Made by a program: the position numbers and the translations under genes. Below are positions 1 through 64,000 of a stretch of DNA of 64,000 nt, piece after piece (the stretch's first letter is position 1; each line of letters opens with the position of its first letter). Where the stretch lies: positions 13,181 through 77,180 of the forward strand of contig NZ_QFWV02000007.1 of NCBI RefSeq assembly GCF_003149475.2, in the 5' to 3' direction. Under the pieces are notes generated by a model, which worked only from the letters and a program-made list of their open reading frames with translations, made no database searches and was not told the DNA's origin. The DNA is from Oceaniradius stylonematis (GTDB lineage: Bacteria > Pseudomonadota > Alphaproteobacteria > Rhizobiales > Rhizobiaceae).

Positions 1-537
1 ACCTTCGCGATCGAGCCCGTCGCGCTGCACGCCGCACGCCTGATGGAAAGCGCCTGCGCGATTGCCGGCATCCAGCTTCTGGGCGCCCATTTGCGGCTGC
101 TGCCCGAACGCGATCCCCATGGCGGGCTCTATGAGGCGACCTGCGTTCTCGCCGACCATCTGACCGAACCTGCGCTCGCCGGCCCGCTGATGGTGCGGTT
201 CGAACTGCGGCTGCTCGAGGAACTCGGCTTCGGGCTGACGCTCGACCGTTGCGCCGGATCGGGCGCGACCCACGATCTGGCCTATGTCTCGCCGAAAAGC
301 GGCCAGGCGGTAAACCGGCAGACCGGCGCGCCATGGGCGGAGAAGATGCTGCCGCTGCCATCGTTCCTGACCGCGCGGGAAGGGCGCCAATGCCCGCCCG
401 GGGATCTGGACGATGCGTTCCGCATGACCGGCTATTTTCTGGACCGCGACATCTGGGCCGCGCGCGGCATCGCGCCGCCGGAAAGCCGCACGGGGTTCAT
501 TCGTGCCGCACGCAAGGCACTGACTGAAGCGGCCTGA
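1..537 (+). CDS. recO: DNA repair protein RecO, C-terminal part (5' end outside window)
   Basis: The reading frame is open from the first base, so the N-terminal OB-fold (roughly 70 residues, judging from the usual RecO length of about 245) lies outside the window; 178 residues are visible. The segment 'RFELRLLEELGFGLTLDRCA', followed by a stretch ending in 'YVSPKSGQAV', is the typical RecO C-terminal helical and former zinc-site region. RecO works with RecR to load RecA onto SSB-coated gaps in the RecF pathway, in the cytoplasm. The stop codon touches the stop codon of the convergent MFS gene with no spacer. Confidence 0.9.
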   Translation, partial: TFAIEPVALHAARLMESACAIAGIQLLGAHLRLLPERDPHGGLYEATCVLADHLTEPALAGPLMVRFELRLLEELGFGLTLDRCAGSGATHDLAYVSPKSGQAVNRQTGAPWAEKMLPLPSFLTAREGRQCPPGDLDDAFRMTGYFLDRDIWAARGIAPPESRTGFIRAARKALTEAA

Positions 538-1773
538 TCACTCGGCGGGTTGGGCCAGCGGGCGATCCACCGCACTTTCCTTGATCGGCCAGTGGACGAT
601 GGCCGCGAACAGGCCGAGCGCGACGCCCAGCCACCAGACCGGGTCGTAGGAGCCGAACCGCTCGAACAGGTAGCCGCCCATCCAGATGCCCAGGAACGAG
701 CCGACCTGGTGCGACAGGAAGACGATGCCGCCGAGCATGCCGAGATATCTCGTGCCGAACATGATCGCTACCAGCGCGTTGGTCGGCGGCACGGTCGACA
801 GCCACAAAAGGCCCATGACCACCGAGAAGACGACCACCGACGTGCCCGTTTGCGGCAACAGCAGGAATGCGGTCACGGCGATCGACCGGCCGATATAGAT
901 CAGCGCCAGAAAGATCGGCTTGGAGTATTTCTGGCCGATGATGCCCGATGCGAGCGAACCGATGATGTTGAAAAAGCCGATGGCGGCGATGCCGATCACC
1001 GCATAGCGCGCATCGATGCCGATATCGGCGATATAGGCGGGGAAATGCGCGGTGATGAAAGCGACCTGAAAGCCGCAGACGAAGAAGCCGGCGGTCAGAA
1101 GCAGATAGCTCGAATGGCCGAACGCCTCGCGCAGCGCCGCGCCGATCGACTGGTCGATGTCGGCTTGGCTTGTCCGGCCCGAAGCGGAATTGCCGCGCAG
1201 CGGAATGGCGAGCACCGGAACGAGCAGCATCAGTGCTGACATGATGAGCAGCGAATCCTGCCAGCCGAACGCATCGATCAGCGTCTGGCTGATCGGCGCG
1301 AACAGGAACATGCCGGCTGAACCGGCCGCTGTGCCCATGCCGAAGGCGAAAGAGCGCTGCTCGGCGGTCACGTTGCGGGCAAAGGCTGCCAGAACGATGC
1401 CGAACGAGCCGGCCGCGATGCCCATGCCGGCCAGCACGCCGCCGCCCATGTGCAGGAACCACAGCGAATCGGGTGTTGCCATCAGGAACAGGCCGGCCGC
1501 GTACATCAGGCCGGAGAGGGCGAGCACGCGCCATGTGCCGAACCGGTCGGCGATGACCCCGAAGAAGGGCTGGCCGAGCCCCCACATCAGGTTCTGGATC
1601 GCCATGGCAAGGCCAAAATCGGTGCGCGTCCAGCCCGTATCGGCCAGCATCGGGATCTGGAAGAAGCCCATCGCCGAACGCGGGCCGAACGTCAGCGCGG
1701 CGATCAGACAGCCGCTCGCGATGATCAGCCAGGGATAATCCGGGCGTGTGTCGGTCGTGGCGTGTGCTGACAT
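538..1773 (-). CDS. MFS transporter, 411 aa
   Basis: A polytopic membrane protein with about 12 hydrophobic segments. The N-terminal half carries the MFS loop 2-3 signature as 'GVIADRFGTWRVL'. Its overall look fits the oxalate/formate and monocarboxylate-type MFS branch, but the substrate cannot be read from sequence. The start at 1773 (MSAHATT) was chosen because GGGAG lies about 8 bases upstream; a longer frame begins at 1827 with no comparable site. It is transcribed divergently from the LysE-type gene at 1909 across about 135 bases, which must hold both promoters. Family assignment is secure; substrate is unknown. Confidence 0.85.
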   Translation of the reverse strand: MSAHATTDTRPDYPWLIIASGCLIAALTFGPRSAMGFFQIPMLADTGWTRTDFGLAMAIQNLMWGLGQPFFGVIADRFGTWRVLALSGLMYAAGLFLMATPDSLWFLHMGGGVLAGMGIAAGSFGIVLAAFARNVTAEQRSFAFGMGTAAGSAGMFLFAPISQTLIDAFGWQDSLLIMSALMLLVPVLAIPLRGNSASGRTSQADIDQSIGAALREAFGHSSYLLLTAGFFVCGFQVAFITAHFPAYIADIGIDARYAVIGIAAIGFFNIIGSLASGIIGQKYSKPIFLALIYIGRSIAVTAFLLLPQTGTSVVVFSVVMGLLWLSTVPPTNALVAIMFGTRYLGMLGGIVFLSHQVGSFLGIWMGGYLFERFGSYDPVWWLGVALGLFAAIVHWPIKESAVDRPLAQPAE

Positions 1774-1908
1774 GGATCGAGCTCCCGAAACGGCTCGAAC
1801 AGTACGCTCGGCCAGATTGCAATCCAAACCAATTTTTCTGTCGCGTCAGTGAAGTCCTGCTGAACCGAAAGGCTGGCGATGCCGGCCGAACCGACATAGT
1901 GTGCCGCC

Positions 1909-2520
1909 ATGACCGCCGAATTTCTCATCACCTCGATCATCGTCGTCTTGCTGCCCGGAACCGGCGTTCTCTATACGCTCGCCATCGGGCTGGGGCAGGG
2001 CGCCCGCGCCTCCGTCTTCGCCGCCATCGGATGCACGCTCGGCATCGTGCCGCACATCATGGCGTCGATCGTCGGTCTCGCGGCCATCCTGCACGCCAGC
2101 GCGCTGGCGTTTCAGGCGATAAAATATCTCGGCGTGATCTACCTGTTCTACATGGCGTGGACGATCCTGCGTTCGGGCGGCGCGCTGGACGTCGGCGAAG
2201 AGCGCCGGCGCCTGGCGCCGCGCAAGATCGTCACCAGCGGCATCGCGCTGAACGTGCTCAATCCGAAGCTGTCGCTGTTCTTTCTCGCCTTCCTGCCGCA
2301 ATTCGTGCCGGCGACGGCGACCCATCCGACGCTTCTGATGCTCGGCTTGGCGCTCGTCTTCATGGCGCTGACCTTTATCGTCTTTGTCGTCTATGGCGCG
2401 TTCGCGGCGCTGGCACGCGATCAGGTGGTGAACCGTCCGGCCGTCATGCGCTGGATGAAGCGCTCGTTTGCCGCCGCCTTTGCCGCCCTCGGCCTGCGTC
2501 TGGCGTTCGCCGAACGCTGA
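1909..2520 (+). CDS. LysE/RhtB-family translocator, 203 aa
   Basis: About six hydrophobic segments. The N-terminal 'VVLLPGTGVLYTLAIGLGQG' and the later 'NVLNPKLSLFFLAFLPQFV' (around residues 120-140) are hallmarks of the RhtB branch of LysE exporters, inner-membrane proteins that export amino acids or their derivatives. The substrate cannot be assigned. No strong ribosome-binding site is visible before the ATG. The EamA permease gene starts one base after the stop, so the two are probably cotranscribed. Confidence 0.85.
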   Translation: MTAEFLITSIIVVLLPGTGVLYTLAIGLGQGARASVFAAIGCTLGIVPHIMASIVGLAAILHASALAFQAIKYLGVIYLFYMAWTILRSGGALDVGEERRRLAPRKIVTSGIALNVLNPKLSLFFLAFLPQFVPATATHPTLLMLGLALVFMALTFIVFVVYGAFAALARDQVVNRPAVMRWMKRSFAAAFAALGLRLAFAER

Positions 2521-2521
2521 C

Positions 2522-3451
2522 ATGGGTAACCCGGCCAGTACAGACCGGGCGGAGCCGCCGCCCGCTTCCGCTCGCGCAAACACCGACCCGCGCCGCGGCC
2601 GGATGGTCGCGCTGGGTGCCATGGTCGCAGCAAGTGCCCTGATTGCCGCCACCACGCTGATCGCCAAGGCGCTCGGATTGGGGGCCGGCGGCGAAGCGTT
2701 GCACCCGCTGCAGATCAGCGCCGGCCGATTCGCCTTCGCGCTGATCACGCTGTCGTTTTTCGCGCTCTGGCTCCGGCCGGATTTCGCCGGCGCGCGATGG
2801 TCGCTCCATGTCGGCAGGTCGGTTTGCGGCTGGGCAGGCGTGACGCTGATGTTCGCTGCCGCCGCGCGCATCCCGCTTGCCGACGCCACCGCGATCAGCT
2901 TTCTCAGCCCGCTCGTCACAATGGGCCTGGCCATCGCCTTTCTTGGCGAGCGGATCGGCCGCTGGCGCTGGACGGCGGCGGCGATTTCCGTGTGCGGCGC
3001 GATCGTGCTGCTCAGGCCCGGCACGGACGCCTTTCACTTGGCGGCCCTTCTGGCGCTTGGCGCGGCCTTGCTGATGGGCGCCGAAGCGGTCTTCATCAAG
3101 CGGCTCAGCGACACCGAACCGCCGCTGCGCATCCTGATCATCAACAATCTGATCGGCACGATGATCGCCGGCACGGCTGCGGCGGCGGTCTGGACCGGCG
3201 TCTCTGCGCAGCAATGGCTGCTCCTCGCCATGCTGGGCATCGCGATGGTCAGCGCCCAGGCGCTCTTCATCCAGGCGCTCCGCCGGACCGATGCCAGCTT
3301 CGCCGTCCCGCTGTTCTACCTCACGCTGGTGTTCGCGGCGGCTTATGACTTCGCCCTGTTCGGCCAGGGTCTGGCCACTGCAACCGTGATCGGCGCCACG
3401 CTGATCGTCGCCGGCGCGGTCGTCATCTCGGTGCGCGGCGACCGGCAGTGA
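2522..3451 (+). CDS. EamA/DMT-superfamily permease, 309 aa
   Basis: Ten predicted membrane helices arranged as two EamA repeats. The first ends near 'LADATAISFLSPLVTMGLAI' and the second near 'DASFAVPLFYLTLVF'. Proteins of this type move metabolites across the inner membrane; the solute is unknown. The start at 2522, one base after the upstream LysE-type stop, gives a polar N-terminus of about 27 residues before the first helix. An in-frame start at 2468 would overlap the upstream gene by 53 bases and is less likely. The gene faces arsH (convergent), so it is not part of the ars operon. Confidence 0.85.
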   Translation: MGNPASTDRAEPPPASARANTDPRRGRMVALGAMVAASALIAATTLIAKALGLGAGGEALHPLQISAGRFAFALITLSFFALWLRPDFAGARWSLHVGRSVCGWAGVTLMFAAAARIPLADATAISFLSPLVTMGLAIAFLGERIGRWRWTAAAISVCGAIVLLRPGTDAFHLAALLALGAALLMGAEAVFIKRLSDTEPPLRILIINNLIGTMIAGTAAAAVWTGVSAQQWLLLAMLGIAMVSAQALFIQALRRTDASFAVPLFYLTLVFAAAYDFALFGQGLATATVIGATLIVAGAVVISVRGDRQ

Positions 3452-3469
3452 AGCTGCGCCGCCAAGACG

Positions 3470-4216
3470 TCAGATCTTCGGCAGGCTGACGCGCTTGTGC
3501 ACCTGCTCGACGCTTTCGACGCGCTCCGAATAGCGATCGGTCAGATAGGCGGAGCGGTCGCGCGTCAGAAGCGTGAACTTCACCAACTCCTCCATCACGT
3601 CGACGACACGATTGTAGAAGGCTGACGGCTTCATGCGCCCGTCGTCGTCGAATTCCTGCCAGGCTTTTGCGACCGAGGACTGGTTGGGGATCGTGATCAT
3701 CCGCATCCAGCGGCCCAGGATCCGCATCTGGTTGACCGCGTTGAAGCTCTGCGATCCGCCGCAGACCTGCATGACGGCCAGTGTGCGACCCTGCGTCGGC
3801 CTGATGCCGCCGATCGGCGACAGCGGCAGCCAGTCGATCTGCGTCTTCATAACGCCGCTCATCGCGCCGTGCCGCTCGGGCGAGCACCACACGTGCGCCT
3901 CCGACCACAGCGACAGTTGCCGCAACTCCTCGACCTTGGGGTGATCGGCGGAAACATCGTCGACCAGCGGCAGGCCGGACGGGTCAAACACGCGCACCTC
4001 GGCGCCCAACCGGTCCAGAATCCGGGCCGCTTCATAGGTCAAAAAGCGCGAAAATGACCGCTCACGCAGCGATCCGTACAACATCAGCACACGCGGCCTG
4101 TGCAGCGACGGCGCGCGGTTGTGGATCGCCTGAAAGTCGATCTCGCCGAGTTCGCCGTCGTCGAGATTCGGCATGGAAGGATCGTCGCGCCAGGGGGCGC
4201 CATGGTCTTTGGTCAT
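3470..4216 (-). CDS. arsH: ArsH, NADPH-dependent FMN reductase / organoarsenical oxidase
   Basis: A 248-aa flavodoxin-like protein. The FMN phosphate loop is '[14 protein letters not shown]' (about residues 44-57). Other ArsH landmarks are '[20 protein letters not shown]' and '[20 protein letters not shown]'. Characterised ArsH proteins use NADPH and FMN to oxidise trivalent methylated and aromatic arsenicals, and also reduce quinones and metals. It is the last gene of a leftward arsR-arsC-arsH run, 12 bases after arsC, so it is probably induced by arsenite through ArsR. Length and motifs are intact, unlike the neighbouring arsC. Confidence 0.92.
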
Positions 4217-4228
4217 GATGGGCTTTCG

Positions 4229-4722
4229 TCAGGCCTTGCCGATATCGTCCAATCGCTTCTGCAGCGCCAGCCGGTCGAGGCCGGCGATCGGCAGGCTGGT
4301 GAAGACCGAGATACGGCCTTCCAGCATCCGATAAGTGTCGGAGAAGGCAAAATGCCTTTCGGCGTCGGTACCTTCGGCAGCCGCCGGGTCCGGCACGCCC
4401 CAATGGGCGCTCATCGGCTGGCCGGGCCAGACCGGGCAGGTCTCCGCGGCCGCCGAATCACACACGGTGAAGACGAAATCCATCTGCGGCGCGCCTGGCT
4501 CGGCGAACTCTTCCCAGTTCTTCGAGCGCGCGAAATCGGTGTTGTAATTCAGCGTCTTGAGGAGATCGAGCGTGTAGGGGTGAACCTCGCCCTTGGGTTG
4601 GGAGCCGGCCGAAAAGCCCTTGAACCGGCCTTGGCCGACCCGGTTCATGATGGCCTCGCGATGATCGACCGGGCGGAGTTGCCGGTGCACAGGAACAGGA
4701 CATTGAAGGTCTTGTCGGTCAT
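4229..4722 (-). pseudogene. arsC: arsC, low-molecular-weight-phosphatase-type arsenate reductase, frameshifted
   Basis: From the ATG at 4722 the frame reads [20 protein letters not shown], the P-loop C-X5-R of LMW-PTPase-type arsenate reductases. It hits TGA at 4645-4647 after 25 codons. The rest of the family sequence ([19 protein letters not shown] onward, through 'DFVFTVCDSAAAETCPVWPG') continues in another frame down to 4229. Restoring one base near 4655-4660, within ATCATCGC-GAGGCC, rejoins them into a normal protein of about 164 residues. As written, no single frame holds both the catalytic Cys and the body, so arsenate reduction by this gene should be lost unless the base is a sequencing error. 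It lies 9 bases after arsR. Confidence 0.85.
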
Positions 4723-4731
4723 GGCGTGTCC

Positions 4732-5064
4732 TCAGCAGGCACAAGCGATTTCATCGAGCAGGGGTTGGCACAGCTGCGGGTTGCCGCCGCAACAATCCTC
4801 CATCAGGAACCCCAGAAGGCCGCGCATGCCGTCAAAGTCGGCAAAATAGGTGACCGAGCGGCCGTCGCGCTTCGATCGCACCAGCCCCGCGCGGCTCAGA
4901 ACGGCCAGATTGGCGCTCATCGTGTTCTGCCGGACGCCCAGACGGTCGCCGATGTCGCCGGCGGCCATACCGTCCGCGCCCTGCTTGACGAGCAGGCGGA
5001 AGACGTCGAGCCGGGTTTCATGAGCCAGGGCCGCGAGCGCCTCGATCGATCGATGCTTGTCCAT
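4732..5064 (-). CDS. arsR: ArsR-family transcriptional repressor
   Basis: A 110-aa winged-helix protein with the ArsR helix-turn-helix '[20 protein letters not shown]' (about residues 42-61) and wing '[13 protein letters not shown]'. The C-terminus is Cys-rich (DCCGG, LCQ and a final CAC), a plausible As(III)-binding site of the C-terminal type; that role is inference. The start at 5064 gives [13 protein letters not shown]. An in-frame ATG five codons upstream (5079) lies inside the proposed operator. First gene of the arsR-arsC-arsH operon and divergent from nadA. Confidence 0.9.
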
Positions 5065-5066
5065 AT

Positions 5067-5090
5067 ATCGAAAATTCATGATATTTTGAT
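5067..5090. promoter_or_regulatory. Candidate ArsR operator in the arsR-nadA intergenic region
   Basis: An AT-rich imperfect dyad, with outer arms ATCGAAAAT and TATTTTGAT around a perfectly palindromic TCATGA centre; 18 of 24 positions are symmetric. It lies just upstream of the arsR start, where an autoregulated ArsR would bind, and is the only strongly AT-rich patch in the neighbourhood. The ATCaaa...tttGAT form resembles operators described for ArsR-family repressors. Function is inferred from position and symmetry. Confidence 0.5.
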
Positions 5091-5199
5091 GAATGTCAAC
5101 CGCCCGTTCCGGATGTCCAATTGCGTTGACGGTGCATGTTGTCCTAGAACCGCGCGGCGCCCACATGAAGGGCATGTCTTTTCTTATCGGGAGGCTCCC

Positions 5200-6273
5200 A
5201 TGCGAGCGGAGGCCGAAACCCCCAAGCCGGCACATTCGGGAAACGGCGCCGCCGAGCGTTTCGGCGTCATCGCCCGCCCGCCGCTTGAATGGAACGCCGA
5301 AATCGAGCGCGAGACGGCGCATCTTTACGAGCGTGTCGCCCATCACATTCCGAAGATCGAATGGCCGGTCTATGCGCCCTATGTGGCGGCGATCAACCGG
5401 CTGAAGAAAGAGCGCAACGCGGCGATCTTGGCCCACAATTACCAGACGCCGGAAATCTTCCATTGCGTCGCCGACATTGTCGGGGACAGCCTGCAACTCG
5501 CCAAGGAAGCCACCCAGGTCGATGCCGAGATCATCGTCCAGTGCGGCGTCCACTTCATGGCCGAGACGTCCAAGCTGCTGAACCCGGACAAGACGGTGCT
5601 GATCCCGGACATGAAGGCCGGCTGCTCCCTGTCGGAATCGATCACCGGCGCCGATGTGCGTTTGCTGCGCGAACGCTATCCGGGCGTTCCGGTCGTCACC
5701 TATGTGAACACGTCCGCCGAGGTGAAGGCCGAGACGGACATTTGCTGCACCTCGTCCAACGCCGTGCAGGTGGTCGAGAGTTTCGGCGTCGATACGGTTC
5801 TGTGTATTCCCGACGAATATCTCGCCCAGAATGTCGCCGCCCAGACCGATGTGAAGATCCTGACCTGGAAGGGCCATTGCGAGGTCCATGAGCGGTTCAC
5901 CGCCGAGGAACTGCAGGCCTATAAGGATGCCGATCCGGAGATCGAGATCATCGCCCATCCCGAATGCCCGGTCGATGTCGTCGAGATGGCCGACTATACC
6001 GGCTCGACCGCCGGCATGATCAACTATGTGCGCGACCAGCGCCCGCCCAAGGTGCTGCTGGTCACCGAATGCTCGATGGCGTCCAACATCCAGTCCGAGG
6101 TTCCCGAGGTCGAATTCGTCAAGCCGTGCAATCTGTGCCCGCACATGAAGCGCATCACGCTGCCCAAGATCCTCGATGCTCTGTGCGAGATGAAGGAGGA
6201 GGTGACGGTCGATCCCGCCATCGCCGCTCGGGCGAGGCGGGCGGTGGAGCGCATGGTGAACTTGAAGAATTGA
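5200..6273 (+). CDS. nadA: Quinolinate synthase NadA
   Basis: A 357-aa enzyme that condenses iminoaspartate (from NadB) with dihydroxyacetone phosphate to quinolinate, the second step of de novo NAD synthesis, using a [4Fe-4S] cluster. Visible family landmarks are '[12 protein letters not shown]', '[17 protein letters not shown]', '[10 protein letters not shown]', '[20 protein letters not shown]', '[20 protein letters not shown]' and the C-terminal '[13 protein letters not shown]'. The three cluster cysteines are probably those in CGVHF, TECSMA and NLCPH. The start at 5200 follows GGGAG with a normal spacer; the frame is open further upstream but without a good site. Divergent from arsR. Confidence 0.95.
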
Positions 6274-6279
6274 GTGCCG

Positions 6280-6299
6280 TCTCCCTCTCCCTTCAGGGA
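6280..6299. repeat. Degenerate copy of the CTCCCT...CTT.AGGG hairpin repeat
   Basis: The 20 bases TCTCCCTCTCCCTTCAGGGA match the repeat core at 7151-7170 at 16 of 20 positions. It sits directly after nadA and just before the low-GC gene at 6330, so that gene is bracketed by related repeats on both sides. Confidence 0.45.
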
Positions 6300-6329
6300 A
6301 GCGTGGGAGGATTGGACGGTTGTGGTCTG

Positions 6330-6992
6330 ATGAACGAGAAGCTGCCGGAACCCACCGAAAATGCTCGTTCCGTAAACGCAATCCTAGGCGCTATGATCGC
6401 TGATCTTATGCCTATGGGCAGCAGCTTGAATGAGCTCTGGCGGCAGCATTTGGAACGGCAGTTTAAGAAGGGGCAGCGAATACTAGTCGAGCGAATCAGC
6501 AGACAGGGAATCTCGGCACTATCTGATCCGCAACTCGCCTACTTCGTTCCCGCATCGTACCGCTTCTTCGAGCAGGTTAGGCAAGGGGAATTGGAGCATA
6601 TCCTGGCGATCCTCGCCGGCCAGATTGCAAGCGACTTGGGTGAAGAGGATGCCGAACCTATCGTCGTGGCAAGACTCTCGGCGCTGCTGTCAGGCTTAAG
6701 CAAATTCGAGCTGTTGGTTTTTCGACGCACGTATGAGCTCTTGGCTGAGCAGCAAGTGGGCAGTTCAAGTGGCAGGGACGGATCCGTTTCCGCATATGGC
6801 GTGACACAAGCGATCGATGAGTTGTCGGCAAGCGATCGGACACGCGTTGAAAGCGCGCAAGCCCTTTTGAGCGCGAGAGCACTATTGTGCCCGATTTCAG
6901 AGGCGCGTTTAGGACAGAATCCTATGTCCTATGGGAAGTCCAAGTATGGGCTCGATGTCTTGTCGCTGTTGAAGAGTGATACTTCAGATTGA
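6330..6992 (+). CDS. Hypothetical protein of unusual composition, 220 aa
   Basis: I do not recognise the family. The protein looks soluble and largely helical. It starts MNEKLPEPTENARSV; a middle segment 'FVPASYRFFEQVRQGELEHI' leads into 'LAGQIASDLGEEDAEPIV' and then 'LSKFELLVFRRTYELLAEQQ'. No signal peptide or membrane helix is evident. Base use differs from the neighbours, with visibly lower GC and codons such as ATA, CTA, TTA and AGA that are rare elsewhere here, which points to recent acquisition. It lies between nadA and nadB and is flanked by related repeats (6280-6299 and 7040-7200). No good ribosome-binding site precedes the ATG; GGGAGG lies about 20 bases upstream. Confidence 0.6.
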   Translation: MNEKLPEPTENARSVNAILGAMIADLMPMGSSLNELWRQHLERQFKKGQRILVERISRQGISALSDPQLAYFVPASYRFFEQVRQGELEHILAILAGQIASDLGEEDAEPIVVARLSALLSGLSKFELLVFRRTYELLAEQQVGSSSGRDGSVSAYGVTQAIDELSASDRTRVESAQALLSARALLCPISEARLGQNPMSYGKSKYGLDVLSLLKSDTSD

Positions 6993-7039
6993 CTCGATCC
7001 CCATATGTCACCCGTCCCAGCGCTGGCGCGCCGGTCCAC

Positions 7040-7200
7040 CCACCCCTCAAGGGGGAGGGAGACGCATGATCGCTCATTGGTTCCTGTCTCATGGAGGAAT
7101 GCCAAAATCTGGTCCGATTGGGACCGGGTCGGCGCCGTTCTTGATGGTCATCTCCCTGCCCCTTGAGGGGGAGATGTCCCGAAGGGACAGAGGGAGGTAT
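7040..7200. repeat. Pair of inverted intergenic hairpin repeats upstream of nadB
   Basis: Two inverted copies of one unit lie about 100 bases apart: CCCCTCAAGGGGGAGGGAGAC beginning at 7043, and CTCCCTGCCCCTTGAGGGGGAG at 7152-7173. The second copy forms a perfect 8-base stem CATCTCCC/GGGAGATG (7149-7156 with 7169-7176). It is followed by a second stem-loop TGTCCC-GAA-GGGACA (7175-7189). This 'CTCCCCCTTGAGGGGG...TGTC.C.AAG.GACA' type is a widespread intergenic palindrome in Rhizobiales. No open frame covers it convincingly. It separates the low-GC gene from nadB. Confidence 0.7.
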
Positions 7201-7229
7201 TCCAGCCAAACGCCCGGCGGAGGTCCTCA

Positions 7230-8780
7230 ATGACCGCCCCCATCCTCATCATCGGCGGCGGTCTGGCCGGGCTGTTCTGCGCGCTGAAACTGGCGCCGCG
7301 TCCGGTCACCATCCTTGCCGCCGCGCCGATCGGCCGCGGCGCATCGTCGGCCTGGGCGCAGGCGGGCATTGCCGCCGCCGTCTCGCCGGGCGACACGATC
7401 GAAAGCCATGTCAACGATACCATCGCCGCCGGCGACGGCATCGTTGACGAGGCGATCATCGCCGGCATGGCGGCGGAAGCGTCGGACCGCGTGCACGATC
7501 TTCTGGAATTCGGCGTGCCGTTCGACCGCGATCTGGAAGGCCAGCTCGCCGTCAGCCGCGAAGCGGCGCACAGCCATTCGCGCATCGTGCGCGTCAAGGG
7601 CGACATGGCCGGCCGCGCCATCATGCAGGCGCTGGTCGAGGCGATCCGCAAGGCGGCCCATGTGCGCGTTCTCGAAGGCTATGTGGCCGAAGAACTGGTC
7701 ACCGATGCTGGCCGCGTCACCGGCGTGATCGCGCGCGGCGAGGCGGGGCAGGGCGAACGCGAAACCCTCCGCGCATCCGATGTCATCATGGCGACCGGCG
7801 GCGTTGGCCATCTCTACGCGGTGACGACCAACCCGACAGAGGCGCGCGGCGGCGGCATCGGCATGGCCGCGCGCGCCGGCGCCCGCATGGCCGACATGGA
7901 GTTCGTGCAGTTCCACCCCACCGCAATCGATGTCGACAAGGACCCCGCACCGCTGGCGACCGAGGCGCTGCGCGGCCATGGCGCGACGCTGGTCAACGGC
8001 GCGGGCGAACGTTTCATGGTGCCGCTGCACCCGGACGCCGAGCTGGCGCCGCGCGACGAGGTGGCGCGCGGCATCTTCGCCGAAGTGCAGGCGGGCCGCG
8101 GCGCGTTTCTCGATTGCCGCACGGCGATCCACGACTTTGCCGGCGAGTTCCCGACCGTTCACGGTTATTGCGCCGACGCGGGCATCGATCCGGCGACCGA
8201 CCTGATCCCGGTGACGCCGGCAGCACACTATTTCATGGGCGGCATCTGGACCGACGAGGACGGCCGCACGTCGCTGCCCGGCTTTTGGGCGTGCGGCGAG
8301 TGCAGCTCGACCGGCGCCCATGGCGCCAACAGGCTGGCCTCCAATTCGCTTCTGGAGGCGGTGGTGTTCGCCGCGCGCGTCGCCGATGCCTTGAAGGCCG
8401 ACGGCGGCGATCCGGCACCAGATGACTGGGCTGACAGGTCCGTCGATGCGCCTGATGCGATCACCGAAGGCGATCATGCGGGCATGACAAGGCTGCGCGC
8501 CATCATGAGCGCCCATCTGGGCGTTTTGCGCGATGCGACCGGCATGCGCCAGGCGCTGCGCGCCATCGTGGCGCTGGAAGACGAGACCGAGGACGACACG
8601 CGGTTCGCCAACGTGCTGACGACCGCCAAACTGATCGCCATATCGGCGCTCAACCGGACCGAGAGCCGGGGCGGGCATTTCCGCACCGATTTCCCGGACC
8701 AGGACCCGAACTGGGCCCGCCGCACGCTGCTGACGCTCGATCAGGCCGAGTCGGCGGTGGAGGATTTTCTAAAGAGTTGA
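7230..8780 (+). CDS. nadB: L-aspartate oxidase NadB
   Basis: A 516-aa FAD enzyme that oxidises L-aspartate to iminoaspartate, the first step of de novo NAD synthesis. The N-terminal dinucleotide-binding fold is '[19 protein letters not shown]'. Fumarate-reductase-family features include '[18 protein letters not shown]', '[17 protein letters not shown]', '[16 protein letters not shown]', '[11 protein letters not shown]' and '[20 protein letters not shown]' followed by '[19 protein letters not shown]'. GGAGGT about 6 bases upstream supports the ATG at 7230. Same direction as nadA and nadC, but separated from each by other sequence. The stop codon lies inside the inverted repeat at 8778-8902. 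Confidence 0.95.
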
Positions 8781-8902
8781 CCTTTTCGCCGTGCCCTTCG
8801 AGGCTCGGCAATCATCGCCCTCATCCTGAGGTGCGAGCGTAGCGAGCCTCGAAGGGCGAGGGCGATGATTGCCTCACACCTCAGGATGAGGTGAAAAGGT
8901 CA
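8778..8902. repeat. Complex inverted repeat between convergent nadB and metallophosphatase genes
   Basis: Four pairs of perfect inverted segments lie here: TGACCTTTTC/GAAAAGGTCA (8778-8787, 8893-8902), CCCTTCGAGGCTCG/CGAGCCTCGAAGGG (8794-8807, 8843-8856), GGCAATCATCGCCCTC/GAGGGCGATGATTGCC (8807-8822, 8858-8873) and CTCATCCTGAGGTG/CACCTCAGGATGAG (8820-8833, 8877-8890). The outermost pair includes both stop codons. The inner three run in the order B-C-D-B'-C'-D', so not all of them can pair within one nested fold. The CCTCATCCTGAGG...GCCTCGAAGG wording is typical of a common intergenic palindrome of Rhizobiales. It may act as a bidirectional terminator. Confidence 0.75.
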
Positions 8903-10288
8903 CCCACCATTGGCCGCCAGAGCGTCGGCGACGACCTGTTTGAGCCGCAGGTCCGGCACTTCGGCGAATTCCAGATCGTCCGTGCCCAGATAGGCGGTCT
9001 GGTTGATCGCGGTCCAGCCATTGACGGCGACGGTGTAGGTGGCGGCCGGGTCGATATCGAGTTCGGCGGCGTGGACGAAATCGCCCGTGCGCTGGTCGAG
9101 CGCGGTCGCCGTGTGCTGGTTGGCCCGTTCCATGATCGCCGCCAGCCGTTCGCCGCCGATGTTCACGGTGCGAAGATCGCCGTCGAACCGGACATAGGCG
9201 TTGAAATCGTAGCGGCTGATCTCGCCTGCCTCGAGCCCCGTGCCGAACGTGGTGTGGCCGAGAAAGGCAATGTCCGCGCCGGTCGCCGCGCGTACCGCCT
9301 CGGTCGCGAACAGGATGGCATTGGGCAGGTCGAGCGTTTCGGAGACGGAGCCCACGATGGCGCGGTCCTCGTCGGTCAGATGTTCGTTCATGGCGGTGAC
9401 CACCGCATTGCCGATGTCGCTGTCCGGATCGTCATCGGCGGCAACCGCAACGCTTTCGAAGGTCGTGTCCGCGCCGCCTTGGGCATTGAAGGTCATGGAG
9501 GCGATGGTGAACCCGTTGCCCCACGAGCCCGGATGCACATAGGCAAGGCCCGGCTCCGCATGGGTGAAATCCAGATGATCGTGCCCGCCGATCAGCAGCG
9601 TGCGCTCGGGAAGGGAGGCGAGCATCGCCTTGTCGGCGGCGACGCCGGCATGGCTGAGAACGATCGCCGCATCGGCTTCGCGCGTCAGCCCGCCCATCAG
9701 GCTTTCCGCCCAAGCGACCGGTTGCGGGATGGTCAGCGTCGGGCGGATCGGCGTCCGGTAGGTGAAGATGTTGTCGGTCGCAAGCCCCGCGAGCGCCACG
9801 CGCTTGTCGCGCACGCCGATCGAAAGGGCCGCCGGCGCCAGCAGTTCGCCGGTGCGCGCGTCGATAATGTTGCTCATCACATGCACGCCGCGCGCCGTTG
9901 CCTCGCGCGTGAAGATGGCCATGTCTTCGAGAACGGCCGTCTCGTGATTGCCGATGTTGAAGAAGACCGGCGCGATCTGGCTGAGCTTGTCGAGCGCCAG
10001 CAGGTCCGGCGCGACGCGGCTGCGCAGCGCCACCACATTGCCGCGTTCGAACATGTCGCCATTGATGACGATGATCACCTTGCCGCCCGCTTCGGCGGCG
10101 CGGTTGCGCACGGCCGCCACCAGTTGCGGCAGGCGTTTATAGGGCGAGTGCAGGTCCGACAGGATGATCGCGGTCACGTCAGGCTCGTTCTGCGCCAATG
10201 CGACGCGCGGTGCGGCGGCAGCGGCGGCGATGGCGGCACCCGCGCGCAGCACGAGACGGCGGGACACGGTGGCGGAAAGGGCGGCCAT
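8900..10288 (-). CDS. Secreted 5'-nucleotidase/2',3'-cyclic phosphodiesterase-type metallophosphatase
   Basis: A 462-aa protein whose N-terminus MAALSATVSRRLVLRAG, followed by an Ala-rich stretch, looks like a Tat signal (SRRLVL). The calcineurin-like metallophosphatase domain follows, with 'IILSDLHSPYKRLPQL', 'VINGDMFERGN', 'IGNHE', 'VLSHAG' and 'LIGGHDHLDF' as the metal ligands in order. The C-terminal part resembles the 5'-nucleotidase C-terminal domain ('YDFNAYVRFDGDLRTVNIGG'). It probably dephosphorylates nucleotides in the periplasm. AGAGGT supports the start at 10288. It lies between nadB and nadC on the opposite strand; a role in nucleotide or NMN salvage is possible but is inference. 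Confidence 0.85.
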   Translation of the reverse strand: MAALSATVSRRLVLRAGAAIAAAAAAPRVALAQNEPDVTAIILSDLHSPYKRLPQLVAAVRNRAAEAGGKVIIVINGDMFERGNVVALRSRVAPDLLALDKLSQIAPVFFNIGNHETAVLEDMAIFTREATARGVHVMSNIIDARTGELLAPAALSIGVRDKRVALAGLATDNIFTYRTPIRPTLTIPQPVAWAESLMGGLTREADAAIVLSHAGVAADKAMLASLPERTLLIGGHDHLDFTHAEPGLAYVHPGSWGNGFTIASMTFNAQGGADTTFESVAVAADDDPDSDIGNAVVTAMNEHLTDEDRAIVGSVSETLDLPNAILFATEAVRAATGADIAFLGHTTFGTGLEAGEISRYDFNAYVRFDGDLRTVNIGGERLAAIMERANQHTATALDQRTGDFVHAAELDIDPAATYTVAVNGWTAINQTAYLGTDDLEFAEVPDLRLKQVVADALAANGG

Positions 10289-10397
10289 GGAAACCTCTTG
10301 GGCGGTTGGGGAATGCAGGCGGATGCGGCCTGTTTGGCATGGCACGTTGACATTTCCATGACGCCGGGTCTTCGTGGCGCCGCCGCCGGAGACCGCC

Positions 10398-11285
10398 ATG
10401 CCCGACATACAATCATATCCCCCCAGCCTGCCCGCCCTGATGGTCGAGGACGCCGTGCGCGCGGCGCTCCTCGAAGACCTCGGCCGGGCCGGCGATATCA
10501 CGACCGATGCGACGATCGCGCCGGACATGACCGCGCGGGCCGTCATCGCCAGCCGCGAGCACGGGACGATTGCCGGGCTGCCGCTGGCCGAAGCGGCTTT
10601 TGCGGCCATCGGAGGCGGTCTTCGGTTCGTCGCGCATGTTGCCGATGGCGACACGGTCGAGCCGGGCACCATTGTCGCCGCCATCAGCGGCAATGCCCGC
10701 GCGATCCTGTCGGCGGAGCGGGTCGCGCTCAACTATCTGATGATGCTGTCGGGCATTGCAACGCACACCGCGCGTTTTGCCGCCGCCATCGCCCACACCC
10801 ACGCCAGGGTGTGCGACACGCGCAAGACCGTGCCCGGCCACCGCACATTGGCCAAGTATGCCGTGCGCTGCGGTGGCGGCAGCAACCACCGGTTCGGTCT
10901 CGATGACGCGGTGCTGATCAAGGACAACCATATCGCCGTCTCGGGCGGGGTGGCCGAGGCCGTGCGCAATGCGCGCGCCCATGTCGGCCACACCGTCATG
11001 GTCGAGATCGAGGTCGACACGCTCGACCAGTTGCGCGCGGCGCTGCCGGCGGCCCCCGACATCGTGCTGCTCGACAATATGACGCCCGATCTGCTGCGTC
11101 AGGCCGTGGCGATCAACCGCTCCCACAATGGTGGCAAGGTCAAGCTGGAAGCCTCTGGCAATGTCGATCTGGATACGGTGGCGGCCATTGCCGAGACCGG
11201 CGTCGACTTCATCTCGACGTCGAAGATCACCATGGCCGCGCCAACGCTCGATCTGGGCCTCGACATCGTTCTGGACCGGGATTGA
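10398..11285 (+). CDS. nadC: Nicotinate-nucleotide pyrophosphorylase (carboxylating) NadC
   Basis: A 295-aa quinolinate phosphoribosyltransferase that converts quinolinate and PRPP to nicotinate mononucleotide, the third step of NAD synthesis. Signatures are 'ALLEDLGRAGDITTDA' near the N-terminus, 'SAERVALNYLMMLSGIATHT', 'VCDTRKTVPGHRTLAKYAVR' then 'CGGGSNHRFGLDDAVLIKDN', and 'VEIEVDTLDQL'. The start at 10398 follows GGAGA with good spacing. It is divergent from the metallophosphatase across about 110 bases, so it probably has its own promoter rather than reading through from nadB. Confidence 0.95.
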   Translation: MPDIQSYPPSLPALMVEDAVRAALLEDLGRAGDITTDATIAPDMTARAVIASREHGTIAGLPLAEAAFAAIGGGLRFVAHVADGDTVEPGTIVAAISGNARAILSAERVALNYLMMLSGIATHTARFAAAIAHTHARVCDTRKTVPGHRTLAKYAVRCGGGSNHRFGLDDAVLIKDNHIAVSGGVAEAVRNARAHVGHTVMVEIEVDTLDQLRAALPAAPDIVLLDNMTPDLLRQAVAINRSHNGGKVKLEASGNVDLDTVAAIAETGVDFISTSKITMAAPTLDLGLDIVLDRD

Positions 11286-11329
11286 ACGACGGCAGGCCCC
11301 TTTTGACTCGCCCCCGGTTCTCGGGCACA

Positions 11330-11347
11330 GTTGACGTAAACGTCAAC
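11330..11347. promoter_or_regulatory. Perfect palindrome upstream of alkB, candidate operator
   Basis: GTTGACGTAAACGTCAAC has perfect 8-base arms around a two-base centre and ends 17 bases before the alkB start. A possible -35 element TTGACT lies just upstream at 11303-11308. The TTGACGT half-site recurs as TTGACGTCAA upstream of the aas-type gene (36592-36601). The ACGT-core form recalls operators of MerR- or TetR-type regulators of fatty-acid or branched-chain catabolism, but I cannot assign the regulator. Confidence 0.55.
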
Positions 11348-11364
11348 CAACGGGATGCGTTTGC

Positions 11365-12540
11365 ATGATCTTCGTGGCAACCACCGATGATGGCGGGGAA
11401 ATCCGCTATGTCGACCGGAAGCGATGGCTCTGGATCATCTCGGTCCTGACACCGTCAGTCCCGGCGATCGGCGCGCTGGCGCTCTGGGCTACCGGCAATC
11501 CGGTCTGGGCGCTGCTTCCCGTGCTCGTCTATTACGTCGCAACGCCGCTGATCGACATGGTGGTCGGAAGCGACCCCAACAATCCGCCCGAAGCGGTCGT
11601 CGGCGCGCTGTCCGAGGACCAATATTACCGGGCGCTGCTGTTTTTGTCGGTGCCGGTCTTCTGGGCCAGCTTTCTCGTACCGGCAATCGTCGTATCCACC
11701 CAGCCTGTGCCGGTCTGGGCGTGGCTGTTGCTCGCCGTCGGTGCGGGTGCATCGTCGGGCACGGGGCTGACGGTCGCCCATGAACTCGGCCACAAGCCGA
11801 ACCGTCTCGACCAGTGGGGCGCCAAGATCATGTGCGCGCTGAGCGGCTACGCCCATTTCTGCCTCGAGCACAATCGCGGCCATCACGTGCAGGTGGCAAC
11901 GCCCGAGGACCGCGCGTCGGGCCGGCTCGGCGAAAGCCTTTATGCGTTCGCCGCGCGCGAGATCCCCAGCGTCGTCGCCGAAGGCTGGGCGCTGGAGCGC
12001 AAGCGGCTCGAAAAGAAGGGCCTGCCCTTCTGGCACTGGCGCAACGATCTCCTGCAGGGCTACGCCATCGCGCTTGCGGTCGCCGCGCTGCTCGTCGCGT
12101 TTCTCGGCTGGATCGTCCTGCCCTTCATCGCGATCAGCCATGCGGTGGCATGGTTCCACCTGTCGATGGCCAACTATGTCGAGCATTACGGCCTCAAGCG
12201 CGACCGCAAGCCGAACGGGCGCTACGGGCCGTGCGAACCGCGCCATTCGTGGAACACCAACCACATCGTCTCCAACCTGATGCTGTTCCATCTGCAGCGC
12301 CATTCGGACCATCACGCCAATCCGCTCAGGCCCTATCAGGCGCTGCGCAATTTCGACGATCTGCCGCATCTGCCCAGCGGCTATCCCGGTTCGTTCGTCC
12401 TGGCCGCCATTCCGCCGCTCTGGCGCAAGGTGATGGACCCCAAGGTCTGCAAGTGGGCCAGGGGCGATGTCGACCGCTGCAATGTCCGCCCGGGCCTTGA
12501 AAACGCCTACGCGCTGAAATTTCAGAACTGGTCGGCGTGA
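11365..12540 (+). CDS. alkB: Alkane 1-monooxygenase AlkB
   Basis: A 391-aa integral-membrane diiron hydroxylase. The histidine boxes are all present: 'HELGH' (about residue 138), 'EHNRGHH', 'NYVEHYGL' and 'LQRHSDHH'. About six hydrophobic segments surround them. The family hydroxylates the terminal carbon of medium-chain alkanes with electrons from rubredoxin and rubredoxin reductase. Neither partner is encoded in the window, so they must be elsewhere, or another reductant is used. A perfect palindrome just upstream suggests dedicated regulation. The 3' end overlaps the convergent phosphatase gene by 19 bases. Confidence 0.92.
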   Translation: MIFVATTDDGGEIRYVDRKRWLWIISVLTPSVPAIGALALWATGNPVWALLPVLVYYVATPLIDMVVGSDPNNPPEAVVGALSEDQYYRALLFLSVPVFWASFLVPAIVVSTQPVPVWAWLLLAVGAGASSGTGLTVAHELGHKPNRLDQWGAKIMCALSGYAHFCLEHNRGHHVQVATPEDRASGRLGESLYAFAAREIPSVVAEGWALERKRLEKKGLPFWHWRNDLLQGYAIALAVAALLVAFLGWIVLPFIAISHAVAWFHLSMANYVEHYGLKRDRKPNGRYGPCEPRHSWNTNHIVSNLMLFHLQRHSDHHANPLRPYQALRNFDDLPHLPSGYPGSFVLAAIPPLWRKVMDPKVCKWARGDVDRCNVRPGLENAYALKFQNWSA

Positions 12541-13055
12541 TCGTCCGACACGGGGAAGACGAACGGTGCGCCCTCGAAACAATCCGCGCCGCGTCCGATG
12601 GACCGGATTGCGTCGACCATCGCGCCGCCGCGCCCCAGAACATTGTCGGCAATGGCGACAAGTTTCGGGTTCGGCGTCGCCGTCGATGAACGCAGCCGCA
12701 ACAGCCGCGCTGCCATCATCGCATCGAGATCGGGATTGAGCGCCAGCGCGATCATGTAGGCGCTGGCCGTCGATCGCGACACGCCCGCAAAGCAGTGAAT
12801 CAACATCGGTGCGGTCCGGTCCCAATTGCGGCCGAAGTCGATGATCGCCCGGACATGGTCCTCGGCGGGCGTAACGAGGCCGGGCACATCCCGGAACACG
12901 TCGTTCATGGCAAGGCGCAGATGATGGTCAGGCTCCACCGATTCCGGGCGCTGTACGTCCGGATCGCCGCTGATCACCGTCAGCATGTGGCTCGGCGCGT
13001 GACGGCGTGCCGTATCGGCAATTCGGGCGAGCGAACAGACGGCGAGATAGGGCAT
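12522..13055 (-). CDS. Tyrosine/dual-specificity phosphatase-family protein, 177 aa
   Basis: The P-loop 'HCFAGVSRS' fits the C-X5-R(S/T) signature of cysteine-based protein phosphatases, preceded by 'WDRTAPMLI' as in small bacterial DSP-like proteins. An Asp or Glu in the preceding loop (residues about 55-70) could be the general acid. The protein looks cytoplasmic. It is the last gene of a leftward run ygfZ - HD hydrolase - phosphatase, only 3 bases after the HD gene, so the three are probably cotranscribed. Substrate unknown. Its 3' end overlaps alkB. Confidence 0.75.
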   Translation of the reverse strand: MPYLAVCSLARIADTARRHAPSHMLTVISGDPDVQRPESVEPDHHLRLAMNDVFRDVPGLVTPAEDHVRAIIDFGRNWDRTAPMLIHCFAGVSRSTASAYMIALALNPDLDAMMAARLLRLRSSTATPNPKLVAIADNVLGRGGAMVDAIRSIGRGADCFEGAPFVFPVSDDHADQF

Positions 13056-13058
13056 CGC

Positions 13059-13685
13059 TCAGCCCTTTTCGCCGGGTCGAGCTGGCGGCTGTTCCAGTTC
13101 GGCGAACCGCGCCAGAAAGGCGGCCTCGACGGTGGCCGAGGGCTGCGGCGTCAGCGGCAAACCGTCGGCAGTCACCGTGCGCGGCCGGCCGAAATAGGTG
13201 CCCGCCTCGGCAATTGTGAAACCGGCGAGCCGCGTCGCCTCGTGAAAGGCGGCGATCATGTCGGCGCGCTTGATCAGTTTCCTGGCGGCGGAAGGTGTTT
13301 CGGCTGGCAGGGAAAAGCGCAGATGGATCGCCATGTGCAGCCGGCCTTCGACCGCCTTGTAGTCGCCGCCCATCACGTGCTTGAACGGCGAGATCATGTC
13401 TCCGATGACATATTCGGGCGCATCGTGGAGCAGCGCCATCAAGAGCAGCGTCCGGTCCGCATCCGGTTTCAGCCGGCGCACGATCTGCTCGACTGCCAGG
13501 CAATGCTGCGCAACCGAAAAGGCATGATCGCCGCGGGTCTGCCCGTTCCAGCGCGCCACGCGCGCGAGCCCGTGCGCGATGTCGCTGATCTCGATGTCGA
13601 GCGGCGAGGGGTCGAGCAGATCGAGCCGCCGGCCCGACAGCATGCGCTGCCAGGCGCGCGGCGGAGCGCCGGCCTTGTCAGGCAT
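13059..13685 (-). CDS. HD-domain hydrolase, YfbR-type (5'-deoxynucleotidase-like)
   Basis: A 208-aa protein with the HD metal-site pattern: 'GDHAFSVAQHCLAVE' (first His), 'ALLHDAPEYVIGDM' (His-Asp) and a later Asp in 'IKRADMIAAFHEATRL'. This arrangement is typical of YfbR-like 5'-deoxynucleotidases, which remove phosphate from dNMPs. The start at 13685 (MPDKAG) overlaps the end of ygfZ by 8 bases, indicating translational coupling; the frame is open further upstream into ygfZ but that is unlikely to be used. Substrate specificity is inference. Confidence 0.75.
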   Translation of the reverse strand: MPDKAGAPPRAWQRMLSGRRLDLLDPSPLDIEISDIAHGLARVARWNGQTRGDHAFSVAQHCLAVEQIVRRLKPDADRTLLLMALLHDAPEYVIGDMISPFKHVMGGDYKAVEGRLHMAIHLRFSLPAETPSAARKLIKRADMIAAFHEATRLAGFTIAEAGTYFGRPRTVTADGLPLTPQPSATVEAAFLARFAELEQPPARPGEKG

Positions 13686-14550
13686 TGCCGGTGTCCGCCG
13701 TGCTCGCCGGCCACTGATAGCTGACGCCCGGCGGCAGATCCGCGCGCACCGCAATATCGCCGGCAAGCACCGGTGCGCCCGTGTCGGTCGCTGTCCCGAT
13801 CCGGTCGAGACGGACGATCGCCAGAGCGCGGTCGCCGGCCACGGTACCCAGCGTGCCCGCCGGCTTGCCGCCGGCGGTAATCTCCGCCCCGGTCGCAGGC
13901 AGCGCTGCGTCGCCCGATACGATCACCACGCGCCGCCGCGCCGTGCCGCGATGCTGCATCCGGCTCACCACCTCCTGGCCGACATAGCAGCCCTTCTTGA
14001 AGTCGAGCCCGCCATTCTGGTCGAGCGAGATGTCATGGCCGAACACATCGCCCAGCGCGAAGTCGGTGCCGCTTTCCACGACGCCATTGTCGATGCGCAC
14101 ACGGTGCCAGTCCCGCTCCGATGCCGCGTCCGCCAGCACCGTGCCCGACGGAACGATGGCGCGGGTCACGGCGGTGGCCGCGAACCGTTGGTCACGCAGG
14201 TGCACGCTTGAATCAATCTGCGAACCGCCCGATTCATCGTCCCAGGAAACGGTCACAACCTGTTCATCGCGCACGGAAAAATCGGCCTTGGAGCGCAGCT
14301 TGTAGAGCGTCATGCGCTTGAGGAAAGCGTCGGCCTGCGCGCCATCGATATCGATCAGGAAGCCGTCATCGTCACGCGCGACGAGGAAGTCGAACATCAC
14401 CTTGCCCTGCGGCGTCAGCAGCGCGCCGGGCTGCGCCACGCCCGGCGAAAGCGCCTCGATATCACAGGTCAGCACATTGTGCAGAAGGTGCGCGGCGTCC
14501 TCGCCGGTCACGGCGATCACGGCCCGGCCGGGCAAAACCAGAGACGGCAT
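13678..14550 (-). CDS. ygfZ: YgfZ/GcvT-family folate-binding protein (Fe-S cluster maintenance)
   Basis: A 290-aa protein with the diagnostic YgfZ motif 'KKGCYVGQEVVSRM' (K-G-C-Y-x-G-Q-E, about residues 185-198) and a GcvT-like fold ('LLTPQGKVMFDFLVARDDDG'). YgfZ binds tetrahydrofolate and helps assemble or repair some Fe-S enzymes; the motif Cys is important for that role. First gene of the leftward run with the HD hydrolase and the phosphatase. It is divergent from the dihydroorotase gene, with about 77 bases between the starts. Confidence 0.88.
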   Translation of the reverse strand: MPSLVLPGRAVIAVTGEDAAHLLHNVLTCDIEALSPGVAQPGALLTPQGKVMFDFLVARDDDGFLIDIDGAQADAFLKRMTLYKLRSKADFSVRDEQVVTVSWDDESGGSQIDSSVHLRDQRFAATAVTRAIVPSGTVLADAASERDWHRVRIDNGVVESGTDFALGDVFGHDISLDQNGGLDFKKGCYVGQEVVSRMQHRGTARRRVVIVSGDAALPATGAEITAGGKPAGTLGTVAGDRALAIVRLDRIGTATDTGAPVLAGDIAVRADLPPGVSYQWPASTADTGNA

Positions 14551-14627
14551 GTCAGCTTTCCTTGCAAACCGATTGGCCGATACGTAAGCCGATCACACGG
14601 CAACGGCAAGACAGCGGGGACAGGCAG

Positions 14628-15959
14628 ATGACACAGACGTTCGACACGGTTCTCAAGGGCGGAACCGTGGTCAATCATGACGGCATCGGCGTGCGCGATG
14701 TCGGCATCGCCGACGGCCGCATCGCGGCCATCGGCACGATCGATACCGCCGCAGCCGGCGATGTCATCGACTGCACCGGCCTGCACGTTCTGCCCGGCGT
14801 GATCGACAGTCAGGTGCATTTCCGCGAGCCTGGCCTCGAGCACAAGGAGGACTTGGAGACCGGTTCGCGCGCGGCCGTGCTCGGCGGCGTGACGACCGTG
14901 TTCGAGATGCCCAACACCAACCCGCTGACCGTCACAGAGGAGGCGCTGGCCGACAAGATCGCGCGCGCCACCGGACGGATGCACTGCGATTTTGCCTTCT
15001 GGGTCGGCGGCACGCACGAGAACGCCGGCATCGTCGGCGAACTGGAACGGTTGCCGGGGGCGGCCGGCATCAAGGTGTTCATGGGCTCGTCGACCGGCGA
15101 TCTCCTCGTCGAGGACGATGAGGGCGTTGCGGCGATCCTGCGCAACACGCGCCGTCGGGCTGCCTTTCATTCCGAGGACGAATACAGGCTGCGCGACCGT
15201 GAGGGCGAACGTGTCGAGGGCGATCCGTCGTCGCATCCGGTGTGGCGCGATGTCGAGGCGGCGCTCAAATGCACCAAAAGGCTCGTACGGATCGCGCGGG
15301 ACAACCGCGCGCGCATCCATGTCCTGCATATCTCGACAGCCGAGGAGATCGAGTTCCTCGCGCAGAACAAGGATGTGGCCACCTGCGAGGCGCTGCCCAA
15401 CCATCTGACCTTCACCGCCGACGACTATGCGGAACGCGGCACGCTGATCCAGATGAACCCGCCGATCCGCGAGGCGCGCCACCGCGACGGGATATGGAAG
15501 GGCATCGCGCAGGGCGTGATCGACGTGCTCGGCTCGGACCATGCGCCGCACACGCTGGAAGAAAAGCAAAAGCCCTATCCGGCCTCGCCCTCGGGCATGC
15601 CGGGCGTCCAGTATCTGGTCCCCGTCATGCTCGATCATGTCAGCAAGGGCCGGCTCAGCCTGGAACGGTTCGTCGACTTGACCGCGCACGGCCAGCAGCG
15701 CCTCTTCGGCATCGCCACCAAGGGGCGCATCGCCAAGGGCTATGATGCCGACTTCACCATCGTCGATCTCAAGCGCAGCGAAACCATCCGGCATGTGGAT
15801 GCGGGAACCAAGGCGGGCTGGACCGCGTTCGACGGCATGGACGTGACCGGCTGGCCGGTCGGCACGATTGTCCGCGGCGAACGGGTCATGTGGGAGGGCG
15901 AGATCGTCACCCCGTCAAAGGGCGATAAAGTGCTGTTCAACGAGGCGCTTCCGGTCTGA
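14628..15959 (+). CDS. Dihydroorotase family protein (class I) with QxH in place of HxH
   Basis: A 443-aa amidohydrolase that resembles class I dihydroorotases, which form dihydroorotate from carbamoyl-aspartate in pyrimidine synthesis. Present are 'GIKVFMGSSTGDL' (the carboxylated Lys), 'AAFHSEDEYR', 'IHVLHISTAEE', and 'GSDHAPHTLEEKQKP' with the catalytic Asp. The metal-binding HxH of the usual 'D.HVHFR.PG' is 'DSQVHFREPG' here, so the first His is Gln. I recall similar Q-V-H forms in other alphaproteobacterial homologues, so it may still be active with an altered metal site. GGGGACAGGCAG precedes the start at 14628. A pyrC assignment is likely, not certain. Confidence 0.8.
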   Translation: MTQTFDTVLKGGTVVNHDGIGVRDVGIADGRIAAIGTIDTAAAGDVIDCTGLHVLPGVIDSQVHFREPGLEHKEDLETGSRAAVLGGVTTVFEMPNTNPLTVTEEALADKIARATGRMHCDFAFWVGGTHENAGIVGELERLPGAAGIKVFMGSSTGDLLVEDDEGVAAILRNTRRRAAFHSEDEYRLRDREGERVEGDPSSHPVWRDVEAALKCTKRLVRIARDNRARIHVLHISTAEEIEFLAQNKDVATCEALPNHLTFTADDYAERGTLIQMNPPIREARHRDGIWKGIAQGVIDVLGSDHAPHTLEEKQKPYPASPSGMPGVQYLVPVMLDHVSKGRLSLERFVDLTAHGQQRLFGIATKGRIAKGYDADFTIVDLKRSETIRHVDAGTKAGWTAFDGMDVTGWPVGTIVRGERVMWEGEIVTPSKGDKVLFNEALPV

Positions 15960-16072
15960 AACGGTCGGGCGACCGCTCCTTTCGGTTCATCCTTTGGTTG
16001 GTGGCCACCGCCCGGTGCCGCGCCTAGAACTGTCATGTTTGTGACGATGTCGACGGTGGACCGGGGAGAACG

Positions 16073-16417
16073 ATGAGCGAGACGATCTGGCAGATGGAAG
16101 AGCAACTGTGGACCGGGTGCCGCGAACGCCTGAGCGCCGCCATGTCCGACCTCTGCGTAATGGCATTTCCCGAACCCGTCGGCATGATGCTGGGCGCCCA
16201 GCTACAGCAACGGACGGAGCATGTCCCGCGCTGGGACCTCGTCGCCATGACCGATCAGACGACCGCGAGCCCGGCAAGCGGCGTCATCGTGCTTGCCTAT
16301 CGCGCCGAAGGGCGCCGCCGCGGCTCCGCGCCCTACAGGGCCTTGTGCACGTCGACCTATGCCCGAAAAAACGATGACTGGAGCCTGGTCCAGCATCACC
16401 AGACCCAGATCCCCTGA
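16073..16417 (+). CDS. Small NTF2/SnoaL-like protein, 114 aa
   Basis: A short soluble protein that begins 'MSETIWQMEEQLWTGC' and ends 'DDWSLVQHHQTQIP', the pattern of small NTF2-like (DUF4440-type) proteins whose last strand carries 'W.l.HHQ'. Members are binding or catalytic cones of diverse function; no specific role can be given. GGGGAGAACG precedes the ATG. The stop codon directly abuts the stop of the convergent gene at 16418. Confidence 0.6.
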   Translation: MSETIWQMEEQLWTGCRERLSAAMSDLCVMAFPEPVGMMLGAQLQQRTEHVPRWDLVAMTDQTTASPASGVIVLAYRAEGRRRGSAPYRALCTSTYARKNDDWSLVQHHQTQIP

Positions 16418-17149
16418 TCAGTCGCCGGCGACGAAGAACAGCCAGCGGCCCTCGGGGGTGATGCCGGCGCGGAAGAAGATGTAGGAGCCGAAGCCGACCA
16501 TGTCCTCATAGTCGCCGGCGGTGACCAGCTTGAACAGGTCTACCCGCTCCTCGGGCGTCAGCGAGTCGAGCGGTTTGGCGAAGAAATCGGGCCAGACATA
16601 GAGTTCGGCCTCGCCGCCCGCATCGAACCGCGCATAGCCTGCCTCGAAGACCTCTAGCAGGATGGCCAGCATCTCATGGCCTTCCGAATCGCCCGATATC
16701 GACTTGAAATAGTCCACCGGATCGCCTTCGACCTCGGCGAGCGACAGCCGGGTCGTGTCCGCGCCGGTGCCGATCAGCGGCCGCAGCCGTTCGGGATCGC
16801 CCGACCGGGCCGCCTCCATGATAAGTTCGCGCATTCGCCTGACCGGCGCGGGCAGGAGCGATACGTCGTCGGAAAATTCGACCGTGGTCTCGCTGGCGCC
16901 CGCCTGGTTGCGCGCCGGATCGCCGCCGCGCGGGATGGCGGGCGGCGCGGCCAGCGGGTTGTCGGGGTCTTCGGCGCCGATCATCGGCGCAGGAACGGGA
17001 ATGACACCGGAGGGCGGCGGTGCGATGACATCCTGCGCATTGCTGGCCGCAGCCGGACCGGTCGCCAGAAGCGCCATCGCAGCCAGTGCCGCGACCGTCG
17101 CCCGGACGGCTCGGTTTGCCTCGGAGCGGATGTCGGTCGGCACAGCCAT
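16418..17149 (-). CDS. Secreted conserved hypothetical protein, 243 aa
   Basis: An N-terminal Arg-containing segment followed by the hydrophobic 'ATVAALAAMALLATGPAAAS' looks like a signal peptide, so the protein is probably periplasmic. A Pro-rich linker (residues about 40-80) leads to a compact domain with 'RMRELIMEAARSGDPERLRP' and ends 'YIFFRAGITPEGRWLFFVAG'. I recognise the look of an alphaproteobacterial conserved protein but no functional family. A small-protein gene lies 32 bases upstream on the same strand. Confidence 0.65.
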   Translation of the reverse strand: MAVPTDIRSEANRAVRATVAALAAMALLATGPAAASNAQDVIAPPPSGVIPVPAPMIGAEDPDNPLAAPPAIPRGGDPARNQAGASETTVEFSDDVSLLPAPVRRMRELIMEAARSGDPERLRPLIGTGADTTRLSLAEVEGDPVDYFKSISGDSEGHEMLAILLEVFEAGYARFDAGGEAELYVWPDFFAKPLDSLTPEERVDLFKLVTAGDYEDMVGFGSYIFFRAGITPEGRWLFFVAGD

Positions 17150-17181
17150 TGTCTCCCGGCTTTCGCCGCGTACAGGGGTTC

Positions 17182-17445
17182 CTATTGCAGCGTGCGCAGC
17201 CGGGTGAACTCGCCGGCCACCAGACGCTGGCGAATGTCGTCGATCACCGCCAGTGCGGCATCCTCGCCATTTTCGCCGACGATCTCTTCAAGGGCGGTCG
17301 CCATGGCAGCGTCCGCCAGAATATCGGTCTCGATGCCCTCAAGCATGCCATCTGCCCAGATTTCGGACTGCATCTCGCGGGCGGCACGCCGTTTTTCAAG
17401 GGCGATCGCATCGTCCAGCGCATCGATCTTCTGTTCTGTTTCCAT
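17182..17445 (-). CDS. Small conserved hypothetical protein, 87 aa
   Basis: A strongly charged, Glu/Asp/Ala-rich helical protein (METEQKIDALDDAIALEKRR...) with no membrane segment. The ATG at 17445 is preferred. An in-frame GTG at 17505 would add 20 residues that read as non-coding, and the ATG has only a weak GGGA site upstream. It lies in the same direction as the secreted protein at 16418 and may share its transcript. Function unknown. Confidence 0.5.
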   Translation of the reverse strand: METEQKIDALDDAIALEKRRAAREMQSEIWADGMLEGIETDILADAAMATALEEIVGENGEDAALAVIDDIRQRLVAGEFTRLRTLQ

Positions 17446-17556
17446 GATGCAATTCCCGTCTTCTCCGGCACAAGCCCGCCGGTACGCACTGTCCCTATCT
17501 AACACACGCCGCCCGTTTGTAATTGCGAAGATCGTACAATCGTTAACGATCGCGCG

Positions 17557-17949
17557 CTACTGCGCGCCATAGGTGCTCGCAAGGTCAAGCGCCAGCGTCC
17601 GCCCTTCCTCGACATAGCGGTCGGCCGACAGCCGCGCCTGGTCGGTGCAGCGCGTGTAGACGCTGTCGAAGCTGCGATAGCCCTTGTTGAAGGCCGCGAT
17701 GAGCTGGGCGCGCCGCAGCGGTTCCGGCTTTTCGACCGACAGCAATTGTTCCATCTCGTCACGCCAGCGATTGCTCGGCTCCGTGCACAGGTTGCGCAGA
17801 TAATGGATCGAGCCGAGAACTTCGGCCAGCCTGCCCAGTTTCTCGTCATAGGCCACCGGCTGTGCATTTCCGGCAACCGGAGCGAGCGCCATCATCCACG
17901 CCAGTCCGGCCACGACCGCCGGTTTGCTGACACACAATGCGCGCAGCAT
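17557..17949 (-). CDS. TIGR02301-type secreted hypothetical protein, 130 aa
   Basis: A signal peptide ('AVVAGLAWMMALAPVAGNAQ') is followed by about 100 residues with 'RLAEVLGSIHYLRNLC', 'WRDEMEQLLSVE', 'FNKGYRSFDSVYTRCT' and 'ADRYVEEGRTLALDLASTYG'. This matches the Rhizobiales protein family known as TIGR02301, of unknown function, with two conserved Cys that probably form a disulfide. GGGGA precedes the ATG at 17949. Confidence 0.75.
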   Translation of the reverse strand: MLRALCVSKPAVVAGLAWMMALAPVAGNAQPVAYDEKLGRLAEVLGSIHYLRNLCTEPSNRWRDEMEQLLSVEKPEPLRRAQLIAAFNKGYRSFDSVYTRCTDQARLSADRYVEEGRTLALDLASTYGAQ

Positions 17950-18028
17950 CGTCAATCCCCTGTTCACCTGTCGCGTCGGTATCTGGCATCCAATTGGGGC
18001 ACAAACAAGCTTGCAGGTTCTGCCGCCA

Positions 18029-19027
18029 TCACTGGCCGACGATTGTGACACCGGGATGAAAGGCATGGGCAACGAAGGCAAACGTCACATCATAAGGCAC
18101 GTCGCTCCCCTCGCGCGTGACCAGAACCGTGCCCACATCGCGGCCTTCGGCGATCCGCGTCGTGTCCAGCGCCGATGCGCGGCCGGCGGTCCATACGAAA
18201 TCCAGCCCGTCGGCTTGCCAGGTGCCGGCCTCAGAGACGGTTTGCATCGTCACGATCAGCGGCTCCTCGTCGCCGCGCGGCACGATGACCACGCGTTCCA
18301 TCGGCTCGATGCCCTCGGGCAACTGACCGTCATAGAGAAAGGGGCGTGACGTGTCATAGCTGCGGTAAGGGTTGCGGCCGTAATCGCGCATGTTCGGATT
18401 GTTGGGCACCAGCACGCGCCCGTTCGGGTTTTCCTCTGAGAACTCGGCCCAGGATTGCAGCCGTGCCGGAACCAGGGTCAGTTCTGCGCCGGTCATCTCG
18501 CCGACGATCGCTTCGCCGGTGAATTGCTGCCACCAGGTCTCGGTCTGCCGGTCATACATGATCAGGTTGGAATCCTTGAGCTTTCCCGTCGTGCCGAATT
18601 CGAGCACGCGTCCGTCCACCGTGCGTTCGAAGACCGGCGCCGAATTGCACAAGGGGCAATAGGTGACCGCGACCGGCATGCCGCCGACCACATCGTTGAC
18701 GATCTCGTGCCATGTCAGGATGCGCAGCGGATAGGCCCGCGCGTCTCCGTCGATCGTCAGGCCGACGACGGGCTCCTGCGGTGCAAGGTCGTCATGGCCG
18801 GGCACGAACTCGAACACCGGATTGTCGATCGACGGAATGCCGTCGCGCGGCGGCCCGCCGGACAGGATCCGCGCCAGATCGACGGAACTCTTTTCGAAGT
18901 CGGTTTTCCAGCCCTCCATAGACCAACGGATCGGATCGGCATGGGCGGGTCTCGCCATCATCATCCCCGACACCAGCAGCAGGGCAAGGGCGGCGATGGG
19001 GCCGGCGAAGCGGTCGATACGGGGCAT
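18029..19027 (-). CDS. DUF3179 domain-containing exported protein, 332 aa
   Basis: The N-terminus (MPRIDRFAGPIAALALLLVSGMMM...AHA) is a signal peptide. The rest is DUF3179, recognisable by 'LTWHEIVNDVVGGMPVAVTY' immediately followed by 'CPLCNSA', then 'TGKLKDSNLIMYDRQTETWW' and 'QQFTGEAIVGE'. The CPLC motif could bind metal or be redox-active, but no function is known for the family. The start at 19027 was chosen over an upstream in-frame start because the signal peptide begins there. Confidence 0.85.
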   Translation of the reverse strand: MPRIDRFAGPIAALALLLVSGMMMARPAHADPIRWSMEGWKTDFEKSSVDLARILSGGPPRDGIPSIDNPVFEFVPGHDDLAPQEPVVGLTIDGDARAYPLRILTWHEIVNDVVGGMPVAVTYCPLCNSAPVFERTVDGRVLEFGTTGKLKDSNLIMYDRQTETWWQQFTGEAIVGEMTGAELTLVPARLQSWAEFSEENPNGRVLVPNNPNMRDYGRNPYRSYDTSRPFLYDGQLPEGIEPMERVVIVPRGDEEPLIVTMQTVSEAGTWQADGLDFVWTAGRASALDTTRIAEGRDVGTVLVTREGSDVPYDVTFAFVAHAFHPGVTIVGQ

Positions 19028-19123
19028 TGGCGGCACCTCGATCAAGTGCGGGATGCCCGAGAGCCTATGGCCCCGCCGCCTTCGGCGCCAATGACACCCG
19101 GTCACGATTACGTGGGCTGCCGG

Positions 19124-19552
19124 TCAAAGGCCGGCAAGGCGCCTCGCTGTCGCAAGTGTCGTTCGCGTCATCGCCAGCCCGTCCATTTCATCGACGGTGA
19201 CGAAGCGCAGTTCGGCGGCATCGTCGCCGGCCACCGGCGTGCCGGTTGCGGTTCCGGTGAAAACGGTCAGGACGAAATGGTGCTCGGGCGCGCCCCGAAG
19301 GTTCTCGTCGCCGATCAGGTCGACCACTTCGGCCACCCTCAGGCTGTCGGGATCGGCCGTCAGCGCCGTTTCCTCGGCCAGTTCGCGCATGGCCGCCTGG
19401 CGAATCGTTTCCCCCCAATGGACCCGGCCACCGGGAAAAGCCCAAAGGTCCTGGGCAGGCGGACGGGCGCGCCGCGCCAACAGGAATGCACCGGACTGCT
19501 CGTCGCGGATCACCACCGAAACGGCGGCCGCTGGATGGCGCGCATCGGCCAT
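19124..19552 (-). CDS. NUDIX hydrolase, 142 aa
   Basis: A complete Nudix box, G-x5-E-x7-R-E-x2-E-E, runs through 'GGRVHWGETIRQAAMRELAE' and continues ETAL, at about residues 41-64. Upstream 'LLARRARPPAQDLWAFPGG' is the usual lead-in. It resembles MutT/ADP-ribose-pyrophosphatase-type enzymes acting on nucleoside diphosphates linked to another group; the substrate cannot be told. The start at 19552 is preferred; GGAG lies about 12 bases upstream. In-frame ATGs further upstream are possible. Divergent from the DUF2799 lipoprotein gene. Confidence 0.82.
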   Translation of the reverse strand: MADARHPAAAVSVVIRDEQSGAFLLARRARPPAQDLWAFPGGRVHWGETIRQAAMRELAEETALTADPDSLRVAEVVDLIGDENLRGAPEHHFVLTVFTGTATGTPVAGDDAAELRFVTVDEMDGLAMTRTTLATARRLAGL

Positions 19553-19645
19553 TGTCGTGAAAAGCTCCCCAATTCGACCGATCGGCATTTGCCACATTGC
19601 CGCTCTTGGCGATAGGCTCCGCCGGGGCGGCAAATGGGGTTTCAA

Positions 19646-20209
19646 ATGCGATACTTGGTGGCGGCCGGCGTCTTGGGCGCGGCGATGATGGCGTTGTCGT
19701 CCTGCGCGACGCTCAGCGAGGAACAGTGCCAGGTGGTCGACTGGCAGCAATTGGGCGAGTCCGACGGCACGCGCGGGTTTCCCGTCACCTATGTCGGCCA
19801 GCATCAGGAAGCCTGCACCAAGCACGGCATCTCGGTCGATGCGGCAAGCTGGCAGACAGGTTGGGAACGCGGCATCCGCACCTATTGCACGCCGGCCAAC
19901 GGGCTCAATGTGGGCCGTACGGGCGGCATCAACCGCAATGCCTGTCCGGCCGACATGGCGCTGGCCTTCAACGAGGCCTACACCGTCGGCCGCCGGGTTC
20001 ATGACGCCCGCTCAGAACGCGACTCGGCCCAGCAGGAAATCGACAGGCTGATCCGCGAACTGTCCGCCGCGACAGCGGAGGAAGATCGCCGGCGCATCCA
20101 GCTCGAGATCGAGCTTGAGCGCAACCGGCTTTCGTCGGCTCAAGGCGATGTCTTCAGCGCCGAGCGCGCGGCCGACCTCTACCAGTTCCGCGCCGCCCAG
20201 GCGCAATGA
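19646..20209 (+). CDS. DUF2799-type lipoprotein, 187 aa
   Basis: A lipoprotein signal with lipobox 'ALSSC' (Cys20) is followed by 'CQVVDWQQLGESDGTRGFPV', then 'YCTPANGLNVGRTGGINRNA' and 'CPADMALAFNEAYTVGRRVH'. These repeats of G-x-N and W/Y residues are typical of DUF2799. A charged coiled-coil helix (about residues 115-165) ends the protein. Probably anchored in the inner leaflet of the outer membrane; function unknown. Confidence 0.75.
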   Translation: MRYLVAAGVLGAAMMALSSCATLSEEQCQVVDWQQLGESDGTRGFPVTYVGQHQEACTKHGISVDAASWQTGWERGIRTYCTPANGLNVGRTGGINRNACPADMALAFNEAYTVGRRVHDARSERDSAQQEIDRLIRELSAATAEEDRRRIQLEIELERNRLSSAQGDVFSAERAADLYQFRAAQAQ

Positions 20210-20240
20210 TCGGCCGGCGCGCGATGAACGGGGACAGGTG

Positions 20241-21020
20241 ATGTGCGGCCGCCTTGCTCTGACCCATGCTCGCGAAGAGGTTGAACGCTATTTCAGGGTG
20301 GCCGAGGTCGAGGACTTCCCCCCGCGCTACAACATCGCGCCAACGCAGCCCCTTTTGGTCGTCACCGCTGCGGAGACGCGTCCGGAGGGCTCGAACCTGC
20401 CCGATCGCAACGCGCTCCTGATGCGCTGGGGGCTGCTGCCGGCCTGGGTCAAGGATCCCGAGGACTTCCCGCTCTTGATCAATGCCCGTTCGGAAACCGC
20501 GGCGGGAAAAGCCTCGTTCCGCGCGGCGATGCGTCACCGGCGCTGCATCATTCCCGCATCGGGCTTTTACGAATGGGCACGGGACAAGGCGTCCGGCCAG
20601 TCGCAGGCCTTTTGGGTGCGGCCGCGCGACGGCGGCCCCGTCGGCTTTGCGGGCTTGCATGAAACATGGATCGGAAAGGATGGCAGCGAGATCGACACGT
20701 GCGCGATCATGACGATGGCCGCGCCCGACGATCTGTCCCATATCCACCACCGTGTGCCGGTCGCGCTGCGGCCCGAGCACCATGACCGCTGGCTCGATGT
20801 GCGCGGTCAGGGCCCCGCCGACATTGTCGATCTTTTTGCGCCCGACGCGCAGGTGATGTTCGACGCCATCGCGGTGTCCGACAAGGTCAACAAGGTGGCC
20901 AATGCCGGCCCCGACGTTCAGGAGCCGGTCGAACCGCGCGCCTTCGCGCTGCCGGGCGCGGCGAAAACGGTTGCAAAAACCGACACTGGCGGCGAAGAGA
21001 GCCAACCCAGCCTGTTCTGA
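20241..21020 (+). CDS. SOS-response-associated peptidase family (YedK/HMCES), abasic-site crosslinker
   Basis: A 259-aa SRAP-domain protein. After removal of Met the N-terminal Cys2 (MCGRLALT) is the residue that forms a thiazolidine crosslink with abasic sites in single-stranded DNA. The other catalytic residues are visible: Asn in 'LLINARSETAAGKASFR', Glu in 'PASGFYEWARD' and His in 'SHIHHRVPVAL'. The start at 20241 is fixed by the need for Cys2 and by the GGGGACAGGTG upstream. Protects abasic sites at stalled forks; family knowledge, not shown here. Confidence 0.92.
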   Translation: MCGRLALTHAREEVERYFRVAEVEDFPPRYNIAPTQPLLVVTAAETRPEGSNLPDRNALLMRWGLLPAWVKDPEDFPLLINARSETAAGKASFRAAMRHRRCIIPASGFYEWARDKASGQSQAFWVRPRDGGPVGFAGLHETWIGKDGSEIDTCAIMTMAAPDDLSHIHHRVPVALRPEHHDRWLDVRGQGPADIVDLFAPDAQVMFDAIAVSDKVNKVANAGPDVQEPVEPRAFALPGAAKTVAKTDTGGEESQPSLF

Positions 21021-21041
21021 CCTCTCTGGCGCCTCTGTCCG

Positions 21042-21659
21042 ATGTTTTCCGCCGCTTTCTCCGGATTCCTGCTCGGCGCGACGCTGATCATCGCGATTGG
21101 CGCACAGAACGCGTTCATCCTGCGTCAGGGGCTGATGCGCAGCCATGTGTTCATCCTGTGCCTGATCTGCGCACTGTCCGACGCGCTTTTGATCGCCGCC
21201 GGCGTCGCCGGGCTCGGTACGCTGATCGCCGCCAACCCGTCCCTGATCACCATCGTGACACTGGGCGGCGCGGCGTTCCTTCTCGTCTATGCGGCGCTGG
21301 CGCTGCGCCGCGCCCTGCGGCCGTCAGTCCTTCTGGCCGAGGCGCCGGGTGGCAAGCCGCTGCCGCTCAAGGCGGCGATTGCAACGTGCCTGGCGTTCAC
21401 CTTCCTCAACCCGCACGTCTATCTGGACACGGTCGTGTTGCTGGGAAGTCTGTCGGGACGGTATGAGGGCGCGGCGCGCGTGGCATTTGGCGGCGGCGCG
21501 ATGACGGCCAGTTTCGTCTGGTTCTTTTCGCTCGGCTATGGCGCGCGGCTTCTGGCGCCATTGTTCGCAAAGCCCGGCGCATGGCGCGTGCTCGACGTGC
21601 TGATTGCGGTGATCATGACGGCGCTCGCCATCGGGCTGCTGGCCAGCCTGGGGGGCTGA
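21042..21659 (+). CDS. LysE/ArgO-family amino-acid exporter, 205 aa
   Basis: About six membrane helices. The LysE/ArgO-specific 'AIGAQNAFILRQGLMRSHVF' follows the first helix and 'TFLNPHVYLDTVVLLGSLSG' lies near residues 118-137. That makes it closer to true LysE/ArgO (lysine/arginine export) than the RhtB-type gene at 1909. It follows the YedK-type gene by 21 bases and may be cotranscribed. No LysG/ArgP regulator is nearby. Confidence 0.88.
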   Translation: MFSAAFSGFLLGATLIIAIGAQNAFILRQGLMRSHVFILCLICALSDALLIAAGVAGLGTLIAANPSLITIVTLGGAAFLLVYAALALRRALRPSVLLAEAPGGKPLPLKAAIATCLAFTFLNPHVYLDTVVLLGSLSGRYEGAARVAFGGGAMTASFVWFFSLGYGARLLAPLFAKPGAWRVLDVLIAVIMTALAIGLLASLGG

Positions 21660-22051
21660 ACCGCCAGCCGCAAGGCGTGATCTCTGCGCAGGCGCCCCAG
21701 GCATCTGCCATTTGCCGCTCCTGGTCCGTGAGAAGCAAATGGCCGAGCACAGTGGAAGATGGGGCGCAAACTCCACCGCGAGATACCCGGCTCCGCCTTG
21801 CGCAGAGGCGCCCATGGTAGCCGTTCGTTGCCGATCTTGAACAGGGGATTTTTCGGGGGAGGGCAAAAAAAGCGTCTCAATTGTACCAATGGCAACCACG
21901 GATTGCGTGCAAGGCGTCCATCGCTCTCGCGACGCGGGTGGCGGCGTACGGAAGCAAAAATCGCCCGCTTGGGGCCGTTGGGCGCTTGGCATCGCCGTCG
22001 CCGGCATGGCAAGAGCGGCGCGCGCGAGGGCGCATGGAAGGATAATCTGAG
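21660..22051. other. Gene-free interval before cysS
   Basis: Nearly 400 bases with no frame that looks coding; the frames open across it are biased shadows without family features. It holds short A- and G-rich patches (GGGGGAGGGCAAAAAAAG around 21860) but no tRNA-like fold, terminator with a U-tract or repeat that I can defend. It presumably contains the cysS promoter and leader. Confidence 0.5.
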
Positions 22052-23449
22052 ATGGCCGAAACCGCCGGCAGCACGATCCGCCTCTACAACACGCTGACGC
22101 GCGCCAAGGCGCCGTTCACGCCGATCGATCCGGACAATGTCCGCCTCTATGTGTGTGGACCGACGGTCTACGATTATGCCCATATCGGCAATGCGCGCCC
22201 GGTCATCGTCTTCGACGTGCTGTTCCGGCTTCTGCGCCACGTCTATGGCGAAAAGCACGTCTCCTATGTGCGCAACATCACCGACGTCGAGGACAAGATC
22301 AACGCGCGTGCCCTGCGCGATTATCCTGAACTGCCGCTGAACGAGGCGATTCGCGCGGTGACCGAGAAGACCGCCGCGCAGTTCCAGGCCGACGCGCTGG
22401 CGCTCGGCTGCCTGCCGCCGACCCATGAGCCGCGCGCCACCGAACATGTCGCCGGCATGATCGCGATGATCAACGACCTGATTACGCGCGGCCATGCCTA
22501 TGTCGCAACTGGCGACGAGGGCGCGGAAGTGCTGTTCGACGTGGGCTCGATGCCGGATTATGGCGCCCTGTCGGGCCGCGATCTCGCAGACCAGAAGGCG
22601 GGTGCGCGCGTCGCCGTCGCCGATCACAAGCGCGACGCGGCCGATTTCGTGCTGTGGAAGCAGAGCGGACCGAACGAACCGGGCTGGGATGCCGATTTCG
22701 GCGGAACCCACATTCGCGGCCGCCCGGGCTGGCACATCGAATGCTCGGTTATGAGCGCCCACCATCTGGGCGAGGTGTTCGACATTCATGGCGGCGGCAT
22801 CGATCTGGTCTTTCCCCATCATGAAAACGAGATCGCCCAGAGCCGCTGCGCCCATGGGACGGCGACCATGGCCAATGTCTGGATGCACAATGGCTTCCTG
22901 CAGGTCGAGGGCAGGAAGATGTCGAAATCGCTCGGCAACTTCGTCACGGTCCATGAACTGCTGGCGACGGAGAAGTTCGGCGGGCGCGCGTGGCCCGGCG
23001 AGGTGCTGCGCCTTGCCATGCTGATGACCCATTATCGCGAGCCGATCGATTTTTCGGTCCGGCGGCTGGAGGAGGCGGAAGCGCTTATGGCGCGCCTGTG
23101 GCGGCGGGCCGGCGAAGCCATAAGCAATGGCACGCGGCAAGCCGTGATCGATGCGCTGAGCGACGATCTGAACAGTGTCGACGCGATCCATGCGCTGAAC
23201 GGTCTGGCCGGCGCGCCGCTGCGCGATGCGCTGTTGTTTCTCGGTCTTCCCGATGCGGCTCCGGTCGGCGACGTCGACCTCGATGCGGTGCAGGCGGCCA
23301 TCGATGCCCGCCTCGCCCTGATTGTCGACAAGAACTGGGCCGAAGCCGACCGCATCCGCGACGAATTGCTCGAACGGGGCATCCAGCTCAAGGACGGCAA
23401 GGACCCGGACACCGGCGAACGCGTGACGACATGGGAGGTCAGACGATGA
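22052..23449 (+). CDS. cysS: Cysteinyl-tRNA synthetase
   Basis: A 465-aa class I aminoacyl-tRNA synthetase. The zinc and HIGH region reads '[20 protein letters not shown]', the second zinc-ligand region '[15 protein letters not shown]' with 'HHENEIAQS', and the KMSKS loop '[12 protein letters not shown]'. The C-terminal helical tRNA-binding part is present, so the length is normal. AAGGA lies about 8 bases before the ATG. The last bases ATGA overlap the start of the GFA gene, indicating translational coupling. Confidence 0.96.
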
Positions 23450-23943
23450 GCGAATCGCTCTCCGGCGGGTGCCAGTGCGGCGCGGTGCGCTACCGCGTCA
23501 CGTTGCCGCTCAAAGACCCGCATTTGTGTCATTGTCGCATGTGCCAGAAGGCGGTCGGCAACTATTTCGTGCCGTTGGCCAGCGTCGAACGGGCGGCCTT
23601 TGAAATCACCCGGGGCGAACCGGCCTGGTTTCACTCATCGGGACCGGTGCGGCGCGGTTTCTGCCGTGACTGTGGCACGCCGCTTCTGTTCGAGACCGTT
23701 GGCTTTGACGGCATGACGATCACGCTCGGCTCACTGGACGATCCGGCATCGGTGCCGCCGGTTTCGACCTATGGCGTGGAATCGAGGATGCCGTGGATTG
23801 TGGAGGCGGTCGAACGCGACGGCCGCACCACTGAAGAAGAGGAGTATCTCGACGGCCAGCGCGTCCGCGACATCGCCGCAACAAACCGGCAGCATCCCGA
23901 TCACGACACCGATGTCTGGCCGCCGAGACACGGCCATGGCTGA
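23446..23943 (+). CDS. GFA-family (glutathione-dependent formaldehyde-activating-like) protein, 165 aa
   Basis: The zinc-binding cysteines of the GFA fold are all present: '[10 protein letters not shown]' near the N-terminus, '[15 protein letters not shown]', and '[10 protein letters not shown]' near residue 70. Members coordinate two zinc ions; a few handle S-hydroxymethylglutathione, but most have no assigned role. It starts within the cysS stop (ATGA overlap) with GGAGGT upstream. Confidence 0.85.
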
Positions 23944-24055
23944 GCGCAATCCGCAGACGCAGATGCCCAAATGGCTGCTCTACGGGCTGATCGCCAAGGG
24001 TATCGCCGTCGTTGCGATCACGCTCGCCGTGCTCTACTACGCCGGGGTTTTCTGA
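23936..24055 (+). CDS. Small single-pass membrane protein, 39 aa
   Basis: [20 protein letters not shown] starts the peptide; one hydrophobic helix fills residues 13-37 and the end is 'YYAGVF'. The start overlaps the GFA stop by 8 bases, and cimA begins 12 bases after its end, so it sits inside a tight operon, which supports it being a real gene. Function unknown. Confidence 0.55.
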   Translation: MAERNPQTQMPKWLLYGLIAKGIAVVAITLAVLYYAGVF

Positions 24056-24067
24056 ACGAGGCCATCC

Positions 24068-25687
24068 ATGCCCGCCCGCGATCGCATTTTTCTGTTCGAC
24101 ACCACTCTCCGTGACGGCCAGCAGACCCCGGCCATCGATTTTTCGGTCGAGGACAAGATCACCATCGCGCGGCTGCTGGACGAGTTCGGCATCGACTATG
24201 TCGAGGGCGGCTATCCCGGCGCCAACCCCACCGACACCGCCTTTTTCGAGCGCAAGCGAACCAGCGACGCCGCTTTCGTCGCCTTCGGCATGACCAAACG
24301 CGCCGGCGTCTCGGCCTCAAACGACCCCGGCCTTGCCGCGCTGACGGGCGCTGCGGCGGACGCGGTCTGCTTTGTTGCCAAGGCGTGGGACTATCATGTC
24401 GATGTGGCGCTCGGCTGCACGCTCGAGGAAAATCTGGACTCGATCCGCGACTCGGTCGCGGCCGCCATCTCTGCCGGGCGCGAGGCGATGGTCGATTGCG
24501 AGCATTTCTTCGACGGCTACAAGGCCAATCCGGACTATGCGCTGGATTGCGCCCGCGCCGCACTTGAGGCTGGCGCGCGCTGGATCGTCCTGTGCGACAC
24601 CAATGGCGGCACCCAGCCGGGCGAAGTGCGTGCGATCACCCGCGCTGTCATCGAGGCCGGCGTTCCCGGCGACCGGCTTGGCATCCATGCCCATGACGAC
24701 ACCGGTCAGGCGGTCGCCAATTCGCTGGCCGCCATCGATGCGGGCGTGCGGCAGGTGCAGGGCACGCTGAACGGCATCGGCGAACGCTGCGGCAACGCCA
24801 ATCTGGTCACGCTGATCGCCACGCTGGGGCTAAAGCCGGTCTGGTCGGAGCGGTTCGAGACCGGCATTTCAGGCGAAAACCTGGCCGGGCTGACGCGCCT
24901 GTCGCGGTCCTTTGACGAGTTGCTCAACCGTGCGCCGGACGCGCAGGCGCCCTATGTCGGCGCATCGGCCTTTGCCACCAAGGCCGGCATCCACGCCTCG
25001 GCCCTGGTCAAGGACCCCAAGACCTACGAGCACGTGCCTGCCGAATGCGTCGGCAACATGCGGCGTGTCATGGTCTCCGACCAGGGCGGCAAGTCCAACT
25101 TCATCAACGAGCTCAAGCGGCGCGGCATCGCCGTCGCCAAGGACGATCCGCGCCTCGACACGCTGATTGCCATCGTCAAGGAGCGCGAGGCGGACGGCTA
25201 TGCCTATGAGGGGGCAGACGCCAGCTTCGAGCTTCTGGCCCGCAGGACGCTCGGCGAAGTGCCGGACTTCTTCGAGGTGGATTCGTTCCGCTGCGTGGTC
25301 GAACGCCGCCACAATGCGCGCGGCGCGCTGATCACGCTGTCCGAAGCGGTGGTCAAGCTGACGGTCGATGGCGAGCAGCGCATGTCGGTCGCCGAAGGGC
25401 AGGGGCCCGTCAACGCGCTCGATCTGGCGCTGCGCAAGGATCTGGGCAAGTACCAGGGCGAGATCGCCGATCTCGAACTGGTCGACTACAAGGTGCGCAT
25501 TCTGAACGGCGGCACCGAGGCGATCACCCGCGTCCTGATCGAATCCACCGACATGACCGGCCGGCGCTGGTGGACGGTCGGCGTGTCCGACAACATCATC
25601 GATGCCTCCTTCCAGGCGCTGATGGATTCGATCACCTTCAAGCTGATGAAGAACAGGGGCACCGCCGGCCTGATGGCGGCGGAATGA
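24068..25687 (+). CDS. cimA: Citramalate synthase (CimA-type, LeuA family)
   Basis: A 539-aa HMGL-like TIM-barrel enzyme with 'FDTTLRDGQQTPAIDFSVED' at the N-terminus, metal ligands in 'GIHAHDDTGQAVANSLAAID' and 'VQGTLNGIGERCGNANL', and a C-terminal LeuA-dimer/allosteric domain (about residues 400-520). The T-P of GQQTPAI and the long form fit the CimA branch, which condenses pyruvate with acetyl-CoA to citramalate for isoleucine synthesis. Homologous isopropylmalate and homocitrate synthases cannot be fully excluded without alignment. The rarD start overlaps its stop. Confidence 0.85.
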   Translation: MPARDRIFLFDTTLRDGQQTPAIDFSVEDKITIARLLDEFGIDYVEGGYPGANPTDTAFFERKRTSDAAFVAFGMTKRAGVSASNDPGLAALTGAAADAVCFVAKAWDYHVDVALGCTLEENLDSIRDSVAAAISAGREAMVDCEHFFDGYKANPDYALDCARAALEAGARWIVLCDTNGGTQPGEVRAITRAVIEAGVPGDRLGIHAHDDTGQAVANSLAAIDAGVRQVQGTLNGIGERCGNANLVTLIATLGLKPVWSERFETGISGENLAGLTRLSRSFDELLNRAPDAQAPYVGASAFATKAGIHASALVKDPKTYEHVPAECVGNMRRVMVSDQGGKSNFINELKRRGIAVAKDDPRLDTLIAIVKEREADGYAYEGADASFELLARRTLGEVPDFFEVDSFRCVVERRHNARGALITLSEAVVKLTVDGEQRMSVAEGQGPVNALDLALRKDLGKYQGEIADLELVDYKVRILNGGTEAITRVLIESTDMTGRRWWTVGVSDNIIDASFQALMDSITFKLMKNRGTAGLMAAE

Positions 25688-26628
25688 GCGCTGACCGGCA
25701 GACTGGCGCCGGTTCGGGCACCGAACCCGCCGCCGGCTTTGCCTTTGCGCTCGGCGCGTTCCTCTTTTGGGGGCTTTTGCCTTTCTACATGAAGGCGGTC
25801 GACCATATGCCGGCCTGGGAAGTGGTGGCCCATCGCGTGATCTGGTCTGTGCCGGTGGCGGGCCTTCTTCTGATCCTGATGCGCCGCACCGCCGATCTGC
25901 GCGCCGCGCTGCGCGATCCGAAAACCCTTGCGCAGGCGGCGCTGACCGCCGGGCTCATCTCGATCAATTGGGGCGTCTATGTCTGGGCCATCGCCGCCGA
26001 ACGCACGGTCGAGGCCGCGCTCGGCTATTACATCAACCCGCTTGTCAATGTGCTCCTGGCGACGGTGTTTCTCGGCGAACGGCTTAACCGGCTGCAGGCG
26101 CTGGCGGTCGGCTGTGCCGTCATCGCCGTCGCCATCCTGACAATGCGCGCGGGCGGCCTGCCATGGGTGTCGCTGACGCTGGCCTTTTCGTTCGGCCTTT
26201 ACGCCTTTTTCCGCAAGACATTGCCGGTGGGCGCCTCGCAGGGGTTCATGCTCGAAGTGCTGCTTCTGTCGGTGCCCGGCCTTGCCATCGTCGTCTGGAT
26301 GACCGCGCAGGGCACCGGCCATTTCGGCCTCACTGGATGGAGCGACATCTGGCTGTTGCTGCTTGCCGGACCGGTCACTGCGATCCCGCTGATCCTCTAC
26401 GCCAACGGTGCCAAACTGCTGCGCTTCACGACGATCGGCGTGATGCAGTATCTGACGCCGACGCTGATCTTCCTGGTCGCGATCTTCATCTTCGGCGAGC
26501 CGTTCTCGTTCTGGCAGCTTGTCGCCTTCGGCTTCATCTGGGGCGCGCTCGCGCTTTACACCCTGTCGCTCTTTCAAAGCGCGCGCGCGGCCGCCCGGAT
26601 CGTCGGACGCTCGCCGCCCGCCGCCTGA
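25684..26628 (+). CDS. rarD: EamA-family transporter RarD
   Basis: A 314-aa protein with ten membrane helices. RarD-specific wording is visible: 'GAFLFWGLLPFYMKAVDHMP', 'HRVIWSVP', 'SINWGVYVWAIAAERTVEAA', 'LGYYINPLVNVLLATVFLGE' and 'LTPTLIFLVAIFIFGEPFS'. RarD proteins were first linked to chloramphenicol sensitivity; the physiological solute is unknown. The start at 25684 overlaps the cimA stop (ATGA), so it is translationally coupled to the cysS-GFA-cimA run. Confidence 0.88.
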   Translation: MSADRQTGAGSGTEPAAGFAFALGAFLFWGLLPFYMKAVDHMPAWEVVAHRVIWSVPVAGLLLILMRRTADLRAALRDPKTLAQAALTAGLISINWGVYVWAIAAERTVEAALGYYINPLVNVLLATVFLGERLNRLQALAVGCAVIAVAILTMRAGGLPWVSLTLAFSFGLYAFFRKTLPVGASQGFMLEVLLLSVPGLAIVVWMTAQGTGHFGLTGWSDIWLLLLAGPVTAIPLILYANGAKLLRFTTIGVMQYLTPTLIFLVAIFIFGEPFSFWQLVAFGFIWGALALYTLSLFQSARAAARIVGRSPPAA

Positions 26629-26629
26629 T

Positions 26630-27856
26630 CTATTCCAGACCGAAACAGTTGGCGTAATAGGTGGTCGTTGCCGGCCAGTCCGAGAAGACGCCGACCACGC
26701 CGACAGCCTTGTGCAGCACATGCAGCAGGTTGAAGACGTCGCCGTCATTGTCGGTGACCTCGGCCACCGACTGATAGTACCAGCCGCCGCCATGGCGCAG
26801 GTTCCCCGAGCGCTCGACGGTCCATGCGATGATGTCGAGACCGGCCGCCTTGGCTTCCTCTGCCCAGACGGACGGAACCATGGCGCCATCACTGTCCACG
26901 GTGACGAGAACCCATGTCGGCGGCGCCACATAGTTGACGCCCATCTGCTTGAGTTCTTCCATCGTCTGCGGCCAGGTGGCCGGGTCCATCGGGTCCCATC
27001 CTTCGATCGCATAATGGTCGATCAGATAGACCGCCTGCGCGCCGAATTCCGGCTCGTTCTCGATCCAGTAGAGCACATCCTCGAGATTGAACGACTGCGC
27101 CCAGACCTCCGAAGCCGGTATTCCGGCGGCCTTGTATTCGTCGATCAGCTTTTGCGCGTAGTCCTGCTGGCTGAACCCGTCGAACGGCATCTCGACCGAT
27201 GGCGTCTTCAGTTCGGGCGTGAACTTCGCACCGAGCGACGCGAACAGTTCGATCGATTCGGCATGCGTCATCAGCGTTGCGGGATCGGCGGCGTAAAGAT
27301 CCGTGCGCCAGCCGGCCGTGCCGTCCAGATAGTCCTCGACCGTGGTTGCACTGCGGTTGGCGGCGTCCATCTTGGGCGTTAGGGTGCGGAACTGGTCGAG
27401 CGTGATCTCCGACGTGCGGCATTCGGCTCTCGCCGGCTGGCCGTTCGACGCCGGGGTGAACGGTGTCACGCACGTCGCGGCCAGATCGGTGGCCAGAATG
27501 TTGGTGGTCGTGTGCAGATCGTTCTGCGCGTGGCGGCAGACCAGTTCCTTGTCCATCGTGAAGGTCACGTCGCATTCAAGAATGCCAGCACCCATGCGCG
27601 CGGCGGCCCGGTTCGATTCGACCGTGTGCTCGGGGAACATCAAAGGCGCGCCGCGATGGCCGATCGACCAGTTCGAGCGCGTGAAGGGCCCCGATTGGCA
27701 GGCAGCCAGCGCTTCCTTGAGCGCGCCATCGTCCATATTGTCGATCAGGAAGAACGGCCGCGGCCCGAGTTGTACCGGTGTGTCGGCAAATCCGTCGGCG
27801 ATGGCCGCACCCGTGGCGGCGGCGGCGAGAAGGGCGAGGGCGAGTTGGCGTGGCAT
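26630..27856 (-). CDS. Periplasmic glycerophosphodiester phosphodiesterase, 408 aa
   Basis: A signal peptide ([20 protein letters not shown]) precedes a GDPD TIM barrel. The catalytic '[15 protein letters not shown]' (general base/acid His and the Glu) and '[20 protein letters not shown]' (metal Glu/Asp and second His) are intact. The protein releases glycerol-3-phosphate from glycerophosphodiesters made by phospholipid turnover. It is longer than GlpQ because of insertions between residues 150 and 260. It ends one base after the convergent rarD. Confidence 0.9.
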
Positions 27857-27942
27857 GGCGGGCTCCGAAGGTGATGTTCGCCCTCAAAACCACACGTCGA
27901 TGACATCCGTCTGTCAATGCAACGATGGAAGTCCGGCGGCGG

Positions 27943-28542
27943 TCAAAGCCTGCCGATCACCGCCGGGTCGCCCTCGGCGCCATTGGCCGCGGCCAGCAGG
28001 GCGGGCACGATTTCGTCCACCGTATCGAGCACCAGCGGCCGGACCCGGTGCCCGGTGTGGATGAAGCCGCTGTCGCGCATGTGATCGAGCAGCGTGGTGA
28101 GGGGATTCCAGAAGCCGCCCATATTGGCCAGTACGATCGGCTTGGTGTGCCGGCCGAGCTGCGCCCAGGTCATGATCTCGATGACCTCCTCAAGCGTTCC
28201 GATGCCGCCGGGCAGCGTCACGAAGGCGTCCGACCGCTCGAACATGGCGTGTTTGCGCTCATGCATGTCTTCGGTGACGATCAGTTCGTCGAGCGTGCCG
28301 AGCGCGTCTTCGGTCGCCTCCTTGTGCATCAGGAACTTTGGAATGATGCCGGTGACCTTGCCGCCATTGTCCATCACGCCGCGCGAAACCGCGCCCATCA
28401 GTCCTTTGGTGCCGCCGCCATAGACGAGGCGCAGCCCAGCTGCCGCGATCGCAGCACCGAGCCGGTGGGCCGACCGGCCATAGCTTTCGTCAGTGCCCGG
28501 CGAGGAGCCGCAATAAACGCAAATCGATTGAATGTCGGTCAT
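27943..28542 (-). CDS. LOG-family protein (TIGR00730; nucleotide phosphoribohydrolase type)
   Basis: A 199-aa Rossmann-like protein with 'ICVYCGSSPGTDESY' at the N-terminus, 'LVYGGGTKGLMGAV', 'MHERKHAMFERSDAFV' and the diagnostic 'LPGGIGTLEEVIEIMTWAQL' (PGGxGTxxE). Family members cleave the base from nucleoside monophosphates, in plants cytokinin riboside phosphate. The start at 28542 gives the standard N-terminus. Divergent from the LysM gene. Confidence 0.9.
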   Translation of the reverse strand: MTDIQSICVYCGSSPGTDESYGRSAHRLGAAIAAAGLRLVYGGGTKGLMGAVSRGVMDNGGKVTGIIPKFLMHKEATEDALGTLDELIVTEDMHERKHAMFERSDAFVTLPGGIGTLEEVIEIMTWAQLGRHTKPIVLANMGGFWNPLTTLLDHMRDSGFIHTGHRVRPLVLDTVDEIVPALLAAANGAEGDPAVIGRL

Positions 28543-28687
28543 CGCCGATCTGTGGCGCGGGTGCGGGAAAAGGTCAAGCGGGCTGTGCCGGGCCCGCGTT
28601 TGCAGCCCCCGGCGAAACGGCCTAGATTGAACGCGTAAGATTCTGCGCACCGATTTGCGGGCGCCGGTGCGTCGTGGAGTGACATGG

Positions 28688-30352
28688 ATGGCACACCCCT
28701 ATGCGGGACTTTGGCTGTTTGGTACCCTGACCGCCGGCACGGCGATCGCCTCGACGGCGGCCGTCGTCGATTTCGACGATGTTCGGCAGGCATGGCAGTC
28801 GCGCTTCGGCGCGCCCACTGAAACCGTCGCGACCGAGCCTTTGGAGCATCCGGCGCCGCAAACTGCCGGCGATGCCGGCACCCCCACCGAAGACGATACG
28901 CAACCGGTCGCCGACGCGGCGCCAGACGAAGTCTCACCGGACGCCGAAACGGGCACCGAGGTCGCGATGGTCGACCGGACGGCCGAACCGCCGACGCTTG
29001 GCGATCAGAGCATCTTGCCCGATGTCGCGACGCAACTTGACGAGATGCGGGACAATGGCGATGCGACGCTCGCCGCCGTCGTGCCTCGTTTCGATCTCTT
29101 GCGCGCCGAGCCGGACGGATCGCTGGTCATTGCGGGCTCCGGACCGGCCGGCGCGACCATGGAGATCATCGCCGGCAGCCGCACCATCGCGACGGCGACC
29201 GCCGGCCCAACGGGTGATTTCGCTGCCGTGCTCGACGAGCCGCTGGCCCCCGGCGACTATCAGATCGTGCTGCGGGCGACCGCGCCCGACGGGCTTGTGG
29301 TGACATCGCTAGAAACCGCCGTCGTCGCCATCCCCGAAGCCGGCTCCAACGAGGTTCTTGCGCTGGTCGAGGCGCCTGGCGAGGCATCGCGGCTGATCAC
29401 GACGCCGGGGCCGGAAACGCCCGTCCTCGAGACCGTGACGCCAGAGCCCGATGCAGTGGAACCCGAAACCGATACGGCTGTGGCAGGCGAGGCGGACGCC
29501 GCAACCGATGAGGCCGACGCGCCCGAGGGCGATCCACCGGTTGAACTGGCCGCCTTGCCCGACACGGACGAACCGGCCGCCGTCTCCGCGCCGGAGCCAG
29601 CGGGCACCGCGCCAGACCTGCGCATCGAGGCCGTCGAAATCGACGGGGCGGAGCTTTTCGTGGCGGGCGCGGCAACCGCCGGAACGCGCCTGCGGCTTTA
29701 TGCCAACGAGATGCTGCTCGGCGACACGACGTCCAGCGACGGCGGGCGCTTCCTGATTCAGGTGCGCCGTGACCTGCCGGTCGGCGACTACATCATCCGC
29801 GCCGATGCCATCGATCCGGTGTCGGGCGACGTGCTCAAGCGCGTCTCCGTGCCGTTCACGCGTCAGGCCGGCGAACGGCTGGCGGCGATTGCCGTCGCGC
29901 CCTCGGCGCGCCTGCCTGCCTCACCGCCCACCGTGCCTTTCGACGCGTTGGCGCCTGAGAAGCCGGCGGACGAGACGGCAAGCCTCGATGCGCCATCCGG
30001 TTCGGCCGGCGACGAGGCTGCGCAACCCGCCGACCGTGCGACAGGTTCTACAGCCGTGCCGCAGGCACTCGGCGTGCTGCAGGGGCCGCCGCCAATCGAC
30101 ACCGCGCCGGCCGAAATATCCGGCGGACTGGTGCCCACCGGTCAGTCGGTGATCATCCGCCGCGGCGACACGCTGTGGCAGATATCGCGGCGGGTTTACG
30201 GCCAGGGCGTCAAATACACGACCATCTATCTGGCGAACGAAGAGCAGATATCCGATCCGGACCGCATCTGGCCGGGCCAGGTGTTCGCTGTGCCGGACGA
30301 GGCGCGTGCCGATGCCGAGGACGTGCACCGGCAATTGCGAAGCGCCAACTGA
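28688..30352 (+). CDS. LysM-domain cell-envelope protein with acidic linkers, 554 aa
   Basis: The N-terminus (MAHPYAGLWLFGTLTAGTAI) is a hydrophobic signal or anchor. Residues about 45-110 and 245-310 are low-complexity, rich in Ala, Pro, Thr, Glu and Asp. Two Ig-like modules lie between and after them ('GSLVIAGSGPAGATMEIIAG' and 'ELFVAGAATAGTRLRLYANE'). A single C-terminal LysM follows: 'IIRRGDTLWQISRRVYGQGV' then 'IYLANEEQISDPDRIWPGQV'. LysM binds peptidoglycan, so the protein probably spans the periplasm. GGAG supports the ATG at 28688. No catalytic domain is visible. Confidence 0.85.
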   Translation: MAHPYAGLWLFGTLTAGTAIASTAAVVDFDDVRQAWQSRFGAPTETVATEPLEHPAPQTAGDAGTPTEDDTQPVADAAPDEVSPDAETGTEVAMVDRTAEPPTLGDQSILPDVATQLDEMRDNGDATLAAVVPRFDLLRAEPDGSLVIAGSGPAGATMEIIAGSRTIATATAGPTGDFAAVLDEPLAPGDYQIVLRATAPDGLVVTSLETAVVAIPEAGSNEVLALVEAPGEASRLITTPGPETPVLETVTPEPDAVEPETDTAVAGEADAATDEADAPEGDPPVELAALPDTDEPAAVSAPEPAGTAPDLRIEAVEIDGAELFVAGAATAGTRLRLYANEMLLGDTTSSDGGRFLIQVRRDLPVGDYIIRADAIDPVSGDVLKRVSVPFTRQAGERLAAIAVAPSARLPASPPTVPFDALAPEKPADETASLDAPSGSAGDEAAQPADRATGSTAVPQALGVLQGPPPIDTAPAEISGGLVPTGQSVIIRRGDTLWQISRRVYGQGVKYTTIYLANEEQISDPDRIWPGQVFAVPDEARADAEDVHRQLRSAN

Positions 30353-30432
30353 CGTTTCGCTGCGGACGGTCCGGTTGAGCCCGCCAGAATCCGCTGGCGC
30401 ATGCCCTGTTCATCGTTTATCGTCGATTGGCG

Positions 30433-30792
30433 ATGACCAAGTGTGCTCCAGCCCCGGCCCGCGACGATCAGATCTTGGCGCGGCAGCTTGCTGCACTGGC
30501 CCATCCCGTGCGGCTGACCATCCTGCGCGCGCTTGCCTGCTCGGAAAGGAGCTGCTGCAAGGATGTGGTCGATCGTCTGCCGCTCGCCCAGTCCACCGTT
30601 TCGCAACATCTCAAGGTCCTGGCCGAGGCCGGTCTGGTCAAGGTCGACCGCCGCCGTCCCCATTCCCATTACCGTCTCGACAGGGAGGCGCTTGCGGGGC
30701 TGTGTATGCGCCTTTCCGACTTTTCCGGCGAGTGCCTGTCGCCGGCCGATACGATGTCTGCACCCGATTTGAAAGAAACGCCTTTTGTCTGA
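30433..30792 (+). CDS. ArsR-family regulator upstream of the Atm1-type exporter, 119 aa
   Basis: A winged-helix repressor with helix-turn-helix 'LPLAQSTVSQHLKVLAEAGL' and wing 'VDRRRPHSHYRLDREAL'. The cluster 'ACSERSCCKDVVDRL' sits where ArsR/SmtB proteins carry their alpha-3 thiolate metal site, so metal or thiol-stress sensing is plausible. The ATG at 30433 has no clear ribosome-binding site; an in-frame TTG lies two codons upstream. The 3' end overlaps the ABC exporter gene by 8 bases, which makes that exporter the obvious target. Confidence 0.82.
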   Translation: MTKCAPAPARDDQILARQLAALAHPVRLTILRALACSERSCCKDVVDRLPLAQSTVSQHLKVLAEAGLVKVDRRRPHSHYRLDREALAGLCMRLSDFSGECLSPADTMSAPDLKETPFV

Positions 30793-32677
30793 CAAGACCG
30801 TCTCCGCCGACAGCGGCGCCACGCTGCGCACAATCCTCAACCTGTGGCCCTATATGTGGCCCGATGGCCGGCCCGACCTGAAGGCCCGCGTCCTGTGGGC
30901 GCTGGTTTACCTGCTGCTCGCCAAGCTGGTCCTGATGCTGGTGCCCTTCGGCTTCAAATGGGCGACGGACGCGCTCAATGGCGAACTGACGGCGGCCGAC
31001 TGGATCCCGGCAGCGCTTTTGGCGCCGATCATGCTGGTCGTCGCCTACAATGTCTTCCGCATCGTCAATGTGGCGTTCAACCAGTTGCGCGACGCGCTGT
31101 TCGCCCGTGTCGGCCAGCATGCGGTGCGCCAACTGGCCTACAAGACCTTCGTGCACATGCACGCCCTGTCGCTGCGCTTTCATCTCGAGCGCCGCACCGG
31201 CGGCCTGTCGCGCATCATCGAGCGCGGCACCAAGGGCATCGAGGCGATCGTCCGCTTCACCATCCTGAACACCGCCCCGACGATCATCGAGTTCGGCCTG
31301 ATCGCGATCGTTTTCGGCTTTGCCTATGGCTGGGAGTATGTCGCGGTCACCGCGGCGACGGTTGCCGCCTATTCGGTGTTCACGGTGCGCGCGTCGGACT
31401 GGCGCATCCAGATCCGGCGCGACATGAACAATTCGGACACCGACGCCAACACCAAGGCGATCGATTCCCTGCTCAATTTCGAGACGGTGAAATATTTCGG
31501 CAACGAGCGGATGGAGGCCGAACGCTACGACCGCTCCATGGCCGGCTACGAGCATTCGGCGACCAAGGTCTGGACGTCGCTCGGCTGGCTCAATTTCGGC
31601 CAGGGCGTGATCTTCGGCATCGGCCTTCTGGTGATGATGGCCATGTCGGCGCGCGCCGTCCAGGCCGGCGAGCAGACGATCGGCGACTTCGTCTTCATCA
31701 ACGCCATGCTGATGCAGCTCTCCGTGCCGCTCAACTTCATCGGCTTCATCTACCGCGAGATCCGGCAGGGGCTGACCGACATCGAGCAGATGTTCGATCT
31801 GCTCGATGTCGAAGCGGAGGTGACCGACCGCCCCGATGCCCAGCCTCTCGCCATCGCCGACGGCGCCATCCGCTTCGAGGACGTTCAGTTCGCCTATGAC
31901 CCCGACCGGCCGATCCTCAAGGGCATTTCGTTCGATGTGCCGGCGGGAAAGACCGTGGCCATTGTCGGCCCTTCCGGCGCCGGCAAGTCGACCATCTCGC
32001 GGCTGCTCTTCCGCTTCTACGACGTGCAGGACGGCGCGGTGACGATCGACGGTCAGGATGTGCGCGCGGTCACGCAGGAATCGCTGCGCGCGGCGATCGG
32101 CATGGTTCCCCAGGACACGGTCCTTTTCAACGACACGATCGCCTACAACATCCGCTACGGCCGCCCCGATGCGACCGACGAGGAAGTCGAAAAAGCGGCC
32201 GAAATGGCGCAGATCGGCCCGTTCATCGAGGGATTGCCGCAGGGGTTCCGGACGATGGTCGGCGAACGCGGCCTGAAATTGTCGGGCGGCGAAAAGCAGC
32301 GCGTCGCCATCGCCCGCACGATCCTCAAGGCGCCGCCGATCCTGATCCTCGACGAGGCGACTTCGGCGCTCGACACGGCCACCGAACAGGAGATCCAGTC
32401 CTCGCTCGATCTGGTCTCCAGGGGCCGGACGACGCTGGTCATCGCGCATCGCCTTTCAACGGTGATCGGCGCCGACGAGATCATCGTGCTGCGCGACGGA
32501 CAGATCGCCGAAAGGGGTCGCCATGCCGACCTTTTGGGCATTCCCGATGGGCTCTATGCGCAGATGTGGGCGCGCCAGTCCGAGGCGATCGAGGCCGAGG
32601 CCCGCTTGCGCGCGGCCCGCGAGGCCGACGAGTTGGGCATCATCGAGCGCAAGGCGCCCGCCGCGCCGGCGGAGTAG
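30785..32677 (+). CDS. Atm1/HMT1-type ABC exporter (membrane domain fused to ATPase)
   Basis: A 630-aa half-transporter: six membrane helices in residues about 35-320, then an ATPase with Walker A '[20 protein letters not shown]', signature 'GLKLSGGEKQRVAIARTILK' and Walker B 'ILILDEATSALD'. The opening 'NLWPYMWPDGRPDLKARV' and 'FVHMHALSLRFHLERRTGGL' are typical of bacterial Atm1 (exports glutathione-linked thiols and metals). Translation seems to begin at TTG 30785, overlapping the ArsR stop, because homologous sequence extends upstream of the first ATG. Confidence 0.88.
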   Translation: MSDKTVSADSGATLRTILNLWPYMWPDGRPDLKARVLWALVYLLLAKLVLMLVPFGFKWATDALNGELTAADWIPAALLAPIMLVVAYNVFRIVNVAFNQLRDALFARVGQHAVRQLAYKTFVHMHALSLRFHLERRTGGLSRIIERGTKGIEAIVRFTILNTAPTIIEFGLIAIVFGFAYGWEYVAVTAATVAAYSVFTVRASDWRIQIRRDMNNSDTDANTKAIDSLLNFETVKYFGNERMEAERYDRSMAGYEHSATKVWTSLGWLNFGQGVIFGIGLLVMMAMSARAVQAGEQTIGDFVFINAMLMQLSVPLNFIGFIYREIRQGLTDIEQMFDLLDVEAEVTDRPDAQPLAIADGAIRFEDVQFAYDPDRPILKGISFDVPAGKTVAIVGPSGAGKSTISRLLFRFYDVQDGAVTIDGQDVRAVTQESLRAAIGMVPQDTVLFNDTIAYNIRYGRPDATDEEVEKAAEMAQIGPFIEGLPQGFRTMVGERGLKLSGGEKQRVAIARTILKAPPILILDEATSALDTATEQEIQSSLDLVSRGRTTLVIAHRLSTVIGADEIIVLRDGQIAERGRHADLLGIPDGLYAQMWARQSEAIEAEARLRAAREADELGIIERKAPAAPAE

Positions 32678-32764
32678 GCGTCACACAATGGGCGTCACGC
32701 GCGTCTTGCGCGCGCCGTCCGCACGCCATATGTCCGTGCCACAACACCCATTCCGGATGCCGCC

Positions 32765-33463
32765 ATGAGCCTGCTCGACACCGTGACCAAAGCCTTCGTC
32801 CCCGTGCGGCGCGAGGGCTGGCCTTTCGTCGGCGCGTTCTTCGCAGCCGCCGTCGTCCTCGGCCTGATCTGGGATCCGCTGTTCTGGATCGGCCTGGCGC
32901 TGACCGGCTGGTGCGCATATTTTTTTCGAGATCCGCAACGCGTCACGCCGCTTGACGACGACATCGTCGTCAGCCCCGCCGACGGCGTCGTCTCGGCGAT
33001 CGGACCGGCCGTGCCGCCTGCCGAACTCGGTCTGGGCGATGCGGAGCGCACGCGCATCTCGGTCTTCATGAACGTCTTTTCGGTGCATGTGAACCGGGCA
33101 CCCGTGCGCGGCCGGGTCACGACGCTTGCCTATAAGCCCGGCAAGTTCCTGAACGCCGATCTCGACAAGGCCAGCCGCGAGAACGAGCGCAACGGCTTTG
33201 TCTTCGACAGCCCGCACGGCGCCGTCGCCGCCGTCCAGGTGGCCGGGCTGGTGGCGCGGCGGATCATCTCCTTCTGCGAGGAGGGCGAGGAACTGGGCGC
33301 CGGCGAACGGATCGGCCTGATCCGCTTTGGCTCGCGCGTCGATGTCTATCTGCCGCCGGAGGCGACGCCGCAGGTGTTCGCCGGACAGATGGCTGTGGCG
33401 GGCGAGACTGTCATCGCCGCCTACGGACGGCCGCGCCCCGCGCCCGTTACGCGGGTCTCCTGA
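32765..33463 (+). CDS. psd: Phosphatidylserine decarboxylase proenzyme
   Basis: A 232-aa protein of the short Psd class that decarboxylates phosphatidylserine to phosphatidylethanolamine at the inner membrane. Autocleavage at Gly189-Ser190 in '[13 protein letters not shown]' would give the pyruvoyl group; short Psd enzymes use this GS form. Other landmarks are '[11 protein letters not shown]', '[13 protein letters not shown]' and '[17 protein letters not shown]' (catalytic His). One hydrophobic hairpin lies near residues 20-50. pssA begins two bases after the stop, so the two-step pathway is cotranscribed. Confidence 0.94.
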
Positions 33464-33464
33464 C

Positions 33465-34319
33465 ATGTCGATGGACGATGCCTTTCCGCCGTTCGAGCCC
33501 GACGGCCCCAAGAACGAGCGCGACAATGGCGATGAGGCGACACGGCGGCGCCTGCGGGAAGTGCCGCTGCGCTTCGTTCTGCCCAACATCATCACGGTCC
33601 TGGCGATCTGCGCCGGTCTGTCCGCGGTGCGCATGGCGTTCGAGCAGCGCTTTGACGCTGCCATCGGGCTGATCCTTCTGGCCGCGGTTCTGGACGGTCT
33701 GGACGGGCGCATGGCGCGGCTCGTCAAGGGGACCTCCAGGTTCGGCGCCGAAATGGATTCGCTGGCCGATGCGGTCAATTTCGGCGTCGTCCCGGCACTT
33801 GTTCTCTACATCTTCGTGCTCGACGAGGCCGCCCAGTTCGGTTGGATCGCGGCGCTCCTGTACGTCATCGCCTGTACGCTGCGCCTGGCGCGGTTCAACG
33901 TGATGGCCGGCGACGTGAACCGGCCCAAATGGCAGCAGGGCTATTTCGTCGGCGTTCCGGCGCCCGGCGCTGCGCTGGTCGTGCTGCTGCCGGTCTATCT
34001 GGGCTTTCTGGGGTTCTCGCCCGACTGGTTCACCGCCTCGATGGTCTCGCTCTACACCATCGTCATCGCCTTTCTGATGGTCTCGAACCTGCCCGTCTGG
34101 TCGGGCAAGACGCTGGGCGCGCGCATTCCGCGCACCGCCGTCATGCCGCTCATCCTGACGATTGTGCTCTATGTGGCGGCGCTTGCCAATTTCACCTGGC
34201 TCACGCTGACTTTTTCCGCGCTCGCCTATTTGGCCTTTTTGCCGTTTTCGCTGCGTCTTTGGCGGCGTCAGGCGCATCGTCATTCGACTTCCGGTTCCGG
34301 CCCGAGCCAACCCGGCTGA
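33465..34319 (+). CDS. pssA: CDP-diacylglycerol--serine O-phosphatidyltransferase
   Basis: A 284-aa integral-membrane enzyme that makes phosphatidylserine from CDP-diacylglycerol and serine, the substrate for Psd. The CDP-alcohol phosphotransferase motif D-G-x2-A-R-x8-G-x3-D-x3-D is visible as 'DGRMARLVKGTSRFGAEMDS' plus LAD. About eight hydrophobic segments follow a charged N-terminus. Two adjacent ATGs (33465 and 33471) are possible starts. The last 119 bases overlap the 3' end of the convergent aas-type gene; both reading frames look genuine there. Confidence 0.93.
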   Translation: MSMDDAFPPFEPDGPKNERDNGDEATRRRLREVPLRFVLPNIITVLAICAGLSAVRMAFEQRFDAAIGLILLAAVLDGLDGRMARLVKGTSRFGAEMDSLADAVNFGVVPALVLYIFVLDEAAQFGWIAALLYVIACTLRLARFNVMAGDVNRPKWQQGYFVGVPAPGAALVVLLPVYLGFLGFSPDWFTASMVSLYTIVIAFLMVSNLPVWSGKTLGARIPRTAVMPLILTIVLYVAALANFTWLTLTFSALAYLAFLPFSLRLWRRQAHRHSTSGSGPSQPG

Positions 34320-36534
34320 TCCGCCTGAGCAGCGCCATCACCCGCTCCTGCGTCGTCACATAGTCTGTCTTGCCCGAGCCGAGCACCGGTATGTCGTCCA
34401 TCGGCACGATGTCGGACGGCACCATCAGCTTGGTCATGCCCTCGGCTTGCGTTTTTTCGGCGATGCGCTGCCGGTCGGCGTCGCGCGTGGTCGTCGCCAG
34501 CACGATCTTTTCGCCCTTGCGCCGGTCCGCGACCGACAGTGCGGCGTGCCGGTCGGCCGGCCACAGCGACTGCACCAGGATCTCCACGGCACCCAGCGAC
34601 ACCATCTCGCCGCCGATCTTGGCAAAGCGCTTGGCCCGCCCGCGCACCTCGATGAAGCCTTCATGGTCGATATGGACGATGTCGCCCGTGTCGTACCAGC
34701 CATCTTCGAGCGGTTGCAGTTCGCCGGGCCGGTCTGCTTTCAGATAGCCCAGCATCACATTCGGGCCCTGCACCCACATGCGGAAGCCGCCCTCGATGCC
34801 CTCGACCGGTTCGAGCCGGATCGCGATGCCGGGCAGGGCGCGTCCGACGGTCCCCAGCCGGCTGTGTGTCGCCGAGTTGACCGCGACGACGGGCGAGGCT
34901 TCGGTCATGCCGTAGCCTTCCAGAATATGGCAATCGAACCGGCTTCTGTAGACCTCCTCGGTCTCATGCTTGACCGCCTCGGCCCCGGCGACGACGAAGC
35001 GCAGTGAGGCGAAGTCGGTGTCCTTAGCGGTGCGCGCATAACCGGCCAGGAAGGTGTCCGTGCCGAACATGATGGTCGGCTGCACGCGAGCCGCCACCTG
35101 CGGGATCAGCTTGTAGTGCAGCGGGGAAGGGTAAAGGAACAGCCGCACGCCGTAGAGCAGCGGCAGCACCATGCCGCCGGTCAGGCCGAACGAGTGGAAC
35201 AGCGGCAGCACGTTGAACAGGCTGTCCTCGACCGAGATGGAAACGCGCGCTTCCGATTGCGCCGCATTGACCACCAGGTTGCGGTGCGACAGGACCACGC
35301 CCTTGGGCGAGCCCTCGGTACCCGAGGTGAACAGCACCACCGCCGGTTCGCCGGCCCTGGTCTCCGCGATCGGTCGGGACCACAGCGCTGCGGCCGACAG
35401 TTTTTCGGGCAGCGTGACCGTTTCGCGCATTTCTTCCAGCCAGATGATCTTGGTGCCGTTTTCCTCGATCGCGACGACCAGCGGTTGCAGGTCCGCCTTT
35501 TCGATGAAGGCGCGTGACGACAGGACCGTGCGGATCTTCGCGGTGTTGATCGCCGAGACCACATTGGCCGGTCCGGCGGTGTAGTTCAGCATCGCCGCCA
35601 CCCGGCCGGCCGACTGCAGCGCGAAGAAGGTGACCACCGCGCCATTTGCGTTGGGCAGCAGCACGCCCATCGCCTCGCCCGGCGCCGACATGGCGGCGAA
35701 CCGCTTTGCGAGCACGCGCGCGCCGATCAGGACCCGCTTGTAAGCGAGCGCGCCGGTGACCGCGTCCTCGACGATCACCCGGCTTGGCCCGTAGGTGCGT
35801 GCCGCCAGAACCAGCGCGCCGAACAGGGTCTGCGCAGGGTCGGTCGATGTGAAGCGCAGTTCGGCCATGCGGTCGAACAGAGCGTTGGCCGGCGTCGTCA
35901 TGTCCCTTCCGCGCATGGCGACGATCTCGCCAATCGTCGCGGGCGCGAGCGTATGCATGGTCAGGCGCGGGAACCATTGGCGCGGCGCTTTTTCGGCCGG
36001 CGTCAAAGAGGACCGCAGGAAGCGGGCATTGCGGACGGTCAGCGGCACGATTTTCGCGCCTGTCTTTCGCGCCAGAAGCGCCACGGCCCGGTAGAGGCGA
36101 AACGCGTCGGCATCTGGCTCGACCGCATCGGGAAAATAGACCGCCAGCCGGCCCTTGCCCTTGAGGTGCCTGACGAGGCGCCGGTTGGCGATCATCCGCT
36201 CCTTGTCGAAGATCACCGACTTGGCCAGCGGCCGGCACGCCTCCACCGCCCAATGGCCGGCCGAGGCGGGATCGAGAATGTGCAGCGTATCGTCGGGCAG
36301 CGCGGCCAGAAACAGCGCCGCATCGAGCCTGGCCTGCTCGGAAATCGCGTAGATCACCGGCCCTTCGGCCGCGCCCGCCGCGCGGACGGCCCGTGCGTCG
36401 AGCCGATGAGACAGCGCGGGCAGGGCAAGCGCCAGCGCCTGCCGCATGCTCACGCCGGTACGGCTTTTTTCTCGCATCGCGAGCCCGCCGAGCAGCGCCG
36501 CAAGCACGGCAATCGCGACCAGCGCCCACACCAT
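34201..36534 (-). CDS. Aas-type acyl-[ACP] synthetase with degenerate acyltransferase domain, 777 aa
   Basis: After an N-terminal membrane helix (MVWALVAIAVLAALLGGLAM), residues about 40-200 resemble the acyltransferase half of Aas but lack the HX4D motif; the motif III position reads 'AVYFPDAVEPD' rather than FPEG. The rest is an intact AMP-forming ligase: 'VVLFTSGTEGSPKGVVLSHR', 'LEGYGMTEASPVVAVNSATH', 'DGWYDTGDIVHIDHEGFIEV' and a C-terminal Lys in 'LGSGKTDYV'. Aas reacylates lysophospholipids with free fatty acids. GGGAGGAG six bases upstream fixes the start at 36534. A Lys/Arg-rich tail overlaps pssA by 119 bases. Confidence 0.82.
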   Translation of the reverse strand: MVWALVAIAVLAALLGGLAMREKSRTGVSMRQALALALPALSHRLDARAVRAAGAAEGPVIYAISEQARLDAALFLAALPDDTLHILDPASAGHWAVEACRPLAKSVIFDKERMIANRRLVRHLKGKGRLAVYFPDAVEPDADAFRLYRAVALLARKTGAKIVPLTVRNARFLRSSLTPAEKAPRQWFPRLTMHTLAPATIGEIVAMRGRDMTTPANALFDRMAELRFTSTDPAQTLFGALVLAARTYGPSRVIVEDAVTGALAYKRVLIGARVLAKRFAAMSAPGEAMGVLLPNANGAVVTFFALQSAGRVAAMLNYTAGPANVVSAINTAKIRTVLSSRAFIEKADLQPLVVAIEENGTKIIWLEEMRETVTLPEKLSAAALWSRPIAETRAGEPAVVLFTSGTEGSPKGVVLSHRNLVVNAAQSEARVSISVEDSLFNVLPLFHSFGLTGGMVLPLLYGVRLFLYPSPLHYKLIPQVAARVQPTIMFGTDTFLAGYARTAKDTDFASLRFVVAGAEAVKHETEEVYRSRFDCHILEGYGMTEASPVVAVNSATHSRLGTVGRALPGIAIRLEPVEGIEGGFRMWVQGPNVMLGYLKADRPGELQPLEDGWYDTGDIVHIDHEGFIEVRGRAKRFAKIGGEMVSLGAVEILVQSLWPADRHAALSVADRRKGEKIVLATTTRDADRQRIAEKTQAEGMTKLMVPSDIVPMDDIPVLGSGKTDYVTTQERVMALLRRISRVGSGRNRKSNDDAPDAAKDAAKTAKRPNRRARKKSA

Positions 36535-36591
36535 GTCGGCTCCTCCCGTGATGACCGGCGGCATCAGGCAATCACGTTAGCGCAATGGGAG

Positions 36592-36601
36592 TTGACGTCA
36601 A
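36592..36601. promoter_or_regulatory. TTGACGTCAA palindrome upstream of the aas-type gene
   Basis: A perfect 10-base palindrome 58-67 bases before the aas-type start. On the minus strand TTGACG could be a -35 element, with TAACGT 16 bases further as a weak -10. The half-site is the same as in the palindrome before alkB (11330-11347), so one lipid-responsive regulator might see both. Inference only. Confidence 0.35.
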
Positions 36602-36633
36602 TCGCGCCTGACCGTGGTCTCGGCGAAGCTGGT

Positions 36634-37386
36634 TCAAAGCGGCGTGGGCAGCGCCGCATCGGTCCACGTGTCGGTCGGCACGTCGAAGATCTTGCCCGTA
36701 TGGGTCAGATCCTTGGCCGCCATCGGCACGATCTTCGCCGCCGTCTGCGCCGGCGTCGGCAGGCTTTCGGGCTTTTCGCCGGGCACGGCCTGAGCCCGCA
36801 TCGCGGTCCGCGTCGGGCCGGGATTGACCAGATTGATGCGCATCGGCCCCTTGGCGTTCTCAGCCGCCCAGACCCGCGTCAGCATGTCGATGGCAGCCTT
36901 CGATGTCGCATAGCCACCCCAATAGGGTTTGACCTTGTGGGCGACCGACGACGACACGACGATCGCGCGGCCGGCCTCGGACAGCCGCAGCAGCGGATCG
37001 ACCGAGCGGATCATGCGCCAGGTGGCGGTGACGTTGACCGTCATGACCGCTTCGAAATCCTTGGCCTTCATCTGCCCGACGGGCGTCAGCGCGCCCAGGA
37101 TGCCGGCATTGGCAACCAGAATGTCGAGCTTGCCCCAGCGCTCGGCAATCACCCCGCCCAACCGGTCGATCGCCTCCAGATCCTTGAGATCGAGCGGCAC
37201 CAGCGTTGCTTCGCCCCCGGCCGCCTTGATCTTGTCGTCCAGTTCCTCGAGCCCGCCGACCGTCCGCGCGACGGCGATCACATGGGCGCCAGCCGCCGCC
37301 ATCTGCAGAGCGATCTCGTAGCCGATGCCGCGCGAGGCACCCGTTACAAGAGCGAGCTTGCCGGTAAGGTCTGGCGTTGACGTCAT
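36634..37386 (-). CDS. SDR-family NAD(P)-dependent oxidoreductase, 250 aa
   Basis: A classical short-chain dehydrogenase with the cofactor loop 'LVTGASRGIGYEIALQMAAA', 'LVANAGILGALTPVG', catalytic Ser in 'AIVVSSSVAHKVKPYW' and Y-x3-K in 'GGYATSKAAIDML'. Two details resemble E. coli YciK-type enzymes rather than FabG: the 'WGKLDILVANAG' wording and the C-terminal 'GKIFDVPTDTW'. Substrate unknown. It follows purF by 20 bases on the same strand, a pairing common in Rhizobiales. Confidence 0.85.
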   Translation of the reverse strand: MTSTPDLTGKLALVTGASRGIGYEIALQMAAAGAHVIAVARTVGGLEELDDKIKAAGGEATLVPLDLKDLEAIDRLGGVIAERWGKLDILVANAGILGALTPVGQMKAKDFEAVMTVNVTATWRMIRSVDPLLRLSEAGRAIVVSSSVAHKVKPYWGGYATSKAAIDMLTRVWAAENAKGPMRINLVNPGPTRTAMRAQAVPGEKPESLPTPAQTAAKIVPMAAKDLTHTGKIFDVPTDTWTDAALPTPL

Positions 37387-37406
37387 GGAGCGTTTTCCGG
37401 ATCGGG

Positions 37407-38882
37407 TCAGGCGTTGGGGTTGGCCAGAAGCGACAGTTTGCGCACATTGTCCGGCCCCTCATGGTCGAGCAGCCGTGTCGGATAGGCGCCGGTGAAGCAG
37501 GCATCGCAAAAGCGCGGCGCGTCATGATCCCGTCCGGCCTCGCCGACGGCGCGGTAAAGCCCGTCAATGGTCAGGAATTCGAGCGAATCGACGCGGATGA
37601 ACTGCGCCATTTCGGCGACCGACATGCGCGAGGCGAGCAGTTTCGACGTCTCGGGCGTGTCGACGCCATAATAGCACGACGACATGGTCGGCGGCGACGC
37701 AATGCGCATATGCACCTCGCGCGCGCCGGCATCGCGAACCATCTGCACGATCTTCTGGCTGGTCGTGCCGCGCACGATCGAATCGTCGACGAGGACCACC
37801 GAGCGCCCTTCGAGCACGGACGGGTTGGCATTGTGCTTGAGCTTGACGCCCATGTGGCGGATCGAGTCCGTCGGCTGGATGAAGGTGCGGCCGACATAAT
37901 GGTTGCGGATGATACCGAGTTCGAACGGCAGTCCGGCGCCCTGCGCGAAACCGACCGCGGCGGGCACGCCGCTGTCGGGAACCGGCACGACGATATCGGC
38001 GCCTACCGGTGCCTCTCGCGCCAGCTCCATGCCGATTCGCTTGCGGACTTCATAGACGTTGCGGCCCTCGACGCGGCTGTCGGGGCGCGAGAAATAGACA
38101 TATTCGAAGATGCAGAAGCGCGGTTTCTGCTCGCCCCACGGGAAATGGCTCTCAATGCCTTTTTCGGTGATGACGATGACTTCACCTGGCTCGACGTCGC
38201 GCACATGACGCGCGCCCATGATGTCCAGCGCGCAGGTCTCCGAGGCGAGGATCCACGACCCGTCGAGATCGCCCAGAACGAGCGGCCTTATGCCGAGCGT
38301 ATCGCGGCAGCCGATCATCTTCTTGGACGACAGGGCGACCAGAGAAAACGCGCCTTCGAGCTGGCCGACCGCATCGCAGAAGCGGGCGAGCAGATCCTTT
38401 TCCTCGCTGGTGGCGACCAGATGCAGAATGGTTTCGGTATCCGAGGTCGACGAGAAGATCGCGCCTTTTCGTTGAAGGTTGCGCTGCACGGTCAGCGCAT
38501 TGGTGATGTTGCCATTGTGGGCGATGGCCAACCCGCCGCCGTCCAGTTCGGCGAACAAAGGCTGGACATTGCGCAGCCCCGCGCCGCCCGTCGTCGCATA
38601 GCGCGTGTGGCCGATGGAACGGTCGCCGGGCAGACGCGCCAGCACCGACGGCTTGGTGAAATTGTCGCCGATCAGGCCGACATGGCGCTCGACGTGGAAC
38701 TGCGTGCCGTCGAACGACACGATGCCCGCCGCTTCCTGGCCGCGATGCTGGAGCGCATGCAGGCCGAGCGTCGTGAACGAGGCCGCATCCGCGCGCCCGA
38801 AAATCCCGAACACGCCGCATTCGTCGTGGAAATGATCGTCCGCTTCGTCGGCCTCGGCGACGCTGTCGGCGCGATTGGTCAT
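37407..38882 (-). CDS. purF: Amidophosphoribosyltransferase PurF
   Basis: A 491-aa enzyme that converts PRPP and glutamine to phosphoribosylamine, the first committed step of purine synthesis. The Ntn glutaminase nucleophile is Cys22 in 'DECGVFGIFG', exposed after removal of a 21-residue propeptide. Other landmarks are 'GLHALQHRGQEAAGIV', 'IGHTRYATTG', 'IAHNGNITN' and the PRPP loop 'SVVLVDDSIVRGTTSQKIVQ'. C-terminal cysteines (FCDACFTG) fit the Fe-S-type subgroup. The start at 38882 overlaps the cvpA stop (ATGA). Confidence 0.96.
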   Translation of the reverse strand: MTNRADSVAEADEADDHFHDECGVFGIFGRADAASFTTLGLHALQHRGQEAAGIVSFDGTQFHVERHVGLIGDNFTKPSVLARLPGDRSIGHTRYATTGGAGLRNVQPLFAELDGGGLAIAHNGNITNALTVQRNLQRKGAIFSSTSDTETILHLVATSEEKDLLARFCDAVGQLEGAFSLVALSSKKMIGCRDTLGIRPLVLGDLDGSWILASETCALDIMGARHVRDVEPGEVIVITEKGIESHFPWGEQKPRFCIFEYVYFSRPDSRVEGRNVYEVRKRIGMELAREAPVGADIVVPVPDSGVPAAVGFAQGAGLPFELGIIRNHYVGRTFIQPTDSIRHMGVKLKHNANPSVLEGRSVVLVDDSIVRGTTSQKIVQMVRDAGAREVHMRIASPPTMSSCYYGVDTPETSKLLASRMSVAEMAQFIRVDSLEFLTIDGLYRAVGEAGRDHDAPRFCDACFTGAYPTRLLDHEGPDNVRKLSLLANPNA

Positions 38883-39403
38883 GTGTCGGTGGTTTCGGCG
38901 GTTTCGCCGCCGGGCACGACCGCTCCCAGATCGTCCGGCAGCAGGTCGACAAGCGATTGGGCCACCTGGTCGAGGAACGGCTTGGATTTGGCGTTGTCGA
39001 TCCAGGCAATCTCCTGGTCGCCGACAAAGAAGTTGATGAACCAGATGGCGACGGCGGCGACGATCACGCCCCGTGCGGCGCCGAACACGAAGCCGAGCGA
39101 CCGGTCGAGCGGGCCGATCCGGCTGTCGATGATCATGTCGGCGATGCGCATGGTGATCAGCGTGACCACGATCAGCGCGATCAGGAAGATCAGACCGGCG
39201 GCGACGAGCTGGGCAATCAGTTCGTTGTCGACATAATTCTGCACATAGGGTGTCAGCGTCCGGTAGAACAGGAAGGCGGCCACCGCGGCGGCAACCCATG
39301 AGCCGATCGACAGCACTTCGCGGGAAAAGCCGCGCACCATGGCGAGCACGGCCGAAATCAGCACCAGGCCGAGGAACAGTCCGTCAAGAAGCGTGATGGG
39401 CAT
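38879..39403 (-). CDS. cvpA: CvpA family membrane protein, 174 aa
   Basis: Four hydrophobic helices with the family wording 'LLDGLFLGLVLISAVLAMVR', 'GFSREVLSIGSWVAAAVAAF' and 'IGPLDRSLGFVFGAARGVIV'. CvpA was named for colicin V production and is needed for envelope stress tolerance in several bacteria; the biochemical role is unknown. As in many Proteobacteria it sits directly upstream of purF. The C-terminal 35 residues are soluble and acidic. Confidence 0.9.
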   Translation of the reverse strand: MPITLLDGLFLGLVLISAVLAMVRGFSREVLSIGSWVAAAVAAFLFYRTLTPYVQNYVDNELIAQLVAAGLIFLIALIVVTLITMRIADMIIDSRIGPLDRSLGFVFGAARGVIVAAVAIWFINFFVGDQEIAWIDNAKSKPFLDQVAQSLVDLLPDDLGAVVPGGETAETTDT

Positions 39404-39493
39404 GGTCTGGTGTCTCTTTGCGGGCTGTCGTGTGTGTTTTGTGTGAGCGCAGAGCAGCGGCCTTCAATGTCTTGCCGTGTTCGGCGTGTGTGC

Positions 39494-40903
39494 TCAAGCC
39501 TGCCGGTCCTGGTCGGCTTCGCGCGAAAGCTGTTTTCCACCGGCGATGCGCGCGACAAGGTCCATCAGCGTTTCCATTTCATGCAAACCATCGCGTGCCG
39601 TTTCCGCCTCGCCGCCGGCCAGCGGCAGCACCGCTTCGCCAAAGCCCAGCTTCTCGGCTTCCTTGAGCCGGTTTGCGGCATGCGGCACCGGCCGGACGGC
39701 ACCCGACAGGCTGATTTCGCCGAAATAGACGCTTGTCGCTGACAGGGCAAGCCCGGCCAGCGACGAGACGAGCGCCGCGGCAACGGCAAGGTCCGCCGCC
39801 GGCTCCGAAATCCGATAGCCGCCGGCAACATTCAGATAGACATCGTGCTGGCCAAGCCGCACCCCGCAATGGGCCTCCAGCACGGCGATCACCATGGCAA
39901 GGCGGGCCGAATCCCAGCCCACCACGGCGCGGCGCGGCGTGCCCAAAGATGTCGGCGCGCACAGCGCCTGGATTTCCACCAGGACCGGCCGCGTGCCCTC
40001 CATGGCCGCGAACACCGCCGCGCCCGGCGCCTTGCCCGACCGCTCGCCCAAGAACAGTTCGGACGGGTTGGGCACCTGGCGCAGGCCGCTCTGGCCCATC
40101 TCGAAGACGCCGATCTCGTCGGTCGGCCCGAACCGGTTCTTGATCGCGCGCAGGATGCGATACTGGTGTGCGCCATCGCCCTCGAAATGCAGAACGGCAT
40201 CGACCATGTGTTCGACGACGCGCGGGCCGGCGATCTGGCCGTCCTTGGTGACATGGCCGACGAGCACCACCGCCGCGCCGGTCGATTTGGCATATCGGAT
40301 CATCGCCTGTGCCGACGCGCGCACCTGCGTCACCGTACCCGGCGCGCTTTCGACGCTGTCGGTCCACAGCGTCTGCACCGAGTCGAGGATAACGAGATCG
40401 GGCCGCTTCTCCGAAGCATCGAGCGTCGCGAGGATATCCTCGACATTGGTTTCGGCGGCCAGCTGAACGTCGCTGTCGGCCGCGCCGAGCCGCTGGGCGC
40501 GCAGGCGCACCTGCGCCACCGCCTCCTCGCCCGACACATAGATCACCGAATGGCCGGCGCGGGCGAGGGCGGCTGCGGCCTGCATCAGAAGCGTCGACTT
40601 GCCGATCCCCGGATCGCCGCCAAGCAAAAGCGCCGAGCCGCGCACGATGCCGCCGCCGGTCACCCGATCCAGCTCGCCGACGCGCGAAATGATGCGCGGC
40701 GCGTCCTCGCTTTCTCCGGAGAGCGGCACCAGCGCAACGGGGCGCCCCTTGCGCAGCTTGCGGTTAGGCCCGCCGCCGATCCCCGCGGTGGGGTTTTCCT
40801 CGACGATCGTGTTCCATTCGCCGCACGCATCGCACTTGCCCGACCAGCGGGCGTGAACGGTGCCGCAATTCTGGCAGATGAATTGTGTGCGGGGCTTGGC
40901 CAA
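39494..40903 (-). CDS. radA: DNA repair protein RadA
   Basis: A 469-aa RecA-family ATPase that promotes branch migration during recombination. It begins with a four-Cys zinc finger ('FICQNCGTVHARWSGKCDAC'), then Walker A 'GGDPGIGKSTLLMQAAAALA' and the RadA-specific 'RAIKNRFGPTDEIGVFEMGQ'. A C-terminal Lon-protease-like domain follows ('YLNVAGGYRISEPAADLAVA'). It begins 2 bases after alr and ends 90 bases before cvpA, all leftward. Confidence 0.95.
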   Translation of the reverse strand: MAKPRTQFICQNCGTVHARWSGKCDACGEWNTIVEENPTAGIGGGPNRKLRKGRPVALVPLSGESEDAPRIISRVGELDRVTGGGIVRGSALLLGGDPGIGKSTLLMQAAAALARAGHSVIYVSGEEAVAQVRLRAQRLGAADSDVQLAAETNVEDILATLDASEKRPDLVILDSVQTLWTDSVESAPGTVTQVRASAQAMIRYAKSTGAAVVLVGHVTKDGQIAGPRVVEHMVDAVLHFEGDGAHQYRILRAIKNRFGPTDEIGVFEMGQSGLRQVPNPSELFLGERSGKAPGAAVFAAMEGTRPVLVEIQALCAPTSLGTPRRAVVGWDSARLAMVIAVLEAHCGVRLGQHDVYLNVAGGYRISEPAADLAVAAALVSSLAGLALSATSVYFGEISLSGAVRPVPHAANRLKEAEKLGFGEAVLPLAGGEAETARDGLHEMETLMDLVARIAGGKQLSREADQDRQA

Positions 40904-40905
40904 GG

Positions 40906-42045
40906 TCAGTCTTCTTCCTTGTGCCGATAGTGCCGGGCATAGCGTGGACCGAGGCCGGTCAAGACCTCATAGCCGATCGTGCCGCAGGCGCGCGCCACAT
41001 CGTCGAGCGGAATGTTCGGCCCGATCAGTTCAATCCAGCCTTCGGCAAGGGCGTCGTCGGGCACGCCGGTGACGTCGAAACAGGTCAGGTCCATGGTGAC
41101 GCGTCCGAGCACCGGTGCGCGATGGCCGCCGACGAAGCCGCAAAGGCCCTCGGGCACCGCGTCGCGCAGGGGCACGCCGCTGCCCGATCCGGCACGCGGA
41201 TAGCCGTCGGCATAGCCGACCGAGGTGATGGCGATACGGCTGTCGCGCGCAAGACGGTGCGTCGCGCCATAGGAGACGGTCTCTCCCGCCGCCGCCGACC
41301 GGACCTGCATGATGCGCGCCTCGAGCGTGACCACCGGCCGCATCGGATTGGCGATGCCGTCGACGGCCTCCCCACCGTAGAGCGCGATACCCGGACGGGT
41401 GACAGCAAGGCCGTGCGCGCCGCCAGTGAGCACGCCTGCCGAGTTGGAGAGGCTGGATTCGATGTCTCCAAAAGACGCCATAACCGCCTGAAACGACTCT
41501 ATTTGGTGCTGGTTCATCGGATGGTCCGACATATCGGCGCAGGCAAAATGGCTCATGACGTGGACGATATCGAGCCTTGAGCGCAGCACGTCGTCGCCGG
41601 CCAGCGCCAAGGCTTCGTCGACCGTCAGGCCCAGCCGGTTCATGCCGGTGTCGATCTGCAGCGCGCATGGCGGACGGTCACCTCCGGCGGCCCAACTCTC
41701 AACCTGTTGCAAGCTGGCAAGCACAGGGATGAGCCCGTCTGCGATCATCGCATCGGTGGCGCCGGGCTGAATGCCATTGAGCAGGAAAATGCGGGCCTCC
41801 GGCGCAAGCGGCCGGATCGACACCCCTTCGTCCGGCATCGCCGCGAAGAATGTGTCGCATCCCGCGGCGGCGAGCGCCGGAACGACATGTTCGGCACCGA
41901 GCCCATAGGCGTCGGCCTTGACGACAGCCGCCGCCCGTCCGGGCCGCGACCGCCGGTCGAGATCGCGCCAGTTGGCGACGATCGCACCAAGATCGATCGT
42001 CAGCCGTCCGCCGCGCAGGTCGCCATTGTCCGTCCGCCCCGTCAT
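40906..42045 (-). CDS. alr: Alanine racemase
   Basis: A 379-aa PLP enzyme that makes D-alanine for peptidoglycan. The PLP lysine lies in 'AAAVVKADAYGLGAEHV'. Other motifs are 'HVMSHFACADMSDHPMNQHQ', 'SLSNSAGVLTGGAHGLAVTR' and 'VSYGATHRL', and the catalytic Tyr is in 'ITSVGYADGYPRAGSGSG'. The start at 42045 (MTGRTDNGDL) gives a normal length, though no clear ribosome-binding site precedes it. Followed 2 bases later by radA. Confidence 0.94.
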   Translation of the reverse strand: MTGRTDNGDLRGGRLTIDLGAIVANWRDLDRRSRPGRAAAVVKADAYGLGAEHVVPALAAAGCDTFFAAMPDEGVSIRPLAPEARIFLLNGIQPGATDAMIADGLIPVLASLQQVESWAAGGDRPPCALQIDTGMNRLGLTVDEALALAGDDVLRSRLDIVHVMSHFACADMSDHPMNQHQIESFQAVMASFGDIESSLSNSAGVLTGGAHGLAVTRPGIALYGGEAVDGIANPMRPVVTLEARIMQVRSAAAGETVSYGATHRLARDSRIAITSVGYADGYPRAGSGSGVPLRDAVPEGLCGFVGGHRAPVLGRVTMDLTCFDVTGVPDDALAEGWIELIGPNIPLDDVARACGTIGYEVLTGLGPRYARHYRHKEED

Positions 42046-42089
42046 GCAGGCGCTGATAGACCGTTGACGCACCGGCGCAAAGCGAAACG

Positions 42090-42473
42090 TCAAGCGCCGG
42101 TTGGATAGAAGAACTCTTCGCGCACGATCTTGCCGTCGGCGACATGGTAGACCGCCAGTTCCTTCATCTGGCTGCGCTGGCCGCTGTTCTTGTCGGTCGT
42201 GTCCATCTCGAAGATCACGCCAAACCGGTCCTCGCCATGCGGAAACGGGCCGTCCACATGGGCCGAATGCACCTCGAAATTGGCATCCCACCAGGCGTGC
42301 TTGCCCCTTATGCCGTCCAGCCCCTCGGTTACCGCCGAGCCGCCTTCGGGGTTGGCCGCCGCCTCGACCGATACGGCGTCGTTCGCATAGAGATTGTCGA
42401 GACACCATGCGGCGTCTCCTTTTTGGCAGTGTTCGACAAGCTGTTCGCCGATCTTCTGTGCCGGATTGGTCAT
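42090..42473 (-). CDS. SnoaL/NTF2-like protein, 127 aa
   Basis: A small soluble protein with 'WCLDNLYANDAVSVEAAANP', 'GKHAWWDANFEVHSAHVDGP' and 'AVYHVADGKIVREEFFY', the usual look of a SnoaL-like cone ending in a strand with '.dGkI..e.ff'. Members include isomerases and hydrolases, but most are uncharacterised. GGGAG about 6 bases upstream supports the ATG at 42473. It lies between dnaB and alr in a leftward run, an unusual passenger in that otherwise conserved order. Confidence 0.75.
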   Translation of the reverse strand: MTNPAQKIGEQLVEHCQKGDAAWCLDNLYANDAVSVEAAANPEGGSAVTEGLDGIRGKHAWWDANFEVHSAHVDGPFPHGEDRFGVIFEMDTTDKNSGQRSQMKELAVYHVADGKIVREEFFYPTGA

Positions 42474-42596
42474 GATGCGCTCCCGTATGTTCTCTTTATG
42501 TTCCATTGTAGCGCGGCAGGGCGGCGCAGGCAAGACAGGCGGATCGGTTCGCGTGATCTTGAGGAAAGGGCCTGGATGGGCGCGGCGGCGAGCCGC

Positions 42597-44129
42597 CTAT
42601 TCGAACCGTTCCGGCAGGTGGCCGCTGTCGGCAAGGTCGAAGAAGCGGGTGAACTCGCCCTGGAAGCCGAGCGCCGCCGTTCCGGTCGGCCCGTGCCGCT
42701 GCTTGGCGATGATCACGTCGGCCGTGCCTTCCACCTTGCGCATCTTCTCCTCCCAGGCGAGATATTCCTCGGTCCTGATGTCGGCGGCGATCTCTTCGGG
42801 CGAGCGGCGCGGCTCCTGGTTCTTGACGTAATATTCCTCGCGATAGACGAACAGCACGACATCGGCGTCCTGCTCGATCGAGCCCGATTCGCGCAGGTCC
42901 GACAGCTGCGGGCGCTTGTCGTCGCGGCTTTCCACCTGGCGCGAGAGCTGCGACAGGGCAATGATCGGCACGTTCAGCTCTTTGGCCAGCGCTTTCAGGC
43001 CCGTTGTGATCTCGGTGATTTCCTGCACGCGGTTCTGGCTCGCCTTGGCCGAGGAGCCGGTCATCAGCTGCACATAGTCGATGATCATCACGTCGAGCCC
43101 GCGCTGGCGCTTGAGCCGCCGCGCGCGGGCGGCAAGCTGGGCGATCGAGATGCCGCCCGTCTGGTCGATATAGAGCGGAAGGCGCTGCATCATGTTGGCG
43201 CAGCCGACCAGCTTTTCGAAATCGGCCTCGTTGATATCGCCGCGCCGGATTTTGGACGAGGAGATTTCCGTCTGCTCGGAGATGATGCGCGTGGCAAGCT
43301 GCTCCGAACTCATCTCGAGTGAGTAGAAACCGACCACGCCGCCATCGACGGCCTTGACCGAGCCGTCCGCCTGCTGCTCGCCGCGAAAGGCGTGCGCGAT
43401 GTTGAAGGCGATGTTGGTGGCAAGCGACGTCTTGCCCATCCCGGGCCGCCCGGCAAGGATGATCAGGTCCGACGATTGCAGTCCGCCCATGCGCGTATCG
43501 AGCGAATGCAGCCCGGTCGCGATGCCCGACAGATGTCCCTCGCGCTGGAAGGCGGCGTTGGCCATGTCGATGGCGGTGCGCACCGCCTCGTTGAACGGTT
43601 CGAACCCGCCATCGTACCGGCCGGTCTCCGCCAGTTCGAACAGCCGCCGTTCGGCATCCTCGATCTGGTCCGACGGCGCCATCTCGACCGGCGCGTCATA
43701 GGCGATGTTGACCATGTCCTCGCCAATGCCGATCAGCGCCCGGCGGATGGCGAGATCGTAGATCGCCCGGCCATAATCCTCGGCATTGATGATGGTGACG
43801 GCCTCGGCTGCCAGCCGCGCCAGATACTGCGCGACGGTCATCTCGCCGATCTTTTCGTCCGCCGGCAGGAAGGTCTTGATGGTGACCGGGTTGGAGGTCT
43901 TGCCCAGGCGGATCTGCTCGCCGGCGACCGCGAAGATCCGACGGTGCAGAGGCTCGAGGAAATGCTCCGCCTTCAGGAAATCGGAGACGCGGTAGAACGC
44001 GTCATTGTTGATCAGGATCGCGCCGAGCAGCGCCTGTTCGGCCTCGATGTTGCCCGGTGCCTCCCGGTAAAGCGCGCCATCGTCCTGCGCGCCCGTGTCG
44101 GAGGTCATCTGGAGAGCAGCATCGGCCAT
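42597..44129 (-). CDS. dnaB: Replicative DNA helicase DnaB
   Basis: A 510-aa hexameric fork helicase. The N-terminal primase-binding domain starts 'NIEAEQALLGAILINNDAFY'. The RecA-like motor has Walker A 'LAGRPGMGKTSLATNIAFNI', Walker B in 'LDVMIIDYVQLM', motif H4 'ALSQLSRQVESRDDKRPQLS' and the Arg-finger region 'HGPTGTAALGFQGEFTRF'. Length is normal and no intein is present at the usual sites. It follows rplI on the same strand, with a strong terminator between them. Confidence 0.96.
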   Translation of the reverse strand: MADAALQMTSDTGAQDDGALYREAPGNIEAEQALLGAILINNDAFYRVSDFLKAEHFLEPLHRRIFAVAGEQIRLGKTSNPVTIKTFLPADEKIGEMTVAQYLARLAAEAVTIINAEDYGRAIYDLAIRRALIGIGEDMVNIAYDAPVEMAPSDQIEDAERRLFELAETGRYDGGFEPFNEAVRTAIDMANAAFQREGHLSGIATGLHSLDTRMGGLQSSDLIILAGRPGMGKTSLATNIAFNIAHAFRGEQQADGSVKAVDGGVVGFYSLEMSSEQLATRIISEQTEISSSKIRRGDINEADFEKLVGCANMMQRLPLYIDQTGGISIAQLAARARRLKRQRGLDVMIIDYVQLMTGSSAKASQNRVQEITEITTGLKALAKELNVPIIALSQLSRQVESRDDKRPQLSDLRESGSIEQDADVVLFVYREEYYVKNQEPRRSPEEIAADIRTEEYLAWEEKMRKVEGTADVIIAKQRHGPTGTAALGFQGEFTRFFDLADSGHLPERFE

Positions 44130-44314
44130 CGGTTCGTCTTTCGTTTCAGGTCATCACCTGGGAAGGGCGATCTATAGCGCGTGGCGCGCCGCGGCCAAGC
44201 GTCCTTTCGGCAAACCGCCCGTGATTCACACCAACTCACAGGACGCTGACTTTTTCGCCCGCCGGAGCAGCTTTCGCTTGACCATCATCTGGCGGCGAAT
44301 CGCACCCAGCATAC

Positions 44315-44343
44315 AAAAAACCCGGCGCGCGGGGCACCGGGTT
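44315..44343 (-). terminator. Rho-independent terminator after rplI
   Basis: On the minus strand AACCCGG pairs with CCGGGTT around an 11-base loop (arms at 44337-44343 and 44319-44325), followed directly by six T. It lies about 45 bases after the rplI stop and some 185 bases before the dnaB start, so it ends the rpsF-rpsR-rplI transcript and dnaB must have its own promoter. Confidence 0.85.
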
Positions 44344-44385
44344 CGGTTCTGTTCGGGCGACCGGACGAGGGCGCCGCCTGCGGCC

Positions 44386-45021
44386 TCAGGCGGTTGCCTG
44401 TTCTTCTTCCTCGGCAGGGGCGGCCTCGGGTGCGGCACCCTCTTCGAACGCGTCGGAATCGATCGGTGCGCCGTCCTCGTCGAAATCGGCCAGCGATTCG
44501 AACGCGTCTTCATTGGCGCCGTAGATCGCCTCGGCGGACGACAGATCCTCGCCGGCGGCCTGCCGCTCGGCTTCGTCGGCCGAACGGGCGACATTGAGCG
44601 TGATCCGGGTTTCGACTTCGGGGTGCAGTACGATATCGACCTCGTGCAGGCCGATCGTCTTGATCGGCTGCTTCAGATCGACTTGGTTGCGGCCGACGCG
44701 GAAGCCCTCCTCGGTCAGGAAATCGGCGATGTCGCGGGTCGAGACCGAACCGTAGAGCTGACCGGTTTCGCCGGCCGAGCGGACGACGACGAAGTCCTTG
44801 CCGTCAAGGCCTTCGGCCACTTCCGACGCGGCCGACTTGCGCTCGGCATTGCGCGCTTCGATATGCTCGCGCTCGGCCTCGAACCGGGCGCGGTTGGCTT
44901 CGTTGGCGCGCAGCGCCCGGCCCGTCGGCAGAAGATAGTTGCGGGCGAACCCGTCCTTGACGGTGACTTCGTCGCCAATGGCGCCGAGCTTGGCGATGCG
45001 TTCCAGCAAAATGACTTTCAT
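44386..45021 (-). CDS. rplI: Ribosomal protein L9 with long acidic tail
   Basis: A 211-aa protein. The N-domain '[20 protein letters not shown]' and '[20 protein letters not shown]' is the rRNA-binding part, a long helix follows, and the C-domain contains '[20 protein letters not shown]'. Residues beyond about 165 form an acidic Ala/Glu/Asp-rich extension absent from the E. coli protein (149 aa) but common in Rhizobiales. Last gene of the S6-S18-L9 operon; the terminator lies just downstream. Confidence 0.95.
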
Positions 45022-45049
45022 GGTCTTTGTCCTTTGTTCAATGCTGCTG

Positions 45050-46027
45050 TCAGGTGGAAGCCGGTGGTGTTCCGGTCGGCGGATTGGGTCCGCCGCCGGG
45101 GGAGACCGGCATGGGGCGGGCCGTGGCGAGAACGCCCGCAAAAAAGAAGGGAAGGGCGGCGACGAGCGTGATCGCCACGGCGCCATAGACGACGATCATC
45201 GCAAAGGGGCGCCAGGGCTGGCCGCGCGTGCGCGCATGGAAGATGGCAAAACCGGCCATGGTGAAACCTCCGGTCAGCGCGCCGGCAAAGGTCGTCGCTG
45301 CCAGGCCCAGCGGCCCGGAGACGAAACTGCCGGCGATCGCCACGGCGAGGATCATCGCGCCGGCGCGCGGCAGGCGCAGCGCCTCTGGCCAATCGTCTTT
45401 CGGACGCCTGAGCCGGCCCGATGCGCGGGTGATCGCAAGCGCCAGATAGAGCGAACCGATCAGGATCATCAGCCACAGCGCCGGCTGCATGAACGGGATC
45501 GCCCCGGTCATGAAGGCGAGAAAGCTCTCGCGGCCTTCCGGCGTGAAGGCGAATTCGGGATTGGCCTCCTGCAGCCGGGCGATCATCTCGCCGACCAATT
45601 CGTCGACCAGCGCCGGCCCGTAGCCGATCAAGGCGCCGGCGACGATGAAGGCGCCCGCCGTGATCACCGCGAGACGGACGACGACATCCGACAGGGGATA
45701 CCAGGCCAGTTTGCCCGCCGGCCCGCCCACCTCTTCGGCCGGGCGGGCCAGGTTCATCCAGTAGCCCGCCGCCGTCGCCGGCAGGATCGTGGTCATGACG
45801 ATGTAGACGGCCATCGGCACGTTGGCGAAGGCCGCAATCAGCAGGGCGGAAATGATGGCGCCGCTCACGCCGGCGGCAAAGCCCCAGCCGAGCGTGGCCA
45901 CCATCAGCGGCACGGCGGACAGGAAATAAAGGATAACGGACAGCCCGGAGCCCGAAACGACGCCAAGGCACAAAAGCGCGGTTGCCGCGCCCGATACCAG
46001 GCCGATGCCGATCGTGTTGGCGTTCAT
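45050..46027 (-). CDS. DUF2232 membrane protein, 325 aa
   Basis: About eight hydrophobic helices ('[20 protein letters not shown]', '[20 protein letters not shown]'). DUF2232 (YybS-like) proteins occupy exactly this place between rpsR and rplI in many alphaproteobacteria; their role is unknown, with some resemblance to ECF-type membrane components. Ends 28 bases before rplI and starts about 140 bases after rpsR, with a hairpin in that gap. Confidence 0.85.
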
Positions 46028-46118
46028 GGTCGCTGTCCTGCGCTCCGGCAGTTAGGGACCGGCGCCGGCCCCAACTCGGTTTTCAGTGCACCGGGTCCGC
46101 CCCGGCATGGTCTTCGGT

Positions 46119-46149
46119 CATCATCCCGGGAGCGTGTCCCGGGACGATG
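46119..46149. repeat. CCCGGGA hairpin in the rpsR-DUF2232 gap
   Basis: CATC-AT-CCCGGGA-GCGTG-TCCCGGG-AC-GATG forms a 7-base perfect stem extended by CATC/GATG across a small internal loop. There is no U-tract, so it is not a simple terminator. The 'ATCCCGGGA...TCCCGGGAtGA' form is a common intergenic palindrome of Rhizobiales. It could shape relative expression by stabilising the 3' end of the rpsF-rpsR message. Confidence 0.55.
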
Positions 46150-46170
46150 TCGTTGGCGTGGTCGGCGACC

Positions 46171-46419
46171 TTACTTGGTCACGTAGGGCAGAAGGCCCAG
46201 GAAGCGCGCGCGTTTGATGGCCTTGGCCAGTTCGCGCTGCTTCTTCATCGACACCGCGGTGATGCGCGAGGGCACGATCTTGCCGCGTTCGGAGACGTAG
46301 CGCTGCAGCAGCTTGACGTCCTTGTAGTCGATCTTCGGCGCGTTGGCGCCCGAGAACGGGCAGGTCTTGCGGCGGCGGTGGAAGGGCCGGCGCGTCGGAA
46401 GTTGATTGATATCGACCAT
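46171..46419 (-). CDS. rpsR: Ribosomal protein S18
   Basis: An 82-aa basic protein: '[20 protein letters not shown]' near the N-terminus, then '[20 protein letters not shown]' and '[20 protein letters not shown]' at the end. All family features are present and full length. Its ATG overlaps the rpsF stop as TAATG, giving translational coupling with its S6 partner on the ribosome platform. Confidence 0.97.
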
Positions 46420-46835
46420 TAGCTGCGGCCTCCTTCGCCCCTGTCGCCTCGCGGCCCGCCGTCACGGCGCGGTCCGCCATCGCGGCGCGGACCCCGGTCG
46501 CGGTCACGGCGCTCGTCGCGGCGCATCATGGCCGAGGGGCCTTCCTCGAGTTCGTCGACCTTGACGGTCATGTAGCGCAGCACGTCCTCGTGAATGCGCT
46601 GCTGGCGCTCCAGTTCGTGGATCGCGGCGGCAGGCGCGTTGACATTGAGCAGCGTGTAATGCGCCTTGCGGTTCTTCTTGATGCGGAACTGGAGCGATTT
46701 CAGCCCCCAGCTTTCCACCTTGTCGACGCTGCCGCCAAGTTCGGACAGAACGCCCTTGAACTGGTCGACGAGTTCCTCGACCTGGTTCGATGAGATGTCC
46801 TGGCGCGCCAGGAACACGTGTTCGTAAAGTGGCAT
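46419..46835 (-). CDS. rpsF: Ribosomal protein S6 with Arg/Asp/Gly-rich tail
   Basis: A 138-aa protein. The S6 core is clear ('[20 protein letters not shown]', '[20 protein letters not shown]', '[20 protein letters not shown]'). Residues beyond about 103 form a repetitive tail of [11 protein letters not shown] units. This is longer than in E. coli S6 without its glutamates and is encoded by imperfect tandem repeats. First gene of the rpsF-rpsR-DUF2232-rplI operon. Confidence 0.96.
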
Positions 46836-46977
46836 TTGATCCTTGCCTTTCGTTTCATTCCAGCCTGTCAGCGGCGAAGCCTCCTGGCCTGTCCGATCCG
46901 CGTCAGCGGCACGAAAGGCGAAAGAACTCGACGGGTCGAGAGCGGGATCTTCAGGAGGCGCAGCGCTTGTGCGATGC

Positions 46978-47003
46978 AAAATGGCTCCCCAATGGAGAGC
47001 CAT
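46978..47003 (-). terminator. Hairpin with short T-run upstream of rpsF
   Basis: On the minus strand ATGGCTC pairs with GAGCCAT (47003-46997 with 46987-46981), extended inward by GG/CC across one mismatch, and is followed by TTTT. It lies in the 256-base gap between the end of the secreted-protein gene at 47092 and rpsF. It may terminate that operon, or be part of an rpsF leader; the T-run is short. Confidence 0.4.
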
Positions 47004-47091
47004 CCCCCGTTCAGCCCCCGGCTGACCGGCTGGCGCTGATATACAGATTTTCGGCCGCCATGCAAGGGGGCGGCCGTCGGAAGGTGCGCCG

Positions 47092-47595
47092 TCAGCCGTC
47101 CGTCCGTGCGAAACCGATCTCGCCGACGACACGGTAGGTTTCTCCATCAATGGGCGCGCTTGCGGTTGTGATCGAGAAGCGATCGTCGCCGATTGTCCAC
47201 CGCATCTGTACCTTGAAGCGTTCGCCGGTGTCCGGATCGCGCCCCCGGAAGGAGACCGTCATCGTCTGGCCACGGCTGCGTCCGGAGACATTGGCGGCCC
47301 CCGCGCCGAACGGGTTCGACCAGCGACCGCTCAGTCTGCCCCCTTCGGCGGTCATCCGGCCCGAAAGGTCGAACCGCCGCCCCGGCGCCGCGCACGTGCC
47401 CGAAACCGACAAGCGCCCAAGAGCGTGATCGACCCGGTTGGTCAGGCGGCAGCGCACCCGCTCGCGCGGCGCACCGGGTTCGCGGCTCGCCCATCCCGCA
47501 CCCGCCCACTTGCCGCCAAGCGACAGAAGGGGTTCGGCCTTCGCCGGCCACGCTAGGCCGACCATCAGGAGCACAAGCAGGGCCGGGCGGATCAT
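47092..47595 (-). CDS. Small secreted protein of the MMPL operon, 167 aa
   Basis: A signal peptide ([20 protein letters not shown]) precedes a beta-rich domain with '[20 protein letters not shown]', '[20 protein letters not shown]' and '[20 protein letters not shown]'. The G/W-rich strands and a Cys pair suggest a small periplasmic beta-barrel or lipocalin-like fold, but I recognise no family. Its ATG overlaps the MMPL stop (ATGA), so it is made together with the transporter and could be its periplasmic partner. That partnership is inference. Confidence 0.6.
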
Positions 47596-49823
47596 CGGCG
47601 AAACCATCGTTGTCGCAGAAGCGCGGGCAGGAAGACCAGGTCGGCCAGCAGCGCCGTGATGAAGGTAAGGATCAGCATGGTTCCGAACAGCCGGACCGTG
47701 GCGAATGCGCTCAGATAAACGACCAGCAGGCCGACACACAACAGCAGCGTCGTCGCGATCATCGCCCGCCCGGTTCCCTCGAGCGATCGGCGCAGGGCAG
47801 CGTCGATGGCATGTCCGTCGCGCCGCTCGCGGTCGAACCGGCTGACGAAGTGGATCGAGTCGTCGACCGCGATCCCGAATGCGACGGTCAGCGCAAGCGC
47901 GGCCGTCGGTATCATCCGTCCGCCGTCGATCAGGTGCAGCGCCGCGCCGGCCAACGCCAGCGGCAACAGGTTCGGAAGCAAGAGGGCGATCGCCAGCATC
48001 GGCCAGCCAAGCGCGACCGCGACCAGCACCACGGAGGCAAGGCACGCCATGACCAGCCCGATCGACAACTGCTGGATGATGTCGAGCGGTTCGTGGCGCA
48101 TCAGCACCGGCAGACCGCTGACACGGGCTGCCCCGCTTGCCCGCGCGCTCTGTTCGAACCGGTCGAACCTGGCGAGCGCCGCTTCATCGCGCATCGGGTC
48201 TCCGATGGGCACCATCACGCGCGTGGTCTGTCCTTCTTCGGAGGCCAATTGGCGCAGAAGTGCCGGGGGAACGTCGGCGAGGTCTTCAGGTCCCGGCGGC
48301 CGTCCCGAAACGCCAAGCTGTGCCGCCAATGTCGCCAGCGAGATGACGGCCAGCTGCGGGTTTTCGGCCTGAAGGCGCTCGGTCGAGGCAACCAGGCTCC
48401 GCCAGCCGGATCCGGTTGTCCAGCCGCCCTCGGCCTCGAGATCGAAGTCGACCCAGGCACGGAAGAACCCGCCAAAATCCCGTTCTATGACATCGGATGC
48501 GCGGTAGACGGCGCTGTCCTGCGCCAGATTTCCGCGATATGTGAACCAGGGTTCGGTCAGCGACACGGCGAAGGTCGCTGCAAGCCCGATGAAGGCGCCG
48601 CAAGCGATGACGACGCGCCCGTGATTGAAGACGAGCTGGCCGAACAGGGGCGGCACGCCGACCGTGCGCCGCCGCCGAAGGCGCGCCGCGGCCCCGGCGG
48701 GAACGAACCGCGCAAGAAGGGCATAGCCGACCAGAACGACGAGATAGGCCGATATCGTCGACAGCGCGCCGAGCAGCGCCAGTTCCCGCAAGGGCTCGCT
48801 GTCGGCGATGGCGATGGCGGCGAATGCCACGGCGGTGGTGATCGCCGTCAACCCGCAGGCGGGACCGACACGGCCGGCGGTATCGGCGATGCGCTCAGGG
48901 GTCGGAGTGGTCGCCGGTGCGTCTTCAAGAAGATGCATGACCAGGTGCACGCTGTCGGCAAGGCCGAGCACCAGCACCAGGACCGGCACGACATTGGTGA
49001 TCACGGTGATCGGCAGTCCCGTCGCCGCGAATATCCCGAGCGTGACCAGCAGGCCGGCGGCCGCCGGTGCGGCGGTCAGCGCCGCAACGCGCAGATCGCC
49101 GAAGATCACCCAGCACATCAGGACACCCAAGAGGCCCCCGGCCACGTTCAGGCGGATCAGGTCGACACGCAGCGCTTCGACGATGTCGACCGCCATCGCC
49201 GGTTCGCCGGCGACGGTATAGGCAAGGCCGGGCGCACCGAACGCATCGGTCAGCGCTCTGATCGTCGCGAGCAGCGGGCGCGTCTCTGGGCTGCCGTGGG
49301 GCAGGTCTATGGCGACGGCCATCAACAGAGCGGTCCGATCCGGGCTGATCAGCGGCGGCAGCGTGCCGGTGAGTTCCGAAAAGGCCTCGATCCGGGGCTC
49401 CAGCGTGTCCGGATCGATCGGTTCGGGCACCATCGGCGCGCCGGGATAGGCCTCGTGGTCGGGCGGAAAGCGCAGCGCGAACGGCGACAGGACGTAGTTG
49501 ACGCGGCCGGTCAGCTCGAGTTCGAGCGCAAGGTCGCGCATCTGCCGATAGGCATCCGCCGAAAAGCCGGCCGGATGCTCGGCGAGAACGAGGATATCCT
49601 GTTCGGCCCCTCTTAGATCTTCGGAAAGGGCGCGATAGTCGCGCGAGACGGCGCTGTCCGATGACAGCGTGCGCACCACATTGTCGTCGAAGCGGAGCTG
49701 CGGCAGGACCGCAAGTGCGCCGAGCATGATCAGGCTCAGAACGAGCGCCGCTCGCACCGGATTTCGCGACGCCCAGACGCCCGGAAACCCCAGGACATCG
49801 AAAAGCGCGAGAGGCTGCTTCAC
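47592..49823 (-). CDS. MMPL/RND-superfamily exporter, 743 aa
   Basis: Two repeats of one helix, a large periplasmic loop, then five helices. The RND intramembrane acidic motifs appear as 'VLGLADSVHLVMHLLE' (first half) and 'AFGIAVDDSIHFVSRFDRER' (second half). This is the layout of MMPL-type exporters, which move lipids or other hydrophobic molecules, here likely as a stand-alone pump without an outer-membrane partner. The start is taken as GTG 49823, which overlaps the stop of the upstream gene (GTGA); longer frames upstream are shadows of that gene. Cargo unknown. Confidence 0.8.
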   Translation of the reverse strand: MKQPLALFDVLGFPGVWASRNPVRAALVLSLIMLGALAVLPQLRFDDNVVRTLSSDSAVSRDYRALSEDLRGAEQDILVLAEHPAGFSADAYRQMRDLALELELTGRVNYVLSPFALRFPPDHEAYPGAPMVPEPIDPDTLEPRIEAFSELTGTLPPLISPDRTALLMAVAIDLPHGSPETRPLLATIRALTDAFGAPGLAYTVAGEPAMAVDIVEALRVDLIRLNVAGGLLGVLMCWVIFGDLRVAALTAAPAAAGLLVTLGIFAATGLPITVITNVVPVLVLVLGLADSVHLVMHLLEDAPATTPTPERIADTAGRVGPACGLTAITTAVAFAAIAIADSEPLRELALLGALSTISAYLVVLVGYALLARFVPAGAAARLRRRRTVGVPPLFGQLVFNHGRVVIACGAFIGLAATFAVSLTEPWFTYRGNLAQDSAVYRASDVIERDFGGFFRAWVDFDLEAEGGWTTGSGWRSLVASTERLQAENPQLAVISLATLAAQLGVSGRPPGPEDLADVPPALLRQLASEEGQTTRVMVPIGDPMRDEAALARFDRFEQSARASGAARVSGLPVLMRHEPLDIIQQLSIGLVMACLASVVLVAVALGWPMLAIALLLPNLLPLALAGAALHLIDGGRMIPTAALALTVAFGIAVDDSIHFVSRFDRERRDGHAIDAALRRSLEGTGRAMIATTLLLCVGLLVVYLSAFATVRLFGTMLILTFITALLADLVFLPALLRQRWFRR

Positions 49824-50518
49824 GACGGCCCGTGCGCCCAAGCGATGCGTGCCCGGGCGTCCGTCCATGCCGACCAGCGCCAGGCGTGCAGCCATCGTCC
49901 CCAGACCGCGATCAGCCCGTTCGGGCTTTGCGCCGCAAGGCGCGAGCCCAGGAGCGGCCCTGCGGTCCGGCGATTGTGATCGCAAAAGGCGACCGCTGCC
50001 GCGGCGAAGGACCGGTCGCAAACCGAGCCGAACATCAGCGTTTCGAACACGTCCAGATCCGGCGGCCGGCCATAGCTCAGTCGGTGGTCGGAGACCGTGC
50101 GCACGATCGCGTCGCGCAAATCGATGGTCGTGTGGGCGTGCACGCCGGCGACGACGATCCGCCATGCATCGGCCGGTCGGTGCCGCCAGTGCGGACTGCG
50201 GCAGGCGTCGAAATAGGGCTTCCAGTGGGCCGAGCAGGGGCCGCGGCCGGCGATGACCGCGCCCACGCGCTCTTCATACAGTGCGAAGAAATGCGGAATC
50301 AGGCGGAAGACGATGTCGGCGTCCGGCTGGCCGCTCAGACGATCCAGCCAATGTATGGTCGAGCACCGGTAGAGGCGGGCGAACAGCTCATGCGGCGTGC
50401 CATCGAGTGACGCAACGCGTTGGCCGAGCCTGGCAGCGACCGTTTCGGCCGCTGCCTCCGGGAAGGGCGTGGCCCCTCCGGTGATCGCGCGTGTCGGTGC
50501 GGCTGCCGTGATCGTCAT
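49820..50518 (-). CDS. Uncharacterised protein, possibly DUF5995-like, 232 aa
   Basis: A soluble, Ala/Arg/Trp-rich helical protein with no signal peptide. 'RLIPHFFALYEERVGAVIAG' and 'WRIVVAGVHAHTTIDLRDAI' recall the 'NAHINLDL' helix of DUF5995 proteins, but the match is from memory and weak. The conserved His and Asp residues might form a metal site. First gene of the operon with the MMPL exporter (GTGA overlap) and the small secreted protein. Confidence 0.5.
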   Translation of the reverse strand: MTITAAAPTRAITGGATPFPEAAAETVAARLGQRVASLDGTPHELFARLYRCSTIHWLDRLSGQPDADIVFRLIPHFFALYEERVGAVIAGRGPCSAHWKPYFDACRSPHWRHRPADAWRIVVAGVHAHTTIDLRDAIVRTVSDHRLSYGRPPDLDVFETLMFGSVCDRSFAAAAVAFCDHNRRTAGPLLGSRLAAQSPNGLIAVWGRWLHAWRWSAWTDARARIAWAHGPS

Positions 50519-50598
50519 CCCCGGGCCCCCTGCTCAGCCGAAAAGACTGTATGGGAGGGCCGGGCCCGCGGCAAGCGGCGAGCGGAGGGGGACTGCCG

Positions 50599-51546
50599 TC
50601 AGGTCCAGAACAGCCAGGCCGTGTAGCCGGCATATGTGGCGAGCAACGCAATGCCCCAGACCCGTCCGATCGTCCGGCCGCTCAGCAGGAGCGCGGCGAA
50701 AACTGCCGTTGCCAAGCCCAGCATGAGGGCGTCGCCGGGCGCGAGCACGCCGGCTGCCGGGATCGGCACGACAAGCGCGGTGGCTCCCAGAATGCCGAAG
50801 ATGTTGAAGATGTTCGAGCCGATGACGTTGCCGATCGCCACGTCGCCCTGGCGGCGGATGGCGGCGACCAGTGTCGTCGCAAGCTCGGGCAGGGACGTTC
50901 CGACGGCGACGATCGTCAGCCCGATCACCGCTTCCGATATGCCGAGGCCACGCGCGATGGCGGTCGCCCCGTTGATCAGCATCTCCGCGCCCGCAAACAG
51001 CAGGGCCAGACCGCCGACAAGCAGCAATGCGATGACGGGGACGGCGGCCGCGCCTGATCCGGCCACCGGCTGTTCAGTAGCCGCGCCGGCATCGCTGTCC
51101 GATCGGACCGCATTTCCCAGATAGACGGCCAGAAGGACCAGAAGACCGAGCCCGATGACCCGTCCGATCGTGTCGAAGAACAGCAGCCCGGTCGCGGCGA
51201 GCCCGGCCACCAGCATGACGATCACGTCGGTTCGGTTTGCCCGGTCGAGCGCGGCAACCGGCGCGATCGCGATGCCGATCCCGGCGATGAGCAGGATGTT
51301 GGCGATGTTCGATCCGATGACATTGCCCAGCGCGATCGCCGGCGTTCCGGCCAGTGCCGCGCGCACGGACACCAGCAGTTCGGGCATCGACGTGCCGAAG
51401 CCGACCACCACCACGCCGACCACAAACGCGCTGATGCCGAGGCGAAGCGCCGCTGCCACGGCGCCCCGCACCAGCAGTTCGCCGCCCACAAACAAAGCCG
51501 CCAGACCTGCGGCAACAAGCAGATAGGAGTTCACAATCAGGTCCAT
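50599..51546 (-). CDS. Na+/Ca2+ exchanger family protein (YrbG/CaCA type), 315 aa
   Basis: About ten membrane helices with both alpha repeats intact: 'VGFGTSMPELLVSVRAALAG' plus 'LGNVIGSNIANILLIAGIGI', and 'VAVGTSLPELATTLVAAIRR' plus 'IGNVIGSNIFNIFGILGATA'. The paired Glu residues are the ion-binding residues of the superfamily. It probably extrudes calcium in exchange for sodium or protons. Single gene on the minus strand. Confidence 0.92.
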   Translation of the reverse strand: MDLIVNSYLLVAAGLAALFVGGELLVRGAVAAALRLGISAFVVGVVVVGFGTSMPELLVSVRAALAGTPAIALGNVIGSNIANILLIAGIGIAIAPVAALDRANRTDVIVMLVAGLAATGLLFFDTIGRVIGLGLLVLLAVYLGNAVRSDSDAGAATEQPVAGSGAAAVPVIALLLVGGLALLFAGAEMLINGATAIARGLGISEAVIGLTIVAVGTSLPELATTLVAAIRRQGDVAIGNVIGSNIFNIFGILGATALVVPIPAAGVLAPGDALMLGLATAVFAALLLSGRTIGRVWGIALLATYAGYTAWLFWT

Positions 51547-51574
51547 GCCGCGCCAACGACGCAGAAGGCACGTT

Positions 51575-51715
51575 TCACCGTGCCAACAGGACCGGGCGGC
51601 TGGCCTGTCGACGATCAGATGGTGTGTCCGCGGCGGCGCGCAAGGGGCGTCGCCATTGTTCCCGAATGCGAGGCGGAATGGCCAGATAGGCGATCAGCGT
51701 GGCCGGGTCGATCAT
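51575..51715 (-). CDS. Possible small protein, 46 aa
   Basis: MIDPATLIAYLAIPPRIREQ opens a 46-residue frame whose ATG overlaps the stop of the 95-aa membrane protein as ATGA, the arrangement seen between coupled genes here. The C-terminal half is Arg/Ala-rich and not convincing. No ribosome-binding site or homologue is known to me. Listed as a weak candidate. Confidence 0.2.
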   Translation of the reverse strand: MIDPATLIAYLAIPPRIREQWRRPLRAAADTPSDRRQASRPVLLAR

Positions 51716-51999
51716 TCGTCGTTTGCCGCATCCCGCTCGCCCGCGATCGCCAGCCGCGCCACCATCCAGCACAGCCAGAGCGTCGGCAGGCCGACCAGTC
51801 CGCCGATGACGGCCAGTCCCACCGGCCCGGTGCCGATGGCGGTCGACAGCGCATAGGCCGCGGTTCCGGCGACGGCCAGAATTTCCGCATCGACCAGAAT
51901 GATGCCGGCGATCGCGGTGAACAGCGCCGACGTCGTCAGCACGGCGGTTTCCCCCGAGGTTTCGGGTCCAATGTCGGTCGTTGATTGGGTGTCGGTCAT
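51712..51999 (-). CDS. Small membrane protein, 95 aa
   Basis: A polar N-terminus (MTDTQSTTDIGPETSGE) is followed by a hydrophobic hairpin, 'LFTAIAGIILVDAEILAVAG' and 'PVGLAVIGGLVGLPTLWLCW', which predicts two membrane helices. A short charged tail ends the protein. No family recognised. It lies between the exchanger and the DJ-1-type gene, same strand as both. Confidence 0.45.
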   Translation of the reverse strand: MTDTQSTTDIGPETSGETAVLTTSALFTAIAGIILVDAEILAVAGTAAYALSTAIGTGPVGLAVIGGLVGLPTLWLCWMVARLAIAGERDAANDE

Positions 52000-52106
52000 G
52001 AAAGGGCCTTGAGTGTTGGTGCGCGCCGGTTTCCGGCTGGCTGACCGATACTCAAGGCTCTGATTGCGGCATTTGCAAGCCCTGCCTTGGCGGGGTTGCG
52101 GCCTGC

Positions 52107-52844
52107 CTATCGACCGAGCGTGTCGACGACCAGTTCGGCCGCAGCCGCGCCGGAGAATTGCTGCTGGCCGGTGATCAGATTGCCGTCGCGCACCGCGAAC
52201 GGCTTGAACGGCGAGTTGACGACGAAGTTGGTTCCGTCGAGTTTCCGGGCCTCCTCCTCGATCCAGAACGGCTGGATCTTCTGCCCGACGAAATCGTCGG
52301 CGAACTTCTCTTCGGCATCGGCAAAGCCCGTCCATGTCTTGCCGGCAACGAGAAGCGAGCCGTCCGGCAGTTTCGTTTTGAGCAGCACGCAGGTTGCATG
52401 GCAGACGATGGCCACCGCCTTGTCCGCCTCATGGGCCTTGGCGACGAAGGCGTGCAGGTCGCCATCGTCGATCATGGTGACCATCGGCGATTGGCCGCCG
52501 GCAAGAAAGATCGCGTCATAATCCTCAATCGACACATCGGCGATGGACTTGGTGCCCGTGAGCAGCGCGGCATGGGCTGGCGATTTCTTGAAGCCCAGCG
52601 AGACGATGTCGTGGGCCGAGTATTGGCTGTCATCTTCGGGGTCGGAAAAGCCGTCGGCGGCAAGGTCGCCGCCCTTGGGCGATACGATGTCGACCGTGTA
52701 GCCGGCCTCGGTGAACACCCAGTAGGGATGGGTGAGTTCGGCCCACCAGAAGCCGACCGGCCAGCCCGTGGTCGGCGAGGTGGCCGGGTTGGCGGCGATC
52801 ATGAGAATGCGTTTTTCGCCGTGTGTGTCGATGGATGCACTCAT
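52107..52844 (-). CDS. DJ-1/PfpI (class I glutamine amidotransferase-like) protein, 245 aa
   Basis: A Hsp31-type member of the superfamily with 'GFWWAELTHPYWVFTEAGYT', 'VDIVSPKGGDLAADGFSD' and 'YDAIFLAGGQSPMVTMIDDG', and the nucleophile elbow 'VAIVCHATCVLLKTKLPDGS' (Cys after Val-Ile-Val). The Glu in the 'WAEL' segment fits the charge-relay position of this group. Homologues act as glyoxalase III/deglycase-like or isocyanide-hydratase-like enzymes, or as chaperones. The start at 52844 has AAAGGA about 10 bases upstream. Confidence 0.8.
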   Translation of the reverse strand: MSASIDTHGEKRILMIAANPATSPTTGWPVGFWWAELTHPYWVFTEAGYTVDIVSPKGGDLAADGFSDPEDDSQYSAHDIVSLGFKKSPAHAALLTGTKSIADVSIEDYDAIFLAGGQSPMVTMIDDGDLHAFVAKAHEADKAVAIVCHATCVLLKTKLPDGSLLVAGKTWTGFADAEEKFADDFVGQKIQPFWIEEEARKLDGTNFVVNSPFKPFAVRDGNLITGQQQFSGAAAAELVVDTLGR

Positions 52845-52858
52845 TGCGCAAGGTCCTT

Positions 52859-53413
52859 TCAGGAGACGGTTTGGGTCGAGGGATAAATCCACCGCGCCAG
52901 TGCGCGGGTCAGGCGGGGCATGATCAGGTAGGTCATCGCCAGCACCTGAAGCGTGACGGTCAGCAGCAGGCGCAAGGCCAGCGGCCAGCCGCCGATGAGC
53001 GGGTCGAGAACAAGGTTCAGCGCAAGCACCAGAACAAAGACGACCGCGATCAGGAGCGCCGCCATACGATGAGGCGAGGGCTGCGGCACCACGGTGCCTG
53101 GCGGCGGGTCGAACCAGACTTCGAGCCCTGTCATCCGGTCCCAGGCGGCATCGCCATCCACATGCGGCGCAATCTCTTCCAGGTATCGCGCCCGCAGGTC
53201 GGAGCGCTCGAAGGCTTCAAGGTTTTCCAGACTGTCGAACCGGAAGACGCTTCTGTACTCGCGCTCGCCCGCCTCGGGCCGATGGAACTCGGCGCCGACA
53301 TAGCCGGGAAGGTCCTTTGCCTCGGTCGTCAGGCGCTCGAGCCAGTCCTCATAAGCCTGTTCGGAACCGGGCCTGACGCGCCGGCGCGCGATGACTGTGA
53401 CGGGCTCGCTCAT
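52859..53413 (-). CDS. ABM-domain protein with two C-terminal membrane helices, 184 aa
   Basis: Residues 1-100 form an antibiotic-biosynthesis-monooxygenase (dimeric alpha-beta) domain: 'VTVIARRRVRPGSEQAYEDW', 'GYVGAEFHRPEAGEREYRSV', 'FRFDSLENLEAFERSDLRAR'. Residues about 118-175 hold two membrane helices, anchoring the domain in the cytoplasmic membrane. This layout matches COG3224-type proteins, whose role is unknown; ABM domains often act on quinones or haem. The ATG overlaps the stop of the oxidoreductase gene (ATGA). Confidence 0.78.
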   Translation of the reverse strand: MSEPVTVIARRRVRPGSEQAYEDWLERLTTEAKDLPGYVGAEFHRPEAGEREYRSVFRFDSLENLEAFERSDLRARYLEEIAPHVDGDAAWDRMTGLEVWFDPPPGTVVPQPSPHRMAALLIAVVFVLVLALNLVLDPLIGGWPLALRLLLTVTLQVLAMTYLIMPRLTRALARWIYPSTQTVS

Positions 53414-54054
53414 GACGTGCCGGCCCGCTCGACGGCGGCGAAGGCCCAGCTGCGGCCCTTGCCGCGCAGGATCGCCTGGTTGATCCAGACCAGCGCATAA
53501 GGCTCCAACAGTCGCGCCCTTGTCAGATCGCCCGCATCGAGCGGCTCGAATCCGAGATCGGTCAGAAGCCCGGCGACCACGGCTTTCGCACCGTCATCGT
53601 CGCCGGCCATGAACATGACGGGCGGCATCGCGAAACCCGACGTATCGGCCATGATCTCCGCGCCCACCTGGTTGAGCGTCTTGACGATGTTGGCGCCCGG
53701 CAGCCATCGCGCCACCTGCTCGGCGCCGGACGATGTGTGGCCGACGGCCAGGCCCATGCCGTCCGGCGTACGCGTGATCGGGTTCATGCAGTCGATGACG
53801 GTCTTGCCGGTCAGGTCTCCGAGCGTCGGCAGCGCGGTTTCCGCCGCAGCCCAGGGCAGGGCAAGCACCACTGTCGATGCCGCCCGCGCTGCATCGCGGG
53901 GGTTTTCCCGCCGCACGCCGGGGGCGTCGCCGATGGACGCGCCGTCCGTTGATCGACGGGCCCGGACGCCGAGAACGATGTCGTGGCCGGCACGCGCCCA
54001 CCCCGCTGCAAGCGCGCGGCCGACATGGCCGGCGCCGATGATCGCGATTGTCAT
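53410..54054 (-). CDS. NADPH-dependent F420-reductase-like oxidoreductase, 214 aa
   Basis: A Rossmann fold with 'MTIAIIGAGHVGRALAAGWA', 'AASTVVLALPWAAAETALPT', 'KTVIDCMNPI', 'ANIVKTLNQVGAEIM' and 'FMAGDDDGAKAVVAGLLTDL'. This is the pattern of the F420H2:NADP oxidoreductase-like (NpdG/Fno) superfamily. In a proteobacterium without F420 such proteins probably use NADP(H) with another substrate. First gene of a leftward run with the ABM protein and perhaps the DJ-1-type gene, divergent from the LysR gene. Confidence 0.8.
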   Translation of the reverse strand: MTIAIIGAGHVGRALAAGWARAGHDIVLGVRARRSTDGASIGDAPGVRRENPRDAARAASTVVLALPWAAAETALPTLGDLTGKTVIDCMNPITRTPDGMGLAVGHTSSGAEQVARWLPGANIVKTLNQVGAEIMADTSGFAMPPVMFMAGDDDGAKAVVAGLLTDLGFEPLDAGDLTRARLLEPYALVWINQAILRGKGRSWAFAAVERAGTS

Positions 54055-54106
54055 GAACCGGTTTCCGCTTGGCTTTCCATGGGCGGAGAGATAAAGCGCC
54101 ACCTAG

Positions 54107-54121
54107 TTCAATGAAAATGAA
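54107..54121. promoter_or_regulatory. Candidate LysR-type binding site
   Basis: TTCAATGAAAATGAA has symmetric ends (TTCA-T...A-TGAA) and contains a T-N11-A core at 54108-54120, the format of LysR-type operators. It lies in the 75-base divergent region between the oxidoreductase and the LysR gene, 9 bases before the LysR start. Inferred from position and symmetry only. Confidence 0.45.
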
Positions 54122-54129
54122 ATCGATCA

Positions 54130-55053
54130 ATGTCTGATATCGATACAGTTGCATTACGCCGCCTCGACATGACATTGCTGCTCGTCTTCCTGTCGATGAT
54201 GCGCCACCGCAAGGCGGTCGCTGTCGCTCGCGAGATGGGGCTGACGCAGTCGGCGATCAGTCATGCGCTCAAGCGCCTGCGCGATGCGTTCGGCGACCCG
54301 CTCTTTCTGCGCCAGCCGCACGGCATGGAGCCGACATCGGTTGCGCTGGCGCTCGAACCGGTGGTGCGCGAGGCGGTGGAGACACTGGACAAAGCGCTGA
54401 AGCCGCCCGCGCCGTTCGAACCGGCGCGCGCCGAAGCCATTGTGCGTATCGCCGCCAACGACAACGAGATCATGACCATGCTGCCGCCGCTTCTGGCGCG
54501 GCTGAGCGACAAGGCTCCCGGCTTGCGGGTCGCCGTCCGCAGTCTCGAGCGCAAGGCGGCTCTGGCGGCGTTGGCGCAGGGCGAGATCGATCTTGCCACC
54601 GGCTTCTTCTGGGACCTGCCGTCGGGTTTTGAAGCGAGGTCGCTCTATGGTCAGGGCTATCGTGTGGTTGCCCGGTCCGGACATCCGCTTGTCGGACAGG
54701 CGCTCGACCTTGAGACTTATTGCGCCTGCCGCCACCTGGTCGTCTCGCCGTCGGGCGATCTGGAAGGCATCGTCGACGATGTGCTGGCCGGGCAGGGTCG
54801 GCGCCGCGATGTCGCCGCTGCTGTGCCGCTCTTCATGCCGGCGCTCGAGACGGCGGCGACCACCGATCTGGTCGCCACGCTTCCCGAAAGGCTCGTCGGC
54901 ATCTACGCGCACCGCTTCGGGCTCATCGTCCATCGACCGCCATTGTCGCTGCGCGAGATCGTCATCTCGGCGGTCATTCACCGACGCAACGCGGCCAACC
55001 CGCTGCATCGCTGGCTGGTTGGCGCGTTCCGCGAACTGTTCGGTGCATCCTGA
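54130..55053 (+). CDS. LysR-family transcriptional regulator, 307 aa
   Basis: The winged helix-turn-helix is 'REMGLTQSAISHALKRLRDA' followed by 'FGDPLFLRQPHGMEPTSVAL' (residues about 36-75). The C-terminal inducer-binding domain follows, with 'FGLIVHRPPLSLREIVISAV' near the end. The overall form is NodD/SyrM-like, as in regulators beginning 'LRRLDMTLLLVF'. It probably controls the divergent oxidoreductase-ABM genes; the inducer is unknown. Confidence 0.88.
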   Translation: MSDIDTVALRRLDMTLLLVFLSMMRHRKAVAVAREMGLTQSAISHALKRLRDAFGDPLFLRQPHGMEPTSVALALEPVVREAVETLDKALKPPAPFEPARAEAIVRIAANDNEIMTMLPPLLARLSDKAPGLRVAVRSLERKAALAALAQGEIDLATGFFWDLPSGFEARSLYGQGYRVVARSGHPLVGQALDLETYCACRHLVVSPSGDLEGIVDDVLAGQGRRRDVAAAVPLFMPALETAATTDLVATLPERLVGIYAHRFGLIVHRPPLSLREIVISAVIHRRNAANPLHRWLVGAFRELFGAS

Positions 55054-55131
55054 CGCGGCGTCGCGGCCGTTTGGCCTTGACACTCCAGCCCTTCTCCCGC
55101 ACCAAGCGCGCGCTTTTGACGAGGACCGATC

Positions 55132-56073
55132 ATGACAATTGCCTTCACGTTTCCGGGCCAGGGCTCACAGGCCGTCGGCATGGGCAAGGACCTCGCCGAT
55201 GCGTTTGCAGAAGCGCGGGCCGTCTTCGAGGAGGTGGATGCGGCGCTGGGCGAAAACCTTTCAAAGACGATGTGGGAAGGGCCGGACGATTCGCTCACCC
55301 TGACCGCCAACGCCCAGCCGGCCCTGATGGCCGTCTCGATGGCCGTTGTCCGCGTGCTGGAAGCCCAGGGCTACAAGGTCTGGGAAAAGGCCGCTTTCGT
55401 CGCCGGACACTCGTTGGGCGAATACTCCGCCCACGCCGCCGCCGGCACCTTTACCATCGCCGATGCGGCGCGGCTGCTGCGGGTGCGCGGCAACGCCATG
55501 CAGGCCGCCGTCCCGGCCGGCGAAGGAGCGATGGCGGCGATCATCGGTCTCGACGATGCGGGCGTGCAGGCAGCCTGCGACGAGGCCGCAGCCCACGGGC
55601 CCTGCCAGATCGCCAATGACAATGGCGGCGGGCAGATCGTCATTTCCGGCGGCAGGCAGGCGGTCGAGGCTGCTGCCGACATCGCCAGGGCCAATGGCGC
55701 AAAGCTCGCCAAGCTGCTCGCTGTCTCGGCGCCCTTTCATTCATCGCTGATGGCGCCGGCCGCCGATGCCATGGCCGAAGCGCTCGCCAATGTCCGCGTG
55801 TCCGAGCCGATGGTGCCCGTCATCGCCAATGTGACGGTGGCGCCCGTGACCGGAGCCGACGCCATCATCGAAACGCTCGTCAAGCAGGTCACCGGGCAGG
55901 TGCGTTGGCGCGAAACCGTGCAATGGCTGGCCGCACAGGGCGTCACAAATCTGGTCGAGGCCGGATCGGGCAAGGTGCTGACCGGGCTGGCGCGCCGCAT
56001 AGACCGCTCGGTCGATGCCGTTGCCATTTCGACGCCCGCCGATATAGAAGCGTTCCTCGAAAAGAACGCCTGA
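55132..56073 (+). CDS. fabD: Malonyl-CoA:ACP transacylase FabD
   Basis: A 313-aa enzyme that loads malonate onto acyl carrier protein for fatty-acid synthesis. It starts 'MTIAFTFPGQGSQAVGMGKD', has the catalytic Ser in 'VAGHSLGEYSAHAAAGTFTI' and the catalytic His in 'LLAVSAPFHSSLMAPAA', and ends 'EAGSGKVLTGLARRIDRSVD' plus a short tail. It opens a rightward run fabD-fabG-acpP-fabF. Confidence 0.96.
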   Translation: MTIAFTFPGQGSQAVGMGKDLADAFAEARAVFEEVDAALGENLSKTMWEGPDDSLTLTANAQPALMAVSMAVVRVLEAQGYKVWEKAAFVAGHSLGEYSAHAAAGTFTIADAARLLRVRGNAMQAAVPAGEGAMAAIIGLDDAGVQAACDEAAAHGPCQIANDNGGGQIVISGGRQAVEAAADIARANGAKLAKLLAVSAPFHSSLMAPAADAMAEALANVRVSEPMVPVIANVTVAPVTGADAIIETLVKQVTGQVRWRETVQWLAAQGVTNLVEAGSGKVLTGLARRIDRSVDAVAISTPADIEAFLEKNA

Positions 56074-56110
56074 GCCAGAGCCAGAGCGAAACAACGGAAC
56101 GGGAACTGCC

Positions 56111-56848
56111 ATGATCGATCTGAGCGGCCGCAAGGCGCTGGTGACCGGCGCGTCCGGGGGCATTGGCGAGGCGATCGCCCGCACGCTGCATGCCCAGGGC
56201 GCGACCGTGGGCCTGCATGGCACGCGCGAAGAAAGGCTCGAAGCGCTGGCCGGCGAGCTCGGCGGCCGGGTGCAAATCTTTCCCGCCAACCTGTCCGATC
56301 GTGCCGCAGTCGACGATCTGGCCAGGAAGGCCGAGGCGGACCTGGAAGGCGTCGACATCCTCGTCAACAATGCCGGCATCACCCGTGACGGGCTCTTCGT
56401 GCGCATGTCCGACGACGACTGGGACACGGTCATCGAGGTCAACCTGACGGCTGTGTTCCGGCTGACGCGGGCGCTGACCCACCCGATGATGCGCCGTCGC
56501 AACGGTCGCATCGTCAACATCTCCTCGGTTGTCGGCGTCACCGGCAATGCCGGCCAGGCGAACTATTGCGCCTCAAAGGCGGGACTGATCGGCTTCACCA
56601 AGTCGCTGGCCCAGGAGATTGCCTCGCGCAATGTCACCGTCAATGCCGTCGCGCCGGGCTTCATCGAGAGCGCGATGACCGAAAAACTCAATGAAAAACA
56701 GACCGATGCCATTATGGGCGCCATCCCGATGAAGCGCATGGGCACGGGCGCTGAAGTGGCAATGACAGTGGCGTTTCTCGCCTCCGACGAAGCGTCTTAC
56801 ATCACCGGCCAGACGCTGCACGTCAATGGCGGCATGGCGATGATCTGA
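56111..56848 (+). CDS. fabG: 3-oxoacyl-ACP reductase FabG
   Basis: A 245-aa SDR enzyme that reduces 3-oxoacyl-ACP with NADPH. Cofactor loop 'KALVTGASGGIGEAIARTLH', 'ILVNNAGITRDGLFVRMSDD', catalytic Ser in 'RIVNISSVVGVTGNAGQANY' running into the Y-x3-K (YCASK), and the FabG-typical C-terminus 'YITGQTLHVNGGMAMI'. Starts 37 bases after fabD. Confidence 0.95.
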   Translation: MIDLSGRKALVTGASGGIGEAIARTLHAQGATVGLHGTREERLEALAGELGGRVQIFPANLSDRAAVDDLARKAEADLEGVDILVNNAGITRDGLFVRMSDDDWDTVIEVNLTAVFRLTRALTHPMMRRRNGRIVNISSVVGVTGNAGQANYCASKAGLIGFTKSLAQEIASRNVTVNAVAPGFIESAMTEKLNEKQTDAIMGAIPMKRMGTGAEVAMTVAFLASDEASYITGQTLHVNGGMAMI

Positions 56849-56971
56849 GGGCGCGTTCCGGCATTTGGGCCGTCCACAAACTTCTTTTCGCTCCGCTCTT
56901 TCATCTTGATTAGGCTGGCGGGTGCGGATAGTCACGAGCGAACCGAATAGAACCAATCAAGGATTTCCGAC

Positions 56972-57208
56972 ATGAGTGATGTTGCAGAGCGGGTCAAGAA
57001 GATCGTCGTCGAGCACCTCGGTGTTGACGCAGACAAGGTGACCGAAGGCGCAAGCTTCATCGACGATCTGGGCGCCGACAGCCTCGATACGGTCGAACTC
57101 GTGATGGCGTTCGAGGAAGAGTTCGGCGTGGAAATCCCCGATGATGCCGCCGAAACGATCCTGACCGTGGGCGATGCGGTCAAGTTCATCGAAAAAGCCA
57201 ACGCCTGA
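56972..57208 (+). CDS. acpP: Acyl carrier protein
   Basis: A 78-aa acidic protein. The phosphopantetheine attachment Ser37 lies in '[20 protein letters not shown]', followed by '[20 protein letters not shown]'. About 120 bases separate it from fabG, enough for its own promoter, and a hairpin follows it before fabF. Confidence 0.97.
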
Positions 57209-57217
57209 CCTCAGACG

Positions 57218-57243
57218 CCCGGCCGTTCGCGCCGGGTGCGTTT
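57218..57243 (+). terminator. Hairpin between acpP and fabF, possible attenuator
   Basis: CCCGGC pairs with GCCGGG (57218-57223 with 57231-57236) around a 7-base loop, followed by TGCGTTT. With only three T in a row it would be a weak terminator or 3' stabiliser. It lies 10 bases after acpP, where reduced read-through would explain higher ACP than FabF. Inference. Confidence 0.35.
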
Positions 57244-57246
57244 CCG

Positions 57247-58515
57247 ATGCAGATGCGCCGTGTTGTCATCACCGGGATCGGCATGGTTTCGCCGCTCGCG
57301 GCGGACGCCGAAACCACATGGGCCCGCCTGCTCGAGGGCCGAAGCGCCGCGCGCAAGGTCACCGAGTTCGAGGTCGACGACCTGCCGGCGCAGATTGCCT
57401 GCCGTCTGCCGTTCGGCGACGGCAGCGACGGCACCTACAATGCCGACGACTGGATGGAGCCCAAGGAGCAGCGCAAGGTCGATGATTTCATCGTCTATGG
57501 CGTTGCCGCGGCCGAACAGGCGCTCGCCGATGCCGACTGGCATCCCGAAAGCGATGAGGACCAGATCGCGACCGGCGTCCTGATCGGATCGGGCATTGGC
57601 GGCATCGAGGGCATCGTCGAGACCGGATACGTGCTGCGCGACCGCGGTCCGCGCCGCGTTTCGCCTTTCTTCATTCCCGGCCGGCTGATCAATCTGGTCA
57701 GCGGCCATGTCTCGATCCGCCACAAGCTGCGCGGCCCGAACCACTCGGTCGTCACCGCCTGTTCGACCGGCGCGCATGCCATCGGCGATGCCAGCCGCCT
57801 GATCGCGCTGGGCGATGCGGACGTGATGGTCGCCGGCGGCACGGAATCGCCGGTCTGCCGGATTTCGCTGGCTGGCTTTGCCGCCTGCAAGGCGCTGTCC
57901 ACCGGCCGCAACGATGATCCGGCTGCCGCCTCGCGTCCCTATGACCGCGACCGCGACGGGTTCGTCATGGGCGAGGGCGCCGGTGTCGTCGTGCTCGAGG
58001 AACTCGAACACGCAAAGGCGCGCGGCGCGAAGATCTACGCCGAAGTGGTCGGCTACGGCCTTTCGGGCGATGCCTATCACATCACCGCTCCGTCCGAGAA
58101 CGGTGAGGGCGCCGAACGCTGCATGCGCTCCGCGCTCGCCCGCGCCGGCATCGCGCCTGCCGAAATCGACTACATCAACGCCCACGGCACATCGACCATG
58201 GCCGATACGATCGAACTGGGTGCCGTTGAGCGGGTTCTGGGCAATGCGGCGGGCAAGGTGTCCATGTCGTCGACCAAGTCGTGCATCGGCCATCTTCTGG
58301 GCGCGGCTGGCGCGGTCGAGGCGATCTTCTGCACGCTGGCCATCCGTGATCAGGTCGTGCCGCCGACGATCAATCTCGACAATCCCGATGTGGACACCGC
58401 GATCGACCTTGTACCGCATCAAAAACGCCAGCGTCGGGTCGATATCGCCCTGTCCAACTCGTTCGGCTTTGGCGGCACCAACGCCTCGCTGGTCCTGCGC
58501 CGCTTCGACGCCTGA
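57247..58515 (+). CDS. fabF: 3-oxoacyl-ACP synthase II FabF
   Basis: A 422-aa condensing enzyme of fatty-acid elongation. The catalytic triad is complete: Cys in 'NHSVVTACSTGAHAIGDASR', His in 'YINAHGTSTMADTIELGAVE' and His in 'SSTKSCIGHLLGAAGAVEAI', with 'NSFGFGGTNASLVLRRF' at the end. Two ATGs two codons apart (57247, 57253) could start it; neither has an obvious ribosome-binding site, which is odd for this gene. Confidence 0.95.
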   Translation: MQMRRVVITGIGMVSPLAADAETTWARLLEGRSAARKVTEFEVDDLPAQIACRLPFGDGSDGTYNADDWMEPKEQRKVDDFIVYGVAAAEQALADADWHPESDEDQIATGVLIGSGIGGIEGIVETGYVLRDRGPRRVSPFFIPGRLINLVSGHVSIRHKLRGPNHSVVTACSTGAHAIGDASRLIALGDADVMVAGGTESPVCRISLAGFAACKALSTGRNDDPAAASRPYDRDRDGFVMGEGAGVVVLEELEHAKARGAKIYAEVVGYGLSGDAYHITAPSENGEGAERCMRSALARAGIAPAEIDYINAHGTSTMADTIELGAVERVLGNAAGKVSMSSTKSCIGHLLGAAGAVEAIFCTLAIRDQVVPPTINLDNPDVDTAIDLVPHQKRQRRVDIALSNSFGFGGTNASLVLRRFDA

Positions 58516-58681
58516 CGCAGCGCCAAGGTTCCGCAAGGGGCCACCGGTTTTTCGCCACAAAGGCTTTTATTGTGCGCGTCGATACGCCAAACCATGACAT
58601 TCTGTCGAAGCGACAAGCCAACCCGGCCAAGCCGGAGCGACAGTGTGCGAACCGCCACCATTCGCCATCAGGGGATGCGAC

Positions 58682-59896
58682 GTGAGTGACAAGATCAAGT
58701 TCGGGCGCGGGGGCCGCAAGCCGGCTGTGCCGGGCGCCGATCCAGTGGCGCCGGACACCGGTCAGCGGCCCATTCCGCGCTCTCCGGCCCAGGCCCTGCG
58801 CCCCGACGGCGGTGTCGAGCCGCCAAAGCGCCGGCGCGCCCGTGCCGCGCGCAGCCAGGTCGTCGTCTTCGCCAATTTCCTGTTCACGCTGCTCATCATG
58901 TCGATGGTCGCGCTGGGCGGCGCCTTGTATCTGGGCAAACTGCGCTTCGAGCAGCCCGGGCCGCTTGCGGCCTCGTCGACCTATATGGTCCGCCCCGGTG
59001 CCACGCTCATCCAGATCGCCAACGGGCTGGAGCGGCGCGGCATGATCACCAATGCGCGCATTTTCGAGCTGGGCGCGCGCGCCTACGGCAACCAGGACGC
59101 CTTCAAGGCCGGCGAGTTCGAGATCACCGCCCGCGCCTCGATGAAGGACATCATGGAGACGATGGTGCAGGGCGTCGCCATCCTGCATCCGTTGACGATC
59201 GTCGAGGGCACGACCGTCGCCCAGGCATTCGCGCGGATCGCCGAGAACGAGTTTCTCTCCGGTGACATGCCTTCCGACATGCCGCCCGAGGGTATGCTGA
59301 TCGCCGACACGCAGAAATTCACGCGAGGCACCGAACGCAGCGACATCATCGCGCGCATGATCGATCAGCAGGAGCGGCTGATTGCGCAGATCTGGGAAAA
59401 GCGCGATCCGGATCTGCCGCTGAACGACATCAACGAATTCGTCACCCTGGCATCGATCGTGGAAAAGGAGACCGCGCTTGCCGAGGAGCGCCCGCGTGTC
59501 GCCGGGGTCTTCGTCAACCGCCTCGAACGCGGCATGCGGCTGCAATCCGACCCGACGATCATCTACGGCATTTTCGGCGGTGAGGGGAAACCCGCCGACC
59601 GACCCATCTACCAGTCCGACATCGACAATCCCACACCCTACAACACCTATCAGATCGACGGCCTGCCGCCGGGCCCGATCGCGATTCCCGGCCGCGCATC
59701 GCTGGAAGCGGTCGCCAACCCGGCGCAAACGGAAGACCTGTTCTTCGTTGCCGACGGAACCGGCGGACACGCATTTTCCAGGACGCTTGACGAACACAAC
59801 GCCAATGTGCGCCGATGGCGGCAGATCGAGGCCGAGCGCGAGGCGGCGCGGGAGGCGGCCGAACAGCCCGCCGAGGGCGAGGCCACGCAGAACTGA
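58682..59896 (+). CDS. mltG: Endolytic transglycosylase MltG
   Basis: A 404-aa inner-membrane enzyme that cuts nascent glycan strands. A cytoplasmic basic N-terminus is followed by one membrane helix ('VVFANFLFTLLIMSMVALGG'), a LysM-like module and the YceG domain. Catalytic Glu lies in 'FVTLASIVEKETALAEERPR', followed by 'VAGVFVNRLERGMRLQSDPT' and 'TYQIDGLPPGPIAIPGRASL'. The start is taken as GTG 58682 after AGGGG; an upstream in-frame GTG at 58643 also has a GGAG site and cannot be excluded. Confidence 0.93.
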   Translation: MSDKIKFGRGGRKPAVPGADPVAPDTGQRPIPRSPAQALRPDGGVEPPKRRRARAARSQVVVFANFLFTLLIMSMVALGGALYLGKLRFEQPGPLAASSTYMVRPGATLIQIANGLERRGMITNARIFELGARAYGNQDAFKAGEFEITARASMKDIMETMVQGVAILHPLTIVEGTTVAQAFARIAENEFLSGDMPSDMPPEGMLIADTQKFTRGTERSDIIARMIDQQERLIAQIWEKRDPDLPLNDINEFVTLASIVEKETALAEERPRVAGVFVNRLERGMRLQSDPTIIYGIFGGEGKPADRPIYQSDIDNPTPYNTYQIDGLPPGPIAIPGRASLEAVANPAQTEDLFFVADGTGGHAFSRTLDEHNANVRRWRQIEAEREAAREAAEQPAEGEATQN

Positions 59897-59931
59897 CACG
59901 GCAGACGCGCATCGGCCGGCAGGGGGAAGCG

Positions 59932-60819
59932 ATGAGCGAAGCGGACATTCAGTCGATGACCGGATTTGCCACGGCACACCGGACCATCGGCACCGTTCGG
60001 GTCAATTGCGACATCCGCTCCGTCAATGGCCGTTCGCTGGACATCAAGCTCCGTGTTCCGCCGGGGCTCGAAGCGCTGGAACCCGGCTTCAAGAAACGGA
60101 TCGCCGGCCGCGTAGCGCGCGGCAACATCCAGGTTTCGATCGGCGCCGAGGCGCCTGCCGATGCGGTGCCGCTTGCCATCGATGCCGGCGCGTTTCGCCA
60201 TGTGGCCGCGCAGGCAATGGCGCTGTCGGTCGAGACCGGGCTCGCGCCGCCGACCACGGACGGGGTTCTGCAGGTGCGTGGCGTTGTGCTGACCGAGGAC
60301 GGCACCGCAAGTCTGGCCCCGGACGACAGCGAAGAAATCGGCGCGCTGGTCGATGCCGCGCTTGACGGGCTGATCGCCGCCCGCCGATCGGAAGGCGCGG
60401 CGATGGCCGCGCTTGTTGCCGGCCATATCGCGGCGATCGAGGCGCTGGTCGACCGTGCGGCGGACGAGCCCGAAAGCCAGCCGGACGCTATCGGAACGCG
60501 CCTTTCGGCACAGCTCGAGCGGCTTCTCGGCGATTCCACGCTGGATTCCGAACGTCTGAACGCCGAAGTGGCGCTGCTTGCCGCCAAGGCTGACGTCACC
60601 GAGGAGATCGACCGTCTGAAGGCCCATGTCGCGGCCGCGCGCGATCATCTGGCCAAGGGTGGCCCGATCGGCCGCAAGCTCGATTTTCTGGCCCAGGAGT
60701 TCAACCGCGAAGCCAACACGCTGTGCTCGAAATCGGCGTCTTCGGACCTGACCGCCATCGGCCTGGAGCTGAAATCTGTGATCGACCAGTTGCGCGAACA
60801 GGTGCAAAACCTGCAATAG
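59932..60819 (+). CDS. yicC: YicC-family endoribonuclease-like protein, 295 aa
   Basis: The start '[20 protein letters not shown]', then '[20 protein letters not shown]' and the C-terminal '[20 protein letters not shown]' and '[20 protein letters not shown]' are diagnostic of YicC/YloC. E. coli YicC is an endoribonuclease acting on a small RNA; the same activity here is inferred. GGGGGAAGCG precedes the ATG. Lies between mltG and gmk, a conserved trio. Confidence 0.92.
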
Positions 60820-60850
60820 ACCAAGAAACGGTCACGACGGAGAGGGTGCC

Positions 60851-61540
60851 GTGGCAGCCATGACAACAGATGACGCGGACGCGGTGAGCGTCCCGATCGC
60901 GCGACGCGGCCTGATGCTCGTCCTGTCCTCGCCTTCGGGTGCGGGCAAGTCGACCATCGCACGCAACTTGATGGAGATCGATGCCGGCTTCGAACTGTCT
61001 GTATCTGTCACCACCCGCGCGCGCCGGGGCAGCGAGATCGAGGGCGTGCACTATCGCTTCGTCGACGAGCGGACCTTCATGCGCATGCGCGACGATGACG
61101 ATCTGCTCGAATGGGCCGAAGTGCACGGCAATCATTATGCAACGCCCCGGGCGCCGGTCGAGCAGGCCATGGCAGCCGGCCGCGACATGCTGTTCGACAT
61201 CGACTGGCAGGGCGCCAAGCAGATGATCCAGAAGATGCGCGCCGATGTGGTCTCGGTGTTCATCCTGCCGCCCTCGATGGCCGAACTGCGCGCCCGGCTG
61301 ATGCGGCGCGCCGAGGACAGGCCCGACGTGATCGAGCAACGGCTCAAGAACGCCGCCCTCGAGATCGAGCATTGGCGCGAATACGACTATGTGATCGTCA
61401 ATGACGATCTCGATCGCGCTTTCGAGGCAGTGCGCGCGATCGTCCGCGCCGAACGCCTCAGGCGCGACCGCCGTCCGGGGCTGTTCGATTTCGTCTCGGG
61501 CCTTCTGGCGTCGGACTGGCGGGACGGCAGCGCCTCATAG
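60851..61540 (+). CDS. gmk: Guanylate kinase
   Basis: A 229-aa enzyme that phosphorylates GMP to GDP. P-loop '[20 protein letters not shown]', GMP-binding '[20 protein letters not shown]', '[20 protein letters not shown]' and '[20 protein letters not shown]'. The start is taken as GTG 60851, 5-6 bases after GGAGAGGG; the ATG three codons later has poorer spacing. Its 3' end overlaps the convergent rsmA by 6 bases. Confidence 0.95.
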
Positions 61541-62374
61541 GGCGTTGGCAAGGGCGCAGAATTCGGCGATCGAAAGCGTTTCGGCACGGCGGGTCGCCTC
61601 GATGCCCGCGCGGTCGAGCAGGTCCGCGCCGCCGACGGGCTTCAGGCTTTGTCGGAGCATTTTGCGGCGTTGCCCGAACGCATGCCGCGTGACGGTTTCA
61701 AGCTTGGCGACATCGCACGCGATCGGCGCGGATTTTGGCGTCAGGTGGACGACCGACGAGGTCACCTTCGGCGGCGGCCGGAACGCCTGCGGCGGCACGT
61801 CGAAGCAGATCGCCGCATCGGTCCTCCATCCGGCGAGAACGCCAAGCCGTCCATAGGCCGCTTCGCCCGGGCCCGCGACGATACGCTCGGCGACTTCCCG
61901 CTGGAACATCAATGTCATCGATACGTAGAAGGGCGGCCATTGCACCCCGCCGAGCCAGGTCGTCAGCAGCGCCGTGCCGACATTGTAGGGCAGGTTGGCA
62001 ACGATCGCCGTGGGCCCGTCATCGGCGGCCAGCGCGGCAAAATCCTGTGTCAGCGCGTCCCCTTCGATCACCGTCAGCCGTCCCGGATAATGCGCTTCGA
62101 TCTCCGCGAGCGCCGGCAGGCACCGCGCATCGCGTTCGATGGCGATCACGTGACGCGCGCCTTCCATCAGAAGCGCCCGTGTCAGCCCGCCCGGTCCGGG
62201 CCCCACCTCGATGACCGATGTGTTCGACAGATCCCCCGCCTGCCGCGCGATCTTCGATGTCAGATTGAGGTCGAGCAGGAAGTTCTGTCCCAGCGCCTTT
62301 CGGGCGGCGAGCCCGTGCGCGTCGATGACATCGCGCAGGGGCGGCAGCCCGTCGATCGCAAACCGGTCGGTCAC
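61535..62374 (-). CDS. rsmA: 16S rRNA dimethyladenosine transferase RsmA (KsgA)
   Basis: A 279-aa SAM enzyme that dimethylates two adjacent adenosines near the 3' end of 16S rRNA (A1518/A1519 in E. coli numbering). It has '[20 protein letters not shown]', SAM loop '[20 protein letters not shown]', catalytic '[20 protein letters not shown]' and '[16 protein letters not shown]'. The start is GTG 62374, which overlaps the pdxA stop as GTGA, so translation is probably coupled. Confidence 0.94.
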
Positions 62375-63399
62375 GCCGGCGCCCGGCCGTTCGCTGCCAT
62401 CTGCGCCGCCATCGTCAGCGCGGCGATGAAGCTGGCGGGCCGCGCCGCGCCGGTGCCGGCAATGGCGAACGCCGTGCCATGATCGGGCGATGTGCGGATG
62501 AAGGGCAGGCCAAGCGTGACGTTGACGCCGAGATCGAAGTCGAGCGCCTTGGCCGGGATCAGGGCCTGATCGTGATACATGCACACCGCAACGTCATATG
62601 TCTCGCGCGCGGCGGCGTGGAACATCGTGTCGGCGGGCAGGGGACCGCTCGCGTCGATGCCTTCGGCACGCACCTGATCGACCGCCGGCGCGACGATGGC
62701 CGTGTCCTCGGTGCCAAGCGCGCCGTCTTCGCCGGCATGCGGATTGAGCCCGGCGACCGCGATGCGCGGACGGGCAATGCCGAATCTGCGTTTGAGATCG
62801 CCGTCGGCGATGCGGATCGTCTCGGCGATCAGATCCGTCGTCAGCGCAACCGGCACATCGGCCAGCGGAATGTGGATCGTGACCGGGATGGTGCGCAGGC
62901 GGGGACCTGCGATCATCATCACCGGTCGCACCCGAGTTCCGGTATGCGATGCCGCCAGTTCGGCCAGATATTCGGTGTGGCCCGGATGGGCGAAACCCGC
63001 ATCATAAAGCGGTTTCTTGGCGATCGGCGCGGTGACGACACCGGATGCCTCACCGGCAACGGTCAGTGCCACCGCCCGGTCGATCGCCTCGATGGTGCCG
63101 GCGGCATTTCCGGCAAGCGGCGTTCCCGGCCTCTCCTCCACCCGGTGCGACAGCGGAACGACCGGAAGCGCGTCGGCGAATGTCGCCATCGCCTGCCCCG
63201 GTTCGACGATGGTAACCGGGACATCGAAATTCAACATTCGGGCTCTTGCTGCGAGCTGGGCCGGATCGCCAACGCAGAAGAAGGGCGGCAGGTCCGATTC
63301 GGCGCGCATCGTCCACGCCGTCAGGATGATGTCCGGCCCGATACCGGACGGCTCGCCACAGCTGACGGCCAGCGGCAGACGCGTTGACGGTGTCGTCAT
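62371..63399 (-). CDS. pdxA: 4-hydroxythreonine-4-phosphate dehydrogenase PdxA
   Basis: A 342-aa enzyme of the DXP-dependent pyridoxal phosphate pathway. '[20 protein letters not shown]' opens it; metal-binding His residues lie in '[20 protein letters not shown]', '[20 protein letters not shown]' and '[20 protein letters not shown]'. It ends '[17 protein letters not shown]' plus a helix. It lies between surA and rsmA, the usual proteobacterial order, and starts 21 bases after the surA stop. Confidence 0.95.
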
Positions 63400-63420
63400 G
63401 GGCGGGCCGTGACCACCGCT

Positions 63421-64000
63421 TCAGCGGCGCTGGATGCGGGCATTCTCGCGCAGTTCCGCCAACAGGCTGGCGCCGGCATCGCCGCCATCGCCTTCAAGTG
63501 CTTCGGTCGAGAACTGGAGCTGCGCCACACGGTCGTCGCTGACCTGCCGCGCCCGGCAGACGACGATGAACTCGACGCCGCGTTCGGTGTCCTTGATGTT
63601 GGTGGTCTGGCCGGCCCGCAGCCCCTTGATGTCATCGGCCCAGTTGGACGGCAGTTGCAGCTCGAGAATCCGGCCCAGATCGCGCACGGTTACATCGCGC
63701 AGGTTTTGCGCCATCGCCAGCGTCTGGTCGCAACTGCTGACGCGGCCGCGCATGCGGTTGGCTTCGGTGCGGCGGGCGGAAAGCTGGCCGCGATTGGCCT
63801 CGGGAACCACGAAAATCACCTGCTGGAGGATGTATTCGGTCGATGTCGGCTTCTGGCCGCCTTGCTCCAGCATCCGGGCGACGACATCCTGTTCGCTCAT
63901 CATCTGGCTCTCGGACCGCGCGCGCAACTGGACGAGCTGGCCCCAGCCGATCTGCAGCCGGATGAACTCCTTGAAATGGTCGGCCGTCACGCCGGCCTGG
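63421..64000 (-). CDS. surA: SurA-type periplasmic chaperone/peptidyl-prolyl isomerase, C-terminal part (5' end outside window)
   Basis: The frame is open to the window edge, so only the last 192 residues or so are seen. 'FKEFIRLQIGWGQLVQLRAR' is the end of the SurA N-terminal chaperone domain. 'EYILQQVIFVVPEANRG' begins one parvulin-like domain, with 'GRILELQLPSNWADDIKGLR' and 'GVEFIVVCRARQVSDD' at its end. Only one such domain is present, as in alphaproteobacterial homologues. SurA escorts outer-membrane proteins; pdxA and rsmA downstream match the conserved lptD-surA-pdxA-rsmA order. Confidence 0.88.
   Translation of the reverse strand, partial: QAGVTADHFKEFIRLQIGWGQLVQLRARSESQMMSEQDVVARMLEQGGQKPTSTEYILQQVIFVVPEANRGQLSARRTEANRMRGRVSSCDQTLAMAQNLRDVTVRDLGRILELQLPSNWADDIKGLRAGQTTNIKDTERGVEFIVVCRARQVSDDRVAQLQFSTEALEGDGGDAGASLLAELRENARIQRR

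What the first reader, a model, noticed from the sequence alone, without database searches (positions are those of the whole stretch)
47092..50518. Three-gene MMPL exporter operon with unknown partners
An uncharacterised soluble protein, an MMPL/RND pump and a small secreted beta-rich protein are joined by 4-base overlaps (GTGA, ATGA), so they are made together. A cytoplasmic factor, a pump and a periplasmic protein would form a neat export route for a lipid-like cargo, and I know of no described system with this composition.
Basis: inference. Interest (0 to 1): 0.6.

Follow-up and report, generated by a model that had tools for sequence, protein, structure and literature searches.

The report
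MMPL lipid-export operon with calycin partner
Three overlapping genes encode a rare helical protein, a lipid-type membrane pump and a secreted barrel resembling fatty-acid-binding proteins; the pump-barrel pair recurs across alphaproteobacteria, often beside lipid-making enzymes, and probably carries a greasy molecule out of the inner membrane.

Summary
On the - strand lie P0001 (50518-49820, 232 aa), an MMPL/RND transporter (49823-47592, 743 aa) and a 167-aa protein with a signal-like N-terminus (47595-47092), joined by GTGA and ATGA overlaps and under purifying selection. Pump and small protein form a widespread module: the small gene directly follows the pump in 67 of 80 alphaproteobacterial loci. 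The small protein is confidently predicted as a ten-stranded calycin barrel (nitrobindin Z 17, fatty-acid-binding proteins Z about 12) without nitrobindin's heme histidine. The first gene is a rare, all-helical DUF5995-like protein with no match among solved folds; four of its five known members lie directly upstream of this pump, including in Roseibium and an uncultured Rhizobiaceae. In related operons the same slot holds type III polyketide synthase plus methyltransferase, or a desaturase-family enzyme. Best reading: a lipid export route (pump to periplasmic carrier) with an interchangeable cytoplasmic lipid-making or lipid-handling gene, of which DUF5995 is one. New variant of a known kind (compare HpnN, BstABC).

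The parts
49820..50518 (-). P0001, 232-aa soluble all-helical DUF5995-like protein; invariant H129-x3-D133 and several conserved aromatics
   Evidence: PF19458 26.7 bits, cut-off 27; three relatives above the cut-off; AF2 pLDDT 83.8, pTM 0.81
49820..49823 (-). GTGA 4-base overlap of gene 1 stop and gene 2 GTG start
   Evidence: kept in G003
47592..49823 (-). P0002, 743-aa MMPL/HAE3-type RND transporter; conserved D290 in the first half and D654-D655 in the second, as expected for proton relay
   Evidence: (PF03176 77 bits, cut-off 20.5)
47592..47595 (-). ATGA 4-base overlap of gene 2 stop and gene 3 ATG start
47092..47595 (-). P0003, 167-aa secreted ten-stranded calycin-like barrel with invariant C49 and C68 facing each other across a predicted hairpin (likely disulfide)
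   Evidence: (pLDDT 91.6)

Best explanation
The operon encodes a lipid export route. P0002, an MMPL-type RND pump, uses the proton gradient to lift a hydrophobic molecule out of the inner membrane. P0003, a secreted calycin barrel, receives the molecule in the periplasm and carries it towards the outer membrane. P0001, a DUF5995-like helical protein in the cytoplasm, makes, modifies or hands over the cargo. It fills the gene slot that related operons fill with type III polyketide synthase plus methyltransferase or with a desaturase-family enzyme. Shown by sequence comparison: operon structure, conserved pump-barrel pair, recurrent trio, swapping of the upstream gene. Predicted: the two folds. 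Inferred: direction of transport, cargo class, carrier role, P0001 activity.
For: Overlapping genes under purifying selection. The barrel gene directly follows the pump gene in 67 of 80 loci. The barrel model matches nitrobindin at Z 17 over 142 residues (rmsd 2.9) and fatty-acid-binding proteins at Z about 12; family members hit DUF1579 and THAP4_heme-bd. Upstream slot: type III PKS plus ICMT methyltransferase in 11 close loci (L088, L099 and L104 overlap the pump gene by 4 bases); FA_desaturase family in G004 of the same genus (4-base overlap) and in G129; KAS III-like enzyme and outer-membrane barrel in G118; carotenoid biosynthesis family downstream in G072. Four of five known P0001 family members sit directly upstream of this pump, although the family is otherwise nearly absent: no further hit in samples of 289 and 385 genomes of the class and 398 of the phylum. 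All four trio pumps fall in one clade of 11 (support 96/96).
Against: P0001 has no fold or family of known function, so its role rests on gene position alone. The genome shows no convincing type III PKS, so the cargo of the neighbours cannot simply be transferred. The pump-barrel pair exists without P0001 in G029 at the same genomic place. No outer-membrane partner lies in this operon. MMPL proteins can also move drugs or other amphiphiles.
Confidence: 0.5

Rival explanations
1. P0001 is not an enzyme but a cytoplasmic adaptor or gate that docks on the pump, while pump and barrel export a lipid made elsewhere.
For: P0001 is small, wholly helical and matches no enzyme fold. It is translationally coupled to the pump and found almost only beside it. 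The pump-barrel pair also exists without it (G029).
Against: In related operons the slot holds enzymes. P0001 keeps an invariant H-x3-D pair and aromatic residues that would suit an active or ligand site, although only five sequences, two of them near-identical, are compared. A relative in G072 lies away from the pump.
Confidence: 0.2
2. General efflux: the pump with its barrel expels toxic hydrophobic compounds (drugs, detergents, solvents) rather than a self-made lipid.
For: The best NCBIfam match of P0002 is the hydrophobe/amphiphile efflux-3 (HAE3) subfamily (122 bits, below its cut-off of 352).
Against: Adjacent biosynthetic genes in related operons; no membrane-fusion protein or outer-membrane efflux channel in the operon.
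Confidence: 0.15
3. Heme or NO-related function: P0003 is a periplasmic nitrobindin-type heme protein and the pump serves heme or redox chemistry.
For: Closest solved fold is nitrobindin; 7 of 49 family members hit THAP4_heme-bd.
Against: P0003 has a single histidine, H57, beside a hairpin turn, and none in its last strands where nitrobindin's heme ligand sits; no histidine is conserved in the family alignment.
Confidence: 0.07

Closest known systems
BstA/BstB/BstC sterol transport proteins of Methylococcus capsulatus (PMC10942540)
   Same: MMPL-family (PF03176) inner-membrane transporter with a dedicated periplasmic lipid-binding protein, encoded beside genes that make the lipid.
   Different: BstB is a phosphonate-binding-type periplasmic protein and BstC an outer-membrane-associated protein of another family; here the periplasmic partner is a calycin barrel, and no outer-membrane partner is seen.
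HpnN hopanoid transporter (TIGR03480, NF052374; PDB 5khn/5khs)
   Same: Same superfamily; P0002 gives partial matches (54 bits) and a weak match to the solved chain.
   Different: Far below the family cut-off (751.85 bits). I know of no calycin partner for HpnN, and no hopanoid genes lie in this operon.
MmpL3 and other mycobacterial MmpL exporters (PDB 6ajf, 6n40)
   Same: Best matching solved chains for P0002; proton-driven export of lipid precursors.
   Different: The match covers about 140 residues at 32 bits; a mycobacterial envelope system with other accessory proteins.
Nitrobindin / THAP4 heme-binding domain, DUF1579, fatty-acid-binding proteins
   Same: P0003 predicted fold; some family members reach Pfam models DUF1579 and THAP4_heme-bd.
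   Different: Secreted, with a likely disulfide and no heme histidine; sequence identity to solved chains about 13%.
DUF5995 (PF19458)
   Same: P0001 scores 26.7 bits against a cut-off of 27; relatives L089, L090, L005 score 29.5, 33.3, 37.8. A DUF5995 gene of unproven role lies in the irumamycin polyketide cluster (PMC11672594).
   Different: Divergent branch, usually coupled to an MMPL pump; function unknown in both.

Membership tests
MMPL family (PF03176) | profile score above the curated cut-off | tested here: met
   77.1 bits against 20.5, two stretches
MMPL family (PF03176) | charged proton-relay residues in each half of the transmembrane part | tested here: met
   D290 and D654-D655 invariant in the nine aligned pumps; the relay role is from knowledge of the family
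HpnN hopanoid transporter | score above family cut-off | tested here: not met
   54.2 bits against 751.85
HAE3 subfamily TIGR00921 | score above subfamily cut-off | tested here: not met
   122.4 bits against 351.9, although it is the best match
DUF5995 (PF19458) | score above the curated cut-off | tested here: inconclusive
   P0001 26.7 bits against 27 on its own, marked over the cut-off in the genome search; three relatives score above it
Calycin / nitrobindin-like barrel | ten-stranded antiparallel barrel | tested here: met
   AF2 pLDDT 91.6, ten strands; Z 17.0, rmsd 2.9, 142 aligned to 4ymy; predicted, not solved
Nitrobindin (heme protein) | proximal heme histidine near the C-terminus | tested here: not met
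   no histidine after residue 57 of P0003 and no conserved histidine in 49 aligned members
BstABC-type sterol transport system | periplasmic partner of the phosphonate-binding type, with sterol synthesis genes beside it | tested here: not met
   periplasmic partner is a predicted calycin barrel; no sterol gene among the three

The most novel reading that the evidence does not exclude
A so far undescribed class of alphaproteobacterial lipid export, in which an MMPL pump works with a periplasmic barrel resembling fatty-acid-binding proteins and with interchangeable cytoplasmic enzymes, and in which DUF5995 is a new family of lipid-acting enzymes.
Probability: 0.3. Interest if true: 0.65.

Novelty: new variant of a known kind. 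Interest (0 to 1): 0.42.

Why it matters
How MMPL pumps of Gram-negative bacteria pass lipids across the periplasm is mostly unknown. A widespread pump-barrel pair, tied in some lineages to type III polyketide synthases and methyltransferases, gives a concrete candidate carrier and a likely cargo class (phenolic lipids) that can be tested in cultured roseobacters. It also gives DUF5995, a family without a function, a clear genomic partner.

Tried and rejected
A scan of the public genomes with P0001 alone found no relative; two of its relatives surfaced only beside the pump. Plasmid searches with P0001, two of its relatives and P0002 found nothing. PHROGs gave no match for P0001 or P0003. PDB sequence matches to P0001 (Pumilio, sulfotransferase) are weak and were set aside. 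The PKD match of P0003 (E 0.094) is taken as chance: the model is a ten-stranded barrel. Foldseek and VIA-align found no clear solved relative of P0001 (best E 0.25; best Z 4.8, below what helical bundles give by chance); this does not show a new fold. A type III PKS in the window's own genome as cargo maker was considered and dropped: the two hits are weak (24 bits, 27.9 with its neighbours against a cut-off of 27; and 22 bits) and look like FabH-type enzymes (the FabH reading is inference). Sigma-70 promoter scan: none found, uninformative in this high-GC genome.

Full report
Observation. The stop of each overlaps the start of the next by four bases (GTGA, ATGA). Upstream, a Na+/Ca2+ exchanger gene (PF01699) ends 80 bases before P0001 on the same strand; downstream, the rpsF-rpsR-DUF2232-rplI-dnaB block follows on the same strand after about 250 bases (names from my reading of the translations). 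The window lies in a 3.58-Mb genome, probably of Rhizobiaceae in the GTDB sense (inference from the relatives). A second genome of the genus (G003) has the same trio with the same overlaps, 87, 92 and 87% identical, with dN/dS of 0.31, 0.18 and 0.25. The genes are real and constrained.

Gene 2. P0002 is an MMPL-family RND transporter (PF03176, 77 bits). Its best NCBIfam match is the HAE3 subfamily, below that model's cut-off, and it fails the HpnN cut-off by far. D290 and D654-D655 are invariant in the nine aligned pumps, in the places where MMPL pumps carry their proton relay (knowledge of the family). The close subfamily of this pump is patchy: 7 of 397 genomes of the order at E below 1e-90.

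Gene 3. P0003 belongs to a family of secreted proteins. Among 80 loci fetched with the pump alignment, 67 carry a member directly after the pump on the same strand (four of these score low, and the profile was built from members found by tblastn in the same loci). P0003-like genes also occur without a nearby pump hit in some relatives. Forty-nine members were aligned: six positions are invariant, among them C49 and C68. AlphaFold2 gives a ten-stranded barrel with pLDDT 91.6, closest to nitrobindin (Foldseek E 8.6e-6; VIA-align Z 17.0, rmsd 2.9, 142 residues) and then to fatty-acid- and retinol-binding proteins at Z about 12. Fifteen of 49 members match DUF1579 and seven THAP4_heme-bd. P0003 lacks nitrobindin's C-terminal heme histidine, so a hydrophobic ligand is likelier than heme. 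A shared fold does not prove the ligand.

Gene 1. P0001 is DUF5995-like: 26.7 bits against a cut-off of 27, with three relatives above the cut-off. It is rare. In 151 relatives only the window genome, G003 and G072 have it; samples of the class (289 and 385 genomes) and phylum (398) showed no further case. Among the 80 pump loci, two more appear, both directly upstream of the pump: Roseibium sediminicola and an uncultured Rhizobiaceae. So four of five known members sit in this slot; the fifth, in G072, lies elsewhere. These counts are not independent, because the last two were found through the pump. The five sequences share H129-x3-D133 and several aromatic residues. The model is all-helical (pLDDT 83.8, pTM 0.81, from only five sequences) and has no convincing solved relative.

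The slot upstream of the pump. In eleven loci, mostly roseobacters (Sulfitobacter, Roseovarius, Planktotalea, Palleronia and others), a type III polyketide synthase and an ICMT-type methyltransferase precede the pump, some with four-base overlaps. In G004, of the window's own genus, and in G129, an FA_desaturase-family enzyme holds the slot. In G118 a KAS III-like enzyme and an outer-membrane barrel do. In G072 a carotenoid-biosynthesis-family gene follows the barrel gene. Many other, more distant loci have no recognisable biosynthetic neighbour, so the link holds for the close subfamily rather than for all. G029 keeps pump and barrel at the same rpsF locus without P0001. A tree of 32 pumps places all four trio pumps in one clade of eleven (96/96), which also holds one PKS-type operon, L088; most PKS-type operons form the sister clade.

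Interpretation. The constant part is a pump plus a periplasmic barrel; the variable part is a cytoplasmic gene that, where identified beside close relatives, is mostly a lipid or polyketide enzyme. The simplest account is export of a hydrophobic product, with P0001 as the local maker, modifier or presenter of it. Operon structure, pair conservation, trio recurrence and slot swapping are shown by sequence. Folds are predicted. Transport direction, cargo and the activity of P0001 are inferred.

Known systems. MMPL transporters with periplasmic lipid-binding partners exist: BstA with BstB and BstC in Methylococcus bind sterols (PMC10942540). HpnN is the hopanoid case. The present system differs in its barrel partner and in the variable enzyme slot. 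Searches of the held literature for an MMPL-nitrobindin or MMPL-type III PKS pairing showed no such description among the papers listed; the library lacks many subscription papers. The only held paper naming DUF5995 places it in the irumamycin polyketide cluster without a proven role (PMC11672594).

Verdict. Observation confirmed; interpretation partly supported; a new variant of a known kind, of moderate interest, with the type III PKS-methyltransferase-pump-barrel operon as the most useful lead.

Noticed in passing
L088 8321-12693; also L094, L095, L097, L099, L100, L104, L106, L109, L155 and L098 (L098 and L099 without the barrel gene): Operon of type III polyketide synthase, ICMT-type methyltransferase, MMPL pump and usually the calycin barrel, mostly in roseobacters; looks like a phenolic-lipid synthesis and export operon that I did not find described. 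The pump in L109 looks frame-broken (split into several reading frames).
   Followed up: partly
L118 8724-12908: In a same-genus genome (G004) an FA_desaturase-family enzyme overlaps a related MMPL gene by 4 bases, followed by the barrel gene.
   Followed up: partly
L122 10001-13619 (same place as L086): Nitratireductor arenosus: MMPL pump, barrel gene, then a carotenoid-biosynthesis-family (PF04240) gene in a row; the same genome has a DUF5995-like gene elsewhere (L005 1336-2133).
   Followed up: partly
L069 4567-9315: G029 keeps pump and barrel at the same place next to rpsF-rpsR-rplI-dnaB but without P0001, so P0001 was gained or lost at a fixed locus.
   Followed up: partly
L105 7367-10911 and L116 8830-12238: A predicted membrane protein of about 360 aa (seems YcjF/DUF697-like to me) precedes more distant MMPL pumps in two genomes.
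   Followed up: no
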